This document shows positions 1-64,000 of a stretch of 64,000 bases of DNA, in pieces. The notes beneath the pieces were generated by a model. It did not search any database and was not told the origin of the DNA. It worked only from the letters and a program-made list of their open reading frames with translations. The stretch is from an uncultured Chitinophagaceae bacterium (GTDB lineage: Bacteria > Bacteroidota > Bacteroidia > Chitinophagales > Chitinophagaceae): NCBI GenBank assembly GCA_903895845.1, contig CAITVK010000098.1, positions 1-64,000 of the forward strand, in the 5' to 3' direction. Numbering within the stretch: position 1 is the first letter of the stretch; the number at the start of each line of letters is the position of its first letter. A program made the position numbers and the translations under genes.

Positions 1-119
1 ACTGCCGTTGAGTAAAGAACTAAAAGCTAAATATAGTACGTCAAGCTGAAACTAAAGCCTAATTATTAATCTACTGCCGAGTTTGTTCCGTCCCCCCTGC
101 TATCGTGAATACTGATGTT
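1..119 (-). repeat. attC-like site 0 (partial, type A)
   Basis: This is the right part of a cassette boundary palindrome, cut by the window edge. It is nearly identical to the right part of the sites ending at 1646 and 13778. GTT lies at 117-119 and is followed by GGCTG, which pairs with CAGCC before the AAC at 1459. The stop codon of the neighbouring gene (125-127) lies 5 bp beyond it. Confidence 0.8.
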
Positions 120-124
120 GGCTG

Positions 125-619
125 TCAGTCCTTTATTCGCTCGATGAATTTTGTAATGTCATATTGATGTAGAAGTCCCATATTCTTTTGGGAAACGTTC
201 ACTCCCCATTCAGGTTTACTTTTTTGTCCTTCTTTTTCATAATTTCTATCTTTCAATAATTCATTAGGTGATAACCAAGCATTTGAAGGGATAAAATAGA
301 TTGTCGGCATTTTATGATTGTCTAAAAGCACAAGTGCTAAATACAGATTATCTCTTAATTCATTCTTCCAAGTCTCTTTTGAAACATAAACATACCCTGT
401 ATTTGTGCGTATGGTTTTGACTTGAATATCTATATGCTTATTATTGTCTAATCGAAGGATAAAGTCAATACCCTTGTCGTCAACATCATTATAATATGTA
501 TCGAAGCCTGAAAGGGTAAGCCAAATCTTTACCCAATACTCACCAATTCTGCCAATTTGTAAATGGGATAGGTTGTCAAATGTGAAATTATCAAAACTTT
601 GTATCATTTTATTTTTCAT
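125..619 (-). CDS. DUF4365-like PD-(D/E)xK nuclease-fold protein
   Basis: The 164-residue protein has a pattern typical of restriction-endonuclease-like folds. A glutamate sits in an early helix (GEYW, E27), an aspartate follows in DDKGID (D52), and then comes IQVK (Q66, K68). DUF4365-type proteins share this order (E, GxD, QxK) and are often found in defence or mobile loci. Catalysis is inferred from the pattern only. The start overlaps the end of the upstream gene by 11 bp, so translation is probably coupled. It is the last gene of a three-gene cassette and its stop lies a few bases from site 0. The target is unknown; a role in DNA restriction is one possibility. Confidence 0.6.
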   Translation of the reverse strand: MKNKMIQSFDNFTFDNLSHLQIGRIGEYWVKIWLTLSGFDTYYNDVDDKGIDFILRLDNNKHIDIQVKTIRTNTGYVYVSKETWKNELRDNLYLALVLLDNHKMPTIYFIPSNAWLSPNELLKDRNYEKEGQKSKPEWGVNVSQKNMGLLHQYDITKFIERIKD

Positions 620-881
620 TTAAGTAGTCTTTCCAGCAATCTTCAAACTCTCTTTGATGGAGTTGTGCAGTTTCAAAATCGGGATATTCTTTAGTAATTG
701 TTTCAATAATTTCCGACTTTTCTATTTCGTTAGTAAAAGGATTTTTCGTGTACTCAATTCTTGAATTGTATTCTATTGTCAAAACATTAGGGTTGCCAAT
801 ATTGCTGTAGTTATTGAGCTTTATCGCTCTTATTCTGTTAAGATCAACCGTCAGCGATGAAATAGTTATTATTCTGTCCAT
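609..881 (-). CDS. Small hypothetical cassette protein
   Basis: A 90-residue protein with no recognised domain. The N-terminal half looks beta-rich (MDRIITISSLTVDL, then IRAIKL), and the C-terminal 25 residues are charged and probably helical. It has no signal peptide or membrane segment and is likely cytoplasmic. It overlaps the downstream nuclease-like gene by 11 bp and starts 12 bp after the lipoprotein gene at 894-1424, so the three genes form one compact unit inside a single cassette. A partner role for the nuclease-like protein is possible but unsupported. Confidence 0.6.
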   Translation of the reverse strand: MDRIITISSLTVDLNRIRAIKLNNYSNIGNPNVLTIEYNSRIEYTKNPFTNEIEKSEIIETITKEYPDFETAQLHQREFEDCWKDYLNEK

Positions 882-893
882 AGTAAAGTTTAA

Positions 894-1424
894 TTATCTT
901 TTTTGCGCAACAAATACCTTGAAACCAATTTCCCCCGGTTCTGTCATTGGAATTTCTTTAGTAATGATATTATATTTATCTGATGCGTATTGGTATTCCT
1001 GCCCACCGTAATCATTTTTCATTTCGTTAGTCACTTTAAATTGTGCTGCAGTAATTTCTCGAGATATGTCTAAATAATGGTTCTTGCTATAAGTTAAATA
1101 CTCAATAATGAATTGCTTGTATTTATAAGTTATCATTTCTTTGCTCTTCTCATCGTTGATTTTCATAAAAAACATTTCCTCATCGTCAGCTCCCTTAAAT
1201 TTCCAATTCGTATTTATACTGTCTAAATAACTTATTATAGTAGACTTATTTAATCCATCTTGGTCTATAAGAGACAAAAGGTCTGAAAGGCTTAGAAATA
1301 TTTTAGGTTTAATTGTGTCATTCTTCTTGCTTTCAATCTGTGTTTGTGACTGATTGTTATTGCTATTATTGCAAGCAAAAATTGTCAACAATAATCCAAA
1401 TAAAGTTAATTGTCTAATTCTCAT
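894..1424 (-). CDS. Hypothetical lipoprotein in cassette
   Basis: A 176-residue protein with a lipoprotein signal peptide: a short basic start, a hydrophobic stretch, then LTIFAC with the lipidated cysteine at about residue 18. An Asn/Ser/Gln-rich linker follows. The mature part is acidic and mixed alpha/beta with no domain that I recognise. The start codon lies about 35 bp inside the cassette from the AAC at 1459-1461, the usual position for the first gene of an integron cassette. It is the first gene of three in this cassette. It is probably anchored in the outer membrane or the periplasmic face of the inner membrane. Confidence 0.65.
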   Translation of the reverse strand: MRIRQLTLFGLLLTIFACNNSNNNQSQTQIESKKNDTIKPKIFLSLSDLLSLIDQDGLNKSTIISYLDSINTNWKFKGADDEEMFFMKINDEKSKEMITYKYKQFIIEYLTYSKNHYLDISREITAAQFKVTNEMKNDYGGQEYQYASDKYNIITKEIPMTEPGEIGFKVFVAQKR

Positions 1425-1452
1425 TTTTTATTTTTTATGCTACGTTAGGATT

Positions 1453-1650
1453 GCAGCCAACGAGCAGGTATTTGCGATGGCAGGGCAATAGTGTTCCGTC
1501 CGCCGACGACTGAAGCCCAATTGAAATACTACTGTTGAGTAAAGAACTAAAAGCCAAATATAGTACGTCAAGCTGGAACTAAAGCTAAATTATTATTCTA
1601 CTGACGAGTTTGTTCCGTCACCCCTGCTATCGTGAATACTGATGTTAGCC
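1453..1650 (-). repeat. attC-like site 1 (type A)
   Basis: AAC lies at 1459-1461 and GTT at 1644-1646 (188 bp). The arms AACGAGCAGGTATTTGCG and CGTGAATACTGATGTT pair, with two extra bases on the left arm. The outer flank GCAGCC matches site 0, and GTTAGCCA matches the left flank of site 2. Confidence 0.85.
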
Positions 1651-1654
1651 ATCG

Positions 1655-2347
1655 TTATATTGCAATTCCATTTTGACTAGCAAATGCTATTATGTCACTA
1701 GCTGGAACCCATAATGCAATTGCCATTCTTGTCGAGTTAGTATTTTCTCCTTGTGGTTTGTCATTAATAGAGGCTACATGCAAACCAAATACTTCCCCTG
1801 TTTCAAAAAAGCCAGGACAGCCACTTGAACCACCATACATCAGTGAGTCTGTCTCATAAAAGTCAAGAGATAGGTTAGTCGCTGGATTTAGACTACGTTG
1901 AAATGCTGAAATATTTGCTCCTTGGAAACGTTCAACTAAGTTATATGTATAACCATTGTTCGTGAATGTAACAGTTGCTAATGGAAAACCTAGAGAACCA
2001 ACAGACCTCCCAATTTCTGCTCTGTTTGGATGTAGTGTCAAACAATCAGCAGAGGACGGATTTGTAATTCTCAGTAAAGCAATATCTCTGACCTTATCTT
2101 CAGCTATCAATGTTGCCTGTGAAAAAGGCTGTCCAATATCGGGTGTTCTAATTACTTGAATTGAACTGTGTAATGGGTCATTATGTTTATTATTTTGATG
2201 AATTACATGTGCGGCAGTTACTATGATTTCTGGCGCAATCATAAAAGCTGTCCCATTGCCGTAATTTACTTGATTTACCCCTATTTGAGATAAACCTAAA
2301 ATCCCATAAATTGAATTTCTATTCTGTTTGCAAGATTGTCTAAACAT
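1655..2347 (-). CDS. Trypsin-like (V8-type) serine protease
   Basis: A 230-residue protein of the trypsin-like peptidase fold. The catalytic triad is visible: His47 in TAAHVIH, Asp88 in RDIALLRI, and Ser175 in GGSSGCP (GxSGxP). SLGFP precedes the serine region, as in V8/HtrA relatives. There is no PDZ domain, and the length fits a bare protease domain. No signal peptide is evident, so it may act in the cytoplasm, like the protease effectors found in some defence systems, but this is inference. The start ATG is about 24 bp from the AAC of site 2, and the stop lies 9 bp from the GTT of site 1. It is a classic single-gene cassette. Confidence 0.8.
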   Translation of the reverse strand: MFRQSCKQNRNSIYGILGLSQIGVNQVNYGNGTAFMIAPEIIVTAAHVIHQNNKHNDPLHSSIQVIRTPDIGQPFSQATLIAEDKVRDIALLRITNPSSADCLTLHPNRAEIGRSVGSLGFPLATVTFTNNGYTYNLVERFQGANISAFQRSLNPATNLSLDFYETDSLMYGGSSGCPGFFETGEVFGLHVASINDKPQGENTNSTRMAIALWVPASDIIAFASQNGIAI

Positions 2348-2366
2348 TATGATGTGTTTTAATGGT

Positions 2367-2569
2367 GGCTAACGAATGAGTGTTTGGGAAGGTGCTTGAC
2401 AAGAATGTTCGGTCTGCCGATGGACAATTGCTTAATTCTTGTTCAATTGCTCAATTCTTGCTCTACTGTCCCATAATGTCAGGTCACCCGAAACAAAAGC
2501 TTAAAGAAAGCAAAATTGCTGAATTTCTTCCGTCTGCAAGCACTTTCCTAAACACTTTTGTTGGCTGCC
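2367..2569 (-). repeat. attC-like site 2 (type B)
   Basis: AAC lies at 2371-2373 and GTT at 2560-2562 (192 bp). The arms AGTGTTTGGGAAGGTGCTTG and CAAGCACTTTCCTAAACACT pair almost throughout. The left arm carries two extra bases next to AAC. The outer flank TGGCTAAC matches GTTAGCCA of site 1. A plus-strand open frame across the site is a by-product of the palindrome. Confidence 0.85.
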
Positions 2570-2573
2570 GTTT

Positions 2574-3233
2574 TTATTCGATGTCACTGTTTAGTAAGTC
2601 CATAAATTCTATGTCGGTTATGTCCAAACTTTTAATAACCTCTGTCTGCTTTAAAATAGCATTTGCATAGTTCATAGCTGTTTCAAATTGTCCTTTTTTT
2701 ATTTCACTTGGGCTGTCAAAACTTGTGTCTGTCCAATTAACGTAAAAGCCTTTATTTTTTGTATCATTTGCACTTTTTAACCATTCAAAAAATGACAGTC
2801 TTTCTGTTTCTGGGATATTTATTTCACTGTAAGCCACGTTGAAAAAGCATCCCCATTCTTTAAATCTATTCTTCTCAATTGCCAAATGCTTTTCTGTCAA
2901 TTCTTGTCCTGTCACCTTATGAAAAATATAGTCCTGAAAGTCTGTAGCAAATTCTGTTGAAATTGATTGTTGAAATTCTTTTATTAAATTGTGTTTTTTA
3001 AGATGGTCTCTAAATATTGAATTTCGATTTGTAGGATTAACCTCCTTGTCTGCAAAAACTTTATCATCTGAAAAGTGAGTTAAAACAACTTGATATTTTA
3101 TTAACTCTTCAATTCCTAAAATTAAATGTGAAATTGCAAAACCAAATGAACAATTGTCTGCCAAAAGTTTTGCAGATTCAATGTGTAATAGTCCATTGTC
3201 AAATATCTTATTGTATTTATCTCTGTCTGTCAT
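2574..3233 (-). CDS. AbiV-like abortive infection protein
   Basis: A 219-residue, mainly helical protein that resembles the AbiV family. Near the N-terminus an A-x-L-L helix is followed by a second helix with GIEELIKYQ (E42, E43, K46), the EExxK signature of this HEPN-related fold. A downstream FRDHLKKH (D76, H77) matches the conserved DHK-type motif. AbiV proteins block phage protein synthesis in Lactococcus; that role is inferred here from family likeness. It is a single-gene cassette, and the stop codon is 12 bp from the GTT of site 2. The upstream boundary is the eroded site 3, so this cassette may no longer be excisable from that side. Confidence 0.65.
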   Translation of the reverse strand: MTDRDKYNKIFDNGLLHIESAKLLADNCSFGFAISHLILGIEELIKYQVVLTHFSDDKVFADKEVNPTNRNSIFRDHLKKHNLIKEFQQSISTEFATDFQDYIFHKVTGQELTEKHLAIEKNRFKEWGCFFNVAYSEINIPETERLSFFEWLKSANDTKNKGFYVNWTDTSFDSPSEIKKGQFETAMNYANAILKQTEVIKSLDITDIEFMDLLNSDIE

Positions 3234-3238
3234 AAAAT

Positions 3239-3399
3239 GGCTGCCATTGAATGAGTTTTTGTGAAGGGGCTTGACAAGAATGTTTCGTCTGCCGATGATA
3301 ATTGCTTAATAAATGCTCCATTGTTCCTTATTATTAGGTCTGACGAAACAATTGCTGAATTTATTCCGTCTGCTCCCATTTCTGATACTGAAGTGGTTA
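3239..3399 (-). repeat. Degenerate attC-like site 3 (type B remnant)
   Basis: Related to sites 2 and 4, but AAC has become ATT (GCCATTGAATGAG) and the right arm no longer matches. The core TTGACAAGAATG and the TTCCGTCTGC element remain. The right end near GGTTAC (3396) coincides with the stop codon of the next gene. The loss of AAC suggests an inactive junction. Confidence 0.6.
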
Positions 3400-3912
3400 C
3401 TTTACTGCTTTCATGACTTTATTTCTCGCAGTATTCGCATTTTGCATTGCTCCAGCTCCTTCAAATTCAAAAATTGTTTCGTTGTCAAATCTTCCGTCAT
3501 TCCATTCAATTGTTAAATACGCTAATTCGTTTTTTTTCTTTTTTTTCCAAGCAAATGCGAAAATTCCTGTTAATAGCAATCTACCAACTGTCACTCTTTT
3601 TTCAACTGATGATTGGTCTTCTACTAAAACATTTTTAATAGATGTATTATCTATATATGCTTTCTTAACAGGTAATGCCATTGGAACTTCTACCATAATT
3701 TCAAGTTTGTTGTCCTTAGGAAAAATAAAAGTTTTTGGAATAGATTCATTAATGTCTGGATGTCCCCCGACATATTTGCCCGTTTGGATTTTTGACTCAA
3801 TGTCGTAGCCTAAATCTTTTAGTTTCACTTGGTTCTCTTTTTGTTTTTTAGAACCCTTTGCCACAATGATGGCAAATAGAATAATGCAAATAAGTACAAT
3901 TGTCCAAAACAT
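3397..3912 (-). CDS. Hypothetical membrane-anchored protein
   Basis: A 171-residue protein with one N-terminal membrane segment (about residues 3-19). A basic Lys/Gln-rich stretch follows, then a mixed beta region. A second hydrophobic patch (LLLTGIFAFAW, about residue 115) is followed by five lysines, and YLTIEWNDG-like strands and a short C-terminal helix close the protein. The topology suggests a soluble domain, perhaps PH-like, held at the membrane; I do not recognise a named family. The stop codon lies inside the eroded right end of site 3. It is a single-gene cassette between sites 3 and 4. Confidence 0.6.
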   Translation of the reverse strand: MFWTIVLICIILFAIIVAKGSKKQKENQVKLKDLGYDIESKIQTGKYVGGHPDINESIPKTFIFPKDNKLEIMVEVPMALPVKKAYIDNTSIKNVLVEDQSSVEKRVTVGRLLLTGIFAFAWKKKKKNELAYLTIEWNDGRFDNETIFEFEGAGAMQNANTARNKVMKAVK

Positions 3913-3990
3913 AATTTAACTTTTTTTAGTTATGCTTACTCTGTTAAAAGATTTTCAGCTTACTCTTTATGCTTATTATCAACTGAAATG

Positions 3991-4195
3991 GCAGCCAACG
4001 AATGAGTGTTTGGGAAGGTGCTTGACAAGAATGTTCGGTCTGCCGATGTACAATTGCTTAATTCTTGTTCCACTGCTTAATTCTTGCTCTATTGTCTCAT
4101 AGTGTTACGTCTGCCGAAACTACTGCTAAAAGAAAGCAGAATTGCTGAATTTCTTCCGTCTGCAAGCACTTTCCTAAACACTTTTGTTATCGGCT
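3991..4195 (-). repeat. attC-like site 4 (type B)
   Basis: AAC lies at 3997-3999 and GTT at 4186-4188 (190 bp). The right outer flank is GTTATCGGC rather than GTTGGCTGC. The left flank of the next site is the exact complement (GCCGATAAC at 7021). This compensating change shows that the end bases belong to one cassette. Confidence 0.85.
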
Positions 4196-4202
4196 GTACA
4201 AG

Positions 4203-4766
4203 TCAGTCTTCAAATATGTCAAAGCGCATCGCACTCTTTGAAGCTAGGAAGTCTGTTGAAAAATTTTTAGACTTTATGTTGTAATTTATACAAGCCTGTG
4301 CTAGTAGCTTACAAAAGTCCAAGTTGTGTTTTGTTGTTTCTACATTATGATAATCAGTAATTTTATAAATTTGACCACCGATAGTAATAGCTTCTTCCGT
4401 CAACTCTAAATTTGATTCATTTTTTGATTCAATCAACATATGAACCAATTCATGTATAATGATTGTGTCTAAATCTATTGGGTTTGAATTTAAAACAATA
4501 TCAGATAATAGAAGCAAATCGGCTTCAATTTGTGTTTGCAGTTTACTTTTAATGTCTACCAAATACCCTGCTTTTGAATCAAAATATTTATTATTGGATT
4601 TTTCCAATATATCGTCAAAAGTTTCTCCTTCTTTTAGCAAGTAACGTCTATTGAGTGTATCAATTTCAAAAACTACTATTTGCTTTTCATTTATTGTCAA
4701 ATAATTCTCAAAGTCAAATCCTAATGCTAGATTTGATAAATAAGATACTCTTTTTAAGATTGTCAT
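4203..4766 (-). CDS. Putative zinc metallopeptidase-like protein (HExxH)
   Basis: A 187-residue protein with HELVH at residues 105-109, the zinc-binding and catalytic signature of gluzincin-like metallopeptidases. A glutamate-rich helix follows (LTEEAITIGG, about 122-131) that could supply the third ligand. There is no signal peptide, so it may be cytoplasmic, as in ImmA/IrrE or SprT-like proteins; it is not clearly a member of either. It is the last of three genes in the cassette that spans about 3999-7028, and the stop is 15 bp from the GTT of site 4. The substrate is unknown. Confidence 0.6.
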   Translation of the reverse strand: MTILKRVSYLSNLALGFDFENYLTINEKQIVVFEIDTLNRRYLLKEGETFDDILEKSNNKYFDSKAGYLVDIKSKLQTQIEADLLLLSDIVLNSNPIDLDTIIIHELVHMLIESKNESNLELTEEAITIGGQIYKITDYHNVETTKHNLDFCKLLAQACINYNIKSKNFSTDFLASKSAMRFDIFED

Positions 4767-4828
4767 TTTTTAAATTTTAAAAGTTGATAGTAAAGTACAG
4801 CTATTTTAATATTGGATTTTAAGTACTT

Positions 4829-6160
4829 CTAATTTGGAGTAACATCTTTATTTTGTGAATAATCTGCTTGGTTACTTATTTTGCCATTATTATCAAAAGT
4901 TATTACGCCTGTAATATGATAAGTAAACTCTTTAAGAGTATTTTTATTTTGAATTTTTAATGAGATTTCATACTCAAAATTGTTAGTATTTATTTTTTTA
5001 AAATTAAATACTCTATACTCCTTAGCTTTCCATTTGTTATTGTAATTCGTAAGTCGGTTACTTATTTGAGATTTATTTAAAAGTTCTCCATAGTAGCTAC
5101 AACTTTCCGAATAAAAATCAACTTCTTTATTCACATCTCCGGATATACTTGCATCCATCATAGATTGATAAAGTGACCTGAATCCTGATATGCCGTCAAT
5201 GTCAGGATTGTCATTTTGCCTTGTTGAATTGATCTGATTAGTTGAATTATCCCAAATAACTTCAAGTGTTTCAAGATTAAGTTTGCCAGTATTATTAACA
5301 AAACCACCTGTTGAATCATGACCACTAGACATAATTACCGCCTCTTTGCCATTGATATTTGTTATTTCATAATCCAAGATATTTGAAGATTTAGTATTTA
5401 AATTATATAATACTGATTCGCCATGTGAGCCATAATGAATTGAATTAATAACTAAGTTATTTGTGAGGAAAATATGATGCTTCCATCCATTTTCAAATTC
5501 AATTACGATATAGCTATTGTAGTAGTTTGATTTTGGATTTTTAACCCCATTTTCTTCAGAACCAGAAACATTAAGTTTAATTGAAGTATCAGATATGCTG
5601 TAATTTTTAGTCTCAAAACTTATCCTTGAATTATCCAAATTAAAATCATATCCTGTTGCTTTCTTTAACCATTCGTTTAAAGAGGCTCCGTTTACTAGCT
5701 TACTTGAATCTACCCTAGTTGAATCATTTGCTATTTTGTTTTCAATGGATTTGTCAATGGACTTTGATGAAAATATTACTCCCCATGTTAGTAGCAATAA
5801 TCCTATTATTGAGAACAAATAAACCAATAGTTTATTTGGTTTTTGTTTGGCAGAATAAGGAGTAGTATCATTAGTACTATTTTTATTGTAATTAGATGTT
5901 GACCCATTTTCAATTATATTAACATTGACAGATGCTTTTGGTGTTATCACATTAGGCATTGCCAAACTATTAACTTTTTCAGCTTGTATAGTTGAGACAG
6001 TTTTTATTTCTGGCTTACTTGCAATAATATTTTCATCAGGGTTAAAAGAATATGCAGTGCCTAATATTTCTTTTTTAAGTTTATCAAATTCGATTTGATT
6101 TATTAACCCTTGGTCTAAGAGTTCTTTTGCTCTTTTTAATTGTAAGATTTTGTCTTCCAT
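4829..6160 (-). CDS. SHOCT-domain single-pass membrane protein
   Basis: A 443-residue protein. Residues 1-33 form a SHOCT-type helical hairpin (LKRAKELLDQGLI, then EFDKLKKEIL). A Ser/Thr/Asn-rich linker leads to a membrane segment at about 109-130. The remaining 300 residues are probably extracytoplasmic. The C-terminal part (about 325-435) resembles SnoaL/NTF2-like folds (YQSMMDASISGDVNKEVDFY). It shares the SHOCT-linker-membrane design with its neighbour at 6192-6947, only 31 bp upstream, so the two probably form one operon and may interact. The function is unknown. Confidence 0.6.
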   Translation of the reverse strand: MEDKILQLKRAKELLDQGLINQIEFDKLKKEILGTAYSFNPDENIIASKPEIKTVSTIQAEKVNSLAMPNVITPKASVNVNIIENGSTSNYNKNSTNDTTPYSAKQKPNKLLVYLFSIIGLLLLTWGVIFSSKSIDKSIENKIANDSTRVDSSKLVNGASLNEWLKKATGYDFNLDNSRISFETKNYSISDTSIKLNVSGSEENGVKNPKSNYYNSYIVIEFENGWKHHIFLTNNLVINSIHYGSHGESVLYNLNTKSSNILDYEITNINGKEAVIMSSGHDSTGGFVNNTGKLNLETLEVIWDNSTNQINSTRQNDNPDIDGISGFRSLYQSMMDASISGDVNKEVDFYSESCSYYGELLNKSQISNRLTNYNNKWKAKEYRVFNFKKINTNNFEYEISLKIQNKNTLKEFTYHITGVITFDNNGKISNQADYSQNKDVTPN

Positions 6161-6191
6161 TTATTTGTTTTTTGGAGGAATTTAGAATTTA

Positions 6192-6947
6192 TTAATAGCA
6201 CGATGGACAGGAGCGTCTTCTCGCATTAGTGCAGCACTCAAGTGAACAAAATATGCCTATTGAATTAGGGTCTGTAGATTCATGACAGTCTACCATTTTT
6301 CCAAGGTGTGTATAATGAGAACCTGAAAAGTGTTTTCCGCAGTAACTACATACTTTACCACTATACGAATTGTTTGTTCCATCAGATGAACTTGGTTCAA
6401 CATTATTTGAACTAGGTGGAGTGCTAATTTGTGTAGAATTATTATTTTTTGATTCGTTTTTAATTATTGAACAAATTATAATAATTAAGAAAAAAACTCC
6501 TGCAAGTATTTTTTGTCCAGTCAGATTTAGAGGACTAGTTGAATTAGTGTTTTTGGGTTTAACAGGAGCTGTATTGGAAGAGGTTTTTACTTTTATCTCA
6601 GTCGCCAAATTAATTGGAGTAATGATTTTTGGAATTTCTTTAATAGTACTTTTCTTATCTCCGAATAATTCTCTCTTTAAAGCTTCAAATTCTTCTTTGT
6701 TTATAGTGTTACTTTTATATAAATCTACTAAATTCTCCAGCCCCTGTGACAATGTTTTTCCTCCTCCGTTAATTATGTTATCAATTTGGCTTCTTTCTAC
6801 TTCCGAAATTTCAGTTTCTAAAAGATATTGAATAAGTGCTTCATACCAGTCAATCTTGGTGGAATCTTGTTTTAGCTGTTTGAGTTCAGTGATTAATTCA
6901 CTTATTGATTTTCTTGAATAGTAATTGTAGTACTTGTTGTTTTCCAT
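6192..6947 (-). CDS. SHOCT-domain membrane protein with cysteine-rich C-terminus
   Basis: A 251-residue protein. The helical N-terminus is followed by a SHOCT-like segment at about 70-95 (LVDLYKSNTINKEEFEALK). A linker and one membrane segment (about 147-162) come next. The C-terminal zinc-ribbon-like domain has CSYC, a CH pair, then FCSLECC and CPSC. The cysteines suggest one or two bound zinc ions. It is the first gene of a three-gene cassette, with its start about 80 bp from the AAC of site 5. With the next gene it probably forms a membrane complex. I do not recognise the whole architecture, and no function is assigned. Confidence 0.6.
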   Translation of the reverse strand: MENNKYYNYYSRKSISELITELKQLKQDSTKIDWYEALIQYLLETEISEVERSQIDNIINGGGKTLSQGLENLVDLYKSNTINKEEFEALKRELFGDKKSTIKEIPKIITPINLATEIKVKTSSNTAPVKPKNTNSTSPLNLTGQKILAGVFFLIIIICSIIKNESKNNNSTQISTPPSSNNVEPSSSDGTNNSYSGKVCSYCGKHFSGSHYTHLGKMVDCHESTDPNSIGIFCSLECCTNARRRSCPSCY

Positions 6948-7020
6948 CTTTATTATTTAGTTTTTCAAAAAAAGCTACTTATATTGTCTAACCATTTTAT
7001 TTTTCCGAACTTTATGTATT

Positions 7021-7227
7021 GCCGATAACGAATGAGTGTTTGGGAAGGGGCTTGACAAGAATGTTCGGTCTGCCGATGACAATTGCTTAATTCTTGTTCC
7101 ACTGCTTAATTCTTATTCTATTGTTCCATAGTGTTAGGTCTGCCGAAACTATTGCCAAAAGAAAGCACTATTGCTGAATTTCTTCCGTCTGCAAGCACTT
7201 TCCTAAACACTTTTGTTGGCAGCCGCC
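7021..7227 (-). repeat. attC-like site 5 (type B)
   Basis: AAC lies at 7027-7029 and GTT at 7215-7217 (189 bp). The left flank GCCGATAAC pairs with GTTATCGGC of site 4. The right flank GTTGGCAGCCGCC pairs with GGTGGCTGCCAAC at 8896-8908 in 12 of 13 positions. Confidence 0.87.
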
Positions 7228-7241
7228 TATAGTAAGCCGTC

Positions 7242-7652
7242 TCAACGTTGAAGTAAATTGTCAAAAAAAGCTTTTCGGCTTTTCCCGAAGAATTCCTTAT
7301 AGTCCTGTGAATTTAGAGTGTAACTTTTGTCATTATTACAATAGTAACAGGACAATACACAATTTGTAGGGCTATAACCTAAACTATTGGTCATTTTATC
7401 AACCTCTAAAACAGGTCCTCGCATACCATAACCTGTCTTTCTTGTTAAGAGCTTATTTTCTTCTATCAGTTTGCGGATGTCAAAAATTGATGTTTCGCAA
7501 TAATAACACCTGAACTTTTGTTCTTTTAACTGGTTTATATACCAAGTAGCGAAAATCTCTTTTGTTGGAAAATGAGGTTTGTGTTTAGTTGAAAAAAGTT
7601 TTAATGTTCTTATCAATTCATGAGAAATGAATCTTTCAATATTATTTTCCAT
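7242..7652 (-). CDS. HNH-type endonuclease-like protein
   Basis: A protein of 136 residues from the second ATG (139 if it starts at 7661). It has the Cys-Cys-bounded HNH layout: CYYC in the middle, then EVDKMTNSLGYSPTNCVLSC with the key acidic and Asn residues, then CYYCN. Similar proteins occur in phages and in mobile loci. It probably binds zinc through the four cysteines and cuts DNA, by family analogy. The canonical HNH histidine is replaced by a V-D pair (EVDK), so activity is uncertain. The start overlaps the stop of the upstream secreted-protein gene, so the two are co-transcribed in one cassette. Confidence 0.65.
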   Translation of the reverse strand: MENNIERFISHELIRTLKLFSTKHKPHFPTKEIFATWYINQLKEQKFRCYYCETSIFDIRKLIEENKLLTRKTGYGMRGPVLEVDKMTNSLGYSPTNCVLSCYYCNNDKSYTLNSQDYKEFFGKSRKAFFDNLLQR

Positions 7653-8880
7653 TATTAACATTTTGTATTTTTATAATCTTGCCGAGTGAATTAATCTGAT
7701 ACTTTTCATTTCTACTTGATTTTTCTTTAGAAATCTTCATTGAAATTATCCCTTTTTCATCTATTGTACAAGTTGTCAAGAGGTATTCAAGTTCAGATTC
7801 GATATAACACCCAATTTCTTTAGTATCTATTATTTCACCCTCACTATTTCTAATGTTTAAATGAGCATTTAGTTGGTCGCCTAATCCATGATACTGATGT
7901 ACAAACATTTCTAACTGATATTGTTTATAACTGCATTTACCGATATAAAAGAAACTATAATCTTGTGTTAGTTCAGGATTACGATTTAAAGCTATTAACT
8001 TATTTTTCAAGGAATTTGTCAATAAATCATTTATTCTATCTGTATCATCTATTTTTTCGTATTTTGATTTGTCTGTAAGTAGGTTATTAAATAAATCTTG
8101 ACTTATCTTAAATGGAAGTGCAAATGTTTTTTTTAATCCGATTGTTTCTTCATTTGAAGTTGTCTTTACTTTATCTGCAATTTGGAAAAACTTTGAAAAA
8201 TAGTATGCTTCTGTCTTTTTCCCATCTAAACCTGTCGTTTTACCAATTGTAAAAAACTTATGGTCTACCAAAAAATCAGGATTTGGAGTTTCAATTTCGT
8301 ATAGCTTGCCACTAATATTCAATCTCGAATTTTTGTAAAAAGCAGCAGGGTAAAAACCTCTATTATCAAAATAGTTGTGAGCATAGAACAATGCCCAATC
8401 CCCGTTCTCTTTTTGCAATTTCACTTCACTATCAAACTTGATTAAGTCTTTATCTATATGATACCCATTTGTAGCAACCGCCCTTTTATAATCACTAAGT
8501 GCACCAAATATTTGGTACTGTAACCAAACACTTATTCCGTCAGCATATCTATTCCACATCTGGTTGTGTCTGTCATAATCACTATTTGGAGCAAATAGTT
8601 TATTATGGTCGTAATTAACTTCAGCAATAACGTTTCCTACATTATTATCATAAGAAACAATTATCTTAATTGGAGCAATTAAGTGAGTTACTCTTATAGT
8701 ATTAAAAGCTTCAATTAAATACTTCTTATTTGATACATCTTTAAACTTGGAAGCGTACTCATTTGAAAGCCCTTTTGTTATTATTGTGAAATCGTTACTT
8801 GTATATTGACCAAATACAACATTTCCAATCAAAAAAATTGTTGTTAATAAAGTAAACAAAGTAATTATACATTTTCTCAT
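7642..8880 (-). CDS. Hypothetical secreted protein
   Basis: A 412-residue protein with a clear signal peptide (about 1-24, ending VFGQ), exported to the periplasm or beyond. The mature part is rich in Asn, Lys and Tyr with no repeat or sorting tag, and I recognise no family. It is the first gene of its cassette: the start ATG is about 25 bp from the AAC of site 6. The downstream HNH-like gene overlaps its end by a few bases. The pairing of an exported protein with an HNH protein in one cassette is odd and may simply reflect two genes captured together. Confidence 0.6.
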   Translation of the reverse strand: MRKCIITLFTLLTTIFLIGNVVFGQYTSNDFTIITKGLSNEYASKFKDVSNKKYLIEAFNTIRVTHLIAPIKIIVSYDNNVGNVIAEVNYDHNKLFAPNSDYDRHNQMWNRYADGISVWLQYQIFGALSDYKRAVATNGYHIDKDLIKFDSEVKLQKENGDWALFYAHNYFDNRGFYPAAFYKNSRLNISGKLYEIETPNPDFLVDHKFFTIGKTTGLDGKKTEAYYFSKFFQIADKVKTTSNEETIGLKKTFALPFKISQDLFNNLLTDKSKYEKIDDTDRINDLLTNSLKNKLIALNRNPELTQDYSFFYIGKCSYKQYQLEMFVHQYHGLGDQLNAHLNIRNSEGEIIDTKEIGCYIESELEYLLTTCTIDEKGIISMKISKEKSSRNEKYQINSLGKIIKIQNVNNGK

Positions 8881-8893
8881 AATGAGGTAATTT

Positions 8894-9108
8894 TAGGTGG
8901 CTGCCAACGAATGAGTGTTTGGGAAGGTGCTTGACAAGAATGTTCGGTCTGCCGAATGACAATTGCTTAATTCTTGTTCCATTGCTCAATTCTTGCTCTA
9001 CTGTCCCATAATGTTAGGTCTGCCGAAACTACTGCTAAAAGAAAGCAGAATTGTTGAATTTATTCCGTCTGCAAGCACTTTACTAAACACTTTTGTTGGC
9101 TGCATACC
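8894..9108 (-). repeat. attC-like site 6 (type B)
   Basis: AAC lies at 8906-8908 and GTT at 9095-9097 (192 bp). The flank GTTGGCTGCATACC on the right is partly complementary to the left flank of site 7 (GGTTGCAGCTAAC). The arms match those of sites 2, 4 and 5. Confidence 0.85.
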
Positions 9109-9143
9109 GAAAGCAGGGTGTGTCCACCTGTGAAGTAAAGTAA

Positions 9144-9172
9144 GGAATGCAGCCATTGTCTAGCTGCACTCC
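9144..9172 (-). terminator. Hairpin at cassette 3' end
   Basis: The stem GGAATGCAGC / GCTGCACTCC has one mismatch and a 9-base loop. It lies just after the stop at 9187 on the minus strand. There is no long T run. A related hairpin, sharing ATTGTC in the loop, follows the gene at 13858. Confidence 0.5.
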
Positions 9173-9186
9173 TGATTTATTGGGTC

Positions 9187-9429
9187 TTACTTCTTCCTCA
9201 ACTTCTTTGCACAATAACCAACGCCCGAAGCAAGCAACATCAGACTCATCCCACCATCAAAAGGAACTTCGGGTGAAGGGCTACCATTAGTAGTGCCATT
9301 TCCATTGATGCCGCTACCGTTGGTACCTGGACCACCTATGTTGAATTGGGCGTTTACTGTTATCGTTGTGACTGATATTATCACTATCGTAAACATTGTT
9401 TTTAATACAGTATTCAAGACTACTTTCAT
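9187..9429 (-). CDS. PID-CTERM-like exosortase substrate
   Basis: An 80-residue protein with an N-terminal signal peptide (about 1-27) and a Gly/Asn-rich spacer. The C-terminal tripartite tag is PFDGG at about 56-60, a hydrophobic stretch (MSLMLLASGVGY), and a basic KKLRKK end. This matches the PID-CTERM type of exosortase sorting signal in Bacteroidota. A presumed exosortase is encoded at 54132-54698. The mature chain would be only about 30 residues. It is the last gene in a five-gene cassette, downstream of the T9SS protein at 9443. Processing by that exosortase is inference. Confidence 0.75.
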   Translation of the reverse strand: MKVVLNTVLKTMFTIVIISVTTITVNAQFNIGGPGTNGSGINGNGTTNGSPSPEVPFDGGMSLMLLASGVGYCAKKLRKK

Positions 9430-9442
9430 GGTTTTGATTTTA

Positions 9443-11902
9443 TTATTTTATGATTATTTCTGTGCTTCTTAATGCTTTGCCATCCTCGCCTCTTGCTGTC
9501 AACGTGTAACTGCCAGCTGCCAATTGATTCCTTAAAGTCACGGTTTCTAATGCACTTGAAACAGAATGGTTAATTGTTGTGCTGTAAACAGTTTGCCCAA
9601 GTTTATCCACTACGCTAATTGTGTATTTACCAATGTTGGCAATCCCAAACTTAAAGTTACCATTAGTGACAGGGTTAGGATAAACTATTAATTGTTTGCT
9701 ATTTGCTGATAACTGCACACTCACAACTTTGCTGTAACTAACCTCACCCAAATTGTCTGTTGCCTTAATGCGGTAGTAATTAGACCCTTCACTTGTAGTA
9801 GCATCCAAATAAGTGTAGTTATTACTTGAAGTTGCGCTTACTGTTGCTAAGTCAGAGAAGGTTATGTCGTCAATTGAACGTTCAACTTTATATTCTGCAA
9901 CGTTTGTTTCGCCAATCACACTCCATTTGAGTGATACTTGGTTATTCTGTAATTCAGTAGCAGTCAAACCAATACTTTTCACTGGCAATGTGCTTGAACC
10001 AAACACGATGCTATAGCGATTGCTGTAAGTAGCGGTGTCGGTTGTCGTAGTAAATGAAACAATATTACTGTCACCCGTTAATAAGGTTTGTGTGTTCAGT
10101 ACATTGTCTTTTATGTAGGCAGCCAAGCCATTACCCACAAACTGGCTAGCATCCAAACGAAGCGTGTAAGCCATATTGGTTTTCAGTTGGTACAAATGCA
10201 ACGGCAGTTCGTCAGTAGCTTTTGGCATCGACCAACCACTTGCGCAAAGGTCTTTGCCACTCACATTAAAGGTTAGGTTTTCGCCTTGGTTGCTTATCTT
10301 CAAACCATCTTCCTTTGCTACGCTGTTTGAGAAGTTACTGTTGAATACAACTACTGCGCCGTCCACATTTTTACCGCCTGTGAACAGCCCAGTTGCTATT
10401 CTATTTAAAGATTTTGTGCCAAAGATGCTAAGTTGACCATTGCCATTATTCTTTGCGCTTTCTGTGAATGTAAAACTAGGCGTTCCACTTGTGTTGCTAC
10501 ATACAAAGAATGCTTGACCGGGCTGTAGGTATTGTCCAGCACTCTTTCCATAAATGTTGCTTACACCTAGGTTTACCCCGTAGTAATTGTAGTCCTCATA
10601 AGTGCCGTATAAGGTGGTAGGGTCAAGATACCAGTAGCCATCATACAAACCACTTTTTGCTAAAGCATTGAAATCCACTTGGGATGCGTAAGGATTGGAG
10701 ACAAAACTAAAATTGTTCTGCCCACCAGTAATTGGTATGCTTTGGTTGCCCGTCAACAAAGTGCCTGAATAGGCAAGGGTTACATCGCTGTTCATATAAC
10801 TGATGCTGGCAGTAGGTACAATAGGGTTGTTGTGACCACTTACCAATATCCTGTAACCAATGTACTTTTCCAATGGAGTAGTGTTAAGTACAGTATCCCA
10901 ACCACTTGATGCCTTATAATTATATACCACATAGTTTTCAAGGGAATCGCCCCAAGTGTTGGTTATTGCCCCTGCACCATTTACACATACGCCCAAATCC
11001 CTGTGGGCAGCATATCCTTTGGGAATGTATCTTTCTATGTTCACCGTGCCGCTGATGCTGCCACTTACAGGGGCAACTACTGCCGTTCCTGTACTTACAG
11101 ATTTTAGGGTAAGGAAACCACCAGTAGTCAATATGCCGCTGGTTGAAGTAAGTGTACCATACAAATTAAGCGTACTGCCCAAAGTGGCAGTGCCGTTAAT
11201 AGTTAAGTTCTTCAAGCTATTGTTGTTTGGGTCAAAGTTGATAGTGCCAGCAGTGCTACCAATTACTAAAGATGAAGTTTGTGAACACACCAAGTTGCCC
11301 GTGCCTGTTGCTGCACCATTGATGGTGAATGTTTTGCTATTGATGGTTACACTCCCATCTATCTCAATATTGTTTATCACCACATCTGTACTTAGTATTG
11401 GTTGATTGGTAGGGGCAGAGGGTATCGTTACATTGCAAGTACTTGTAGGCACAAGGTTGCTACTCCAGTTTCCTGCAATATTCCAATCAGTAGAGATTGT
11501 GCCAGTCCAAATGTAGGGACAGTTAGTTACTGTTAGGTTTAGAATAGCCATACTATCACCTCCATTTGTATTAGTAAAATGAACGGTGTCACTACCTGCA
11601 CTATCAATAGTTTGTCCATTCCAAATATAAGGCAATTGAGTAGAACAAATATCTACGTTGGTTATTGAACTATCTAGGTTTGCTGGTTGCTGAAACCCTT
11701 GTGTAACCATTATATTGCCTACACTTAGTGTGGCTGTTACTGGTTCTCCGATAGTATAGCTTGCACTGAAAGTTGCGTCCCTATAATAAGAACCTGCGGA
11801 ACTAAAAACTTTTTGATTGATGCTCTGTGACATTACATTTACTGCAATTCCAATATATAGGGATATTGCTATCAACTTTATTATTAACGACTTAGTTTTC
11901 AA
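9443..11902 (-). CDS. Large secreted protein with T9SS sorting domain
   Basis: An 819-residue protein with a signal peptide (about 1-25). It is followed by Thr/Ser-rich beta-repeat regions, a region with AGNWSSNLVPTSTCNVTIP-like motifs as in cell-surface adhesins, and a fibronectin-like segment (VSLKWSVIGETNVAEYKVER). The C-terminal type A T9SS domain starts at about 735 (YPNPVTNG) and ends in EIIIK. It is probably exported by T9SS and fixed on the cell surface or released. It lies 13 bp upstream of the PID-CTERM-like gene. The size is unusual for cassette cargo. Confidence 0.8.
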   Translation of the reverse strand: MKTKSLIIKLIAISLYIGIAVNVMSQSINQKVFSSAGSYYRDATFSASYTIGEPVTATLSVGNIMVTQGFQQPANLDSSITNVDICSTQLPYIWNGQTIDSAGSDTVHFTNTNGGDSMAILNLTVTNCPYIWTGTISTDWNIAGNWSSNLVPTSTCNVTIPSAPTNQPILSTDVVINNIEIDGSVTINSKTFTINGAATGTGNLVCSQTSSLVIGSTAGTINFDPNNNSLKNLTINGTATLGSTLNLYGTLTSTSGILTTGGFLTLKSVSTGTAVVAPVSGSISGTVNIERYIPKGYAAHRDLGVCVNGAGAITNTWGDSLENYVVYNYKASSGWDTVLNTTPLEKYIGYRILVSGHNNPIVPTASISYMNSDVTLAYSGTLLTGNQSIPITGGQNNFSFVSNPYASQVDFNALAKSGLYDGYWYLDPTTLYGTYEDYNYYGVNLGVSNIYGKSAGQYLQPGQAFFVCSNTSGTPSFTFTESAKNNGNGQLSIFGTKSLNRIATGLFTGGKNVDGAVVVFNSNFSNSVAKEDGLKISNQGENLTFNVSGKDLCASGWSMPKATDELPLHLYQLKTNMAYTLRLDASQFVGNGLAAYIKDNVLNTQTLLTGDSNIVSFTTTTDTATYSNRYSIVFGSSTLPVKSIGLTATELQNNQVSLKWSVIGETNVAEYKVERSIDDITFSDLATVSATSSNNYTYLDATTSEGSNYYRIKATDNLGEVSYSKVVSVQLSANSKQLIVYPNPVTNGNFKFGIANIGKYTISVVDKLGQTVYSTTINHSVSSALETVTLRNQLAAGSYTLTARGEDGKALRSTEIIIK

Positions 11903-11959
11903 ATGAATTTCTTTTTAAGATCAAAGAGCTAATAATTCTACAATATTTATATTCTCAAA

Positions 11960-12433
11960 TTATTGTACAATATTAAATTCTAAAATTGACAAGAAATTAG
12001 TATAAGTAGAAGTAAAGCCACCGCCACCACTATAACCTCCTCCAGCATTTGTCAATACCATATTTATAACATCTCCAGCTTTTAACCAAACTACTCCATA
12101 GGATTGAGCAACACTAATCTGATGAGCATTATTAACCATTAAGGATCCAATTCCAGTAGTAGCACCACCACCATTATAACCATTAGGATTATTAATCGTA
12201 AGAGAACCATCCATTTTTTCAATTTTCCATACTTTTCCAGTTGGTACAATAAGACTTGTATCTTTATAATTAACATAAGCATAATATGCTGAATTGTTAT
12301 AAGATGTTGAAATGTTATTCGTAGTATTGATAACTCTACTAAAAGTCAATACCTGATTAAACTGTAAGTTACCTTGTGAGATTGCTGTTAAACTAATAAT
12401 TAGAAACCCTAATACTAAAATTTGTTTTTTCAT
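11960..12433 (-). CDS. Hypothetical secreted protein
   Basis: A 157-residue protein when started at the ATG at 12433, which gives a typical signal peptide (MKKQILVLGFLIISLTAISQ). An upstream in-frame start at 12484 would add 17 residues before the signal and overlap the upstream gene. The mature part is Asn/Gly/Tyr-rich and beta-like, with GGGATTG- and GGGYSGGGG-type stretches. It sits between the T9SS protein gene and a gene with a tail-fibre-like N-terminus, so it is probably part of the same surface-protein operon. No family is recognised. Confidence 0.65.
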   Translation of the reverse strand: MKKQILVLGFLIISLTAISQGNLQFNQVLTFSRVINTTNNISTSYNNSAYYAYVNYKDTSLIVPTGKVWKIEKMDGSLTINNPNGYNGGGATTGIGSLMVNNAHQISVAQSYGVVWLKAGDVINMVLTNAGGGYSGGGGFTSTYTNFLSILEFNIVQ

Positions 12434-12473
12434 GTTTACTTTTTTAAGATTGTTTATAAAATTTATCCTATTT

Positions 12474-12950
12474 CTAAAAACCATTTGTTAGATACAAAAG
12501 AGTATTGGCATCAGACCCTTTATTAGTAGAACTTATTATACTTCCCGCTTTTGAAGAAAAAAGTGCGAAGGGGACACTCAAGAATTGCGTTGTACCCAAC
12601 GATGTATAATTTGCTTCGCCTGTTATATCAATATCTGTTTGAATAAATTTGTTATTAGTAGCCCAATTGATACTAGCAAATGTGCCAGTTACTATAGTAC
12701 CTTGTCCAATGTTTAAATTAATCAACCCTTGTGAATTGGTTTTAATTGAATATGTTTCTTGATATAAAATTGTACCTGTTGCAATACTGTCCCTAATGCT
12801 AAACCTAACACCGACTAGCTGATTCGGTAGAATATTACCATTGGCATTACGAATCACTGCCTGATAAGGGACTGCCTGAGGGGCTTGAGCAAAAATGTTT
12901 TGTGAATAGGCGAGAATGATAATCGCCAAAAGCAGAAGCTTCTGTTTCAT
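12474..12950 (-). CDS. Secreted protein with tail-fibre-like N-terminal domain
   Basis: A 158-residue protein with a signal peptide (about 1-21, ending IFAQ). The domain runs from PQAVPYQAVIRNANG through INLNIGQG to FLSVPFALFS. This is the N-terminal module found at the start of many long Bacteroidota surface and tail-fibre-like proteins, where it is followed by collagen-like or peptidase S74 parts. Here the protein stops soon after the module, so it is either a truncated version or a stand-alone unit. It lies 51 bp upstream of the secreted-protein start at 12433. Confidence 0.7.
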   Translation of the reverse strand: MKQKLLLLAIIILAYSQNIFAQAPQAVPYQAVIRNANGNILPNQLVGVRFSIRDSIATGTILYQETYSIKTNSQGLINLNIGQGTIVTGTFASINWATNNKFIQTDIDITGEANYTSLGTTQFLSVPFALFSSKAGSIISSTNKGSDANTLLYLTNGF

Positions 12951-13019
12951 TGTATTTAAATTTAAGTTATTAAAAATGTTTATTACTTAGATAGAAGTGT
13001 AGAATAAAAATTTAAGACT

Positions 13020-13496
13020 CTAACAATAACCGTTTTCAGTTATTAAACTAGATCTATCTTTTAATGGAATATTGATTAAGTCACAGCTACAGATAGCTGG
13101 GTTTATAATTACACCTGGTAAAAGCCCACTTGGAATATCATTGTTTGGTATGTGTGGGTTACATACTAATATAATTTGTGCTTCGCAATCAGGCGTTACA
13201 TCAGCCAAACAAAATCTTGTCCTCACAAGTCCATTTGGACAAGGCTTTTTATCATCATCGACAGCAATAGCACGAATGCAATAGGCCTTCACTAAAACAC
13301 AATCATTAATAGACCAAACAACTAAATACTTGTAAATGTCTCTTTGCTCTTGGTTATACACATAATCTTTCCATGGTAAGCACCAAGCTCTATAAGCCAT
13401 TGCTCTAATAGTTGTAAGATTTCCTGCATTGATTAATTCTATGGGGGTATCATTATAATCGTGATAATTAGAATTAATTTTTACATAAATAACCAT
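13020..13496 (-). CDS. Cysteine-rich hypothetical protein
   Basis: A 158-residue protein without a signal peptide. It has about ten cysteines, mostly in the second half (NDCVLVKAYC, KPCPNGLVRTRFC, ICSC, GYC at the very end), which suggests disulphides or metal binding. No family is recognised. It is the first gene of the cassette spanning about 8908-13593, with its start about 95 bp from the AAC of site 7. A conserved leader lies in between (13545-13590), also present before the gene at 18496-19125. Confidence 0.55.
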   Translation of the reverse strand: MVIYVKINSNYHDYNDTPIELINAGNLTTIRAMAYRAWCLPWKDYVYNQEQRDIYKYLVVWSINDCVLVKAYCIRAIAVDDDKKPCPNGLVRTRFCLADVTPDCEAQIILVCNPHIPNNDIPSGLLPGVIINPAICSCDLINIPLKDRSSLITENGYC

Positions 13497-13544
13497 AAAA
13501 TTTAATTTTTAAATGATAAAAGCATTAATTATTTGTAAATATAA

Positions 13545-13590
13545 GAGTTGTCTGTTTTAAACCTTGTGCAGTCTTCGCCTCGGTTGCAGC
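13545..13590 (-). promoter_or_regulatory. Conserved cassette 5' leader (copy 1)
   Basis: Minus-strand order from the site end: TTGCAACCGAGGCGAAG, then GGTTTAAAACAGAC. The same elements occur at 19259-19300. A possible TATATTTA -7-like box follows it. It may hold a cassette promoter or be part of the recombination site; the function is inferred. Confidence 0.4.
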
Positions 13591-13788
13591 TAACGATTGG
13601 TATTTGCGATGGCAGGGCAATAGACTTCCGTCCGCCGATGCCTGAAGCCCCATTGAAATACCGCTGTTGAGTAAAGAACTAAAAGCCAAATATAGTACGT
13701 CAAGCTGAAACTAAAGCTTAATTATTAAACTACTGCCGAGTTTGTTCCGTCCCCCCTGCTATCGTGAATACTGATGTTATGTGTAGCC
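13584..13788 (-). repeat. attC-like site 7 (type A)
   Basis: AAC lies at 13592-13594 and GTT at 13776-13778 (187 bp). The body is nearly identical to sites 0 and 1. The right flank GTTATGTGTAGCC differs from theirs and pairs with GGTTACACATAAC before site 8 in 12 of 13 positions. Confidence 0.87.
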
Positions 13789-13816
13789 AAAGAGCAAGGT
13801 TTGTCCACCTGTTATG

Positions 13817-13849
13817 AAGAAGTGCAGTAATTGTCAAACTGCACTTCTT
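13817..13849 (-). terminator. Terminator-like hairpin after secreted hydrolase
   Basis: A perfect 11-bp stem AAGAAGTGCAG / CTGCACTTCTT with an 11-base loop, 8 bp beyond the stop at 13858 on the minus strand. There is no strong T tract. Confidence 0.55.
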
Positions 13850-13857
13850 GTAAAGTC

Positions 13858-16143
13858 CTATTTGCTAATCAGTAGCTTCTCATTGTAGCTGCCTGTTGCT
13901 GTGATTACTTTTATAACATAAAAACCATTTGTCAAGGGTTGGGTATTTAGTCTGTAAGAATTTGTACTACCACTAATGGATTGTAAAATAACAGTTTTGC
14001 CTGTAATGTCATAAACTGCAATAGTTGCTTTGTCCACCGTTTTACTGAAACTAACAGTCGCAAAATCTCTTGCAGGGTTAGGTATTATGGAAAAAGATTG
14101 TTTGTCGGCTAGGTTAACTGTCACCACTTTGCTATAAGTACTGCTGCCGTCTTTGTCAATACTTTGTAGGCGGTAATAGTTAATGCCATTTGAAGGTCTG
14201 TTATCCGTAAACTCATAACTGTTTGCACCTTTTCCTATTGCTGGGACGTTCCCAATATCTGTAAACGAAACACCGTCTGAACTGTGTTTGATTATAAAGT
14301 TTGTTGTATTAAGTTCTGTGGCTGTCTGCCAGTTGATTTTAACTAAAGAATTATTCACTTTATTAGCTTCAATATTAGAATACATAATTGGTAATGCACT
14401 ATCAGCAAAGGTTAATTCAAAACAATAAGGATTTTCCCAAGAATAGCCATCCGCTTGAGAATAAATATTTAAATAATAAGTTCCAGGGTTTAAACTTTTA
14501 ACCAATTTGCCTAAGTATCCTTTTCCATTACTATTGGAAAGTAAAATCCTTTGATTTGTTGCGGAGTCTGTAATTTTTATTGTGGCTTGTGAGGTTGGTA
14601 TATCGAAAAGATACACAGACAAACTGCCTGTTTTAGTTACACTGAATTTATAATAGTCACTATCAACTGAAGTTGGACTAACCGCATTTTTTGGTGTTAT
14701 ATGACCGAAGTAATGTTTGCTAAATTCTACAGGATATGCGAACTTTTTATTATCTGGCTCGTCTAGCCCAATTTCATTATAATAAGTTTGCTTAGGTAAA
14801 TCAATATGCCATGGATGAGCGGGTGAGCCTGAACCAGAGCAATAAAAAGTATCAGCATTGACTTGAGGAAGATAATTATTTAAGTCAGCGGATGTAAAAT
14901 TAACCACACCGTCACAGTCTGAACATAATGGGAAAATATAGGTATCATTTCCTATGACACAAGTATAAGCTAAATCTGTTGGAATTGTCTTGTAATTAAG
15001 TCCTCTTATATTGTTACCAATGATTCCATTACAATTGACATCTGCATTGAAATAATGTTCAAATAGACTATTATCCATGACCTGAAAACTTTCTATCCCA
15101 CCATATAAGTAAACACCACTGTCACCCGATATGTCATAAGTCCTTCTCAAATCACGTACAGCTTCAGACCTTTCATCGGCAGCATTAAATATACTTGTTA
15201 AATTAGCAGAGGTCGAGTTACTTCCACCATGAGGGGTGCCAGTAGTAAATAGTTTTGCAACATGATGTTCGCCGTCTGGTTGCCAATTGCCTTTATTTTG
15301 TAAATACTCTCTTGCTGCTAAACCACCCATACTATGACCAACCAATACTACTTTATCTCTACCTGTCACTTTAAGAACGTGTTCAATTGCTTTTTGCACT
15401 GCAACACCTTGTTTTACAGCAGCAGATTGATTACTTTGAATAGATGCGCCATTGTTATACTTATTCCCAAAGGTGTCTACATCAAAGTTGATTGTATAAA
15501 AATCCCCTGCAACAAGCTGTGTTGTATCTGTCCAATCTTTAAAATCAGTTGGCAAATAGGATGTACTAACATTATTATCTTGATTCAGACAAAAGTTTAA
15601 ATTACCGCCATAGCTATATCCAAAAAAGCCTTGTAAATCTCTTAAATATGGATACCATGTAGTATCGGTTCCACACAACCCATGTATCAATATAACTGGG
15701 TATGGTAAGTTCTGAACTGCTTTGAAACCATTCAAGATAGTAATTGGGTTTTGGCTATATGTATAATTATTTGAAGTATTAGATTCACTTATTTCGTTCC
15801 TATCGTTTGCTTGAACTAATATCTTCAAACTTCCAGCAGGAACACCGTATGAAAGGGGTAATATAAAATAATAGTTGCCCGATTCCGAATCAGAAGCGAG
15901 AGATTCTGTAGAAACATCTGCTAAGAAAATTGTATTTAAAGTCGAAGTATCAATTAAAGATATTCCTGCATGAGACACCCCTGCGATTGAGTTACCAATG
16001 TTCTTAATTCTAAAACTAAGTGAAATTCTCTGTCCTAACTCTAATGAGGTTTGCGTGTTTGTTACGTTAGAACAGATTAAGTCAGGCTGTGCAAAAATTT
16101 GTGTACAAGCCATTGTAAACAGAAGAGTAAATAGTCTTTTCAT
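13858..16143 (-). CDS. Secreted alpha/beta hydrolase with CARDB-like and T9SS domains
   Basis: A 761-residue protein. A signal peptide covers about 1-18. A CARDB-like beta domain follows (SFRIKNIGNS, SNTSNNYT). An alpha/beta hydrolase domain begins at YPVILIHGLCG and contains the nucleophile elbow VGHSMGGLAAREYL, as in lipases and PGAP1-like enzymes. A C-terminal pre-peptidase-like domain (FSVTKTGSLSVYLFD), a fibronectin-like segment and a type A T9SS domain (IPNPARDF, ending LLISK) complete it. It is probably a surface or secreted lipase or esterase; the substrate is unknown. It is the single gene of the cassette spanning about 13594-16283. Confidence 0.8.
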   Translation of the reverse strand: MKRLFTLLFTMACTQIFAQPDLICSNVTNTQTSLELGQRISLSFRIKNIGNSIAGVSHAGISLIDTSTLNTIFLADVSTESLASDSESGNYYFILPLSYGVPAGSLKILVQANDRNEISESNTSNNYTYSQNPITILNGFKAVQNLPYPVILIHGLCGTDTTWYPYLRDLQGFFGYSYGGNLNFCLNQDNNVSTSYLPTDFKDWTDTTQLVAGDFYTINFDVDTFGNKYNNGASIQSNQSAAVKQGVAVQKAIEHVLKVTGRDKVVLVGHSMGGLAAREYLQNKGNWQPDGEHHVAKLFTTGTPHGGSNSTSANLTSIFNAADERSEAVRDLRRTYDISGDSGVYLYGGIESFQVMDNSLFEHYFNADVNCNGIIGNNIRGLNYKTIPTDLAYTCVIGNDTYIFPLCSDCDGVVNFTSADLNNYLPQVNADTFYCSGSGSPAHPWHIDLPKQTYYNEIGLDEPDNKKFAYPVEFSKHYFGHITPKNAVSPTSVDSDYYKFSVTKTGSLSVYLFDIPTSQATIKITDSATNQRILLSNSNGKGYLGKLVKSLNPGTYYLNIYSQADGYSWENPYCFELTFADSALPIMYSNIEANKVNNSLVKINWQTATELNTTNFIIKHSSDGVSFTDIGNVPAIGKGANSYEFTDNRPSNGINYYRLQSIDKDGSSTYSKVVTVNLADKQSFSIIPNPARDFATVSFSKTVDKATIAVYDITGKTVILQSISGSTNSYRLNTQPLTNGFYVIKVITATGSYNEKLLISK

Positions 16144-16218
16144 TTTGTTGTTTTTAATTTACCCACACTTTAATATGCGCAGTGGGTTCTCGAATTGTTA
16201 TTTAAAAAGTGTTTGTAG

Positions 16219-16226
16219 CAAATTTA
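16219..16226 (-). promoter_or_regulatory. Possible -7 promoter element
   Basis: TAAATTTG on the minus strand, matching the Bacteroidota -7 consensus TAnnTTTG, 76 bp upstream of the hydrolase start and inside the same cassette. No convincing -33 element is seen. Confidence 0.35.
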
Positions 16227-16271
16227 TTTTACAATTAATTATTAAGAACGTACTTACGAGTGAGTGTTTTT

Positions 16272-16480
16272 GGTTACACATAACGGTTAGGTATTTGCGA
16301 TGGCAGGGCAAGAATCCTCGTCCGCTGATAACCAAAGCTCAATACTGTTCCAAAAGCCAAATATAAGAACTGCTGTTCAAAAGTGTTACGTCAGCCCCAA
16401 ACAGAAGCCAAAAGAAAGAACTGAAGTTGAGGTTTTCTCGTCGCCACTGCTATTGCAAATACTCCTGTTGGCTGCAGACC
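16272..16480 (-). repeat. attC-like site 8 (type A variant)
   Basis: AAC lies at 16282-16284 and GTT at 16467-16469 (188 bp). It begins GGTTAGGTATTTGCGATGGC, but its interior differs from sites 1 and 7. The right flank GTTGGCTGCAGACC pairs with GGTTTGCAGCCAAC before site 9. Confidence 0.85.
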
Positions 16481-16481
16481 A

Positions 16482-17714
16482 TTATTTGGTTTTTGCAAAT
16501 GCTTGTTGGGAAATTTTCCATGCGTCAGGATAAATATACTTTTCATTGATGCCTAATTTGGTAATTCTTTTTTTTACATGCCTTGCTAATTCCTTGTTTA
16601 TGTTGATGCACTTTGAAAATAATACTTTGTTGTTGTCTTCATTTGTCTTTGATTTCTCGAATGGAATATGTTCAATAGGTTTTGTCGGACTTGCGTTCCA
16701 TGTGAACACTCCATTTTGATTTACAATATTCATGCTTGTATTTAGATTGTATTTCAAATGCTCATCGGTTTTGTCATCTGAAAAGTAAAGCATTGGAGCT
16801 TTCACTAACTTTTCAATTTTAGTCATATAGGTCATTAGTTGTTTTCCATGCAAGAGGTAGAACATCTTGTCGATATGTTCGGGAGTAATTAATTTGTCCA
16901 TGAGTCCTTCAAAAACCCCGCTTTCTTTCACATGTTCTATAAATTCATTTTTAAGCTTCTCTTTCTGTTTTTTCAAGCCAATGTCAAAGATTTGTTGTAA
17001 CGAAGCTTTCTCAAAAAATTCTTCCTCTAAATAATAGACGCAAAAATATTTTTCTATTTCCCATTTTCCTTCTGGCTTTTTAAGGTTTTGTATTGCAAAA
17101 AATAGTGCATTCGGGAAACTATAAGTCCAATCTAGTAATGGAGTTGGGCAACCATAATGCTGTAAAAAACTTAATACTGCTAAATCATTTTCGGAGTCTA
17201 TCCCAATTTTGTTTAAATATTTTGACAAAATTTCTCCCTCTTGCAATTTTGCATTTTTTACAAGGGTCGATAGAAATTCTTCATAAGATGAATGCTTCTC
17301 GTAAAGTTTTGAAGTTATCCATTCCCTCTGCAATGAACTATACAATCGGTACTTCGCTTCATTTAAACCACGAAACAAAATATTTTTGCTGTCAATATAT
17401 TTTTCAAAAACTTCGTCAAATTCCTCTTTTGTTTCAATATTAGTTTGTGTAAAGAATATTGATTTTTGCAAAAGGGTTTCGTATTGTGAAAGATATGTGT
17501 CAGAATTAAATGGCTCCATGAGTTGAGTACCAACGTAAGCTAACATTGCAGCGTTTGCTATAGAATCAACCGTGGTTGGATTTACTTTCCCGTTTGGTAA
17601 TGATTTGACTTTTAATAATGATTTCAATAATTCTGGGAATACAATTTTTTCAATTCCCCCATTTTCAAGGTACTCATTGAATAGTTTTACTTTAAGGTCT
17701 AAATCTAGTTGCAT
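16482..17714 (-). CDS. FRG-domain protein
   Basis: A protein of 410 residues from the ATG at 17714. A longer TTG-start version would begin inside site 9. The FRG domain is visible from FRGLNEAKYRLYSSLQREW to LSFLQHYGCPTPLLDWT and NALFFAI, the conserved FRG, QH and DW signatures. FRG proteins are abundant in defence islands and prophages, but their biochemical role is not established. The N-terminal 110 residues and C-terminal 150 residues are helical and charged. It has no signal peptide. It forms a single-gene cassette between sites 8 and 9. Confidence 0.8.
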   Translation of the reverse strand: MQLDLDLKVKLFNEYLENGGIEKIVFPELLKSLLKVKSLPNGKVNPTTVDSIANAAMLAYVGTQLMEPFNSDTYLSQYETLLQKSIFFTQTNIETKEEFDEVFEKYIDSKNILFRGLNEAKYRLYSSLQREWITSKLYEKHSSYEEFLSTLVKNAKLQEGEILSKYLNKIGIDSENDLAVLSFLQHYGCPTPLLDWTYSFPNALFFAIQNLKKPEGKWEIEKYFCVYYLEEEFFEKASLQQIFDIGLKKQKEKLKNEFIEHVKESGVFEGLMDKLITPEHIDKMFYLLHGKQLMTYMTKIEKLVKAPMLYFSDDKTDEHLKYNLNTSMNIVNQNGVFTWNASPTKPIEHIPFEKSKTNEDNNKVLFSKCININKELARHVKKRITKLGINEKYIYPDAWKISQQAFAKTK

Positions 17715-17730
17715 AATTAGGAAGTTCGAA

Positions 17731-17945
17731 CGGTTTGCAGCCAACGAACAGGTATTGAGAATGTGGCTGGCAAGGTTGTTCCGTCCGCCGACGACTAAAG
17801 CTTAATACTTGTTACAAAAGCCAAATATAAGTACTGAAGCCCAATGTTGTTCGGTCACCCGAAACAAAAGCTTAAAGAAACCACTGAAGACGAGTTTGTT
17901 CCGTCCGCAGCCATATTTGCAATACTGATGTTGTGTGCATACCCG
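17731..17945 (-). repeat. attC-like site 9 (type A/B variant)
   Basis: AAC lies at 17743-17745 and GTT at 17930-17932 (190 bp). It starts like type A (AACGAACAGGTATTGAGAAT) and has its own interior. The right flank GTTGTGTGCATACCCG pairs with GGGTTGCACACAAC at 19292-19305. Confidence 0.83.
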
Positions 17946-18006
17946 ATAGCAGGGTGTGTCCACCAGTAAAGAAAGGGCTAGCTGATGATTGATGATTGCA
18001 AAATTG

Positions 18007-18267
18007 CTATTTAGAATGCAACTCGTCCATTATTTGAGCAAATAATTTATGGTCTTTCATTTCTAATAATCGATACTCAAATTTATTTCCATCTTGGTTA
18101 ATGGTAATATCTACAATGCCCCCGCAAGCATTTATTTTATCAATATATGGATCCAGTTCCTTTTCAACTTCAATTTTGAATTTGTTTAATTCAACTTCAT
18201 TGACAGGTTTTGTTTTAGATGGGTCTATTATATATCCGTAATGTTCATTGAAAACTACTTTACTCAT
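18007..18267 (-). CDS. Small hypothetical cassette protein
   Basis: An 86-residue soluble, charged protein (VVFNEHYGYIIDPSKTKP, later GGIVDITINQDGNKFEYRLL). It is probably an alpha/beta mix, with no membrane segment and no domain recognised. It is the last gene of a three-gene cassette, downstream of a 56-residue membrane protein. The 3' side carries the GTCCACC tail that is also seen after sites 6 and 7. Confidence 0.55.
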   Translation of the reverse strand: MSKVVFNEHYGYIIDPSKTKPVNEVELNKFKIEVEKELDPYIDKINACGGIVDITINQDGNKFEYRLLEMKDHKLFAQIMDELHSK

Positions 18268-18314
18268 AAAAAGTATTTAGGCATTAAATATAAAAGTATT
18301 CAAAATGCTCTGGG

Positions 18315-18485
18315 TTAATCCCGTTGCTGCTTTATTATAGTGACAAGTGCAGCTAATGGGAAACCAAGCAATACGCCTATAAATAATATAGGTAAAGGCT
18401 CTACCTTCTTTGGGTCACCATAAACCATTATGATTACACTGCATATCGTGTTCCAAATTAATATGTACCAAAATAAGTGCGGCAT
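18315..18485 (-). CDS. Small two-helix membrane protein (56 aa)
   Basis: A short open frame from the ATG at 18485 to the TAA at 18315. It starts MPHLFWYILIWNTICSV, then has a polar turn with GDPKKVEP. A second hydrophobic segment follows (LPILFIGVLLGFPLAALVTI) and the end is basic (KQQRD). Two membrane helices with a basic tail are typical of small membrane proteins. It starts 10 bp after the stop of the gene at 18496-19125 and fills a gap that would otherwise be empty, in the same orientation. The function is unknown. Confidence 0.6.
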   Translation of the reverse strand: MPHLFWYILIWNTICSVIIMVYGDPKKVEPLPILFIGVLLGFPLAALVTIIKQQRD

Positions 18486-18495
18486 AGAATATCTT

Positions 18496-19125
18496 TTATT
18501 GCCATTTAAGATTTGCTGTATTAAATTCCGACTGCATCATTCCTTCATCATAATAATTTGCCTCAAAAACAACATGCTTTGATTTTTTCAATTTTTGAAT
18601 AAATAAAGCTGGGTCGTCAATAAATATAAGTCCAACAGTCCCTGATGAAGGTTCGCTATATTCAAATGATACTGGTTTTGCCTCGTCAAATTTCACTCTT
18701 ACTACATTGTTGTCAATATCGCCACTTACAAATTGTCCCTTATTTACTGTTATATAAACCTCATTTCCCTTTTTATGAAATCCGTGCCTTAATGTTATAG
18801 TTAGCGAACTACCACCATTGTAGGGAAACTTAAAGTCCAACTTGTCGGTTGCTGTACATTCAGCATATTTAATTACGGTATTTTCCATTTTATCTGAATT
18901 GTCCTCTGAATAAGTCCAATTGTCAGAATCTGTATTTACAGCATGGTTAGTACTATCTATATTAATCTTTGATGTGTCAGTGGTTGTATTTACAGAAGGC
19001 TTTGTATCGGTGGCAAAATGCCCTATTAACCAAAATACAAATAATATGCTGCCTATTATTATCAGCATCCTTTTATTGAATTTCTTTCTTTTTGCCATTT
19101 CGGCTTCGGTCAATACCTTTTTCAT
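18496..19125 (-). CDS. Single-pass membrane protein, hypothetical
   Basis: A 209-residue protein with a basic cytoplasmic start, one membrane segment at about 20-38 (MLIIIGSILFVFWLIGHF), and a Thr/Ser/Asp-rich linker. The C-terminal beta domain (about 75-205) includes FPYNGGSSLTITLRHG and FIDDPALFIQKLKKSKHVV; the latter resembles segments of phage-type proteins of unknown function that are measured against membrane stress. No family is assigned. It is the first gene of the first cassette next to the recombinase, and would be the most recently acquired if insertion occurs at the head of the array. Confidence 0.6.
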   Translation of the reverse strand: MKKVLTEAEMAKRKKFNKRMLIIIGSILFVFWLIGHFATDTKPSVNTTTDTSKINIDSTNHAVNTDSDNWTYSEDNSDKMENTVIKYAECTATDKLDFKFPYNGGSSLTITLRHGFHKKGNEVYITVNKGQFVSGDIDNNVVRVKFDEAKPVSFEYSEPSSGTVGLIFIDDPALFIQKLKKSKHVVFEANYYDEGMMQSEFNTANLKWQ

Positions 19126-19258
19126 GTTGTTGTTTATAATTTTAATAAATACTTTAAGCTAATTGAGTACTCAAAGACTATTCGTCAATCTTGTATTAAT
19201 ATTATTACTTGCTTTAGAATAATTACGGCATTCTAATTTGTGTCATATATAATGCGAG

Positions 19259-19300
19259 CCGTCTGTTTTAAACCTCGCACGTTCATCGCACGGGTTGCAC
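19259..19300 (-). promoter_or_regulatory. Conserved cassette 5' leader (copy 2)
   Basis: It shares TTGCA, a GGGTTGC/CGGTTGC stretch and GGTTTAAAACAGAC with the copy at 13545-13590. It lies between the cassette boundary at 19303 and the gene starting at 19125. Confidence 0.4.
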
Positions 19301-19302
19301 AC

Positions 19303-19412
19303 AACTCTTAAATATGAGAAGGTTTTATCCTGTTCTAAACTTTCGCTTTTTTTTGAAACCCTTTCCTGTATAGGATTCCATCCAATTGTTTTTGTTATCT
19401 AAAACCTTCGCA
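19303..19412 (-). other. Putative primary attachment site (attI-like)
   Basis: The boundary of the first cassette is AAC at 19303-19305, preceded by GCACAC, which pairs with GTTGTGTGC of site 9. Beyond it lies a segment not related to the other sites. It is bounded by the perfect inverted repeat GAAGGTTTTA (19318-19327) / TAAAACCTTC (19400-19409) and contains GTTATC at 19394. It sits between the array and the recombinase stop codon, where a primary insertion site is expected for an integrase transcribed in the same direction as its cassettes. Confidence 0.55.
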
Positions 19413-19431
19413 AATACAAATCTAAGGGAAT

Positions 19432-20673
19432 TTATATTTCTAAATTCAAACTATCCAAAGGGCTTAATATTTTCAATAAATCTTTGTTGCTCGTGTGCAA
19501 ATATCGCATGGTGGTTTTGATGTCGTTGTGCCCCATTATCTTTTGTATAATCGTTACATCAGTGCCTCTATCTACTAAATGTGTAGCAAAACTGTGGCGC
19601 AACGCATGAATGCTTCCGGGCTTCAAAATTCCTGCTCTTTCTTTTGCGGCAGTTAGCACCAATTGTAAGCTTCTTGGGCTATACATTTCCTCAGGATTCT
19701 GCCCCATAAACAAATACCCTTCTTTCTTTGGCTTGTATTGTCTGCAATATTCCCTCAACATCACCAGCAATACAGGACTTAATCCCACCATTCTGTCTTT
19801 TTTCCCTTTGCCTTGCTCTATTTTCATACACATTCGCTTGCTATCAATGTTGTATGTTTTCATTGCCACTACTTCGCTCACCCGCAATCCACTACTATAG
19901 GCAAGCATCAGCATTGTTTTGTGTTTTATGTTTACTGTACCTTTTAAAATGGCTACTATCTCGTCCTGATTAAAAAAGTTAGGCAACAAATATGGTTTTT
20001 TAGGTCTTGGTATCTCCCAAAAGAATTTTTCTTTATACAACACCTGCTCATAATAAAACTTTAGTGCATTCATACGGCTGTGTATTGTATTCTCGCTAAG
20101 TTTTAAACTAGTATGGCAATATTGTAGATAATCTTTCACTCTGTCTGTGCTAAGGTCTTTTGCTGCTGTATTACCCAATGTTTGTAGATATAACCTAAAT
20201 TCGGATGTATAAGTATTAATGGTGTTTGGACTGTATGCTTTGAGTACAAGTGCCTGACTAAACTTGGATAGGGCAGCAGCGTTTTCATCGCTAAGATTAT
20301 AGGATATTGGTTTTTCTTTTTTAGTGGGGATTGAAATAGGCTGCACCCGTAGAGGCGGATTACAATCTGTCTTGAGATGCGCTCGCGGATCATTTTTAGA
20401 CGCATTAATATGCGTCTCTACGGGGTTTTGGATGTTCTGTTTAAAATAATCCCGCATTGCCTTGCCATCCAATATTGCTGACCCTTTCAGCGCTATCCTC
20501 AATTTATTACAAGCCTCTTTGGTACAATCCATATACCAGCACTTCTTGGTTCTACTCCATTTTGCGGATACTGCTTTTTGTAAAACAGTATTTAGTTTAA
20601 TATCTTTTTCAAAGTAGATACCTACTACCTGAATCTCGTTATGTACTAGCGGCTTAATTGTAACTGTGTTCAT
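19432..20673 (-). CDS. Tyrosine recombinase, likely array integrase (XerC/D-like, not classical IntI)
   Basis: A 413-residue protein. Residues 1-80 form an extra N-terminal domain (KWSRTKKCWYMDC) seen in some Bacteroidota integrases. A SAM-like core-binding domain spans about 130-215 and the catalytic domain about 235-400. The active-site residues are present: R264 (SGLRVSE), K289-292 region, H356 and R359 (HALRH), H382 (GHND) and Y391 (MRYLH). R264 to R359 is 95 residues, as in XerC/D, so it appears to lack the extra segment before HxxR that marks IntI. The C-terminal SPLDSL is reminiscent of IntI ends. Residues 83-110 are encoded by a REP-like element. It is placed at the head of the cassette array and probably recombines its sites. 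Confidence 0.85.
   Translation of the reverse strand: MNTVTIKPLVHNEIQVVGIYFEKDIKLNTVLQKAVSAKWSRTKKCWYMDCTKEACNKLRIALKGSAILDGKAMRDYFKQNIQNPVETHINASKNDPRAHLKTDCNPPLRVQPISIPTKKEKPISYNLSDENAAALSKFSQALVLKAYSPNTINTYTSEFRLYLQTLGNTAAKDLSTDRVKDYLQYCHTSLKLSENTIHSRMNALKFYYEQVLYKEKFFWEIPRPKKPYLLPNFFNQDEIVAILKGTVNIKHKTMLMLAYSSGLRVSEVVAMKTYNIDSKRMCMKIEQGKGKKDRMVGLSPVLLVMLREYCRQYKPKKEGYLFMGQNPEEMYSPRSLQLVLTAAKERAGILKPGSIHALRHSFATHLVDRGTDVTIIQKIMGHNDIKTTMRYLHTSNKDLLKILSPLDSLNLEI
20345..20425. repeat. REP-like palindromic insertion inside recombinase gene
   Basis: Outer ends CCCGTAGAGGCG and CGTCTCTACGGGG are inverted. They flank a perfect hairpin AGACGCAT / ATGCGTCT with loop TAAT (20398-20417). The sequence is of the widespread GTAGAGACGC type. 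It is about 81 bp (27 codons), in frame, in the linker between the N-terminal and core-binding domains. Confidence 0.65.
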
Positions 20674-20711
20674 ACATTGTACATTTTATTGATCCCCGAA
20701 CCCCGTGAGCA

Positions 20712-20798
20712 GTCATATCGACGAAGGAGATATCTAACTGAAGAAAGAGAAATAGACCCCTGATAACACAATGAGATTTCTCCTAAGGTCGAAATGAC
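20712..20798. repeat. MITE-like palindrome
   Basis: The terminal inverted repeats GTCATATCGACGAAGGAGAT and GAGATTTCTCCTAAGGTCGA (extending to AATGAC) flank a short centre. This GTCATTTCGAC...GGAGAAATCTC element is a common non-coding repeat in Bacteroidota. It lies between the recombinase and ssb. Confidence 0.65.
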
Positions 20799-20869
20799 GG
20801 CACACAAGTTTCAGAGAGTACTCTTATCTCATATTTCATAGTTCATATTTCATAATTATCAATTGTCAA

Positions 20870-21214
20870 TTATCCATTTTCAATCGCTTTGTCAAGCATT
20901 ATCAGCTGTTCGCCAATTATTTCGGTCACATACTTTTTCAATCCATCCTTGTCCTCATAATGCCTTGTTTTCAATTTCCCTTCAATATATACATAGCTGC
21001 CTTTGTGCAGGTACTTCTGTGCCAGTTCTGCCAGTCCTCGCCATAGCACGATGCTGTGCCAATCGGTGTCGGTTATCATTTCGCCCGCTTTGTTGCGATG
21101 GCTTTCTGTTGTTGCCAACGAAAACTTGGCTACAGGCACATTGCCCTCCAATACTTGCACCTCGGGGTCTTTGCCGAGGTTGCCAATGAGTGTTACTTTA
21201 TTGAGTCCTTTCAT
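20870..21214 (-). CDS. ssb: Single-stranded DNA-binding protein
   Basis: A protein of 114 residues from the ATG at 21214 (two residues longer from 21220). The OB-fold is typical: NKVTLIGNLGKDPEV at the start, FSLATTES, DWHSIVLWRGLAELAQKYL and GSYVYIEGKLKTR. It binds single-stranded DNA in replication and repair. It is short: the acidic disordered C-terminal tail with the DDDIPF-type tip is absent, so partner recruitment may differ from the main SSB and it may be a secondary copy. Its position beside the recombinase is notable, because integron sites recombine as single strands, but a functional link is only inferred. Confidence 0.92.
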   Translation of the reverse strand: MKGLNKVTLIGNLGKDPEVQVLEGNVPVAKFSLATTESHRNKAGEMITDTDWHSIVLWRGLAELAQKYLHKGSYVYIEGKLKTRHYEDKDGLKKYVTEIIGEQLIMLDKAIENG

Positions 21215-21500
21215 AATCATTCAAAGGTCGGGCTTACTGATTTGGTATTGGGTTTTATAATTTCAAATATAAACTTCCCCCGTCTCGGTTCTTGTCTCAC
21301 GAACCAATTAAAAAAAAGGTTCGTAATACACTAACCGAGGCTGGGTAGAACCAATAACTGCAAGCAGCCTCCAACAAGGAAGGGTTCGCTTTGAGCGAAC
21401 CCTTCCTTAATAATCTCCCCTCCCTAACCTCATTCACACCTCTTTTATATCCACCCAAACACCACATTTTTCCCCTCAAAAAACACAAAATGAAAATAAT

Positions 21501-21770
21501 AGGTGTCTTGTAACACGTTACAAATGGCATAAATTCTCTAACAGGTGTCTTGTAGCGCATTACAAATGGCATAAATTTTCTAACAGGTGTCTTGTAACAC
21601 GTTACAAATGGCATAAATTTTCTAACGGGTATCTTGTAACACGTTACGAATGGCATAAATTTTCTAACAGGTGTCTTGTAACGCGTTACAAGTGGCATAA
21701 ATTTTCTAACAGGTGTGTTATTTTCTTGAAACGAGTGACCTAAATTACCTAACAAGTGTGTTGTTTTCTG
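21501..21770. repeat. 42-bp tandem array with palindromic cores
   Basis: Five clear 42-bp units (21501, 21543, 21585, 21627 and 21669) are followed by one or two decayed ones. Each unit holds an inverted repeat of the TTGTAAC/GTTACAA type; in the fifth it is a perfect 18-bp palindrome, CTTGTAACGCGTTACAAG (21674-21691). The array is upstream of ssb. Open frames across it (minus strand 21297-21779) follow from the unit being a multiple of three and are not taken as coding. Confidence 0.85.
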
Positions 21771-21830
21771 CCTTTTCAAGCATAAATAAAAAATATGGCT
21801 TATAAATTAACAAATAAATAAGAAATAAAA

Positions 21831-21860
21831 TTTGGAAATGTAAATAGCAGCTTATATTTG
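21831..21860 (+). promoter_or_regulatory. Bacteroidota-type promoter
   Basis: TTTG at 21831-21834, an 18-bp spacer and TATATTTG at 21853-21860 match the consensus TTTG-N19-TAnnTTTG. Transcription would start near 21867, giving a leader of about 137 bases before the gene at 22004. Confidence 0.65.
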
Positions 21861-22003
21861 CATTGTTCTTTTAAAATAAAAATTGTCGCTCTTATTAGGT
21901 GATTACTCCACAATAACAAAGTGTAGCCGCAGCAAGGGATATCGCGATGGTTGGTTGAATAGGTTTATTAAATCATTTTTCATCACCTTCAAAGTATTTC
22001 ATC

Positions 22004-22933
22004 ATGGGCACCACAGTACGCACATTTCCGCAATCTATCATTGGTCGCCAAAAGGCAATGACCACCGCAGTTATTAAAATAGAAGCAGCTCCGGCAGACA
22101 ACATACTGTCCGACAACCTTACTGACCGTCTCCATCTTGGCAATACCAACTATTTGGCTGGCAGTGCAGCCATCACACTCGCCAAAACAACTTACCACCA
22201 TAAAATAGAACTTGCACGCCCTGAACGCCTATTGATGCAAAAAAATATCACTGGCTTTTACGATTCATTGAATGGGTTGATAGATAGGGGTAAGGCACCT
22301 GCCTCGGCTCGTGGATACTACAACCTACCCATTACCAATAGAAAGATGCCCAAAATGAGGTCCGATGCTGATTTGTTGACGGCTGCCGCTGCGGTATTGA
22401 GTGGCGATATTTTGCGGGTGGCTGCAGGTGGCGTTGCCATGAGCGGCCCCACCATTGCAGAATATACCATTGTTTACAACCTTGCAAAGCCGGCTATCAT
22501 TGCCATCAGCACTGCAAAAACCGCCGTGAACACTGCCGTAAGAAACCTGAAGGCACAGCTACCAGAAATAAAAGATCTTATCAAACACGTATGGGATGAT
22601 GTGGAAGCGTACTATAGTATGAATACGCCTGTGGAACGCAGGGTGGAAGCTCGTTTGTGGGGTGTGCGTTACCGAAGTACAGGATTGCCATCAATGGTTA
22701 CGGGTACAGTAAAAGATGAATTGGGCGTGGCAATAGCAAACGCCAAAGTGCGCATCATTGGCTCTAGCATCAGCACACTGACTGATGCAGAAGGCAACTT
22801 CTCCGTAAATACAAGCCTGTATGGCGATCTTGAAGTAGAAACAACCCGCATTAACTACGAAAAGAATATTACCGATCTCTTAAAGGAAGATGGTGTGGCT
22901 ATAGCAGTGGCAGTAGTGATGGTACATGTGTAG
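22004..22933 (+). CDS. Protein with C-terminal carboxypeptidase-regulatory-like domain
   Basis: A 309-residue protein. The N-terminal 220 residues are mostly helical and Ala-rich (TAAAAVLSGDILRVAAGGVA) and not recognised. Residues about 230-300 form a carboxypeptidase-D regulatory-like beta sandwich (VTGTVKDELGVAIANAKVRI, DAEGNFSV), common in Bacteroidota surface proteins. No signal peptide is visible, so the location is unclear. It is monocistronic, with its own promoter and a terminator at 23014. The function is unknown. Confidence 0.7.
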   Translation: MGTTVRTFPQSIIGRQKAMTTAVIKIEAAPADNILSDNLTDRLHLGNTNYLAGSAAITLAKTTYHHKIELARPERLLMQKNITGFYDSLNGLIDRGKAPASARGYYNLPITNRKMPKMRSDADLLTAAAAVLSGDILRVAAGGVAMSGPTIAEYTIVYNLAKPAIIAISTAKTAVNTAVRNLKAQLPEIKDLIKHVWDDVEAYYSMNTPVERRVEARLWGVRYRSTGLPSMVTGTVKDELGVAIANAKVRIIGSSISTLTDAEGNFSVNTSLYGDLEVETTRINYEKNITDLLKEDGVAIAVAVVMVHV

Positions 22934-23013
22934 TTGTTAGTGGTTAGTGGTTAGTTATTAGTGGTTGAAAACTAATATTTCCTATTTCTTCACTCATAAC
23001 TCATAACTAAGTA

Positions 23014-23049
23014 AAAAAGCCCTTGAAGCGAAAGTTTCAAGGGCTTTAT
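23014..23049. terminator. Bidirectional terminator
   Basis: The stem AAGCCCTTGAA / TTCAAGGGCTT with loop GCGAAAG is flanked by A-rich and T-rich runs. It lies between convergent genes ending at 22933 and 23066. Confidence 0.8.
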
Positions 23050-23065
23050 TTTAAGAACTACTTTG

Positions 23066-24004
23066 TTACAATGCCTTCTTTAAAAAGCTATCTATATAAT
23101 CCATCATAGGGCTAAACCAAGGATTAAAGAACCAAAAAGGATGTGGTGTATCAGGAAAAGTGTGTACTTCTGAATAAATATGTAAGGAATCTAGTTTTTT
23201 GATACCATCGTCCCTCCCCGCATGAAACCGTGTATTGGAACTGTTTATGAAAAGAAAAGGAACAGTATTTTTATCGATATGTTCCAAAGCAGAAGCTGAC
23301 TTCCATGTAGCGGGTTGTTGCTCATAAGTCCCACCTAGCCATTGTGCTGCAACAGCACTTTCATTAGACTCGGGATGATGAAAAGCTAAGATACCATCTA
23401 TATCGATGGCTGCATGAATGTTTGTAGACACAGACTTATCTCTTGATGTGTCTTCAAAAACTTGGTTATTATTTGTTGTGCCTAGCAATGCCGCCAATTG
23501 CCCGCCAGCAGAAACGCCCATTGCAATTATTTTGCTAGTATCAATTCCGTAAGCTTTTGCATTGGCTTTCATCCAACTGATGGCAGCCTTCAAATCATAG
23601 ACCGCAGCAGGATATATTGCCTCCGGAGATAACCTATACTCAGCACTAATGGCAACATATCCTCTGTTTGCTAGTTCTATGGCCATTGCTTCATTCTGTG
23701 ATTTATCGCCAGAACGCCATCCTCCACCAAAAATTAGTAGTACTGTGGTTTTGCGTTTATGTATGTTTTTGGGGTAATAAACATCTAGTGGCAACTGCCT
23801 ATCATTTATGACTCTATAAACAATGTCTCGCTTTAGCAAAACATTTTTCTTCAGTTGAGGAGATGCTACTGTAATGTAAGGCCGCTTCTTTTGTTCCTTT
23901 AGAAAAGTGCCATTCAGTGTAAAACTGGTATCCCCAGGTATTTTGTATTGGGTAAATGCGGAAGTTGAGATTAACAAAAGGATGCTGCCCAATAATAGCT
24001 TCAT
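23066..24004 (-). CDS. Secreted alpha/beta hydrolase (esterase)
   Basis: A 312-residue protein with a signal peptide (about 1-18). The esterase/lipase fold of the BD-FAE/acetyl-xylan type shows an oxyanion motif (LLIFGGGWRSGDK), the nucleophile elbow GVSAGGQLAALLG and a late His (PDTPHPFWF). It is probably a carbohydrate deacetylase: it lies 48 bp downstream of a GH28 gene on the same strand, next to a SusCD pair. It likely removes acetyl or methyl groups from pectic fragments. The exact ester cleaved cannot be read from the sequence. Confidence 0.82.
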   Translation of the reverse strand: MKLLLGSILLLISTSAFTQYKIPGDTSFTLNGTFLKEQKKRPYITVASPQLKKNVLLKRDIVYRVINDRQLPLDVYYPKNIHKRKTTVLLIFGGGWRSGDKSQNEAMAIELANRGYVAISAEYRLSPEAIYPAAVYDLKAAISWMKANAKAYGIDTSKIIAMGVSAGGQLAALLGTTNNNQVFEDTSRDKSVSTNIHAAIDIDGILAFHHPESNESAVAAQWLGGTYEQQPATWKSASALEHIDKNTVPFLFINSSNTRFHAGRDDGIKKLDSLHIYSEVHTFPDTPHPFWFFNPWFSPMMDYIDSFLKKAL

Positions 24005-24052
24005 AAATAGAATTTAAAGTTGAATTAGAAGCCCCTTGAGTTAGTAACAAAA

Positions 24053-25699
24053 CTATTTAGCAATAATTAATGCTTTGTCAGTAGATCCATTATTAAAAGT
24101 TACCTTTTCTTTTGCCTTAGACAAATCTGTTTTGGAAACTTTTATATCGGCAGATTTCTCGCCATTGATACTAAACAGCAAATCAGAATTACTTGTATAC
24201 TTAATATTGTCTAGTGTAATCTTACTTCCATTATCAATCAGCATAACAGGGTTACTATCGCTGCTGAACAATGAAACATTTTTCAAACTAATATCTTCAG
24301 CTTCAATAATTTCAGCACCCTTTTGCGAGGTCAAAGCCACATTTTCCAGATGTATTCCCTTTATACTCATTTCGGGCAACCCACGTATCAAGAGTCCTTT
24401 TTCAGCACCATTACATACAACATTGTTTACATAAAAATCTCGGAACTGAGGAGTAGCTTCAGTAACTGGTTTCAATTCTTTCTTTTTAGACTTGACCATA
24501 TAATACATATCGAAAAGAATTGCCTCATTAATGATGTCCCTCATAGCAATATCTTTTATGTATATTTTCTCAACTATACCGCCACGACCACGTGTTGTTT
24601 TGAAGCGAAGGCCAATATCAGTGCCTATAAATGTACAATTGGACACAAAAATATTTATTGCCCCACCCGACATTTCGCTACCAATAACAAAGCCTCCATG
24701 TGCACGATAAACTATACAGTCGCGAACCACCATATTTTCTGTAGGAACCCCTCTCCTTCTGCCTTCTTCATCACGACCAGACTTAACGCAAATGCCATCA
24801 TCACCCGCATCAAAGGTGCTACCCTCTACCAATACATCCTTACAAGATTCTACATCAATTGCATCGCCATTATGTGCATTCCATTGGTTGCGAACATGCA
24901 CACCTCTTACAGTCAACTCCTGACAAAGAATAGTGTGCAAGCACCAAGCTGGTGAATTTTGAAAAGTAGTATTCTGCAATAAGACTTTTTTGCAGTTATT
25001 CAATACAACCATATTGGGACGAAGGAAATCTTTAACAGACTCATAATCCTTCAAGGTTTTACCAGGTTCCATATTAAGAACATTCTTGGCATTCAGTCCA
25101 TCTAGAAAGTTTTGTGATGGATACCATTCCTTCCCATTTTCACTTACAATACCTCCACTAGCAACCAGTTTTTTCCAGTCAGATTCTATCAGTCTATCCT
25201 TTCCAATATCTCTCCAAACTTCTCCATGACCATCTATAATCCCTTCGCCAGTAATAGCAATATTAGACAAGTTAATCCCAGAAATAGGAGATTGATTACG
25301 AGGAGAAGCATGCCCTTCAAAATCACCCAGCACTAATGGATACTGCGTTTTATCATCCGTAAACTGCAATAATGCCGCATGGGTTATATGGAAGTTTACG
25401 TTGCTCTTCAACACAATTGGCCCTGTAAGCCAAAAGCCTTGAGGTACCAGAACAACACCACCGCCTTTTGCGCTACAAGCATCTATTGCACTGTTTATGC
25501 TTTTTGTGTTCAATGTAATTCCGTCGGGAGTTGCTCCATAGTTTAGAATATTAAAAGTATCCTTCTTGAAGGTAGGAAGCTGAGCCTTTGGTAAGTTATT
25601 CCAAGAGTAGTTATTGGTTTGTGCAAATGCACTTAGTACGGCACCAATAAATGTTAACAGGCAAATAATTCTATTCATTTTTGTTTTATTTAAAATCAA
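24053..25699 (-). CDS. Glycoside hydrolase family 28 (polygalacturonase-like)
   Basis: A 548-residue protein with a signal peptide (about 1-26; a later Met at residue 8 would also serve). The right-handed beta-helix of GH28 is visible. The active-site motifs are in order: NGDAIDVES (NxD-like), AGDDGICVKSG (DD pair), AHGGFVIGSE (GHG-like) and LRFKTTRGRGG (RxK). It hydrolyses galacturonan or rhamnogalacturonan backbones in the periplasm or at the surface. It is in an operon-like order with the esterase downstream and SusD/SusC upstream, although the 137-bp gap upstream carries a 21-bp repeat array. Confidence 0.9.
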   Translation of the reverse strand: MILNKTKMNRIICLLTFIGAVLSAFAQTNNYSWNNLPKAQLPTFKKDTFNILNYGATPDGITLNTKSINSAIDACSAKGGGVVLVPQGFWLTGPIVLKSNVNFHITHAALLQFTDDKTQYPLVLGDFEGHASPRNQSPISGINLSNIAITGEGIIDGHGEVWRDIGKDRLIESDWKKLVASGGIVSENGKEWYPSQNFLDGLNAKNVLNMEPGKTLKDYESVKDFLRPNMVVLNNCKKVLLQNTTFQNSPAWCLHTILCQELTVRGVHVRNQWNAHNGDAIDVESCKDVLVEGSTFDAGDDGICVKSGRDEEGRRRGVPTENMVVRDCIVYRAHGGFVIGSEMSGGAINIFVSNCTFIGTDIGLRFKTTRGRGGIVEKIYIKDIAMRDIINEAILFDMYYMVKSKKKELKPVTEATPQFRDFYVNNVVCNGAEKGLLIRGLPEMSIKGIHLENVALTSQKGAEIIEAEDISLKNVSLFSSDSNPVMLIDNGSKITLDNIKYTSNSDLLFSINGEKSADIKVSKTDLSKAKEKVTFNNGSTDKALIIAK

Positions 25700-25739
25700 T
25701 CAGGAAACTACTTTTAGTAATATCTAACCATTACTTAGT

Positions 25740-25835
25740 TAGTTTATTTTGCATAAAAGAAAACTACACTTGTGCAAAAGAGAACCTTACTTGTGTAAAA
25801 GAAAGCTCTGTTTGTACAGTTCTCTAAACTTGTAA
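25740..25835. repeat. Degenerate 21-bp tandem array
   Basis: TTGTGC/TTGTGT/TTGTAC-type elements recur at 25749, 25770, 25791, 25812 and about 25831, each preceded by an A-rich segment. The period is 21 bp. It lies between the susD stop and the GH28 start. Confidence 0.6.
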
Positions 25836-27794
25836 CTAGTAACCATAATCTTGTTTCAAAGTCCCATTGCTTGCATCTAAAACCGCTTGTGGAAGCGGAT
25901 ATAATTCGCTATGGTTTGGCTTAAACCCACTACCAAACAGAGAAAACGTAGATGTTACAGTACCATATATCCCAGACCCAATCCAAGACACTTTAGTAAT
26001 GATTGGAGTAGCAGTTGATGGTGCATAAGTACCAGCTGGATAAGTTGATGGCTGCTTTGCATACAAAGAATTTGCCCAGAGATTAGAATTATCTACAGCT
26101 ATCGATTGCCTTCCTGGATTTCCCAAAGAATCGGGATAGTAGAAATACATAGATGTCGGAAGCGGTCCTGTGATAGTGTAAGAAGGTGGAGGAGCCATGT
26201 AAGAAGAGGCCGACATTACTTTACTAGAAGCCAATTGTCCCAGAATAGTTTTAGTATTGCTTATTGCTGTACCCAATAGTCCCCATCTTTTAAGATCATA
26301 TTTACGAATCCCTTCTGCACCAAATTCCAAAGATCTTTCTCTTACAATAGCTTGAAAGAATCCAACATAATCAGTAGGAGTAGTACCAATTAAACTATGA
26401 TTACCCCCATATCCCCTTGTTCTTACTTGTTCATACGCTGTAACTGCTGCTGCAGAAGGACCTTGATTCAACTCATTATCTGCTTCTGCAAACATCAACA
26501 ATACATCTGAGTATCTTATAATAGGCCAGTTCAGTCCCCAATTTGCAGATGTAGAAGGCAATGGGTTGGTTACCCAATCGCACCTAAACTTACCGTCTCT
26601 CATTGCGGTAATTTTATTGCCAATTTTTGAATAGTCTGCCATCACATCATAAGGAGCAAATGTAACATCCCTTCTTGTGTCTGAAGAATCGAACATGTAA
26701 AAATAACTTGGTAGCATTACCAATGTTGCACTGCCGTTGGTATAAGAAACAGTAGCAGTTGTTGTTGTGGTCGATCCCGAAGTAGTCGTTTTCACACTTA
26801 ATGTTCCACCAAACTTAGGTCCGTTATAAGTTCCCAATTTGCTATCTGTGGTGCTTGTTGCCCCACCCATCGCAGCCTGAAATAAGATTTCATTATCTAG
26901 TTTATGCCCGCATATTCCATCTTTAAATACAGACTTATAACTTGGATTTAAAGCGTGTTCTCCACTATTGATGATGTCATTGCACTCATTCCAAGCAATC
27001 TGATAAAATTGTTTATAATCCGGCTCTCTTTCAATATTCATGTCTTGTCTCAACTCATAACCTCCCCTGTACAAAGCAATCCTGGCTCTTAATGCCTTTA
27101 CTGCTCCTTTTGTAATTCTCTCGTCTGCTTGGTCGCCAGTTAAAGAAGCTATCTGAGAATTCCAAGGCACCAAAGAATCCTCAGCAAACTTAAGGTCTGC
27201 TAATAGGTGATTATAGATGGTATCCCTATTTGTTTTGCCGATGAAAAGATTAGTAGAAACCTCTGATGGCAAGTATTGTGCAGGCACGTCTCCCCAATTC
27301 CTTGTTAATTCCAGATAAAACTGTGCTCTCAGCGTCAATGCCTCACCATATAATCTCCTCAATTCTGCAATTTGTTGGCCACTTCCTGACGTATACAAAC
27401 TCATCTTTGGGATATTATAAATACAAAGATTTGCTCTCTCAATTCCCTGATACAGTTGTAAGTAAGGTGCGTACAGTTGTAGGTTTAAAGCGGTAGCATT
27501 GTAATGGGCTAAATCGCCCCTATCATTATCCCCTGTTCTTGCAGGCCCCATTGTTTCATCGTTATCATACGGATAATAACAACTAATTCTGTTACCATAA
27601 CCTTGGTCGCCTGCCAAATCCTGATAAACGCCCAATACAGCCATTTCAGCAAGTGTTACACTACTATACACAGTATTAGTCGAAAATAATGAGGGGGAGT
27701 CTGGCTCCAAGAATTTTTTACATGAACTAAGACCTAATAGAATAACTATTGCTAAAGATAAAAAAACCGAATTATTTATATTTTTATTTCTCAT
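25836..27794 (-). CDS. SusD/RagB-family lipoprotein
   Basis: A 652-residue protein with a lipoprotein signal (VILLGLSSC, Cys at about 26). SusD features are visible: an N-terminal helical region with TPR-like pairs (LYGEALTLRAQFYLELTRNW), and a C-terminal region with RSLEFGAEGIRKYDLKRWG and the final ELYPLP. Anchored on the outer leaflet, it binds oligosaccharides and lids the SusC transporter encoded 18 bp upstream. Given the GH28 next door, the ligand is probably a pectic oligosaccharide (inference). Confidence 0.93.
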   Translation of the reverse strand: MRNKNINNSVFLSLAIVILLGLSSCKKFLEPDSPSLFSTNTVYSSVTLAEMAVLGVYQDLAGDQGYGNRISCYYPYDNDETMGPARTGDNDRGDLAHYNATALNLQLYAPYLQLYQGIERANLCIYNIPKMSLYTSGSGQQIAELRRLYGEALTLRAQFYLELTRNWGDVPAQYLPSEVSTNLFIGKTNRDTIYNHLLADLKFAEDSLVPWNSQIASLTGDQADERITKGAVKALRARIALYRGGYELRQDMNIEREPDYKQFYQIAWNECNDIINSGEHALNPSYKSVFKDGICGHKLDNEILFQAAMGGATSTTDSKLGTYNGPKFGGTLSVKTTTSGSTTTTTATVSYTNGSATLVMLPSYFYMFDSSDTRRDVTFAPYDVMADYSKIGNKITAMRDGKFRCDWVTNPLPSTSANWGLNWPIIRYSDVLLMFAEADNELNQGPSAAAVTAYEQVRTRGYGGNHSLIGTTPTDYVGFFQAIVRERSLEFGAEGIRKYDLKRWGLLGTAISNTKTILGQLASSKVMSASSYMAPPPSYTITGPLPTSMYFYYPDSLGNPGRQSIAVDNSNLWANSLYAKQPSTYPAGTYAPSTATPIITKVSWIGSGIYGTVTSTFSLFGSGFKPNHSELYPLPQAVLDASNGTLKQDYGY

Positions 27795-27812
27795 TTTATG
27801 TGTTATTGAGGA

Positions 27813-30800
27813 TTAGAAATTAAGATTTACGCCACAAACATATCCACGACTACGAGGGTAAGCAGAATAGTCAACTCCCGGTGTCAAAGGAGAACTGTGC
27901 ATGGTATTTACTTCAGGGTCATATCCCGAATAGCCAGTAATTACAGCCACATTATTAACTGTCAAATAGAATCTCAACTTAGTTAATGTCAAGCGCCTCA
28001 TAACTTTTGAAGTTATTGGCAACGAATACCCAATTGTAATGTTGTTTATCCGAATGAAAGAACCATCTTCTACAGCAAATGAAGAAGGTGAGAATGAAGC
28101 TGAAGAAGAGCCAACTGAAGGCAACCAAAACGAAGCGTTCTTATTCATACTATCCAAGACTGCTGGTGCCACACCGGTAATTACCTTACCATTCGAACTC
28201 TGATAGGTGTCGCCACTATTGCTCACAACTCTCCAACGGTTACTTACAATAGCCAACATATTTGCCCCTGCAGTGTAACCACTCGTATATTCTAACTTAT
28301 TATCGTTAAATACTTTACATCCAAATCTATAATTAACAAAAATGCTTGCATCCCAGTTTTTGTATCTGAAAGTTTGGGTTAATCCACCAAATAGCTTTGG
28401 CTGGTTACTACCCAATATTTGTCTGTCATTTACATCTACTTTTCCGTCGCCATTCAAATCTTTATACTTTATACTTCCCGGTTGTACCAAAGTAGAAGTA
28501 AGAGAAGAATCACTAGCTACACCTGGTTTTAAGGTATAAGTGCCCAATGCCAATCCATTAGATGAATTAGTTCCGTTTGGAGTCCAATTAAAATCACTTG
28601 TCTTATAGAAGCCATCATTAACAAACCCATACATAGAACCAACTTTCTGACCAACCTTCACAATATAATCTGGTAAGTTACTAGCACCTGCCCAACCAGA
28701 GTTGACAGTGTAGTAGTTTTGACTGTTTCCTAGACTTTTTATAACGTTATCATTTGTAGCGATATTGAAAGAGAAATTCCATGAAAAATCTTTTGCTCTT
28801 ATTACAGTACCCGCTACTAATAGTTCCAGACCTGTATTTTGTGTAGAACCTACATTCTGTATTTGCAGCGGATAACCAGAAGATACAGGAACCGGCACAT
28901 TTACCAAAAGCTTTCTGGTAGTATTGATGTAACCATCTATTGTAACTTGTAGCTTGTTTCTTAATAAGCCAAAGTCTAATCCTAAATCCCTAGAAAAGGT
29001 GGATTCCCATTGAAGGTCTGGATTTGCCAGATTAGCCACATTCAGTCCAGGGTTCAACAAGTTATTAAGTCCATATCCAGATGCAGGATTGGAGCCTGTA
29101 TAAAAAGTTCCAAACAAAAAAGCAGGAATATGATAATTACCAACTATACCAGCAGATGCACGAATCTTTAAGTCTGATACATATTGATTAAACTTATCCA
29201 TAAATTTTTCTTTGGAAATTAACCAAGAAGCGGATCCAGATGGAAATGTGGCCCAATGGTTATCTGGACTAAAGACACTTGCACCATCAGTCCTTAAACT
29301 TGCCGTAAACACATACTTCTTTTTCAGGTTAAACTTGGCACTAGTAAAGAAAGAAAGGATATTATTAGGTATCTGACCAGATGATTCATAAAACTTAACT
29401 GGTGGCAATGATAGATTCATATTTTCTAGCGCTTGCTGAGCAGTTATCCCTTTTGGCATATAATAAGCCTGAGAAAAGTTTGTATTGTCAAGGCTCTGAA
29501 CCGTTTCCTCTCCCAAAAGAAGCGTTAAAAGATTGTCGGGGTTTGCATTGGTATAGGTGAATACATTAGAGTTATTCAAAATAGTTTTCTTATCCCAATT
29601 AATTGATGCACTAGGCATTTTTGCACCAAACCTTTGCGACCAAGGTGTGATGGTATCATTGAAAGCATTTTGTTGTTGACTGTTTATATCATACCCAAAA
29701 GTTGTTCTGAAAGCAAAGTGTGGAGTCAACTGATAATTTAGGTAACCATTCAATACAATATTGTCGGTTACATTATTTCTATACATCTGATTATCCAACA
29801 AAACTGGATTTACAAGAAACAATCCGTTTGCACTTGTAGTAGCATCCAGATTTGGGTCATAACCATCTACAGCTTCACCTGGTTTCAAGAATGGTCTGTA
29901 ACGAATAACCTGACGCAGAAAGCTTAATGACTGGTCTCCAGACGGATCCGTTGTGCCAGTTCCGTCAATCACCATGTGGTTATAACGTACATTGAAGCCC
30001 ATTTTAACATTATCATTAATCTTGTGATCTAGTTTAAAGGTTACTAATTTTCTATTGTACTCCGAATTAAGAAAAATCCCATCCTGAGAGTTATCAGTCA
30101 AACTTAAATAATATTGGGTTTGCGCATTACCACCAGACACACTCACGTTATGTGTTTGCTGAATTGCATTTCTCCCAAACATTTTATTCTGCCAATCAAG
30201 ATTTGGAACATTTTTATATGCCTGCACCGTATCCCAACTATTTCCATAAGGAGAAATCCCGCTGGAGTCATTTGCATATTTACCTCTTTCATACTGATAC
30301 AACATAAAGTTGTAAGGATCCATCACTTTCAATTCATTTCTTAGCTTATTCAACCCAGTAGATCCATTATAGCTTACAATCGTTTTGCCTTGCAGGTTCT
30401 TTCCTCCTTTGGTTGTCACTACAACAACTCCATTTGCCCCCCTGGCACCATAGATGGCGGTTGCAGCGGCATCCTTCAATACGTCTATAGATTCAATATC
30501 CTGTGGAGCAATCAACGAAATACCTTCATCAGACTCTATTCCATCAATAATATACAATGGCGCATTACTCTGCGTGATGGACCCACCACCACGTATTTGT
30601 ATTTGAACCTGTGACCCAGGAGCTCCTTCAGACGTAGTAACTTGTACCCCAGCAAGCTTACCAGTAATGGCTTCTTCGGCAGAGTTCACAACAACATCTT
30701 TCAAATCCTTTGCTCCAATTGATGCTACCGACCCCGCAATGTCTTTTCTCTTGATACTTTGATAGCCTATCACTACAACTTCTTCTTGATTATTCTCGGT

Positions 30801-31106
30801 GCTAATTTCTAACTTTATATGAATAAGTTGGTTGTCCTGCACTGTTACTAGTTGCGTTTTGTAACCCACAAAACTCACTGTAAGGTAAACAGGATCTTTA
30901 CTATCTTTTGCTACAATTGTAAATTCACCTTTGCTATTGGTTTTCACACCTCTACTGGTTCCCTTAAGCACTACACTAGCTCCTTCCAAAGGACCAGTTT
31001 TAGGGTCTGCAACAATACCTTTAACTTCTCTGGTTTGGGCAAGTAAAATGGTGACGCTAAGAAGGCAGGACACACAGAGCAACAACAGTTTTTTCATATA
31101 ATACAA
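27813..31106 (-). CDS. SusC/RagA-family TonB-dependent transporter
   Basis: A 1097-residue protein. A signal peptide covers about 4-23. A carboxypeptidase-regulatory-like domain (EVKGIVADPKTGPLEGASVV) is followed by a plug domain with IRGGGSITQSNAPLYIIDG and DAAATAIYGARGANGVVVVTTK, and a 22-strand barrel. It imports oligosaccharides with its SusD partner. It is the first gene of the minus-strand pectin locus. The upstream region to 31948 is an 840-bp divergent intergenic stretch with a 21-bp repeat array. No SusR-like regulator or ECF sigma/anti-sigma pair lies beside it. Confidence 0.95.
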   Translation of the reverse strand: MYYMKKLLLLCVSCLLSVTILLAQTREVKGIVADPKTGPLEGASVVLKGTSRGVKTNSKGEFTIVAKDSKDPVYLTVSFVGYKTQLVTVQDNQLIHIKLEISTENNQEEVVVIGYQSIKRKDIAGSVASIGAKDLKDVVVNSAEEAITGKLAGVQVTTSEGAPGSQVQIQIRGGGSITQSNAPLYIIDGIESDEGISLIAPQDIESIDVLKDAAATAIYGARGANGVVVVTTKGGKNLQGKTIVSYNGSTGLNKLRNELKVMDPYNFMLYQYERGKYANDSSGISPYGNSWDTVQAYKNVPNLDWQNKMFGRNAIQQTHNVSVSGGNAQTQYYLSLTDNSQDGIFLNSEYNRKLVTFKLDHKINDNVKMGFNVRYNHMVIDGTGTTDPSGDQSLSFLRQVIRYRPFLKPGEAVDGYDPNLDATTSANGLFLVNPVLLDNQMYRNNVTDNIVLNGYLNYQLTPHFAFRTTFGYDINSQQQNAFNDTITPWSQRFGAKMPSASINWDKKTILNNSNVFTYTNANPDNLLTLLLGEETVQSLDNTNFSQAYYMPKGITAQQALENMNLSLPPVKFYESSGQIPNNILSFFTSAKFNLKKKYVFTASLRTDGASVFSPDNHWATFPSGSASWLISKEKFMDKFNQYVSDLKIRASAGIVGNYHIPAFLFGTFYTGSNPASGYGLNNLLNPGLNVANLANPDLQWESTFSRDLGLDFGLLRNKLQVTIDGYINTTRKLLVNVPVPVSSGYPLQIQNVGSTQNTGLELLVAGTVIRAKDFSWNFSFNIATNDNVIKSLGNSQNYYTVNSGWAGASNLPDYIVKVGQKVGSMYGFVNDGFYKTSDFNWTPNGTNSSNGLALGTYTLKPGVASDSSLTSTLVQPGSIKYKDLNGDGKVDVNDRQILGSNQPKLFGGLTQTFRYKNWDASIFVNYRFGCKVFNDNKLEYTSGYTAGANMLAIVSNRWRVVSNSGDTYQSSNGKVITGVAPAVLDSMNKNASFWLPSVGSSSASFSPSSFAVEDGSFIRINNITIGYSLPITSKVMRRLTLTKLRFYLTVNNVAVITGYSGYDPEVNTMHSSPLTPGVDYSAYPRSRGYVCGVNLNF

Positions 31107-31947
31107 GCATTAAGATGTTTTCATCCTCTATAAAACAGTATGAAATACAGTAATAAAATTTTTTGCGAAATTATGGCAAGAGCACCAATAACTGTCCTGC
31201 CCTGTCCCGTTTTTATCTGAGGACGGTCTTCTTCCGCACAAAGCTTTACCCACACGGTTAGTATTTCTCCAAATTTTCAACTGCATGATTATAGAATAAC
31301 ATAAAAAGCTAGGCAATCTCTTGCTTAAAACGCAGGTACCTAGAATAAAAAATATGATTTGCGCTGCTTAATTTTAGGCCAACTTATTAGCTTAAACTAG
31401 CATCCCTTTGTGATGGGTTATTATTGTAGGGCAAAGTAATGGGACTATAAAATGATTCGGGCGCAAATTGGATATGTGGCTTTTTTATACTGTAATTTCA
31501 AAGGGAAAGTATCGAAAAAACCGTGTTTACATACTTCCAATATCGCATAAGTACCTTTTTCTTCAAGATTTATATGTCTCTACGCCATATAGATACCTTT
31601 CCATCCAAAATAAATACCTTTTTTCCGACATAATTACCTCTTTACGTCATAAAGATACCTTTCCGTCAAACATTTATATATTAATACGTGATAGAAAGAT
31701 ATAAATACAAAAGTTGAAGTGTTTTTGATTAAAATTCATTGGCTAACTAAGTTTGTTGCACCTAAATTAGTTTAGGCTATCTACCCCCAAAAAGAATTTG
31801 TAGGTAAGCAAATTAGTAACTCATTTAAAAATATATACGACATTTAGTTTTAAATTGTATTTTGCGGTTGTTTACCGTTAATATAGTGATTGCTTACGGT
31901 ATTTAACTAGACGAAAGGTTTTTAATTTACATATATCCAAACAAATA
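31107..31947. other. Intergenic region between susC and kinase gene
   Basis: An 841-bp AT-rich divergent region. It contains the degenerate 21-bp array at about 31530-31700. No credible gene is seen; the plus-strand frame 31468-31704 is produced by the array. Confidence 0.6.
31530..31700. repeat. Degenerate 21-bp tandem array
   Basis: The core TACCTTT (or variants) recurs near 31532, 31552, 31573, 31594, 31615, 31635, 31656 and 31677, a 21-bp (once 20-bp) period. Units share CATAA/CATATA before the core. Sequence identity between units is modest. Confidence 0.6.
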
Positions 31948-34377
31948 ATGCAAGAGAACCCCTCAACATTAACAACTAGGTCTATTTTGAAAAGTTCAAC
32001 AAGAGTAGAAGAATCTTACAAGTACAACCTTCAGGTGTACAAGTCGTTATTCGAATTGAATCCCGAAGCGGTTTTCTCTTTGGATTTAGATGGCAATTTT
32101 ACTAGCGCCAACAAAGTAATGCTTGATAAATCGGAATGTGATTGGACAGCATTAGAAAAGTTGACATACAAGGACTTGATTCATCCTGATTACTTAGAAA
32201 TTGCAAACAAAAGTTTTAGTGAGGTACTAAAAGGTGCTGTGCTAGAATATAATGCAAAAGCAATTTCTGCAAAAGGTAAAACACTGGACGTTGCACTGCG
32301 GGCTATTCCTATTTATATAGATAATGAAATTGTTGGCGCCTATGTTATTGCTACAGACATAACTGAACGGGTTAAAACCGAGCTAGAGATGAAAGATGTT
32401 CTTGACAATCTAGCAAAAGCCTATGTTGAAAAAGACAAAATACTGGAAAGTATAACAGAAGGATTCTTTGCAATAGATTCAGAATGGAATTTTGTTTATT
32501 GCAATAGAGTAATAGAGCGCATCTGGGGTATTGAACGCCAACAAATAGTTGGAAAGAACTTCTGGACCTTGGTTGATAGCGCAAATGCAACAGATATAAA
32601 GGCAGAATTTTCGAGGTCTATGCAAGAAAGGGTGCGTGTAGATTTTGAAATGTATTACCAGCCACTGGCTGTTTGGCTAAGGATAACAGCCTATCCCAAT
32701 GACAATGGTCTTTCCAGTATCGTAAAGATAATAAATGAAGAAAAACGAATAGAGCGGCTGTTCATTCTGGAAAAAGAAGCTCTGGAACTCAGTACTTCGC
32801 TAAACTCTAGTGTCGACGATATTGTAAAGTATTTGATTGATGGACTACAAGACATTCATAAAGAAATGATTTGCAGTTTATTGCATGTAAAAAACAACGC
32901 TTTATTTAATTGGTATGCTCCCAAATTGCCAGAAGACTACACCAATATTATCAATGATTTTCCTATTGGACCCAAACAAGGTTCTTGTGGTGCAGCAGCT
33001 TTCTCAAAAGAAGTTGTTATTGTAGATAAGATAGAGACTAGTGAAGTATGGGAGAAATACAAAGACATCGCGGCTAAATTTGGCTTTAAGGCATGTTGGT
33101 CACTTCCATTATTGAACAAAGAAAAAGAAGTTTTTGCAACGTTTGGCACTTACTACAAAGTAGCAAGAAAGCCCACGCCTGCCGAGTTGAACAGTGCAGA
33201 AAGGGTACGGAATCTATTAACGACAATTATTCTCAACAAACAAGCAGAAGAAGAAATATTACTCAGTAAAGAACGGTACGACATTGTTGCTATGGCTACA
33301 AATGATGCCATTTGGGATTGTGATTTAGCAAGCAGGACAGTAGTTTGGAATAATGGTATCACTTCCATTTTTGGTTACAAAAAAGAAGAAGTACAGAATA
33401 CGGACACTTGGGGATGGGAGAGGGTTCACCCCGAAGACAGAGAAAGGGCAATCAGTAAAGTTCTTACACATTTAGCCGGAGGTGCCAATACTTTCAGTGA
33501 TGAATTTAGATGCCTGTGTGCGGACGGTAGTTTTAAATATATCCTCAATAAGATATTTGTAATGAATGATTCCAAGACTGGAAAGCCTATTAGATTGATA
33601 GGCGCCATTCAAGACATTACACAACAAAAAGAAAAGGAGCTACAGCTAAGGGAACTAAATGAAACTTTAAAAGAAAGAGCCGAACAGCTTGCTACTTCCA
33701 ATACCGAATTGGAACGGTTTGCGTATGTTGCCTCTCACGACTTGCAAGAGCCTCTTCGTACTATCACAAGCTTTTTGCAACTTTTGAAACGGAAATATGA
33801 GGGCAAGCTTGATGATGCTGCGCAAAACTATATTGGCTACGCAGTAGATGGCGCCGATAGGATGAAACAGTTGATAATGGATATGCTGGAATATTCTCGC
33901 GTAAATACACAACTGAAGCTGAATGAAGAAGTAGATATGCAACATATCCTGAACGATGTGCTGTTTAATTATTCGGGAAAGATAAAACTAAGTGATGCCA
34001 TGATTATTAGCGAAAATCTTCCTAAAATATATGCAGTAAAAACACAAATGATACAGTTGCTGCAAAACCTTATTGCAAATTCTCTGAAATACCAAAAGCC
34101 TAATATTCCACCTGTCATTAAAGTAAATGCAATAGAAAAAGAAACGGAATGGGAATTTTCTGTAAGCGATAATGGAATTGGGATTGAGGAGAAATTTTTC
34201 GATAAAATCTTTATCATATTCCAACGACTACACAGCAAAACACAGTTCTCTGGCACAGGCATAGGATTGGCCATCTGCAAAAAAATTGTAGAAAAGCACA
34301 AGGGACGTATTTGGGTTACTTCTATACCACACGAAGGCAGTACTTTTTATTTTACCATACCTAAGAAAGAACTATAG
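31948..34377 (+). CDS. Multi-PAS/GAF sensor histidine kinase
   Basis: An 809-residue cytoplasmic protein with no membrane segment. Approximate domains: PAS 27-140, PAS 155-260, GAF 285-430 (GSCGAAAFSKEVVIVDKIET), PAS 440-565 (PAS_3-like, WGWERVHPEDRERA with PAC), HisKA 590-655 with phospho-acceptor His in ASHDLQEPLRT, and HATPase 695-805 (NLIANSLKYQ, DNGIGIE, GTGIGLAICKKIVEKH). The H-box type resembles phytochrome-like kinases. It lies 3 bp upstream of the response-regulator hybrid at 34381, so the two are co-transcribed. The signal is unknown. Confidence 0.92.
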   Translation: MQENPSTLTTRSILKSSTRVEESYKYNLQVYKSLFELNPEAVFSLDLDGNFTSANKVMLDKSECDWTALEKLTYKDLIHPDYLEIANKSFSEVLKGAVLEYNAKAISAKGKTLDVALRAIPIYIDNEIVGAYVIATDITERVKTELEMKDVLDNLAKAYVEKDKILESITEGFFAIDSEWNFVYCNRVIERIWGIERQQIVGKNFWTLVDSANATDIKAEFSRSMQERVRVDFEMYYQPLAVWLRITAYPNDNGLSSIVKIINEEKRIERLFILEKEALELSTSLNSSVDDIVKYLIDGLQDIHKEMICSLLHVKNNALFNWYAPKLPEDYTNIINDFPIGPKQGSCGAAAFSKEVVIVDKIETSEVWEKYKDIAAKFGFKACWSLPLLNKEKEVFATFGTYYKVARKPTPAELNSAERVRNLLTTIILNKQAEEEILLSKERYDIVAMATNDAIWDCDLASRTVVWNNGITSIFGYKKEEVQNTDTWGWERVHPEDRERAISKVLTHLAGGANTFSDEFRCLCADGSFKYILNKIFVMNDSKTGKPIRLIGAIQDITQQKEKELQLRELNETLKERAEQLATSNTELERFAYVASHDLQEPLRTITSFLQLLKRKYEGKLDDAAQNYIGYAVDGADRMKQLIMDMLEYSRVNTQLKLNEEVDMQHILNDVLFNYSGKIKLSDAMIISENLPKIYAVKTQMIQLLQNLIANSLKYQKPNIPPVIKVNAIEKETEWEFSVSDNGIGIEEKFFDKIFIIFQRLHSKTQFSGTGIGLAICKKIVEKHKGRIWVTSIPHEGSTFYFTIPKKEL

Positions 34378-34380
34378 AAT

Positions 34381-35841
34381 ATGAACTCAAAAGAATCATT
34401 AGACATTTTAGTTGTTGAAGATAATGAGGTTCACTTTTATCTTCTAGAACAGTACTTAAACTTCTCCACCTTAAAAATCGGGAAGATATTTCGTGCGATT
34501 ACACTTGAAGAGTCTTTAGAAATATTAAAGACTGAGACTCCAGACATTATCTTTCTTGATTTGTTTTTACCTGATAGTGATGGACTTTCTTCTTACAAAA
34601 CAATTCAGAGTAAGATAAATACGGCTTCCATTATCATTATCTCTAGTTTATCCGACATCAATATAACATTAGAAGCCCTCTCTTATGGTGCAGAAGATTA
34701 CCTGGTAAAAGGCGAATTTGATGAACGTATCTTGGAGAAATCGATTCGTTACAGCTTGGAACGTAAAAAATCGGAGCTGGAGTTGCAGGCTTCCGAAGCA
34801 AAGTATCGTCAGATATTTTACAACAATCCCTCCCCGATGTATATCTATGACTTTGATACCCTACAAATATTAGAGTGCAACGAAGCTGCTGTAAAAAAGT
34901 ATCTGTATACAAAAGAGGAATTTACGAAGCTAAAAATCACCGACTTAAGGCCACCCGAAAACAAAGACTTACCTGTAATTAATGATGTTGAAGATTTAAA
35001 AAAATTGTTGTCTACGCCCTTACCTCATCAGAAAAAAAATGGGGAAATCATTATGGTAGAAATATCTTTCTATCATATAGAGATGAATGGCAAGCAAGCT
35101 AGGCAGGTACAAATAAATGATGTAACGGAAAAGATTAAGCTTCAGGAACAACTAGCAATACAGCAAAAAGAGCGTGAAAGGTCTATCACATCAGCAACAA
35201 TCACTGCACAAGAAACTGAACGAGCCGAACTTGGTCGGGAATTACATGATAATATTAATCAGATACTTGTAACTGCACTATTGTTTCTAGATAATATAAT
35301 CAGTACACAAAAGGTAGATTTTGACAGACTTAAATATGTGAAAGAGATTATATCAGAGTCAATTAAAGAAATAAGAAAAATTACGAAAGGTCTTGTGCCT
35401 CCAGCCTTGGATAATATTGGTTTGATAGCTTCCGTAGAAGGAGTTATAAGCAATGTAAGGTCTGTAAGCGGTATCGTATTCAATACCTCATTCAACGACT
35501 TCTTTGAGGAAATGATAACGGAGGATTTGAAATTGATGATTTACAGAATTGTGCAAGAACAGCTAAACAATATTGTAAAACACTCCGAAGCAACAAAGGT
35601 GGATATTGCTTTGACACAAAAAGGTGAAAACTCAATTGAGCTTCTGATTGTGGACAATGGAAAGGGGCATAATCTGGCCGATAAGCCCAATGGTGTTGGC
35701 CTTCAGAATATTAAGACCAGAGCGGCATTACATTATGGTGAGGTTGAGATAAATACTTCGCCAGGCAATGGATTTGAGCTGAAAGTAACCTTCCCTATGC
35801 ATGAGAATCTTTCTCCAAACGTGGTTGAGTCATTTGATTAA
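34381..35841 (+). CDS. Receiver-PAS-histidine kinase (HisKA_3)
   Basis: A 486-residue protein. The receiver domain (about 8-125) has phospho-acceptor D60 in IIFLDLFLPDSDG and lysine in EDYLVKGEF. A PAS domain (about 140-255) follows. A NarL/DegS-type dimerisation domain has ETERAELGRELHDNINQ, and the HATPase domain has VDNGKGHN and GVGLQNIKTRA. It receives phosphate from a kinase, probably the neighbour at 31948-34377, and then acts as a kinase itself; no DNA-binding partner is adjacent. It is probably an intermediate in a phosphorelay. Confidence 0.9.
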   Translation: MNSKESLDILVVEDNEVHFYLLEQYLNFSTLKIGKIFRAITLEESLEILKTETPDIIFLDLFLPDSDGLSSYKTIQSKINTASIIIISSLSDINITLEALSYGAEDYLVKGEFDERILEKSIRYSLERKKSELELQASEAKYRQIFYNNPSPMYIYDFDTLQILECNEAAVKKYLYTKEEFTKLKITDLRPPENKDLPVINDVEDLKKLLSTPLPHQKKNGEIIMVEISFYHIEMNGKQARQVQINDVTEKIKLQEQLAIQQKERERSITSATITAQETERAELGRELHDNINQILVTALLFLDNIISTQKVDFDRLKYVKEIISESIKEIRKITKGLVPPALDNIGLIASVEGVISNVRSVSGIVFNTSFNDFFEEMITEDLKLMIYRIVQEQLNNIVKHSEATKVDIALTQKGENSIELLIVDNGKGHNLADKPNGVGLQNIKTRAALHYGEVEINTSPGNGFELKVTFPMHENLSPNVVESFD

Positions 35842-35865
35842 ACGACGTATTAATCACCACATATT

Positions 35866-36459
35866 ATGAATAAAGGAAGGTTGGAAGCATTTAGCGATGG
35901 TGTGATTGCAATTATCATTACTATTATGGTACTTGAAATGAAAGTACCTCATGGCGAGACAGTACAATCGCTCCGACCGATATTTCCAGTATTTCTAAGC
36001 TATGTATTCAGTTTCATAAACGTTGGGATTTATTGGAATAATCATCATCACATGATACACGCTACCAAGCATGTGAATGGAAGTGTATTATGGGCTAATA
36101 TACATTTACTTTTTTGGTTGTCATTATTTCCGTTTGTAACGGCATTTATGGGAGAAAATAATTTTGCTACCATTCCTGTTGCACTCTACGGTGTTGTTTC
36201 TTTTATGGCTGGCACTGCCTACTACATGTTGGCTCAATGCCTCATTAATCTAAATGGGGAAAATTCTACACTAGCAAAGGCACTTGGAAAAGATAAAAAA
36301 GGTATTATTTCGGTGGTTGTTTATGCAATTGGAATTGGATCAAGCTTTATAAATCCATGGCTAGGGGTTGCTTGTTATGTATTTGTGGCTTGCATTTGGT
36401 TTATACCTGATAAGCGAATTGAAGAAAAAATTGCTAATGAGGGCTTTGCTGATAATTAG
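35866..36459 (+). CDS. TMEM175-family (DUF1211) membrane protein
   Basis: A 197-residue protein. It opens with RLEAFSDGVIAIIITIMVLE, carrying the FSDG signature of the TMEM175 family, then has about five further membrane helices. Bacterial members form potassium-permeable channels as tetramers. The start is 24 bp after the upstream kinase gene, so it may share the transcript. It has the length expected for a single six-helix repeat. Confidence 0.88.
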   Translation: MNKGRLEAFSDGVIAIIITIMVLEMKVPHGETVQSLRPIFPVFLSYVFSFINVGIYWNNHHHMIHATKHVNGSVLWANIHLLFWLSLFPFVTAFMGENNFATIPVALYGVVSFMAGTAYYMLAQCLINLNGENSTLAKALGKDKKGIISVVVYAIGIGSSFINPWLGVACYVFVACIWFIPDKRIEEKIANEGFADN

Positions 36460-37083
36460 TATTATTCCGTTTTACAACACATTACTAAGATGCCATTAAA
36501 AAAAAGGGTAGTGATTTAAAATGTATGCTACTTTTCAAAGAGGGTTACTGTGATTTTTTTGTCTTAAAATATCTATCAACTCCATTTCCAAGGTCTTGGA
36601 TGTGATAAAAGAGGTCTTGGAAACTGTATCCAAGACCTTGGATGCGGTAAAAGAGTTCTCGGAAACGACATCCAAGACCTTGGATGTGATAAAAGAGGTC
36701 TTGGAAACTGTATCCAAGACCTTGGATGCGGTAAAAGAGGTCTTGGAAATTACATCTAAGACCTTGGATGCGACATTAAAGGTCTTAGATTTCGAAAATA
36801 GTTGAATGTAAAGCAGCATACATTCTAAATAACTACCAAAAAAAGAAATGAAACTCTATTTTGCTAGTCATCAGATGACTCACTTAGCAATGGTTTGAAG
36901 ATTATGGAAATTTTTTGATGTTTCGGTCAATAAATTATAACATACGTAAGCTACAATAATTGATTGTATTTGTAAGAAGTTTGCCCAATTGGTCCTGCCT
37001 TAGCATTATCTGGACAGACATAAAGAGAAATATTATACTTTTTTTACCCAACCCCGTCAATACTTCCCCCCTAAATTTGCATC
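36460..37083. other. Intergenic region with 42-bp array
   Basis: A 624-bp region. It contains the tandem array at 36587-36796. The rest, including 36797-37083, shows no gene or recognisable site other than a TAAATTTG at 37072. Confidence 0.5.
36587..36796. repeat. 42-bp tandem array with inverted halves
   Basis: Five units (36587, 36629, 36671, 36713, 36755). Each 42-bp unit is two 21-bp halves with TCCAAGACC in one and its complement GGTCTTGGA in the other. Units 1 and 3 are nearly identical. Both strands stay open: the plus frame 36596-36805 would encode heptads such as VIKEVLE and TVSKTLD, like a coiled coil. No ribosome site supports translation, so it is listed as a repeat. Confidence 0.85.
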
Positions 37084-38082
37084 ATGAAAATAAGTAACGA
37101 GATGAAGGTGGGGCTTCTCACAGCAATAGCACTCACTTGTCTTATATTAGGTTTTAACTTCTTGAAAGGTAAGAACGTTTTTAAAACGGGTAACTTCCTT
37201 TTTGCAAAATACAGTAATACCAAGGGGATATTGGTATCTAATGGTGTTTTTGTAGATGGCTTTAAGGTTGGCAATGTGTACGAAATTGAAAGTGCCGACC
37301 CTAATTTAAAAGAAATAATAGTTACCATCAAGCTGAATGGCAACTACAACATCCCAAAAAATTCTGTAGCATCTATAGAGGAAAGTATGCTTTCTTCCCC
37401 TTCCATGAATATAATAATGGGTAATGACACACATTATCTACAATCTGGCGATACCATCTCTACCACCGATAACCCCAGTTTGCTTAGTAGTTTGGGGAGT
37501 AGAATTGCTCCTGTCGGAGATCAATTAAAGACAACTCTAGTTAGCTTAGATAAAGTATTGAACAATGCAAATTCATTATTAGATAATGAAAGCAAACACA
37601 ATCTCAAGCAAACTATTGCCAATTTGGATTCCGTTACAACAAGTCTGATTATTACTTCGAGGGCTATTCAAGCCATACTTGCAACGCAGTCTGTTTCTAT
37701 TGCTCAAACAATGAACAACGTAAATAGCTTTACCAAAAATCTTGCTGACAATAATGAAAAGGTTACTAAATCTATGGCTAACCTCGAGAAGACTACAGAT
37801 AACTTTGCCAATGCTGATATTGATGGAATGATTAACTCCTTAAAAAAAGTAACCAATAATTTGAATGAAATATTAGAAAAAGCCAATAGTAAAGATGGTA
37901 CTGTTGGGTTGTTATTGAACGACAAAACACTCTATAACAACCTGAATAATACCATCAGAAGTGCCAATATATTGATGGATGACTTGAAGGTTCACCCAAA
38001 AAGATATATAAAAATATTTGGAAAGGCAGACAAAACCCCTCCATTGACCGCACCATTGAACGACACTTCATCAATTAAATAA
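37084..38082 (+). CDS. MlaD/MCE-family lipid transport protein
   Basis: A 332-residue protein. One N-terminal membrane anchor (about 9-26, VGLLTAIALTCLILGFNFL) is followed by the MCE domain (about 36-115: GILVSNGVFVDGFKVGNV) and a long helical C-terminus rich in Asn, Leu and Val with heptad-like pattern (NLEKTTDNFANADIDGMI). MCE proteins form tubes that move phospholipids between membranes in ABC-type systems. No ATPase or permease is in this window. It is followed after 4 bp by the OstA-like gene, an arrangement that suggests envelope biogenesis. Confidence 0.9.
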   Translation: MKISNEMKVGLLTAIALTCLILGFNFLKGKNVFKTGNFLFAKYSNTKGILVSNGVFVDGFKVGNVYEIESADPNLKEIIVTIKLNGNYNIPKNSVASIEESMLSSPSMNIIMGNDTHYLQSGDTISTTDNPSLLSSLGSRIAPVGDQLKTTLVSLDKVLNNANSLLDNESKHNLKQTIANLDSVTTSLIITSRAIQAILATQSVSIAQTMNNVNSFTKNLADNNEKVTKSMANLEKTTDNFANADIDGMINSLKKVTNNLNEILEKANSKDGTVGLLLNDKTLYNNLNNTIRSANILMDDLKVHPKRYIKIFGKADKTPPLTAPLNDTSSIK

Positions 38083-38086
38083 CATT

Positions 38087-39805
38087 TTGACAGCGATTAG
38101 ACAACTAAGCTTTTGTTTTTTATTGATGTTGGTAACCCTATCAGGTTTATGTCAGCAGAAGCAAGCAGATACTGTTAGAAATGGTAAGACAATAACCATT
38201 ATCAGTGCTGATAGGTATAACTTTCAGCAACTGGATACGTCACAGTTTGTTTCGCTGGTTGGACATGCCATTGTGCAACAAGAGAAAACAATATTCAGTG
38301 CCGACAGCATTGTTCTCAACCAGAAGCAGAATACTTTGGAGGCTGTTGGTAATGTTCATATCAACGATGCAGACAGTATCCATACCTACTCACAATACTT
38401 GAAATATGTTGGTAAGGAAAAGAAAGCTTACTTGAATAAAGGCGTAAAACTGACTGATGGAAAAGCAACCCTCACTACCGAAAATCTGATTTATGATGTA
38501 CAATTGAAAACCGGTACTTACGTTAATGGAGGCAAGGTCGTGAATGGGAAAACAGTACTAACTAGCACAGAAGGATACTATTATGGCGATACCAGAGATG
38601 TGTACTTTAAGAAAAAAGTAGTAATGATTGATCCAGAGTTTAAGATGTACACCGATACCTTGATGTATAATCTTACAACCTCCATTTCCACATTTGTAAC
38701 CAGTACAAAAATTATAAATGGGAAGCGAACCATCACAACCACAGATGGATATTATGATACCAAGAAGAAGAATGGCTACTTCAATAAGAGAAGTTTTATT
38801 GATGACAGTACCTACACTTTCGCTGCGGACAAAACGGCTATTGATGAACTATCAGGCTTGAGCGAATATCAAGGCAATGCTGTTTATAGAAGCAAAGACA
38901 CAGTTGGTGGTTACGATTTGATTGCTGGGAACATTAAAATCAATAAGAAAACAAACTCTTTCTTAGCTACAAAGAAGCCTATACTTTTGATAAAGCAGGA
39001 AAAGGATACTATCTATGTAAGTGCCGATACATTATATTCAAGTAAGTTATCCCTGTTAAGAAAGACAAGGTTTGTACCTGAAGTAAGAGAAAAGCCTGTG
39101 ACAGAAAAGACGATTAATAAGCCTTCAAAAAAAGATAGCACAAAGCAAATAGCAGGAATGGATAGTTTGCAATCAATTAAGAAGATAATAAACAAACCGT
39201 TAAAACCAGCGGTAAAAGACACTAACAACGATCGGTTCTTTGAAGCATATTACAATGTAAAGATTTTCTCAGACTCAATGCAAGCTGTGAGTGATAGTCT
39301 GTTTTATTCGCTGGAAGATTCTACTTTCCGACTCTATACCAATCCAATTGCCTGGTCTCAAGACAATCAGATTACGGGAGATACCATGTTGTTATTTCTG
39401 GAAAACAAACATCCCGAAAGGCTTTATGTATATGAGAATGCGCTTACCATCCAACAAGTAGGAAAAAAGTATTATAACCAAGTAAAAGGCAACAGCATCA
39501 ACGCTTACTTCTTAAAAGGCAAGATGGATCGTCTGAGAGCAAAAGGCAATGCCGAAACAATTTATTATGGCACTGATGACCACAATAAGTTTGTAGGTGT
39601 AAATCAAGCCAACTGCGATGTGATAGACATGTACTTTGAGAAAGTAAAAGACGACTCCAAACCACAGCGTATCGTTCTGAGAAACAACCTACAAGGCACT
39701 GCAACACCAATGGGACAAGCAAATCACAATGAACTAAGATTAAGGGGATTTCATTGGTTGATAGATAAAAGACCAAAATCTAAGTTTGATATATTGGGGA
39801 ATTAA
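38087..39805 (+). CDS. OstA-like organic solvent tolerance / LPS transport protein
   Basis: A 572-residue protein. It begins at a TTG only 4 bp after the MCE gene, with a signal peptide ending near GLCQQ (an ATG 13 codons in would cut the signal short). The N-terminal half is an OstA/LptA-type repeat (ISADRYNF, SADSIVLNQKQNTLEAVGNV, GYYYGDTRDVYFKKKV) of parallel beta strands that forms a groove for LPS. The second half has a charged linker and another repeat block. It probably transports LPS across the periplasm or assists LptD. Confidence 0.85.
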   Translation: MTAIRQLSFCFLLMLVTLSGLCQQKQADTVRNGKTITIISADRYNFQQLDTSQFVSLVGHAIVQQEKTIFSADSIVLNQKQNTLEAVGNVHINDADSIHTYSQYLKYVGKEKKAYLNKGVKLTDGKATLTTENLIYDVQLKTGTYVNGGKVVNGKTVLTSTEGYYYGDTRDVYFKKKVVMIDPEFKMYTDTLMYNLTTSISTFVTSTKIINGKRTITTTDGYYDTKKKNGYFNKRSFIDDSTYTFAADKTAIDELSGLSEYQGNAVYRSKDTVGGYDLIAGNIKINKKTNSFLATKKPILLIKQEKDTIYVSADTLYSSKLSLLRKTRFVPEVREKPVTEKTINKPSKKDSTKQIAGMDSLQSIKKIINKPLKPAVKDTNNDRFFEAYYNVKIFSDSMQAVSDSLFYSLEDSTFRLYTNPIAWSQDNQITGDTMLLFLENKHPERLYVYENALTIQQVGKKYYNQVKGNSINAYFLKGKMDRLRAKGNAETIYYGTDDHNKFVGVNQANCDVIDMYFEKVKDDSKPQRIVLRNNLQGTATPMGQANHNELRLRGFHWLIDKRPKSKFDILGN

Positions 39806-39887
39806 CCTTCTGTAACAGCGTTTGTATAAAAGTAAAAGTTTCTTTATAAATGTTTCTTCATAGATTTGGAGGTATAACATACTACAA

Positions 39888-40127
39888 ATGAAAACAATAG
39901 AGATTAAAGAGAAGTTACATCACTACATAGATACCGCGAAGGAACACAAGTTGAAAGCAATCTATACTATGGTAGAAGATGAGATTACTGAAAAGTATGA
40001 TAGTTGGAGCGATGCAGACTTTATTGCAGAACTACAAAAAAGGGAAGCCGCTTTCTTAAACAAAACAGCCAAGAGATACACAATTGAAGAAAGCATATTG
40101 AATGCAACTAATGCCATCCGAAAATAA
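39888..40127 (+). CDS. Antitoxin-like small protein (orphan)
   Basis: A 79-residue helical, charged protein with the layout of Bacteroidota addiction-module antitoxins: a first part with IEIKEKLHHYIDTAKEHKLK and acidic stretch, a middle SWSDADFIAELQKREA, and a terminal YTIEESILNATNAIR. Such proteins normally precede a RelE/ParE toxin. No toxin gene follows here; the next 200 bp are open-frame-poor. It may be a lone antitoxin remnant. The assignment rests on composition and layout. Confidence 0.6.
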   Translation: MKTIEIKEKLHHYIDTAKEHKLKAIYTMVEDEITEKYDSWSDADFIAELQKREAAFLNKTAKRYTIEESILNATNAIRK

Positions 40128-40333
40128 GCCAATGCAAAATTTTCATTTTAGATCAATTTCACTTAAGCCTCAACTACTTAGTCCAGCTAATTATTTGGCT
40201 CTCATCTATGTCTTATTAAAGTGTAGTGAAAAAGAAAGCACTCTTATAATTGAGACTTAAACTGTTATATTTGATGCTTGTACACTATTACACGAAGTGC
40301 CATTTGCTTCCAAAGAAAATGTAAAATTATTTT

Positions 40334-42202
40334 ATGTATTGCACAGATAAGATAAGAACAGAATTAGATTACTTCAAAAAACTACACGAGTCGTTTGGCT
40401 TACAACTTGGGAATACAAGTAAATCTGTGAGTGATGCAGACGACAGGTTATTATATATGCTACTCTCTGCATCGTTGGCGATGGACATAAGTGAAGAGGA
40501 GTTTTTTGAAAGTTTTGTGATTACAGATAAATCTATAACAGGAAGACAAGAAATATTAATTGATGCGTATGCTTTTATTGACACGGATGATAGAAGAGAA
40601 AAACACTTACATGTTTTTCAGTTTAAACTATTTATTGATGATAAGCATTCAGCATCCTCAAAAGAAGTTTACCAATTTGCAAGTCTGATTAATGATACTT
40701 TTCTTCATCCAGAATTAAGTCAGGATATGAAAAATGAAGTTTTAGTAGAGATGAAGAAAAAAGTAGATTCTTTTCTTGACAACGGGCGTAAGAATAAAGT
40801 AAAGTATAAGTGCCATTACATAAATAACAGTAAGGGTATAACGAGATCAAATGAAAAAGATTTTGAATTACTAAATAGATTTCAATATGACAAGGAAACA
40901 CATGGTTTTGAAATTCAGGTATATGGAATAGAAGATATTGAGGATCTTGCTTTAGAAGGAAAGATACGGGTAGGCAAAGAAACCATAATAATTGAAAGTG
41001 ATAGTCCAAATGCATATAGGTACGAAAATAATACAGCTAAGACTGAACTAGGCCTCCCCGGGCAGACTATAGTAGGGATGGTAAATGTTAATGAGTTAAT
41101 TAGACTTCAAAACAAATATCATAGAAATCAACTTTACTCTGAAAACATTAGGCTTTATCTGGGAGATAGGGCAGCAGTAAATAAGGATATCATAACTACG
41201 ATAACGTCCGATGAAAGTCAGTGGTTTCCTTATATGAATAATGGAATTAGCATTATTTGTGATAAAATGATATTGGGGACACCTACTCAAAAAGGACTTG
41301 CGATAGAGATGAGTAATATGCAAATCATTAATGGCTGTCAGACTGTTAATGCTTTGTATAATGCGAAATATGATGATGAAACAAAGAATAACTTTAAAGC
41401 ATCAAGGGTATTGGTGAAAATTTATCAAATTGAGCCAAAGCAAGAGCGCTTCAAGCTTTCAATAATTAAAGCTACAAACAACCAAAATGCTGTCAAAACA
41501 TCATCTTTAGTTGCTAATGACCCAATACAAATAGCTATACAGAATAAGCTACAAATACTAGGCTATTTATATGATAGAAAAGGAGAAGCTAAGGTAGATG
41601 GCAGAGATAAAAAAGTAATTGGAATGGTAAACTCTGCTTTGGCATACAGGGCTGTATTTTGGTTTATGGCTCAACAACTTCGTTCAGGTATTGGGCAGGG
41701 AAAGGTATTTAAAAATGAAGAATATAAAAAACTATTCAATGCTAGCTTCTTAGAGGACGATTATAAATTAACTAAACTGTCTGTCGAATTATTAGTATCA
41801 TGCTTGATTCTTGATAAAGTAAGAGGGCTTATCAACATGAATTCCGAAAAGTATATTAATGATTTACCCATATTTAAAAAGAGTCTATACTACTTATGCG
41901 GTCTCTATTACGCAATTCATAAAAAATACATTGATGGTTTGATAACTAATTTGGTTGAGCTTGTAAACGAAAATATTCCTCAGAAAATTAAAAACAATAA
42001 CCAAATCGCAGGATTTGTAGAAAATATTATTTCAAATTTTGATGACCTTGTCAACCATTACAAAGCATTTTATAATACACTTGAAGAAGTCGATAAAACA
42101 GACATTGATAATCTTTTAAAAAGTTCCTTGTTTGGAAAAAGGTTCCTTGAAATCGAAGTTGTCAAGAAGGCAATAAAAACTGAAGTAGAAGATGTTGAGT
42201 AA
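40334..42202 (+). CDS. AIPR-family abortive phage resistance protein
   Basis: A 622-residue protein. The AIPR domain is clear in the centre, from about 240 (GMVNVNELIRLQNKY) through FPYMNNGISIICD and QIINGCQTVNALY to NNQNAVKTSSLVANDP. The N-terminal 230 residues, with FQFKLFIDDKHSA, resemble a nuclease-like fold. AIPR proteins are linked to abortive phage infection and often sit beside restriction genes. Here it stands alone after an antitoxin-like gene, with AT-rich flanks, in a stretch of otherwise housekeeping genes, which suggests a small acquired defence insertion. Confidence 0.85.
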   Translation: MYCTDKIRTELDYFKKLHESFGLQLGNTSKSVSDADDRLLYMLLSASLAMDISEEEFFESFVITDKSITGRQEILIDAYAFIDTDDRREKHLHVFQFKLFIDDKHSASSKEVYQFASLINDTFLHPELSQDMKNEVLVEMKKKVDSFLDNGRKNKVKYKCHYINNSKGITRSNEKDFELLNRFQYDKETHGFEIQVYGIEDIEDLALEGKIRVGKETIIIESDSPNAYRYENNTAKTELGLPGQTIVGMVNVNELIRLQNKYHRNQLYSENIRLYLGDRAAVNKDIITTITSDESQWFPYMNNGISIICDKMILGTPTQKGLAIEMSNMQIINGCQTVNALYNAKYDDETKNNFKASRVLVKIYQIEPKQERFKLSIIKATNNQNAVKTSSLVANDPIQIAIQNKLQILGYLYDRKGEAKVDGRDKKVIGMVNSALAYRAVFWFMAQQLRSGIGQGKVFKNEEYKKLFNASFLEDDYKLTKLSVELLVSCLILDKVRGLINMNSEKYINDLPIFKKSLYYLCGLYYAIHKKYIDGLITNLVELVNENIPQKIKNNNQIAGFVENIISNFDDLVNHYKAFYNTLEEVDKTDIDNLLKSSLFGKRFLEIEVVKKAIKTEVEDVE

Positions 42203-42259
42203 ATTACCCCACTAATTTATATACCCAATCTGGCTATTCCATAGGTTGCCACATTAGAA

Positions 42260-42961
42260 ATGAATAATATTCTCATTATAGAAGATGAACAACGTGTTGC
42301 AAACCTCATCAAACAAGGTTTGGAAGAGCAAGGGTTCATTACTACTGTTGCCAACGATGGCGAAACAGGCAAACAATTGGCAATTGTTAATCATTATGAC
42401 ATCATTATTACTGACATCATCCTTCCCGGGATGAATGGCATCGACCTCTGCCGTGAGGTTCGTTTGCAAAAGCCTACAGTTCCTATAATCATGCTCACTG
42501 CTTTGGGAACGACCGATGATAAAGTGGAAGGCTTTGACGCTGGAGCAGATGACTACCTAGTAAAACCTTTCGATTTGAGAGAGTTGCATGTTCGTATCAG
42601 AGCATTATTGAAGCGTAATCAAAACAATAATAACCTGCAAGGCTTTATTCTTAAATATGCTGGATTAGAGCTAAATCTGAGTACTAAAATAGTAAAGCGT
42701 GACGATAAAGAAATCTCTTTGACGCCAAAAGAATTGAAACTTTTGGAATATATGATGCAGAACCCCGAGCGGGTGCTTAGCCGCACAGAGATAGCTGAAC
42801 AAGTTTGGGATACCACTTTTGATACAGGTACTAACTTTATTGATGTGTATATTAATTATCTACGTAAGAAAGTTGATAAAGACTTTGAAACAAAGCTGAT
42901 ACATACCAAACCTGGTCTTGGATTCATTTTCAAAAAAATACCCCATGAAAATAAGAACTAG
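42260..42961 (+). CDS. OmpR-family response regulator
   Basis: A 233-residue protein. The receiver domain has D52 (IIITDIILPG), T in MLTALG and K in DDYLVKPF. The C-terminal winged helix (about 130-230) has LTPKELKLLEYMMQNPERVLSR and IDVYINYLRKKVD. It regulates transcription after phosphorylation by the kinase encoded immediately downstream, whose start overlaps its stop by 17 bp. Confidence 0.93.
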   Translation: MNNILIIEDEQRVANLIKQGLEEQGFITTVANDGETGKQLAIVNHYDIIITDIILPGMNGIDLCREVRLQKPTVPIIMLTALGTTDDKVEGFDAGADDYLVKPFDLRELHVRIRALLKRNQNNNNLQGFILKYAGLELNLSTKIVKRDDKEISLTPKELKLLEYMMQNPERVLSRTEIAEQVWDTTFDTGTNFIDVYINYLRKKVDKDFETKLIHTKPGLGFIFKKIPHENKN

Positions 42962-44318
42962 ACTCACTTTACTTTTCACCTCGTTGGTAGCTGCACTGCT
43001 ATTGATTTTTGCTTTGTCAGTTTACTACGATTCTTCTATGTCTCGTGAGGAGGAATACTTCAAACGTCTCAAACAACAAGGTGTTACAAAAGCAAACTTG
43101 TTATTCGATACTAAGGTGGCTCCAGATGTATTGCAACTGATTTACAAGAAAGCCCCCGATTCTTTGTTTCAGGAGGAAGTAGCTATCTATGATACAAGCT
43201 TAAATTTATTGTATCGGGATGCTGTGAAAGTGGAAAAGGTGCATGCTACGAGATTGATGGCAGATAGCATCCTTGCACAAAAGGAAATACGATTTTACTT
43301 AGGCAAGTTTCAGGTAGTTGGTTTTTTATATGAACACAACAACAACCGATACATCATTACATCCACCGCGATGGATGGTTATGGGCTGAGAAAACAAGCA
43401 GACCTTAGAAACACTTTACTTATTGCTTTCTCAGGTGCGATAGTTTTCATTCTTTTTGTGGGTCGTTTTCTAGCGATGAAGGCATTGGACCCTGTTTCTT
43501 CATTAGTAGAAAAAGTAAAGAGTATTACCGCAACCAATCTTGATTTAAGGGTGGATGAAGGCAACCGAAAAGATGAAATAGCCGCCCTTGCCATCACTTT
43601 CAACGAGATGTTGGATAGACTTGAGAAGTCTTTTGATGCACAAAAATATTTTGTTTCTAACATCTCCCACGAACTTCGGACACCACTTACAGCGATGCTT
43701 GCAGAGATGCAGTTAACGCTTCAAAAAGAAAGGGATATTGATGATTATAAGGATACTATTGTGAATAGTATCAGCGATACACAAAAGCTTATCCGCTTAT
43801 CTAATAGCCTATTAGATTTGGCAAAAGCTAACTACGATCAAACGGAAATAGCCTTTAAAACAATTCGGATAGATGAGGTTTTGTTGGACGCTAGAAATGA
43901 TGTACTGCACAATAATCCTACCTATAAAATAAACATTGTCTTCGAAAAAGAGATAGATGGTGATGGCTATATATCCATCAAAGGGAATGAATATTTGCTA
44001 AAAGTGGCCTTTATAAACCTGATGGAGAATGGCTGCAAGTTCTCTCATAGCAAGCAAAGCACGGTTTCAATCTCGTATACCGAAACACACATCAAGCTTA
44101 ATTTCTCTGATAGTGGAGTGGGCATCAATAACAAAGAAATAGACCATATTTTCACACCTTTCTATAGAGGAAGTAACAAGAAGTTTGCAGATGGAAATGG
44201 TATCGGCCTATTCTTGACGCAAAAGATTATTCTTTTACATGAAGGAACTATTGAAGTAGAATCGCAAGAAGGGGAAGGGACAATCTTTATGATTCAACTA
44301 GAACATCTCCAGGCGTAG
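42945..44318 (+). CDS. Two-component sensor histidine kinase
   Basis: A protein of 457 residues when started at the ATG at 42945, which gives a clean N-terminal membrane segment (MKIRTRLTLLFTSLVAALLL). There are two membrane segments with a periplasmic loop, then HAMP (LDPVSSLVEKVKSI), HisKA with the phospho-acceptor in NISHELRTPLTAML, and HATPase (LMENGCKFS, DSGVGI, GNGIGLFLTQKII). It partners the OmpR regulator upstream. The signal is unknown. Confidence 0.93.
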   Translation: MKIRTRLTLLFTSLVAALLLIFALSVYYDSSMSREEEYFKRLKQQGVTKANLLFDTKVAPDVLQLIYKKAPDSLFQEEVAIYDTSLNLLYRDAVKVEKVHATRLMADSILAQKEIRFYLGKFQVVGFLYEHNNNRYIITSTAMDGYGLRKQADLRNTLLIAFSGAIVFILFVGRFLAMKALDPVSSLVEKVKSITATNLDLRVDEGNRKDEIAALAITFNEMLDRLEKSFDAQKYFVSNISHELRTPLTAMLAEMQLTLQKERDIDDYKDTIVNSISDTQKLIRLSNSLLDLAKANYDQTEIAFKTIRIDEVLLDARNDVLHNNPTYKINIVFEKEIDGDGYISIKGNEYLLKVAFINLMENGCKFSHSKQSTVSISYTETHIKLNFSDSGVGINNKEIDHIFTPFYRGSNKKFADGNGIGLFLTQKIILLHEGTIEVESQEGEGTIFMIQLEHLQA

Positions 44319-44367
44319 GCATAATGATAGTAGATGGTAGAAGTGATTATTGAAAATAAAGCTGGAT

Positions 44368-45660
44368 TTACTCAGCAACTACTACAACTTCAGTGGTCTT
44401 CTTTGCTGTTTTAAACAATAAAAATGCGCCCATAATAATCAATATCAGTGAAATGATTTCTGCCTGTGTAGGTTGAAAAGGTAAGCTTTCATATTTAGTA
44501 TTTACCCTGATTTTTTCTATCGTAAAACGTTCCAATCCATTAAAGATGAGGTAAAGTCCAGTCATTTGTCCTGCAATTTTTAGTTTGCTTCTCAATGACC
44601 AAAGAATGAAAAAAAGAATTGTGCACACCACTGTTTCATAAAAAGCAGTAGGGAAAACGGGAATAGGCAACTGACTACAATATTGAAGGTTATCGCAGCC
44701 CACAATGCGTGTACCCTCGCTGATTACATTGTGCGGATAGTTGTAAGCAAACAACCAGGTGGGCAAATGCCAGAAAGGTTGCACAGAAATGTGCCGAACT
44801 GCATCTAACGATTTAACCTGACTGAGGTAAAACTCCATGTTATGCCCTAAAATCATACTGAAATCGGTTGGGGTAGCTGCTACTACTTGTCCCGTTGGTG
44901 TAGAAATGAAGCTACTGTTAAGAATGCCCCAGTCGCCATCTCCACTGATATGGCAGCCAATACGGCCTATGGCATAACCAATCATTAGTGCAGGCGCAAA
45001 AGCATCGGATAGGTGTACAATACGAATCTTGTTTCTTCTGGCATAGATGGCAATAGTTGTTCCAGCGCAGATGAGACCACCATAGAAAGTTAGTCCACTA
45101 AAAGAGATCAAGGCACCGATAGGATCTTTGATAAAATCGTTCCAGTTCTCTAGGTTATGAAACACTTTAGCACCCGCAAAACCAAAGATGGCTGCATAGA
45201 TAACCAAATCGCCCACACGGTCATGAGGCCAGATGCGTATGTAACGTTCTTCGGGTTTGGCAAGTTTTTCTTTGTGCTTTTCCCACCATTTAAGTCCTGC
45301 AAAGATGGCACCTACCAATAAGCCAACGGGTATATTTCCTTTGGCGGAGAGTATAAATGCCTGCGGATCGTTCATTACATCAGGCAATATGAATGCGCTG
45401 ATGATTTTATATCCCAAAACAAAACCTAAAATAAAATTGATGATTAAGTCGGCGATGGAAGCAGGTGCACCCACCATTATTTTCTCTTCGGTACAGGAAA
45501 GTAGTCCTTGTCTTTGTTTTCTTTTCAGCTCTTCGGTAACAACCCAAGCGGCTACAAGAAAGCAGATGGCAACAAAAAAGCCAAAGGAATTGATTAGTTT
45601 CAGTGGCGTCCAGTCAACGCCAAACCAATCCTTAAAGGCATAGTATAAATTAGGGTACAT
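44368..45660 (-). CDS. lgt: Prolipoprotein diacylglyceryl transferase
   Basis: A 430-residue inner-membrane protein with the Lgt signature (GLTFYGGLICAGTTIAIYARR, then the HLSDAFAPALMIGYAIGRIGCHISGDGDWG motif). It attaches diacylglycerol to the cysteine of lipoproteins, the first step in lipoprotein maturation. It is longer than E. coli Lgt (291): an N-terminal extension and a loop with KRKQRQGLLSCTEEK, as usual in Bacteroidota. It would process the lipoproteins encoded in this window. It is monocistronic. Confidence 0.93.
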   Translation of the reverse strand: MYPNLYYAFKDWFGVDWTPLKLINSFGFFVAICFLVAAWVVTEELKRKQRQGLLSCTEEKIMVGAPASIADLIINFILGFVLGYKIISAFILPDVMNDPQAFILSAKGNIPVGLLVGAIFAGLKWWEKHKEKLAKPEERYIRIWPHDRVGDLVIYAAIFGFAGAKVFHNLENWNDFIKDPIGALISFSGLTFYGGLICAGTTIAIYARRNKIRIVHLSDAFAPALMIGYAIGRIGCHISGDGDWGILNSSFISTPTGQVVAATPTDFSMILGHNMEFYLSQVKSLDAVRHISVQPFWHLPTWLFAYNYPHNVISEGTRIVGCDNLQYCSQLPIPVFPTAFYETVVCTILFFILWSLRSKLKIAGQMTGLYLIFNGLERFTIEKIRVNTKYESLPFQPTQAEIISLILIIMGAFLLFKTAKKTTEVVVVAE

Positions 45661-45762
45661 ATTGCGTAAGTTAGTAAGGCGTTTGAAAGACCTTTTTAAA
45701 AAGTTTGCAATGATAATTAATAAAAAGCATCTTGCGTTAATTCAAATGCTTAATAAAAAACT

Positions 45763-45789
45763 AAAAAGCCCCACTTTGCAGTGAGGCTA
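45763..45789 (-). terminator. Terminator after bacilliredoxin gene
   Basis: On the minus strand, AGCCTCACT - GCAA - AGTGGGGCT is followed by TTTTTAG. The stem is 8-9 bp. It lies 24 bp beyond the stop at 45813. Confidence 0.75.
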
Positions 45790-45812
45790 ACTTATTTGTA
45801 CTAGAAAAAAGA

Positions 45813-46229
45813 TTAGTTGCAGTACTTGTCGAATTCGGCAATAAGGTGTTGTGCAATAACTTGTGCAGGACGTCCTTCTATCTGATGACGCTCTACCATA
45901 CTCACCAATTCACCATCCTTAAAAAGTGCAATTGCAGGAGAAGAAGGAGGATAAGGCAATAATAATTCGCGTGCTTGTTTTACTGCTTCCACATCAAAGC
46001 CAGCAAAGCTTGTGGCAAGATGTGTAGGTTTTTTAGAAGCATTGTTCACCGCCATCAAAACGCCTGGTCTGCAAGCGCCTGCAGCACATCCGCAAACCGA
46101 ATTGATTACCAAAAGGGTTGTTCCTTCTTGCTTCACTTTTTCTTTTACAAGGGCAGCTGTGTTTAAATCTTCAAAACCATTGTCTGTTAACTCTGCCTTC
46201 ATCGGCAATACTATTTCTGCTGGATACAT
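45813..46229 (-). CDS. Bacilliredoxin BrxA/BrxB-family protein
   Basis: A 138-residue protein of the YphP/YqiW family. It has the CGC motif (NSVCGCAAGACRPG, C46 and C48, with C53) in a thioredoxin-like fold. In Firmicutes it removes bacillithiol from oxidised proteins; in Bacteroidota it may serve a related low-molecular-weight thiol. A TACATTTG box at 46253-46260 could be its promoter. Cytoplasmic. Confidence 0.92.
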   Translation of the reverse strand: MYPAEIVLPMKAELTDNGFEDLNTAALVKEKVKQEGTTLLVINSVCGCAAGACRPGVLMAVNNASKKPTHLATSFAGFDVEAVKQARELLLPYPPSSPAIALFKDGELVSMVERHQIEGRPAQVIAQHLIAEFDKYCN

Positions 46230-46252
46230 TGTTATTATTTTTTATTAGAGCG

Positions 46253-46260
46253 CAAATGTA
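46253..46260 (-). promoter_or_regulatory. Possible -7 promoter element
   Basis: TACATTTG on the minus strand, matching TAnnTTTG, 24 bp upstream of the bacilliredoxin start. The -33 element is not clear. Confidence 0.4.
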
Positions 46261-46458
46261 CAATAAGAATAGGACTATCTATTGATTGAGGAAAGACAAT
46301 ATGCCTTTTTTCGCGTATCGAAAGTGACATTATGTCTATGTAATTCAATGTAAAATGCCACAATGGCTTTAATAAAGCCCTTTTTTATGCCTTGGAACAC
46401 CATTTGAATATTCGTTATTCATAAAACAACATTTAATAACAATATAAAATTTAAGATT

Positions 46459-46890
46459 ATGACACTCGTAAAACACAGCAGTCCAAGAGTCATCAACGAT
46501 TTGTTTGATGAAGTATTTAAAGGTTTCCCAACAACTTGGGGAAGTGATGGTTATTCAAAAAGGGTATTCCCAGCAGTAAACATTCACGAAACAAATGAAG
46601 CGTATTTGTTGGAATTGGCAGCAGCTGGTTTAAACAAAGAAGACTTTAAGGTTCATGCAGAAAATGATCTGTTGACCATAAGTTTTGAGAAGAGAGAAGA
46701 AGAAACACAAACAGATGCCAAAGTGATCAGGAGAGAGTTTGCACATCAAAGTTTCAAACGTAGCTTTAGCTTGGATGAAAAGATTAATGTGGAAGGGATT
46801 CAAGCAAGATACGAGAATGGTATCCTGAAGTTGACGCTTCCAAAGAAAGAAGAAGTAAAGATTTCTCCAAAAGAAATCACCATCCTATAG
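46459..46890 (+). CDS. Small heat shock protein (Hsp20 / alpha-crystallin)
   Basis: A 143-residue protein. The alpha-crystallin domain runs from about 38 (PAVNIHETNEAYLLELAAAGL) to 130 (ENGILKLTLPKKEE), with a short C-terminal IKEITIL-like tail carrying the I-x-I oligomerisation motif. It is an ATP-independent chaperone holding unfolded proteins. It is monocistronic with a strong terminator downstream. Confidence 0.95.
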   Translation: MTLVKHSSPRVINDLFDEVFKGFPTTWGSDGYSKRVFPAVNIHETNEAYLLELAAAGLNKEDFKVHAENDLLTISFEKREEETQTDAKVIRREFAHQSFKRSFSLDEKINVEGIQARYENGILKLTLPKKEEVKISPKEITIL

Positions 46891-46917
46891 TTTGTTTGGT
46901 AAGTGGAGTGGATGAAG

Positions 46918-46942
46918 AAAGCCCCGCGTGTTGCGGGGCTTT
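46918..46942 (+). terminator. Rho-independent terminator after hsp20
   Basis: The GC-rich stem AGCCCCGC / GCGGGGCT with loop GTGTT is followed by TTTTCTGTTTT. It lies 28 bp beyond the stop. Confidence 0.9.
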
Positions 46943-47034
46943 TCTGTTTTAGTGTATTTGTTATCTATTTTCCATCATTCGGTGTTCTTAAAAAAGTTTT
47001 AGGTAGTAATTTGAATGTATGCTTTGTTTTCGCC

Positions 47035-47250
47035 ACAAAGACTTAAAGGCTCAAAGTGGCACAAAAGGAATGAAAAAGTAACGCCCCATCTAGCGCCATA
47101 ATACCACCTAATCGTACTTGTCCTAAAATTCGAGGTCTAGCGATTCCTATCATTTACTCGCCAGTTGGAACCTTCATTATTCAACCTTTAGTAACTGCTA
47201 GTCCATGACGGGGGTCATGAAATACACTTTGAGACGTTAAGGCGCAAGAT
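47035..47250. repeat. Imperfect inverted repeat element, MITE-like
   Basis: CACAAAGACTTAAAGGCTCA on the left is partly matched by the complement of CACTTTGAGACGTTAAGGCG on the right (about 47225-47245). It is related in style to the palindrome at 61205-61352. No gene is seen in 46943-47252. Confidence 0.45.
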
Positions 47251-47252
47251 GG

Positions 47253-48377
47253 TTATTTGCCAGCAACATGAAACCCTACACCCAAAGAAAATCCTTTGTC
47301 ATCACTCAACCCAGCTCTTAACATCAGGCCTTTTCCCAAGTCAGCCTCTATACCAAGCCCCAACAAGAAGAGGGAAACATATTGTCTAGAGGATGTATTG
47401 CCCTCAGCATAAACGTTATTTACTTCCTTAAAAAAGCCATAAAATCCAAACCCTAAATAAAAATAAGGGCGAAACCGACCATTTAAAAAGTTTTCTTGAA
47501 ATGCCATTGGGATAGATAAAAATCTACCTCTATAGTTAACTGTTGTGTCGTTGAGAGTCCCATCAAAATTTATTATGCTACCTCGCTGTTCTATATCGCT
47601 ATACTTGTAGCCCTGATATCTTAGTCCGATGTTGAACGAGGTATTCTTAGAAAATTTGGGATAATAAATTCTATACATACCCTCCAAGCTGTAAATGCTT
47701 TGATTATGCATGAAAAGAGAAACATCAGCATTAAACATAAAAAAGTGCTTTGGTTTCTCTTTAAAATGGCTTATAAAAATCTTATTTCCGGATTGAAAAT
47801 GTTTGTTATACTCTTTTATCAGATTAACAATTCCTGTTTCACTGAATTCCATTTTGTCTATTGTTCCAGACAATTCCTCATCGTCCTGCAAGGCATTTTT
47901 TAAATATGATTTATAAAAGTTTTGAACCATCTCTCCAGTATTAATAGGCATTTCATCATCCTGAACTGGGTAAGTTAAATTGTTGTTTACAACTATATAG
48001 ATGGGCAAAGTTCTATAAAAAACAAGATACAGGCTTGCCTTTCCTTTTAGTATTAGTCTGGCAAAAGAAGTAATACTGTCCTTACCTGAATTTGGCAAAT
48101 ACCGAAGTGACTCAAAAATTTCACCATCATCCATCATAAAGTTCTGAACGCTAGACGTGTCATAAGTGGTGGCTATTACTTGATCTTGGGTTTGTTTGAA
48201 TGCAATCTTATAACTCATCCGCCTGAAGTCTTCATTCTTGATAAACCCGTCTTTTATTTCCTTATTTTTCAGATGGATTTCACCCTTTATGTACTCGTCT
48301 GTTAATTGGGCAAATAGTAGTGCAGGAAGCTTCAAAAGCAATAGTACCAAAAAGGTTCTTAACAAGAAAGTCCGCAT
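47253..48377 (-). CDS. Secreted, outer-membrane barrel-like protein
   Basis: A 374-residue protein from the ATG at 48377, chosen because it begins a clean signal peptide (RTFLLRTFLVLLLLKLPALL). Earlier in-frame starts (48422 ATG, 48440 TTG) would put 15-21 residues before it. The N-terminal mature part resembles DUF-type stress domains (KGEIHLKNKEIKDGFIKNED). The C-terminal 150 residues look like an eight- to ten-strand barrel (YRIYYPKFSKNTSFNIGLRY, PYFYLGFGFYGF). It is probably an outer-membrane protein of unknown function. Confidence 0.7.
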   Translation of the reverse strand: MRTFLLRTFLVLLLLKLPALLFAQLTDEYIKGEIHLKNKEIKDGFIKNEDFRRMSYKIAFKQTQDQVIATTYDTSSVQNFMMDDGEIFESLRYLPNSGKDSITSFARLILKGKASLYLVFYRTLPIYIVVNNNLTYPVQDDEMPINTGEMVQNFYKSYLKNALQDDEELSGTIDKMEFSETGIVNLIKEYNKHFQSGNKIFISHFKEKPKHFFMFNADVSLFMHNQSIYSLEGMYRIYYPKFSKNTSFNIGLRYQGYKYSDIEQRGSIINFDGTLNDTTVNYRGRFLSIPMAFQENFLNGRFRPYFYLGFGFYGFFKEVNNVYAEGNTSSRQYVSLFLLGLGIEADLGKGLMLRAGLSDDKGFSLGVGFHVAGK

Positions 48378-48463
48378 ACTTAGCAGATAATTTGATTGGT
48401 TTAAAAAAGGTATCCTATTCATTATTGGCATTCTTAGCAATCTAAAACATGTTCATTATATCG

Positions 48464-48471
48464 CAAATATA
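48464..48471 (-). promoter_or_regulatory. Possible -7 promoter element
   Basis: TATATTTG on the minus strand, a match to TAnnTTTG, about 90 bp upstream of the chosen start at 48377. Confidence 0.4.
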
Positions 48472-48547
48472 GTAATCTGAGGGGTATTGAAATTAACAAG
48501 CAATCCATTTTTGGCTTGTTTGTTTCAATATTTTGCTTACTAAACCC

Positions 48548-48799
48548 TTCTGAGTGCGTACTAAAGTGTTCTGAGTGCATACTAAACCCTTCTGAGTGCT
48601 TACAAAGGTGTTCTGAGTGCTTACTAACCCCCTCTGAGTGCTTACAAGAGCGTTCTGAGTGCTTACTAAACCCTTCTGAGTGCTTACTAAAGCGTTCTGA
48701 GTGCTTACAAAGACGTTCTGAGTGCTTACAAAGGCGTTCTGAGTGCTTACTAAAGCGTTCTGAGTGTGTACTAAGGCGTTCTGAGTGTGTACTGAACAA
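48548..48799. repeat. 21-bp tandem array (12 units)
   Basis: Twelve consecutive units of exactly 21 bp begin TTCTGAGTGC (last two TTCTGAGTGT), followed by a variable TACTAAAGCG, TACAAAGGCG or TACTAAACCC end. Both strands are open across it because 21 is divisible by three; the minus frame repeats KHSER-like heptads. No start or ribosome site supports a protein. Confidence 0.9.
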
Positions 48800-48845
48800 T
48801 AGTATCGATAGTATCCAAAGAAGTGTGTAAATCCTAATGAAACAA

Positions 48846-48884
48846 AAAAAGAGTCTGTTGAGGTATTAACTCCAACAGACTCTT
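48846..48884 (-). terminator. Rho-independent terminator of the large T9SS gene
   Basis: The stem AAAAGAGTCTGTTG / CAACAGACTCTTTT with an internal loop is followed on the minus strand by a run of T. It lies 42 bp beyond the stop at 48926. Confidence 0.85.
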
Positions 48885-48925
48885 TTACTATCTAATAGTT
48901 ACTAACTAATATCTAAGTCTAAAGC

Positions 48926-51900
48926 TTATTCCTTAATAAACCCAACCTTACTAGTGCTTCCATCGGTTGTTTGAATGCGTAGGTGATACACTCCAGCTTG
49001 TAACCTGCTTACATTGATTGCTGGATTGGTAGCATCTTTTAGGTATTGATAACTTACAACCCTTCCCAGATTATCAACCACCTCTACCGAAGTAATATGC
49101 GCACCATTGATGGTTAATACACTTTTGGTAGGATTTGGATAGACTGTTAAATGGAAATTGTTGGAAGACAATTGAACAGTTACTACGTTACTGTAAGTGA
49201 AAGTACCCGATTTGTCTACAATCTTCAAGCGATAATAATTTAATGTACTTGCAGTCGTAATCCGATCTGTGAAGCTGTACGAATCGATGCCATTGTTTCT
49301 GGCAGACACACTACCTACTTCGTTGAAAGTAAGTCCATTTGTGCTACTTTCAATTACAAAAGAAGCAGTACTTATTTCCTTGGCAGTATTCCATTGCAAC
49401 AAAGTACCATTGCTTGCAGACTTTGCGGAGAATGAAGTCAACGAAACCGGAAGTGGATTGCTAACCAATATTACATTACTTGTAGCAGTAGGGTTGAGTA
49501 CACACGGCGCATTGCTATTAAGAACACACCATACACTATCACCACTTACTAGTGCCGTATCTACATAAATACTATCAGTAGAAACAATTGCACTGTTTTT
49601 AAACCATTGATAAGATGGAGAAACACCTGCATTGGTTGCAACTGCTGTAAATGTTTCGGTAGCGCCATTGATTGCAGATTTGATTGAAACATTAGGCGTT
49701 ACGATAGGATTGATAGTAAGCAACAAGGTATTGCTTGAAGTTGTATCGGCCAATAAGCAGCCCGCTGCACTTCTGATGAGGGTACAGTTGATGGTGATTT
49801 GCCCGGTGAAATGAGGGGCATAAGTCAGCGTATCTGATGAATAACCAGGAAGCGTAATGTTATCTATGCTCCATTGATACTTAGGTGCCGAACCTCCATT
49901 GGTAGGAGTGGCAGTAACTGTAATTGGATTGCCACTGCATGAAGTATCGACAGATGCTTGTATGGTAACAGAAGCCGCTTCATTTGTAGTAATAACAGAA
50001 AGTACCAGATAGGCAATACTATCACAACCTACCGCATTGGTGAGGCGAGCGGAATAAGTGCCCGCTGTAGAATAAGTAGTTCCATTGAAAGTGTAAGTAC
50101 TGCCTGCACAGATGCTTGCTTTGGTAGTAGATGTAGAGGTATCCTTAACGGTTAATACCAATACTGCCAAACTATCACAACCTACCGCATTGGTTAGGCG
50201 AGCGGAATAATTGCCCGCTGTAGAATAAGTAGTTCCATTGAAGGTATAAGTACTGCCAGCACAGATACTCACCTTAGTAATAGATGTAGAGGTATCCTTA
50301 ACGGTTAATACCAAAACTGCCAAACTATCACAACCTACCGCATTGGTTAGGTGGAATGAGTATGTGCCTGCCTTTGTATAACTGCTTCCATTGAAGGTGT
50401 ATGAATTGCCTGCACAGATACTTACCTTAGTAGTAGAGGTAGAGGTATCCTTGACAGTTAATATCAGATGGGCAGCACTATCAGCACCAACACTATTGGT
50501 AAGGTGCACAGTATAACTACCAGCTGTATCGAAAGTAGAACCGTTGAAGATAACACTTGTTCCTGCACAGATGCTAGTGTCTGTAGTAGAGGAAGTAGCA
50601 GCGGATGTTACACTACCATACACCGTGAAGTTGGTAATAGTAAACTGCGAAGCATTGGCTCTTGCAGCAGCATTCCACAGATAAACCCTTAGGTATAAAG
50701 TAGTGTTATTATTGACTAATATACTCAGGCCAGCTGTGTCGGCACCACTTACCAAATAACCAGCAGTTCTGTTTACTAAGTTACCTGTACTTCCAGTAGA
50801 GTCTAAGAAAGTGCTTGTTCCGTTAGCAAGCTGAGTAGAATCACCAACGGCATAGTTTACTGCATAGTAATTGGTTGTACTTGCCACAGTTCCGTTTCCT
50901 TTTAGAGTTATTCCGTTTATATCCAACTTATACCCTTTCGCAGGACTAATTGCAAACTGTACATAAGCATTCTTGGCACTAGCAGTGTCGAAGGTTGCAC
51001 CGGCACCATCAGCAGCAAATCCAGCAGTACGGGCTGCCCTCGTACCAAAAGTAATTGTTCTTCTTGTTACGGCAGGTACTTCCAGGATACCACTTCCATA
51101 GGTAATGCCCGCAACTACATTTTTACCGGCAGCAATAAATGGTGTAGTTGTTTTTATGCCCGTAATGATATTCGCTGTATTATAAACAAATCCTGTTGCG
51201 GTAATCACACCATTAGGTGTGGTTACAAATAGATCGCCAGTGGTGCCATTGCCTACTATGGCTAGAATTAGTGTATCGCTGACAACAGAGAAGCTTGCAG
51301 CTGGTGTGCCACCAAGACTAACGGCAGTAGTACCAGTGAAGTTGACACCACTGATTGTTATGGTATCACCAATTGCTGCATTTGTTGGGAAGAATGAACT
51401 GATAACAGGGGAACAACTAATGAGGATATTGACGTTATGATAGATGCTATCGCACCCAATAGAACTCATCACAGTATCAATAAAGCTTGTACTGGAGGTA
51501 TAGCTGACATTCTTATAGGTAACTGAGGTACAGTTAATGTAATTTAAAGTATCAGTTGTAGCAGGGGCAGTTACTTTCAGTTTAAGGATAGCAGTGCTAT
51601 CCCCGCCACCAGTATTGGTGAGATGAGCAACATAAGAACCTGTTGTTGCGTAACTAGTGCCATTGAACAAGTATGAGCTACCATTACAGATAGTTGCATT
51701 GGTAATAGAAGAAGTAGCATCGGCAGTAACGCTACCACTCAACGTGAAGTTGGTAATAGTAAACTGAGAAGTATTGGCTCTTGCAGAAGCATTCCACAGA
51801 TAAACCCTGATATAAATGGTTGATCCATCCTTTACGGCAATGTTTTGTCCTGCGGTGTCTGCACCACTAGCCAGATAACCAGTAGTTCTATACAAAATAT

Positions 51901-53506
51901 TACCTGCATTGCCAGTAGAGTCTAAGAAAGTGCTTCCTCCACTTGTAAATAAGGTAGAATCCCCAATTGCATAAGCTACCGCATAATAGTTTGTTGCACT
52001 TGCTACGGTACCATTTCCTTTGATATTAATGCTGTTTATGTTTAGATTATAACCCAAAGCAGGGCTAACGGCAAACTGTACATACTGATTATTGGCATTA
52101 GCAGTATCAAAGGTTGTTGTGGTAGTGCCCGCAGCAAAACCACCTCCACCACCTGCACCAGCGGCTCTTCTTGTTCCGAAGATTATAGTGCCAGTTCTTA
52201 CTGTTGGAACTTGTAGTATTCCGGCTCCAGCAGTAATAGAAGCTGTTACATTGCTACCCGCATTTAAGAATGGGGTTGTTGCCTTGATTCCTTTTATGAT
52301 GTTTGCTGGGTTATAAGTGAACCCAGGAAGAAACCCTGTTCCATTTGCGTTGGTTACATAGACATCTCCGGTTGTGCCAGTGCCAATTGTTGCAAGTAAA
52401 GTAGTATCGTTAACTACAGAAAACCAGATTGCATTGGTACCTCCAAAACTAACATTTGTTGTTCCTGTAAAATTGATGCCTTTTATGGTAACAGTGTCGC
52501 CATTGGCAGCAGTGGTAGGTGTGAAGGAACTTACCACTGGGCTACAACTTATAGAGATGGTAACCACATTATAGACGCTGTCGCAACCTTGAAGTGTTCG
52601 AACAGTATCTGTAAACACAGTTGGAGAAGTGTATGTGGTTCCTTTAAAAGTAACGCCCGTACAACCAGTCAGATTGGTAGCAGTGGTAGTAGCGGGTGCA
52701 CTTACTGTAAGATTTAAAGTTGCAGCACTATCTGCTCCCACACTGTTGAGGGTGTGATAAACATAAGTACCAGAAGTAGTATAACTCGTGCCATTAAATA
52801 AGTAAGATCCACCGGCACATATAGAAGCATTTGTTGTAGATGCAGTTGCTTTTGTTACAGTTGCAGTACCGCTGATAACAAAGTTGTTGATGGTAAATAC
52901 CGAGTTGTTAACCCTTGCTGCTGCACCCCACAGATATATACGCAAGTATAAGGTTGACCCATTATTTACAGTAATGTTTTGACCAACAGTATCGGCCCCA
53001 CTAGCCAAATAGTTACTGGTTGTGTAAAGAATATTTCCAGTAACACCTGCCGAATCAAGGAATGTGCTTGTACCACCAGCAAACGCAGCGGTATCTCCTA
53101 TAGAATAGGTAACTGCATAATAGTTTGTAGCACCTGCAATAGTGCCGATACCTCTTAGCGAAATACCAGTAATATTTAGGTCGTATCCAGCAACAGGACT
53201 AATAGCCCATTGCACCCATTCTCCTTTTGTATCGGCAGTTGCAAAAGTGGCAGTTCGTCCATCAGCAGCAAATCCACCAGTACGGGCATTACCGCTACCG
53301 AATGTGATGGTACCTCTAGCAGCAGCTGGGGCTCTAAGAACGCCAGCACCATTACTGATTGTAGCAGTTGCATTTTTGTTGGTAGTAATAAAGGGAGTAG
53401 TGGCCTTGATGCCACTAACAATTGTCTGGGCATTTGACGACGACCCAATTATTACTAACAATAAAACTAGAAAGAAAGAAGACAAACTAATGTTGATACG
53501 TTTCAT
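48926..53506 (-). CDS. Giant modular T9SS surface protein
   Basis: A 1526-residue protein. A signal peptide covers about 1-27. Three related modules of about 200 residues follow (each GIKATTPF..., TFLDS, TLYLRIYLWNAAAR), separated by IPT/TIG domains (SSFTPTTAANGDTVTIKGINFTG type). Then come four or more short repeats with SICAGSTYTFNGTTYSTAGTY, and a fibronectin-like segment. The C-terminal T9SS domain (VYPNPTKS, ending VGFIKE) starts at about 1440. It is likely a surface adhesin or exopolymer-associated protein. The near-identical repeats suggest ongoing copy-number change. Confidence 0.85.
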   Translation of the reverse strand: MKRINISLSSFFLVLLLVIIGSSSNAQTIVSGIKATTPFITTNKNATATISNGAGVLRAPAAARGTITFGSGNARTGGFAADGRTATFATADTKGEWVQWAISPVAGYDLNITGISLRGIGTIAGATNYYAVTYSIGDTAAFAGGTSTFLDSAGVTGNILYTTSNYLASGADTVGQNITVNNGSTLYLRIYLWGAAARVNNSVFTINNFVISGTATVTKATASTTNASICAGGSYLFNGTSYTTSGTYVYHTLNSVGADSAATLNLTVSAPATTTATNLTGCTGVTFKGTTYTSPTVFTDTVRTLQGCDSVYNVVTISISCSPVVSSFTPTTAANGDTVTIKGINFTGTTNVSFGGTNAIWFSVVNDTTLLATIGTGTTGDVYVTNANGTGFLPGFTYNPANIIKGIKATTPFLNAGSNVTASITAGAGILQVPTVRTGTIIFGTRRAAGAGGGGGFAAGTTTTTFDTANANNQYVQFAVSPALGYNLNINSINIKGNGTVASATNYYAVAYAIGDSTLFTSGGSTFLDSTGNAGNILYRTTGYLASGADTAGQNIAVKDGSTIYIRVYLWNASARANTSQFTITNFTLSGSVTADATSSITNATICNGSSYLFNGTSYATTGSYVAHLTNTGGGDSTAILKLKVTAPATTDTLNYINCTSVTYKNVSYTSSTSFIDTVMSSIGCDSIYHNVNILISCSPVISSFFPTNAAIGDTITISGVNFTGTTAVSLGGTPAASFSVVSDTLILAIVGNGTTGDLFVTTPNGVITATGFVYNTANIITGIKTTTPFIAAGKNVVAGITYGSGILEVPAVTRRTITFGTRAARTAGFAADGAGATFDTASAKNAYVQFAISPAKGYKLDINGITLKGNGTVASTTNYYAVNYAVGDSTQLANGTSTFLDSTGSTGNLVNRTAGYLVSGADTAGLSILVNNNTTLYLRVYLWNAAARANASQFTITNFTVYGSVTSAATSSTTDTSICAGTSVIFNGSTFDTAGSYTVHLTNSVGADSAAHLILTVKDTSTSTTKVSICAGNSYTFNGSSYTKAGTYSFHLTNAVGCDSLAVLVLTVKDTSTSITKVSICAGSTYTFNGTTYSTAGNYSARLTNAVGCDSLAVLVLTVKDTSTSTTKASICAGSTYTFNGTTYSTAGTYSARLTNAVGCDSIAYLVLSVITTNEAASVTIQASVDTSCSGNPITVTATPTNGGSAPKYQWSIDNITLPGYSSDTLTYAPHFTGQITINCTLIRSAAGCLLADTTSSNTLLLTINPIVTPNVSIKSAINGATETFTAVATNAGVSPSYQWFKNSAIVSTDSIYVDTALVSGDSVWCVLNSNAPCVLNPTATSNVILVSNPLPVSLTSFSAKSASNGTLLQWNTAKEISTASFVIESSTNGLTFNEVGSVSARNNGIDSYSFTDRITTASTLNYYRLKIVDKSGTFTYSNVVTVQLSSNNFHLTVYPNPTKSVLTINGAHITSVEVVDNLGRVVSYQYLKDATNPAINVSRLQAGVYHLRIQTTDGSTSKVGFIKE

Positions 53507-53720
53507 TACTAAGTTGTTTTTTGAGTACTTAAATTGTTAAAGAGTTAAATAGATATCAGGTCTATTCATTTAAAAAACGAATAAACCTTGATAAGGATGC
53601 CTCAAAGTTTTTTTGCGCTGCCTGAGAAATTGTTTTTTCTTGAGTAAAAAGTAAGCAATTGCAGATAAAATAAACAAGTTGTTGACTGACAACCGTAAAT
53701 AAGTTATAAACCAAGCATAC

Positions 53721-54107
53721 TTAATTCTTTACAAAATACTTTTCAGAATATTTTAGCAGGCAGAAAGTACAGAAGGTAAATACTGATAATCCAATATTGG
53801 CACTTCCATTATACAGAAAGCTATTGGGCATGAAGCCTGTAGCAAAAAGTCCCCATCTTATTAAAAAGTAAATTGAATTGAATACATAAATCCCGAGCCA
53901 GCTGTAGGTCAGCCATTTGGCAGCACTAGATTTAAGGTAGAACCAACCTGATATCCCATTAGTCATCAGCATGAGCAAAACAAAGAAAGATAGTCCGTTT
54001 ATCGGCCAACTCAGGTGTCCTGCCCACTTTGTCTCTATTAAGTAATGTGTAGCTATGTCTACAACCAAAATGATGAAGAATATGACAAGCAGCTTTACGT
54101 ATTTCAT
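53721..54107 (-). CDS. Exosortase-associated-like small membrane protein
   Basis: A 128-residue protein with four predicted membrane helices (VKLLVIFFIILVVDIAT, LSFFVLLMLM, SWLGIYVFNSIYFLI, IGLSVFTFCTFCLL). It lies 24 bp downstream of the exosortase gene on the same strand, where Bacteroidota exosortase loci usually carry a small accessory membrane protein. I infer that role from position and topology; no signature motif was recognised. Confidence 0.6.
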   Translation of the reverse strand: MKYVKLLVIFFIILVVDIATHYLIETKWAGHLSWPINGLSFFVLLMLMTNGISGWFYLKSSAAKWLTYSWLGIYVFNSIYFLIRWGLFATGFMPNSFLYNGSANIGLSVFTFCTFCLLKYSEKYFVKN

Positions 54108-54131
54108 GGTATAAAGTTATTTTAATAGTCT

Positions 54132-54698
54132 TTATTCAGTTGGTTTTGTTATAAAAACACGCAAATATGAAACACATAAAATGAAGATGAATGCATAAAC
54201 AATAAAAGCAAAGGCATAATGATGAGCAAAGTCTGTCCATTCAGGTTTATTCATATTCAGCCAAGTAAGCGAAAAACACCTGATAATGTTGAGTATAAAT
54301 ATTGTTGCTATTCCCAGAATAGCAAAAAGCAACTTTCTTCCTAAAGCACCAGGCACACAAAGAAAAAAACACAAATAAGCCTGATAAAGTAGCAATGCAT
54401 TGCAGCCATCGGTTATGTAAAGTACCCGCGTGGAACCAAAGTATATCTCTTGAAAACCATATTCTAATGGCGTAGTTACAAAGCCAGGTTCATAAAAAAG
54501 ATTCAGTGTTTTGGCGGTTACATCAGATGTTAGAAAAGTTAAATCGCGGTTTGGCCAGTGTCCCTGAACAAAAAGAAAATGATTTGCCAGGGTAATAATT
54601 ATCCATAGTATAATTGCCCTGATTGCAAACCGTCGGAGTATGGGCGGTATCGCCTCATACTGTTTAGTTACGTTGTTGATCCATTCGGCTGTTTCCAT
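54132..54698 (-). CDS. Exosortase-family cysteine transpeptidase
   Basis: A 188-residue protein, multi-pass membrane. The exosortase/archaeosortase triad is visible: C99 in ITDGCNALLLYQAY, R140 in LNIIRCFSLTWL, and H159/H160 in FAHHYAFAF. It cleaves and anchors proteins with C-terminal tripartite tags, such as the PID-CTERM-like one encoded at 9187-9429. It is followed by a small membrane protein and preceded by a YhhN-family gene. The specific subtype (XrtX, XrtY, XrtN) cannot be fixed from sequence alone. Confidence 0.85.
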   Translation of the reverse strand: METAEWINNVTKQYEAIPPILRRFAIRAIILWIIITLANHFLFVQGHWPNRDLTFLTSDVTAKTLNLFYEPGFVTTPLEYGFQEIYFGSTRVLYITDGCNALLLYQAYLCFFLCVPGALGRKLLFAILGIATIFILNIIRCFSLTWLNMNKPEWTDFAHHYAFAFIVYAFIFILCVSYLRVFITKPTE

Positions 54699-54735
54699 TA
54701 TTTATACTTAAATTTTCACCATAGTAACAAATACT

Positions 54736-55545
54736 TTAGCTATTGGGATAGTACAAGTTGCGTTTTTTTCTGTATTCCCTATTTTTCTTGCTGAAAAGCT
54801 TTTCTCTTTCTAATTGGTTGGTCTTAAAATATGTAATAATCCCCCCAACAATCAACAACTGCGATAACCCATAGCTAAGTGCTACAATTGGATAGAGCCT
54901 GACATTTATCTCTGTCTCCGCAAAGTTTGAATACGCATAAACTACATTCTGTAAGATTATTAACAGAATTGCTCCAAACAACTGATAAATAGCTGGATAC
55001 AACTTCGGCAAAGTAACCAGTGAACTTACTACTGCCAACAATATTGAAAGCAGAAGCGCATCAAAATAGAAGGGGACACTTGAAAACTTTAATCCAAAAT
55101 GTAGAAAGTATTTTAGGTAAACACTTCCAAGAAAAAAACTAGTTAAGAAAATAATACCATTCAGTGGATTTATTTTGATTGTTGCTTCAGTTGTGAGAAC
55201 CCGTTTCCAAAGACTTATGAAAATAAAAATATAAATCGGATAAATTAGTAAGTACAGACTAACGCAGGTTATCAGCGAGAAAAATGTAGAACGGGTCGCA
55301 AAAATATCAGAAAGCAATGACAATGAAAGTGCTGCCCAGAGTAATATTATCTCAATCCGAATAACTGAATTTGTTTTTCTTTTAATTGATTTCCTTGTTG
55401 ACAAATAAATCATCAGACAAGGCATCAGCAAAGGGCGAACAAGAAATCTCTTTTCAAACTTGCCATTATAAAGTAAATAACAATCTGCAAGCAGAGCGAA
55501 AAAATAAATGCTCAATAGAATTATCCTTGATACCCGCTTTAACAT
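54736..55545 (-). CDS. YhhN-family membrane protein (lysoplasmalogenase-like)
   Basis: A 269-residue protein with about eight membrane helices. The N-terminal YLLYNGKFEKRFLVRPLLMP and LSLLSDIF match the YhhN/TMEM86 family, whose characterised members hydrolyse the vinyl-ether bond of lysoplasmalogens. Activity here is inferred. It lies 37 bp upstream of the exosortase gene on the same strand, so the two may be co-expressed. Confidence 0.72.
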   Translation of the reverse strand: MLKRVSRIILLSIYFFALLADCYLLYNGKFEKRFLVRPLLMPCLMIYLSTRKSIKRKTNSVIRIEIILLWAALSLSLLSDIFATRSTFFSLITCVSLYLLIYPIYIFIFISLWKRVLTTEATIKINPLNGIIFLTSFFLGSVYLKYFLHFGLKFSSVPFYFDALLLSILLAVVSSLVTLPKLYPAIYQLFGAILLIILQNVVYAYSNFAETEINVRLYPIVALSYGLSQLLIVGGIITYFKTNQLEREKLFSKKNREYRKKRNLYYPNS

Positions 55546-55746
55546 TTCAACTTTTGTTTTTGCAAGAATAATGATTCCTACAGATAAAAATAATGGAGCA
55601 CTGATAAAATGCTCAACATAAAGCTATTAAAAAGTGGTGGATAGGATACATTTCTAATCAATTCACCCCAAAATACTTCCCAAATGCCCCTTGCGCTTTT
55701 TCAAATACTTTATTTCAGCATCTTTGCGTTGTAAACAAAAACAATC

Positions 55747-57972
55747 ATGCACCCAACTTCTAAATGGTTATTCACGTTCCTTATGGTTCTTGTTGTAGCC
55801 AATCTTGCTGCTCAAACACGGGTTAGTGGCATTGTAAAAGACAATCATGGCAGGGTAATAAAGGGTGTCACCATTTCCATAAAAAATAGTTATGATGGTG
55901 GCGCCTCTGACTCCACCGGAAAATTTTCTTTTAAATGTTATGATAAAGGTCTTCAGACCATCATCGCAAAGAGTATTGGTTACAAAACTGTTCAACAGCC
56001 AATCGTATTATCTGGCACTCCGCTTACTGTAAACTTTTCTTTGCACGAAGAAATTAATGAACTCACAGCTGTTACTGTCACTGCGGGTAGTTTTGAAGCA
56101 GGTGATAAAAAACGTGCTGCAACTGTTCTGAATTCGCTTGATGTGGTAACCGTTGGTGGTGCAAATGGTGACATTACAAATGCACTCAAAACATTGCCGG
56201 GTGCACAACAAGTAGGTGAACAAGAAGGGTTGTTTGTAAGAGGCGGTACTGGTTACGAGACAAAGCAATTTATTGATGGCACGATGGTCGCCAATCCATA
56301 TGGTGCAAGTGTGCCGGACATTGCAAGTCGAGGGCGCTTCTCCCCATTTTTGTTTAAGGGAACCGTTTTCAGTACGGGTGGTTATTCTGCACAATATGGA
56401 CAGGCTTTGAGTAGTGCCGTCATCTTGGAAACGATTGATTTACCTGAATCTTCTCAAGCTTCTGCTTCTGTATCCAGTGTTTTTGTGGGGGGAGGCTTGC
56501 AGGAATTAGCCAAGAATAAGAAGTCGTCTTGGGGAATCAATTATGGCTACACCAATCTTGCTCTTTACTTCGCTTTGGTTCCACAAGGTCCTGCCTATTT
56601 CCATCTTCCGGAATTTCATTCGCTCGATGCTAACTTTCGTATCAAAACAAAGAAGGGTGGAATGATTAAGTATTATACCACTTTTGGGGCTAGCAATATT
56701 GGAATCCGTCGTCCTAATATCGATTCTTCTTTACTGAATAATGCGTATGGAATCATCAATTACAACTGGTATAATAACCTTAGCTGGCGCGAATATTTAG
56801 GTAAAGGTTGGCACATGAACCTTGGAAGCAGCTTCAGCATCAATACAGACAAAATAAATCTTCAGATACAAAACCAACTGAATCAGCGTGCTTTTACAAA
56901 CATCAGTTATATAGACAGCATCAATACGGCAATAACGAGTCATCAGGATTTAAGTCAGGTTAAAGCTGTGTTCGAAAAGAAGTTATCTGGGATAAGTGCC
57001 ATCCGTTTTGGTGGGGAATATTGGTATGGAACGGTGAAAAGTATTGTGAAAGATACCAATCATTTATTGACAGACAATTTCGCTTCCCTATTCAGCGAAG
57101 CAGATATATATCTTACCAATGATTTGGCAGCAAAAATTGGAGTTCGTGGGGAGTATTCATCACAAGTTAATCAGTTTAATGTAGCACCTCGCCTTTCGCT
57201 TGCCTACAAAACAGGAGCGCATTCACAAATGAGTGCCGCGTATGGTCAATTTTATCAGAAGCCAGAGAATACTTACTACTACTATGGCAATCAAAACTTG
57301 GGCTATGTAAAGGCAACGCATTACTTGCTGAATTATATGCGGACAACTACCCTGCAAACATTCCGTCTGGAGGCATTTTATAAACAATATGACAACTTGA
57401 TAGAAACGCCGCCTACCTATCAGTTCGACAATAAGGGAAGTGGCTATGCACAAGGCGTAGAGTTATTCTGGCGTGATAAGAAAACCATCAAGGATCTGGA
57501 TTATTGGTTTAGTTATTCTTATCTCGATACCAAACGTCAGTTCGACAAGTACCCTTCGCAATTGGCACCCACTTTTGCTGCCAAACACACGGCTTCTTTG
57601 GTAGTGAAGAAGTTTTTTACCAAGCTAAACACTGGCTTTAACTTCACGTATAGTTATGCCAGTGGAAGACCCTATTATTACTTTCAGTCCGTTGGAAATA
57701 AATATACTGTCGGCGATGAGGGTACAACGAAGGATTATAATACATTTGGGTGCAGCGTAAATTATCTTACCAAGATAAAGAAATCTTTTGTAGTGTTTGT
57801 TGCAAGTGTCACCAATGTATTTAATAGCAGCAATGTATATGGATACAATTACAATCACAACGGCACGTACAAGGCAGAGATAAATCCGCCGGCACCACGA
57901 TTCTTTTTCTTAGGGGCATTTATCAGTTGGGGCGTGGACAGGAGGCAAGATGCAATTAACAATAACTTATAG
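55747..57972 (+). CDS. TonB-dependent outer-membrane receptor
   Basis: A 741-residue protein. A signal peptide covers about 1-22. A carboxypeptidase-regulatory-like domain (TRVSGIVKDNHGRVIKGVT) is followed by a plug (GLFVRGGTGYETKQFIDGTM) and a barrel ending RFFFLGAFISWGVD. There is no SusD partner, and length and plug differ from SusC; it more likely takes up a metal complex, vitamin or peptide. The ligand is unknown. Confidence 0.9.
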   Translation: MHPTSKWLFTFLMVLVVANLAAQTRVSGIVKDNHGRVIKGVTISIKNSYDGGASDSTGKFSFKCYDKGLQTIIAKSIGYKTVQQPIVLSGTPLTVNFSLHEEINELTAVTVTAGSFEAGDKKRAATVLNSLDVVTVGGANGDITNALKTLPGAQQVGEQEGLFVRGGTGYETKQFIDGTMVANPYGASVPDIASRGRFSPFLFKGTVFSTGGYSAQYGQALSSAVILETIDLPESSQASASVSSVFVGGGLQELAKNKKSSWGINYGYTNLALYFALVPQGPAYFHLPEFHSLDANFRIKTKKGGMIKYYTTFGASNIGIRRPNIDSSLLNNAYGIINYNWYNNLSWREYLGKGWHMNLGSSFSINTDKINLQIQNQLNQRAFTNISYIDSINTAITSHQDLSQVKAVFEKKLSGISAIRFGGEYWYGTVKSIVKDTNHLLTDNFASLFSEADIYLTNDLAAKIGVRGEYSSQVNQFNVAPRLSLAYKTGAHSQMSAAYGQFYQKPENTYYYYGNQNLGYVKATHYLLNYMRTTTLQTFRLEAFYKQYDNLIETPPTYQFDNKGSGYAQGVELFWRDKKTIKDLDYWFSYSYLDTKRQFDKYPSQLAPTFAAKHTASLVVKKFFTKLNTGFNFTYSYASGRPYYYFQSVGNKYTVGDEGTTKDYNTFGCSVNYLTKIKKSFVVFVASVTNVFNSSNVYGYNYNHNGTYKAEINPPAPRFFFLGAFISWGVDRRQDAINNNL

Positions 57973-57974
57973 CC

Positions 57975-58056
57975 CCCTCCCCTAAAGGGGCGTCATGGAA
58001 AATGGGACAAATATATTTTTTTAACTCTCCTTGTCTCCCTTTAGGGGATAGGGGCA
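57975..58056. repeat. GC-box repeat pair between genes
   Basis: CTCCCCTAAAGGGGC and a second CTCCCTTTAGGGGATAGGGG about 60 bp later are related, partly inverted copies with self-complementary cores. They could terminate the receptor transcript. Confidence 0.45.
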
Positions 58057-58068
58057 AAACAAACAACA

Positions 58069-58692
58069 ATGAAAAAAGTACTCGTTATCATCAGCCTGTT
58101 AGTGGCTACAGTGGTTAATGCGCAATCCAAGTTTGAGGATGCCATGACAAGAGGTTTAGGACAGTTAAAAGATGCAAAGACCGCATCTGACCTCACGGAT
58201 GTTTCCTCTTTTTTTGAAAGAGTAGGAGACGCCGAAAAAACACAGTGGCTACCTTATTATTATGCGGCATTGTCTCTTTATAGAAGTGCTTGGGTAGATA
58301 AATCCGCTGATAAGGACAAAATTGCAGATAAATGCAAGGACTTTATCACCAAAGCTCAAGTAATAGAAAACAATGCAGACTTATATTGCCTGGTGCAACA
58401 AGTGGTAATCCTACAATTGATGGTAGATCCAATGAGTCGTTGGCAAACCTATGGTGCGCTTGCAAAAGATGCACTTGCTGATGCTACCAAAGCAGATCCT
58501 ACCAACCCACGCATCTACTACTTGCAAGGCATGACAACCTTCAATACGCCTGAAGCTTATGGCGGTGGTAAAGCATTGGCTAAACCTATGTTTCAGAAGT
58601 CGGTAGATTTATTCAAGACTTATGTTCCTAAGCCTTTCTATCCAGATTGGGGTAAGGAAGATGCAGAGAAGATGTTGGAACAGTGCAAGTAA
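58069..58692 (+). CDS. Secreted TPR-like protein
   Basis: A 207-residue protein with a signal peptide (about 1-18, ending VNAQ). The rest is helical with TPR-like spacing (WLPYYYAALSLYRSAW, NPRIYYLQGMTTFNTPEA). It is likely periplasmic. It follows the TonB receptor by 96 bp on the same strand, and pairs of this kind occur in Bacteroidota uptake loci, so it may act with that receptor. No enzymatic motif. Confidence 0.72.
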   Translation: MKKVLVIISLLVATVVNAQSKFEDAMTRGLGQLKDAKTASDLTDVSSFFERVGDAEKTQWLPYYYAALSLYRSAWVDKSADKDKIADKCKDFITKAQVIENNADLYCLVQQVVILQLMVDPMSRWQTYGALAKDALADATKADPTNPRIYYLQGMTTFNTPEAYGGGKALAKPMFQKSVDLFKTYVPKPFYPDWGKEDAEKMLEQCK

Positions 58693-58956
58693 AGAATTGA
58701 TAAGTTATACTTACCCTTGTTACATCAAGAGTGCTACTTAAGACTTAGTAGAACTCTTGATGTTTTGGTGCTATTAGAAAGGAAATTCTATCTATCACAA
58801 TCAAACCCTGAATTTAATTGTGTTCTACAATCTCCAATAGAAATCTATTATTTATTACTGCTCGGGCTTTTGTGTAATATTGATACCTCGTGCGTCACAC
58901 TAAACTGTTGTGGTGAACTATTACACTTATTTTTGTTGATATTATACTTCTGTTTT

Positions 58957-59574
58957 ATGGCAAATTTATTATTGAAGGGTCTAAATAAAATAGTGTATCT
59001 GCTGGGGCATTTTTTGAATTTTATAAGACTAATACCACACTTAATAGTCCTGAATACACATCGTTCTAAAGCGATAATAAGGTATGATATAAATCGATGG
59101 CTTGCTGTCCTGTGCATTGATTGTGGTTATGTTAAAGGATTTATTTTATTGATGAAAAAATTTCCTGAGTTTCGAAATCTCTTCTATTATAGAGTATCCG
59201 ATTTATCTGGCTTTATTGAATTTCTTTGTCCCAAGATGAGTACGCTGCAAATTTCAGCAAAAGAAATTGGGAAAGGATTGTTTATTCAGCATGGATTCGC
59301 TACAATCATTGCAGCTAAATCTATTGGGGAGAATTGCTGGATTAATCAGCAAGTTACTATTGGCTTTTCAAACTCTACAGACTGCCCAGTTTTGAAAGAT
59401 AATGTAACCATTTCTGCTGGTGCTAAAGTAATTGGCGATGTAACAATTGGGGACAACTCAACAGTTGGAGCAAATGCTGTTGTCGTAAAAAATGTACCTC
59501 CAGATTGTGTTGTAGTGGGCGTGCCAGCTTATGTGGTAAAAAGGAATGGAATTAAAGTAAAAGAACCATTATAA
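58957..59574 (+). CDS. Serine acetyltransferase-like hexapeptide protein
   Basis: A 205-residue protein from the ATG at 58957. A longer frame from a TTG at 58717 has low-complexity hydrophobic content and is rejected. The helical N-terminus (YDINRWLAVLC) is followed by a left-handed beta-helix of hexapeptide repeats (IGENCWINQQVTIGF, VTIGDNSTVGANAVVV, VVGVPAYVVKR). It resembles CysE-type or capsule acetyltransferases. The acceptor may be serine or a sugar. Confidence 0.8.
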   Translation: MANLLLKGLNKIVYLLGHFLNFIRLIPHLIVLNTHRSKAIIRYDINRWLAVLCIDCGYVKGFILLMKKFPEFRNLFYYRVSDLSGFIEFLCPKMSTLQISAKEIGKGLFIQHGFATIIAAKSIGENCWINQQVTIGFSNSTDCPVLKDNVTISAGAKVIGDVTIGDNSTVGANAVVVKNVPPDCVVVGVPAYVVKRNGIKVKEPL

Positions 59575-59856
59575 AACCTTTAAAGTGATACGATTAGATG
59601 CTGCTGTTCAATCCTTCTCGCCAACCAAGAAAGGCATTGCTGGCATAAGGTTTTCTGTGCCACTTGTCGCCAACAACAATCGAAATCGAGATAGGTAGCT
59701 GCTAATTAGAATAAAGGAAAGCAATAATTCATTAGCACCCAAATGATAACTATATAGGTCTTAAAAATGAAAGCACTGGCATATGCAGTGCAAATTTTGT
59801 CTATTTCTAGAGAAGGTTTTTCTTCCATTTAACTTCCAACAGTAAAAATAAACAAC

Positions 59857-60603
59857 ATGAAAAAGATACTTAGCATCGCATTGCTGATGACAGGATTGCT
59901 TGCCTGCAAAAAATCCAGCACAACATCTTCAAGTTCAAACACCGACACAACGTACAACATTTCGGCATTGGTAAGTAAGTTTAGTGGGAATGTTTCGGCA
60001 GTAGTTCAGGGCGATTATCTGGTTATTACAAGCACGGATATCCCCGATCACAAAAGCCCTTATTTCAAAGGAACTAAGTGGCAGGATTCTTTGTATACAA
60101 CTGATTCAGTAAGCACATTTGCACAAAACCCAAACACAATAGAAGCACAGTCACTTACTTTCAGGATACCTATTCATCCATCTTCAGCAAGTTCCAAATC
60201 GGCAACACCGCTAGGGCCAATGGGCGTTTCACTCAATGGAGTACCATTCTTTAATCAGTATGCTGCCGGCAGGGCTGCTTTAACTTATGAGAAATTATCC
60301 TTTGACCAATACGGTGGGCATCCGCAGCAAAGCGGACAATATCATTACCATGTAGAACCTACCTCTCTTACTGCAAGGCATGGTGAAGATGCTTTCTTAG
60401 GATTGTTATTAGATGGTTTTCCTGTTTATGGGCCAATGGAAAATGGTATGCTAGTGAGCGAAAGTGCATTGGATACATACCACGGTCATACCACCAAAAC
60501 TGCGGAGTTCCCTAATGGAATCTATCACTATCATGTTACATCTTCCGATCCTTACATCAACGGAAGTGGGTTCTATGGAACGCCAGGTACGGTTTCAAAC
60601 TAA
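59857..60603 (+). CDS. YHYH-domain lipoprotein
   Basis: A 248-residue protein with a lipoprotein signal (LLMTGLLAC, Cys17). The YHYH domain is marked by GQYHYHVEP and GIYHYHVT, and by LLLDGFPVYGP. The histidines suggest metal (probably copper) binding. It is 6 bp upstream of a MORN-repeat lipoprotein and about 770 bp before a SCO gene, an association seen elsewhere in Bacteroidota and consistent with copper handling. The function is not established. Confidence 0.85.
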   Translation: MKKILSIALLMTGLLACKKSSTTSSSSNTDTTYNISALVSKFSGNVSAVVQGDYLVITSTDIPDHKSPYFKGTKWQDSLYTTDSVSTFAQNPNTIEAQSLTFRIPIHPSSASSKSATPLGPMGVSLNGVPFFNQYAAGRAALTYEKLSFDQYGGHPQQSGQYHYHVEPTSLTARHGEDAFLGLLLDGFPVYGPMENGMLVSESALDTYHGHTTKTAEFPNGIYHYHVTSSDPYINGSGFYGTPGTVSN

Positions 60604-60609
60604 AGGTTA

Positions 60610-61197
60610 ATGCGTTATCTACTGATTTATATTCTCATTTTGTTAGCTTCTGCTTGCAACAATCAGCAGAGGAATATAGCTGTTGATGCCGATAGTAGTG
60701 TGGTTGCAATCACTATTCCACAGACGACACTTTTGGAGACCGATAGCGGATTCAAGGTGAAAAGCAATCTCTATTATCACAATGATAGTCTGTATTCAGG
60801 ATTTATTGAAGGATATTCTCCTGCTCATAAACTGATTTCGAGATTTGGTTTCTGGAAGGGACAAAAGCAAGGAATACAACAACAATGGTATGAAAATGGG
60901 CAGTTGAAGGAAACCAGATATTACCTGGCAAACATGAAAACGGGTACACATACTGGCTGGTGGGATAATGGCGTGAAGCGTTTTGAATATGTATTTGATA
61001 AGGATATCCCTGTAAAAAGACATTGCCAATGGTATAAATCAGGGAAGCTTTGTAGCCTGTTTGAATATAATAATGCGGGTCAGCCAGAAGGAGCGCAGCA
61101 GTTGTGGTATGAGGATGGAACTGTGAAATCGAACTATGTGGTAAAGGATAACCGCAGGTTTGGTTTCCTCGGTGCCAAAGGCTGCGTAATGAAATAA
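60610..61197 (+). CDS. MORN-repeat lipoprotein
   Basis: A 195-residue protein with a lipoprotein signal (LILLASAC). Three or four MORN-2-like repeats follow (FGFWKGQKQGIQQQWYENGQ, GTHTGWWDNGVKRFEY, CQWYKSGKLCSLFEY, GAQQLWYEDGTVKSNY). It is in an operon with the YHYH gene. Such YwqK-type repeats are structural; a protein-interaction role is plausible. Confidence 0.85.
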   Translation: MRYLLIYILILLASACNNQQRNIAVDADSSVVAITIPQTTLLETDSGFKVKSNLYYHNDSLYSGFIEGYSPAHKLISRFGFWKGQKQGIQQQWYENGQLKETRYYLANMKTGTHTGWWDNGVKRFEYVFDKDIPVKRHCQWYKSGKLCSLFEYNNAGQPEGAQQLWYEDGTVKSNYVVKDNRRFGFLGAKGCVMK

Positions 61198-61204
61198 TAG
61201 ACTT

Positions 61205-61352
61205 AACCACAAAGCACACAAAGGCTTACACGAAAAGACACTAAGGTTTACATGGGTTTATAAATCTTAGTGTTCTATTTTGCCTTAGTGGTTGAATTAT
61301 TTACGTATTACTGCTCCTTGTGTTTTTTTCTTTGTGTCCTTTGTGGTTAAAC
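61205..61352. repeat. Long palindromic intergenic element
   Basis: AACCACAAAGCACACAAAGG (61205) is inverted as CCTTTGTGTCCTTTGTGGTT near 61333, with 19 of 20 positions matching. An inner pair ACACTAAGGTTTA / TAAATCTTAGTGT follows. The AACCACAAAGG type is a common Bacteroidota non-coding repeat. Confidence 0.75.
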
Positions 61353-61369
61353 TCTTTAAAACTAGACAA

Positions 61370-62005
61370 ATGAAATCTAGAATATTATTGTTAATCCTTC
61401 CATTCCTGCTATTTGCCTGCAAGGCGAAGAAAAGGGATGTGTCTCACAATCTCCCCTTCTTTACCACAGCAGATTTTACTCCTCGCTGGATGGAAGCTGA
61501 TTCAGTACCGCATCACCTCGCTCCTTTCTCTTTTACAGATCAGGATGGAAAGACCATCACCGAACAAACAGTAAAGGGCAAGATTCATGTGGCAGATTTC
61601 TTTTACACGACCTGCCCGGGAATTTGCCCTAGACTCACTAAGAACTTAGGATTGATTCAAGATGCCTATAAGAATGACTCAACCGTAGTATTGCTTTCCT
61701 ATAGCGTTACTTCCGACCACGATAGTGTATCGGTATTGAAAGAATATGCGACACTAAAAGGGATTATCTCTGGTAAATGGCACTTGCTTACAGGTAATCA
61801 GGACTCGATAAATACGTTGGCAAGGAATTCTTATTTCGCAGAGAAGACACTAGGACAAGAAAAGGGAGTGGATGACTTCTTGCACACAGAAAATGTTTTG
61901 TTGGTTGATAAGCAGTTGCGGATACGTGGTATTTATAATGGCACGCTTCCTTTTGATATGGAACAGTTGGTGAAGGATATAAAACAATTGGAAAAAGAAG
62001 AATAG
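61370..62005 (+). CDS. SCO-family copper/thioredoxin-like protein
   Basis: A protein of 211 residues from the ATG at 61370, chosen because it starts the lipoprotein signal (LILPFLLFAC, Cys17). The SCO fold is marked by C82 and C86 in TTCPGICPRLT and a late His in DDFLHTENVLLVD. SCO proteins deliver copper to cytochrome oxidase or reduce its thiols. It is downstream of the YHYH and MORN genes, across the palindrome at 61205-61352. Convergent with the LTD gene at 62062. Confidence 0.9.
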   Translation: MKSRILLLILPFLLFACKAKKRDVSHNLPFFTTADFTPRWMEADSVPHHLAPFSFTDQDGKTITEQTVKGKIHVADFFYTTCPGICPRLTKNLGLIQDAYKNDSTVVLLSYSVTSDHDSVSVLKEYATLKGIISGKWHLLTGNQDSINTLARNSYFAEKTLGQEKGVDDFLHTENVLLVDKQLRIRGIYNGTLPFDMEQLVKDIKQLEKEE

Positions 62006-62018
62006 AGTTTGAAAAAAA

Positions 62019-62056
62019 GCAAAAGCGGAAAGTAAATAGCTTCCTCCCGCTTTTGC
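62019..62056. terminator. Bidirectional terminator
   Basis: The stem GCAAAAGCGG / CCGCTTTTGC lies between the convergent SCO and LTD genes, with A and T runs on both sides. Confidence 0.75.
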
Positions 62057-62061
62057 AAAAA

Positions 62062-63213
62062 CTATTTTATAAATTTCTCTACTGCGTTTAAACTTCCATT
62101 CTGATAAGAAACAAAGTAACTCGCTTTGGCAAAACCACTAGCATCAATACTTGTTTGAGTACTACCTATTGCAATAGCTTTCATGACTACAATTCTTCCT
62201 TCGGCACTTGTAATGGTAATGGTTGCTCCTGGCAATGCTTTGATATGGGTTACCATTAACTTGTTGACAACTGGATTGGGCGAAAGAACAATTTTGTTGA
62301 TGACTGAACTGTTGGCATCAACCGAAACCAATGCGCTATAACTATATCTGGCATCATTATCTACTAGTTTCAATCTGTAATATTCTTTACTGATTGATGG
62401 GCAAGCATCGGTGTAGCTATAATTGCTACCATCACTTTTATCCGCAACTATGGAAGCAACAGCGGAGAAGCCAATTGCATTGTTACTTTTTTCTACAATA
62501 AAGCGATTAAAGTTTGTCTCGGAGCCTGTCTTCCATCCTAAGACAACTTCACTATTTACCAACATGGCTTTGAAATATAAAAGTGTTACGGGCAAACCAC
62601 CACAAAGACTAACAGGGCTAGCGGCATTTTGTGGGACAAAGCTGTTAGAGGCCACAAAGTCTGAAGAGTTGTCTCCAGTATTGGTACAACCATTACCAAT
62701 ACGTACCAGACATTTTTTACTGGTTAGTGACGAAGCCGGATTGGTTTCAAAACCAGAAGCTGTTGGCCCATAACCAACAAGGTCTATAACAGTAGTATCT
62801 CCAACGCCCGTACCAAAGAGTGTATTTATAGAATCTACCAACGCTACCTTACCGGTTGTGGCACTCAGATTCATAGAGCCAATTACATCGGCAGTGGGAA
62901 GTGGCACACCAACTGTACCGTTGCCAGCCAACTGAATTAATAGGAATCCACCTGCGGGAATGGTGTTGTTAATGGGTTGAGCCTGCCAGGAATAGCTGGT
63001 TGCACTAGAATATTGTACCGAATAGTTGGCTAGTGATATTGGTTTTCCTGTAGGATTAAATAGCTCGATGAAATCGTTTGTGTATAAAGCACCTGCATTA
63101 CTGCCACCACCATACAGTGCGGCAATAACAACGTGATTTACTTGTGCTTGTGCTTGAGCTGTAAGTAGCATAAATGCCACAAAAAAGATGGAGGTGAACG
63201 TTGACTTAATCAT
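62062..63213 (-). CDS. Lamin-tail-domain secreted protein with T9SS tag
   Basis: A 383-residue protein with a signal peptide (about 1-24). A lamin tail domain follows (GALYTNDFIELFNPTGKPISL, then GGFLLIQLAG), then a fibronectin-like segment (EVVLGWKTGSETNFNRFIVE). The C-terminal T9SS domain (LSPNPVVNK, ending AVEKFIK) starts at about 310. It is probably displayed on the cell surface or secreted. LTD proteins often bind other surface polymers; the partner is unknown. Confidence 0.85.
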   Translation of the reverse strand: MIKSTFTSIFFVAFMLLTAQAQAQVNHVVIAALYGGGSNAGALYTNDFIELFNPTGKPISLANYSVQYSSATSYSWQAQPINNTIPAGGFLLIQLAGNGTVGVPLPTADVIGSMNLSATTGKVALVDSINTLFGTGVGDTTVIDLVGYGPTASGFETNPASSLTSKKCLVRIGNGCTNTGDNSSDFVASNSFVPQNAASPVSLCGGLPVTLLYFKAMLVNSEVVLGWKTGSETNFNRFIVEKSNNAIGFSAVASIVADKSDGSNYSYTDACPSISKEYYRLKLVDNDARYSYSALVSVDANSSVINKIVLSPNPVVNKLMVTHIKALPGATITITSAEGRIVVMKAIAIGSTQTSIDASGFAKASYFVSYQNGSLNAVEKFIK

Positions 63214-63353
63214 AATATAGTATTTTATTCGTACGAAGTACTGCTAATTATTAAAGTTTGAACAATATGGTAACAACTTGCCAATAATGTGCATTATGTG
63301 ACAATCATTTAATACTCTTGCATATTCCTGATTTCACTGTTAATTTGCACCTG

Positions 63354-64000
63354 ATGCGTTTATATAAGTTAATCTTTCTTTTACTTGGGTTGATACCTCT
63401 ATTGGGAATTGCCCAGTTACATACCTATATCTCGGGCAAGGTGTTGGATGAAAATGATGCTCCATTGCGTGGTGTAACCATTCAGGTTTTGGGCAGATCG
63501 AAGAGTATGATTTCTGATTCTAGTGGTAAGTTCAGAATGATAGTTGCTCCCAACAGACCTTTTGCTTTGATTTTCTCCTCGGTAGGCCGTGCAACTGTAC
63601 AGAAAAACTTAATTGTGGGTGCAGGAAAAGATGATAAAATAACCGTGCGCTTGATGCCTACCATCCGGGAATTAAAAGAAGTGACAGTAACCAATACCAA
63701 TACCAGAAACGAAGCTGGTTCTGTGAGTATCGATGCTTCCAAAACAAATCTGAACCCCTCTCCCCTTAATAACATTGAAAGTCTGATAAAGGTATTTGTA
63801 GGGAGTAACAATGAATTAACGTCCCAATATTCTGTTCGGGGAGGTAGTTATGATGAGAACCTGATTTATGTAAACGACTTCGAGATATTCCGCCCCTATC
63901 TGGTTAATAGTGGTCAACAGGAAGGATTGAGTTTTATTAATCCGGAAATGACTGGTGGTATTAAGTTCTACACCGGTGGCTTCCAATCCAAGTATGGCGA
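63354..64000 (+). CDS. TonB-dependent receptor, N-terminal part (truncated by window)
   Basis: The ATG at 63354 opens a frame that runs off the window end (at least 215 codons). A signal peptide (LIFLLLGLIPLLGIAQ) is followed by a carboxypeptidase-regulatory-like domain (SGKVLDENDAPLRGVTIQV). The plug starts at NPSPLNNIESLIKV with SQYSVRGGSYDENLIYVNDF and continues to FYTGGFQSKYG. A TTG at 63318 and TAATTTG at 63341 may form a promoter, which would put the transcript start very near the ATG. The ligand is unknown. Confidence 0.85.
   Translation, partial: MRLYKLIFLLLGLIPLLGIAQLHTYISGKVLDENDAPLRGVTIQVLGRSKSMISDSSGKFRMIVAPNRPFALIFSSVGRATVQKNLIVGAGKDDKITVRLMPTIRELKEVTVTNTNTRNEAGSVSIDASKTNLNPSPLNNIESLIKVFVGSNNELTSQYSVRGGSYDENLIYVNDFEIFRPYLVNSGQQEGLSFINPEMTGGIKFYTGGFQSKYG

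Follow-up and report, generated by a model that had tools for sequence, protein, structure and literature searches.

The closest described systems are integrons, class 1 and sedentary chromosomal alike, in which an IntI integrase gene lies next to attI and a same-strand cassette array, with cassettes of about 0.9 kb, crossover at G|TT, the two ends of a cassette complementary to each other, sites that are imperfect palindromes favouring one strand, and defence-like cargo. The I2 segment of integron integrases has been described as accommodating extrahelical bases and as absent from other proteins, with CTXphi/XerCD as the only similar reaction (PMC4792948). The IntI insertion has been used as a defining trait of integron integrases (PMC9668308) or treated as defining or essential (PMC8138268), and a single complete integron, in Salinibacter, has been reported for Bacteroidetes proper (PMC9024848). 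Here, we describe a locus in a 64,000-nucleotide stretch of DNA (the window) from an uncultured Chitinophagaceae bacterium that shares these features of layout, boundaries, sites and cargo. In contrast to integrons, however, its proposed integrase has no 39-residue IntI segment, carries an N-terminal domain and lies outside the IntI clade; it also shares the strand of the cassettes and points at them. Sites of this type further differ in their core (GTTRKSYGCA), in complementarity that extends to about 15 nt, in a fixed mispair at position +11 and in a length of about 205 or about 110 bp. Judged from sequence, the system works like an integron, and by integrase and core it is not an IntI family member. 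We consider it quite likely that it is a functional integron with a non-IntI integrase, in which the neighbouring recombinase would join cassettes to attI via folded bottom-strand sites. No description of this recombinase lineage was found in the open-access literature, to which the search was confined.

The proposed array integrase is a tyrosine recombinase of 413 amino acids encoded on the minus strand (19432..20673), with a core-binding domain at about residues 130-215 and a catalytic domain at 234-396. Its catalytic set is complete (R264, H356, R359, H382 and Y391). An earlier note on this DNA had put the span from R264 to HxxR at about 95 residues, XerC/D-like in length; in one alignment it measured 92 (R264 to H356), next to 96 for E. 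coli XerD in the same alignment, 96 and 92 for the two separate Xer-type proteins that the window genome also encodes, and 89-93 across all 77 aligned relatives. In contrast, plasmid IntI1 and all 18 Bacteroidota IntIs that were correctly translated have a spacing of 131, in a comparison that omits one mistranslated IntI row and the truncated VchIntIA. This difference indicates that a segment of 39 residues, a little larger than the roughly 30 previously suggested, is absent from the window recombinase. Alignment to the TIGR02249 model of IntI likewise falls into two pieces, with model positions 180-239 unmatched and the break where the spacing falls short, in agreement with the view that the IntI-specific insertion is missing. 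The protein thus shows the XerC/XerD trait, no insertion between the catalytic R and HxxR, and has no IntI-specific additional domain.

Likeness to XerC/D in spacing did not extend to affiliation. The best NCBIfam model for the window recombinase is the XerA/integron integrase NF040815 (194 bits, cut-off 220), followed by TIGR02249 (168.9 bits, cut-off 265) and the XerC and XerD equivalogs (159 bits each, cut-offs 335 and 330), so that XerA/IntI models outrank XerC/XerD and none reaches its cut-off. In a tree built on core columns, excluding the insertion and the N-terminal domain, IntI (support 98) and the recombinase clade (96) are separate, and together they split from Xer (97). As this tree was quick, with SH-aLRT support only and few Xer rows, the grouping beside IntI is provisional. 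By models and tree, the clade is neither within IntI nor within XerC/D; the description as XerC/D-like therefore stands for spacing, while phylogeny places the clade outside Xer and next to IntI. XerC/XerD share with the window recombinase the R-to-H spacing, the catalytic residues and the absence of an insertion, and, as in the CTXphi reaction, can use a folded phage site. Unlike them, it forms a separate clade with its own attI and cassette array and is probably not a dimer-resolution enzyme, the two Xer-type proteins of the genome being located elsewhere. Archaeal XerA shares the best-scoring model, but the window recombinase stays under the cut-off of that model and adds an N-terminal domain and an array.

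Alternatively, the neighbouring recombinase may be there by coincidence and the array run by an IntI that is encoded elsewhere in the genome but cryptic, or that acts in trans from mobile DNA. Other Bacteroidota families often have true IntIs over the curated cut-off (105 of 395 sampled genomes), and the array logic is the same. However, no IntI over the cut-off was found in the window genome, which is 99% complete, so that the second, IntI-type integrase considered in the earlier note did not appear; nor was one found in the seven other genomes rechecked with it, or in Chitinophagaceae genomes among those listed from the 395-genome sample. As the core GTTRKSYGCA also differs from GTTRRRY and the sites are about 205 bp long, we regard a hidden IntI as very improbable. 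The frequency of true IntIs in the sample (loci L097-L116) is far higher than IntegronFinder-based papers suggest, and some families (f33) hold both IntI and the window recombinase clade.

Between minus-strand genes of the window lie ten attC-like sites of about 205 bp, all on the minus strand, one of them shortened and one cut by the contig end. The first in the array, site 10, is at 17733..17939, followed by sites 9 (16268..16477), 8 (13582..13785), 7 (8892..9104), 6 (7014..7225), 5 (3987..4195), the shortened and degenerate site 4 (3235..3390), 3 (2357..2570), 2 (1445..1652) and the cut site 1 (4..125). The cassette genes, on the same strand, include two small unknown genes in the first cassette (18007..19125), a FRG-domain protein (16482..17744; PADLOC candidate defence PDC-S15), an alpha/beta hydrolase (PGAP1/LCAT-like) with a secretion tail (13858..16143), a member of the AbiV (HEPN) abortive-infection family (2574..3233) and a trypsin-like protease (1655..2347). 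Across the window and related loci, 86 of 87 cassette ORFs are on the site strand and the median cassette length is 921 bp. Within the core GTTRKSYGCA, GTT/AAC is conserved and followed by R K S Y, which departs from the integron consensus GTTRRRY/RYYYAAC.

Sites end in AAC and GTT, and the 9-10 bp beyond are specific to each cassette. One cassette, for example, starts with GTTATCGGC and ends with GCCGATAAC, another starts with GTTATGTGTA and ends with TACACATAAC, and the 5' end of the first cassette (GTTGTGTGCA) exactly matches the R'' of its site. Quantification over 88 cassettes from the window and related loci showed that the two ends of one cassette match at 6.19/8 positions, compared with 3.33/8 within one site and 3.41/8 for other pairs, and that matching spans about 9 nt beyond G|TT. 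Such traces are left when circles insert at G|TT, as in integrons, which accounts for the cassette-specific ends. The array is genuine, its signal lying far above what chance would give. The repeats might instead be MITE- or REP-like palindromes dispersed in the genome, some of which fell between genes by chance, and there are some solitary and partial copies across the genome; this reading, to which we give hardly any weight, has no place for the matched ends, the attI core, the single orientation or the recombinase linkage, and we rejected a MITE origin because the cassette-specific ends contradict it.

Downstream of the recombinase gene lies an attI-like site (19303..19420, minus strand) with its crossover between G19305 and T19304, read on the minus strand as ..ATATTTAAGAG|TTGTGTGCA, and an inverted repeat, AAGGTTTTA/TAAAACCTT. 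In 30 of 32 loci, one exact copy only of the 9-nt core of the first cassette was present between the recombinase and the first site, whereas core/locus pairs that do not belong together matched in 22 of 870 cases. In most of these loci the core follows the recombinase at a distance of 100-150 bp, and its GTT is preceded by a conserved CGtATATTTAaG. Colinearity of the window with its close relatives L081 and L079 extends over the recombinase and ends at G|TT, where each continues into unrelated cassettes; the pair L156/L169 behaves likewise. Divergence at exactly this point, read by comparison of the loci, records past insertions at attI. Loci of this kind show three integron traits, namely cassettes in the same orientation (86/87), attI beside the integrase with insertion at the core (30/32) and complementary cassette ends. 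Position of attI also bears on the suggestion that host XerC/XerD move the array via folded sites, as for CTXphi, while the neighbouring recombinase does something else. Insertion-less Xer proteins can use a folded phage site (PMC4792948) and the genome encodes two Xer-type proteins, but attI lies directly behind the window recombinase gene, this linkage recurs across genera, and the Xer gene on contig C125 is about 17 kb from the nearest site, making a role of host Xer improbable.

The earlier note had argued that, if this recombinase runs the array, single-strand or palindrome recognition must be solved in a way other than by the IntI segment. In line with this, the segment is absent and the sites show both covariation and a strand bias. 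Stem arms stay paired while their sequence changes (for example, GGCGA/TCGCC and GCTGC/GCAGC), and 42 compensatory cells were counted in the named stem, against 17.6 when shuffled and 5-15 when slid. RNAalifold did not return any pairs on a MAFFT alignment of the sites, as the register was disrupted by gaps; the covariance model was consequently sequence-only, and pairs were counted on the named stem instead. Mispairs are asymmetric: A.C on the top strand, which is G.T on the bottom strand, prevails in 29 loci and the reverse in 0, and related sites are not independent, so that relatedness weakens the P values but not the direction of this bias. At outer-stem position +11, about 95% of cassettes have a mispair, A/C on the top strand and G.T on the bottom strand, and the bottom-strand hairpin was the more stable one in 69 of 78 circle forms. 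These patterns suggest folded single-strand substrates, with the bottom strand as the likely one.

Taken alone, complementary stem arms would also be compatible with palindromes recognized as duplex DNA, on which the window recombinase would carry out an ordinary double exchange of the Xer/Cre type and no hairpin would form. A dimer could bind each arm of the long inverted repeats, and an enzyme with no IntI segment would fit such a reaction; yet arm sequences vary between sites with pairing kept, and the mispairs, including the one at +11, favour the bottom-strand hairpin. The choice between the two readings depends only on the mispair bias and the variation in arm sequence, and as duplex recognition does not account for the bias, these point to recognition of a single bottom strand and leave the double-stranded reaction unlikely. 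Many sites, in loci L149, L156, L158, L169 and others, have a compact form with core ends about 120 nt apart, in which the arms are retained and the middle is lost; the central 90 nt thus seem to be dispensable.

Linkage between recombinase and sites was surveyed across Bacteroidota in loci picked by recombinase similarity only, with sites then found by an iterated site profile. Where at least 3 kb of downstream sequence was available, 29 of 30 main-clade loci have sites 3' of the gene and 26 have two or more. The isolate Ginsengibacter hankyongi (L073) provides a named case; 19 further main-clade contigs end within 3 kb, as the window contig does at position 1. All 75 loci together gave 176 downstream sites on the recombinase strand, 2 on the opposite strand and 3 upstream. 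In distant Bacteroidota members found by their N-terminal domain, all 34 site matches were on the recombinase strand, and many have matching cassette ends and attI cores. Relatives are thus found next to arrays, contrary to the other refuting case named in the earlier note, although not every member is: in one subclade, 13 of 16 loci that are long enough have no array within at least 3 kb. Conversely, two genomes have arrays (29 sites in G034, 14 in G022) and no clade recombinase at E<=1e-25 anywhere. These recombinase-less arrays and solo recombinases resemble CALIN and In0 in IntegronFinder terms, but sites and recombinase are not of the families on which those terms were defined. Together with scattered solitary sites, they count against the neighbouring recombinase running the array. 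Comparison between loci establishes that cassettes are units bounded at G|TT, where attI lies and that insertion has occurred there, as well as the covarying stem, the strand-biased mispairs and the recombinase linkage; from this linkage we infer that the window recombinase is most probably the array catalyst, and the site substrate would, by the same kind of reasoning, be single-stranded.

Residues 1-80 of the recombinase (20434..20673, minus strand) form the extra N-terminal domain that had been noted before, with the DUF5710/HARP-like motif W-[ST]-x-[TS]-x-x-x-W-[YH]. In AlphaFold2 this domain folds confidently on its own (pLDDT 89, topology b-b-a-b-b-a-b-a), whereas the full-length model is mediocre (pLDDT 70, pTM 0.44). 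It is present in 75 of 81 relatives and in 0 IntI or Xer controls; in two array-linked recombinases the frame is shorter, and in one of these cases a trace of the domain lies upstream. Bacteroidota commonly have the domain, and each of the 20 proteins from this phylum that were retrieved with it and read is a recombinase of the same clade. DUF5710 matched it in 9 of 14 members (best 2.9e-5) and HARP weakly in 1; Foldseek with the domain model placed HARP (4o66) and XPB (5tnu) in the top ten, at non-significant scores (E>=0.26), and a PDB sequence search with the domain profile gave no match. As HARP binds fork or single/double-strand junctions, a hairpin-reading role of the domain is an attractive guess.

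In the preferred model of a working integron, the recombinase would join circular cassettes to attI, about 130 bp downstream of its stop codon, with crossover at G|TT. The cassette site would fold as a bottom-strand hairpin whose arms are recognized by shape more than by sequence, resolution would be of the replication type, and the N-terminal domain may perform some of the functions of the IntI segment. We are evenly divided on whether this amounts to a phylum-wide second integron lineage with folded-single-strand recombination in the absence of the IntI segment, which would either predate the segment or have had it replaced by the DUF5710/HARP-like domain. Such a sister lineage with integron-type arrays would make the origin of integrons and the needs of single-strand recognition directly testable. 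The same arrangement recurs across the phylum, and a close relative of the window recombinase in 129 of 396 Chitinophagaceae genomes, together with sites in other Bacteroidota, suggests that a large reservoir of cassettes may escape standard finders.

Several further observations were made around these loci. The arrays at L228 and L229 (G034) and L230 (G022) have a tidy gene-site-gene order. The window genome has other small arrays, as well as solitary and half sites, on contigs C93, C67, C125 and C96, and at about 15 single loci; the C96 sites are short (about 130 bp) and have no middle. On a plasmid of Hymenobacter volaticus (L183), related recombinase copies are split into two frames and followed by a site-like match, possibly a mobile form. 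An SSB gene (20870-21220) lies directly upstream of the window recombinase and was rejected as part of the system, as this position of SSB is not kept outside the genus. Six 42-bp tandem repeats (21455-21761), located between SSB and the genes that follow, hold the small palindrome TTGTAACACGTTACAA. Tandem repeats of in-frame length (42 and 21 bp) at 36587-36796 and 48492-48827 are probably repetitive coding sequence, and the 5' ends of two cassettes (13545-13588 and 19256-19299) share a 44-bp sequence (75% identity) that could be a promoter or a cassette end common to both.
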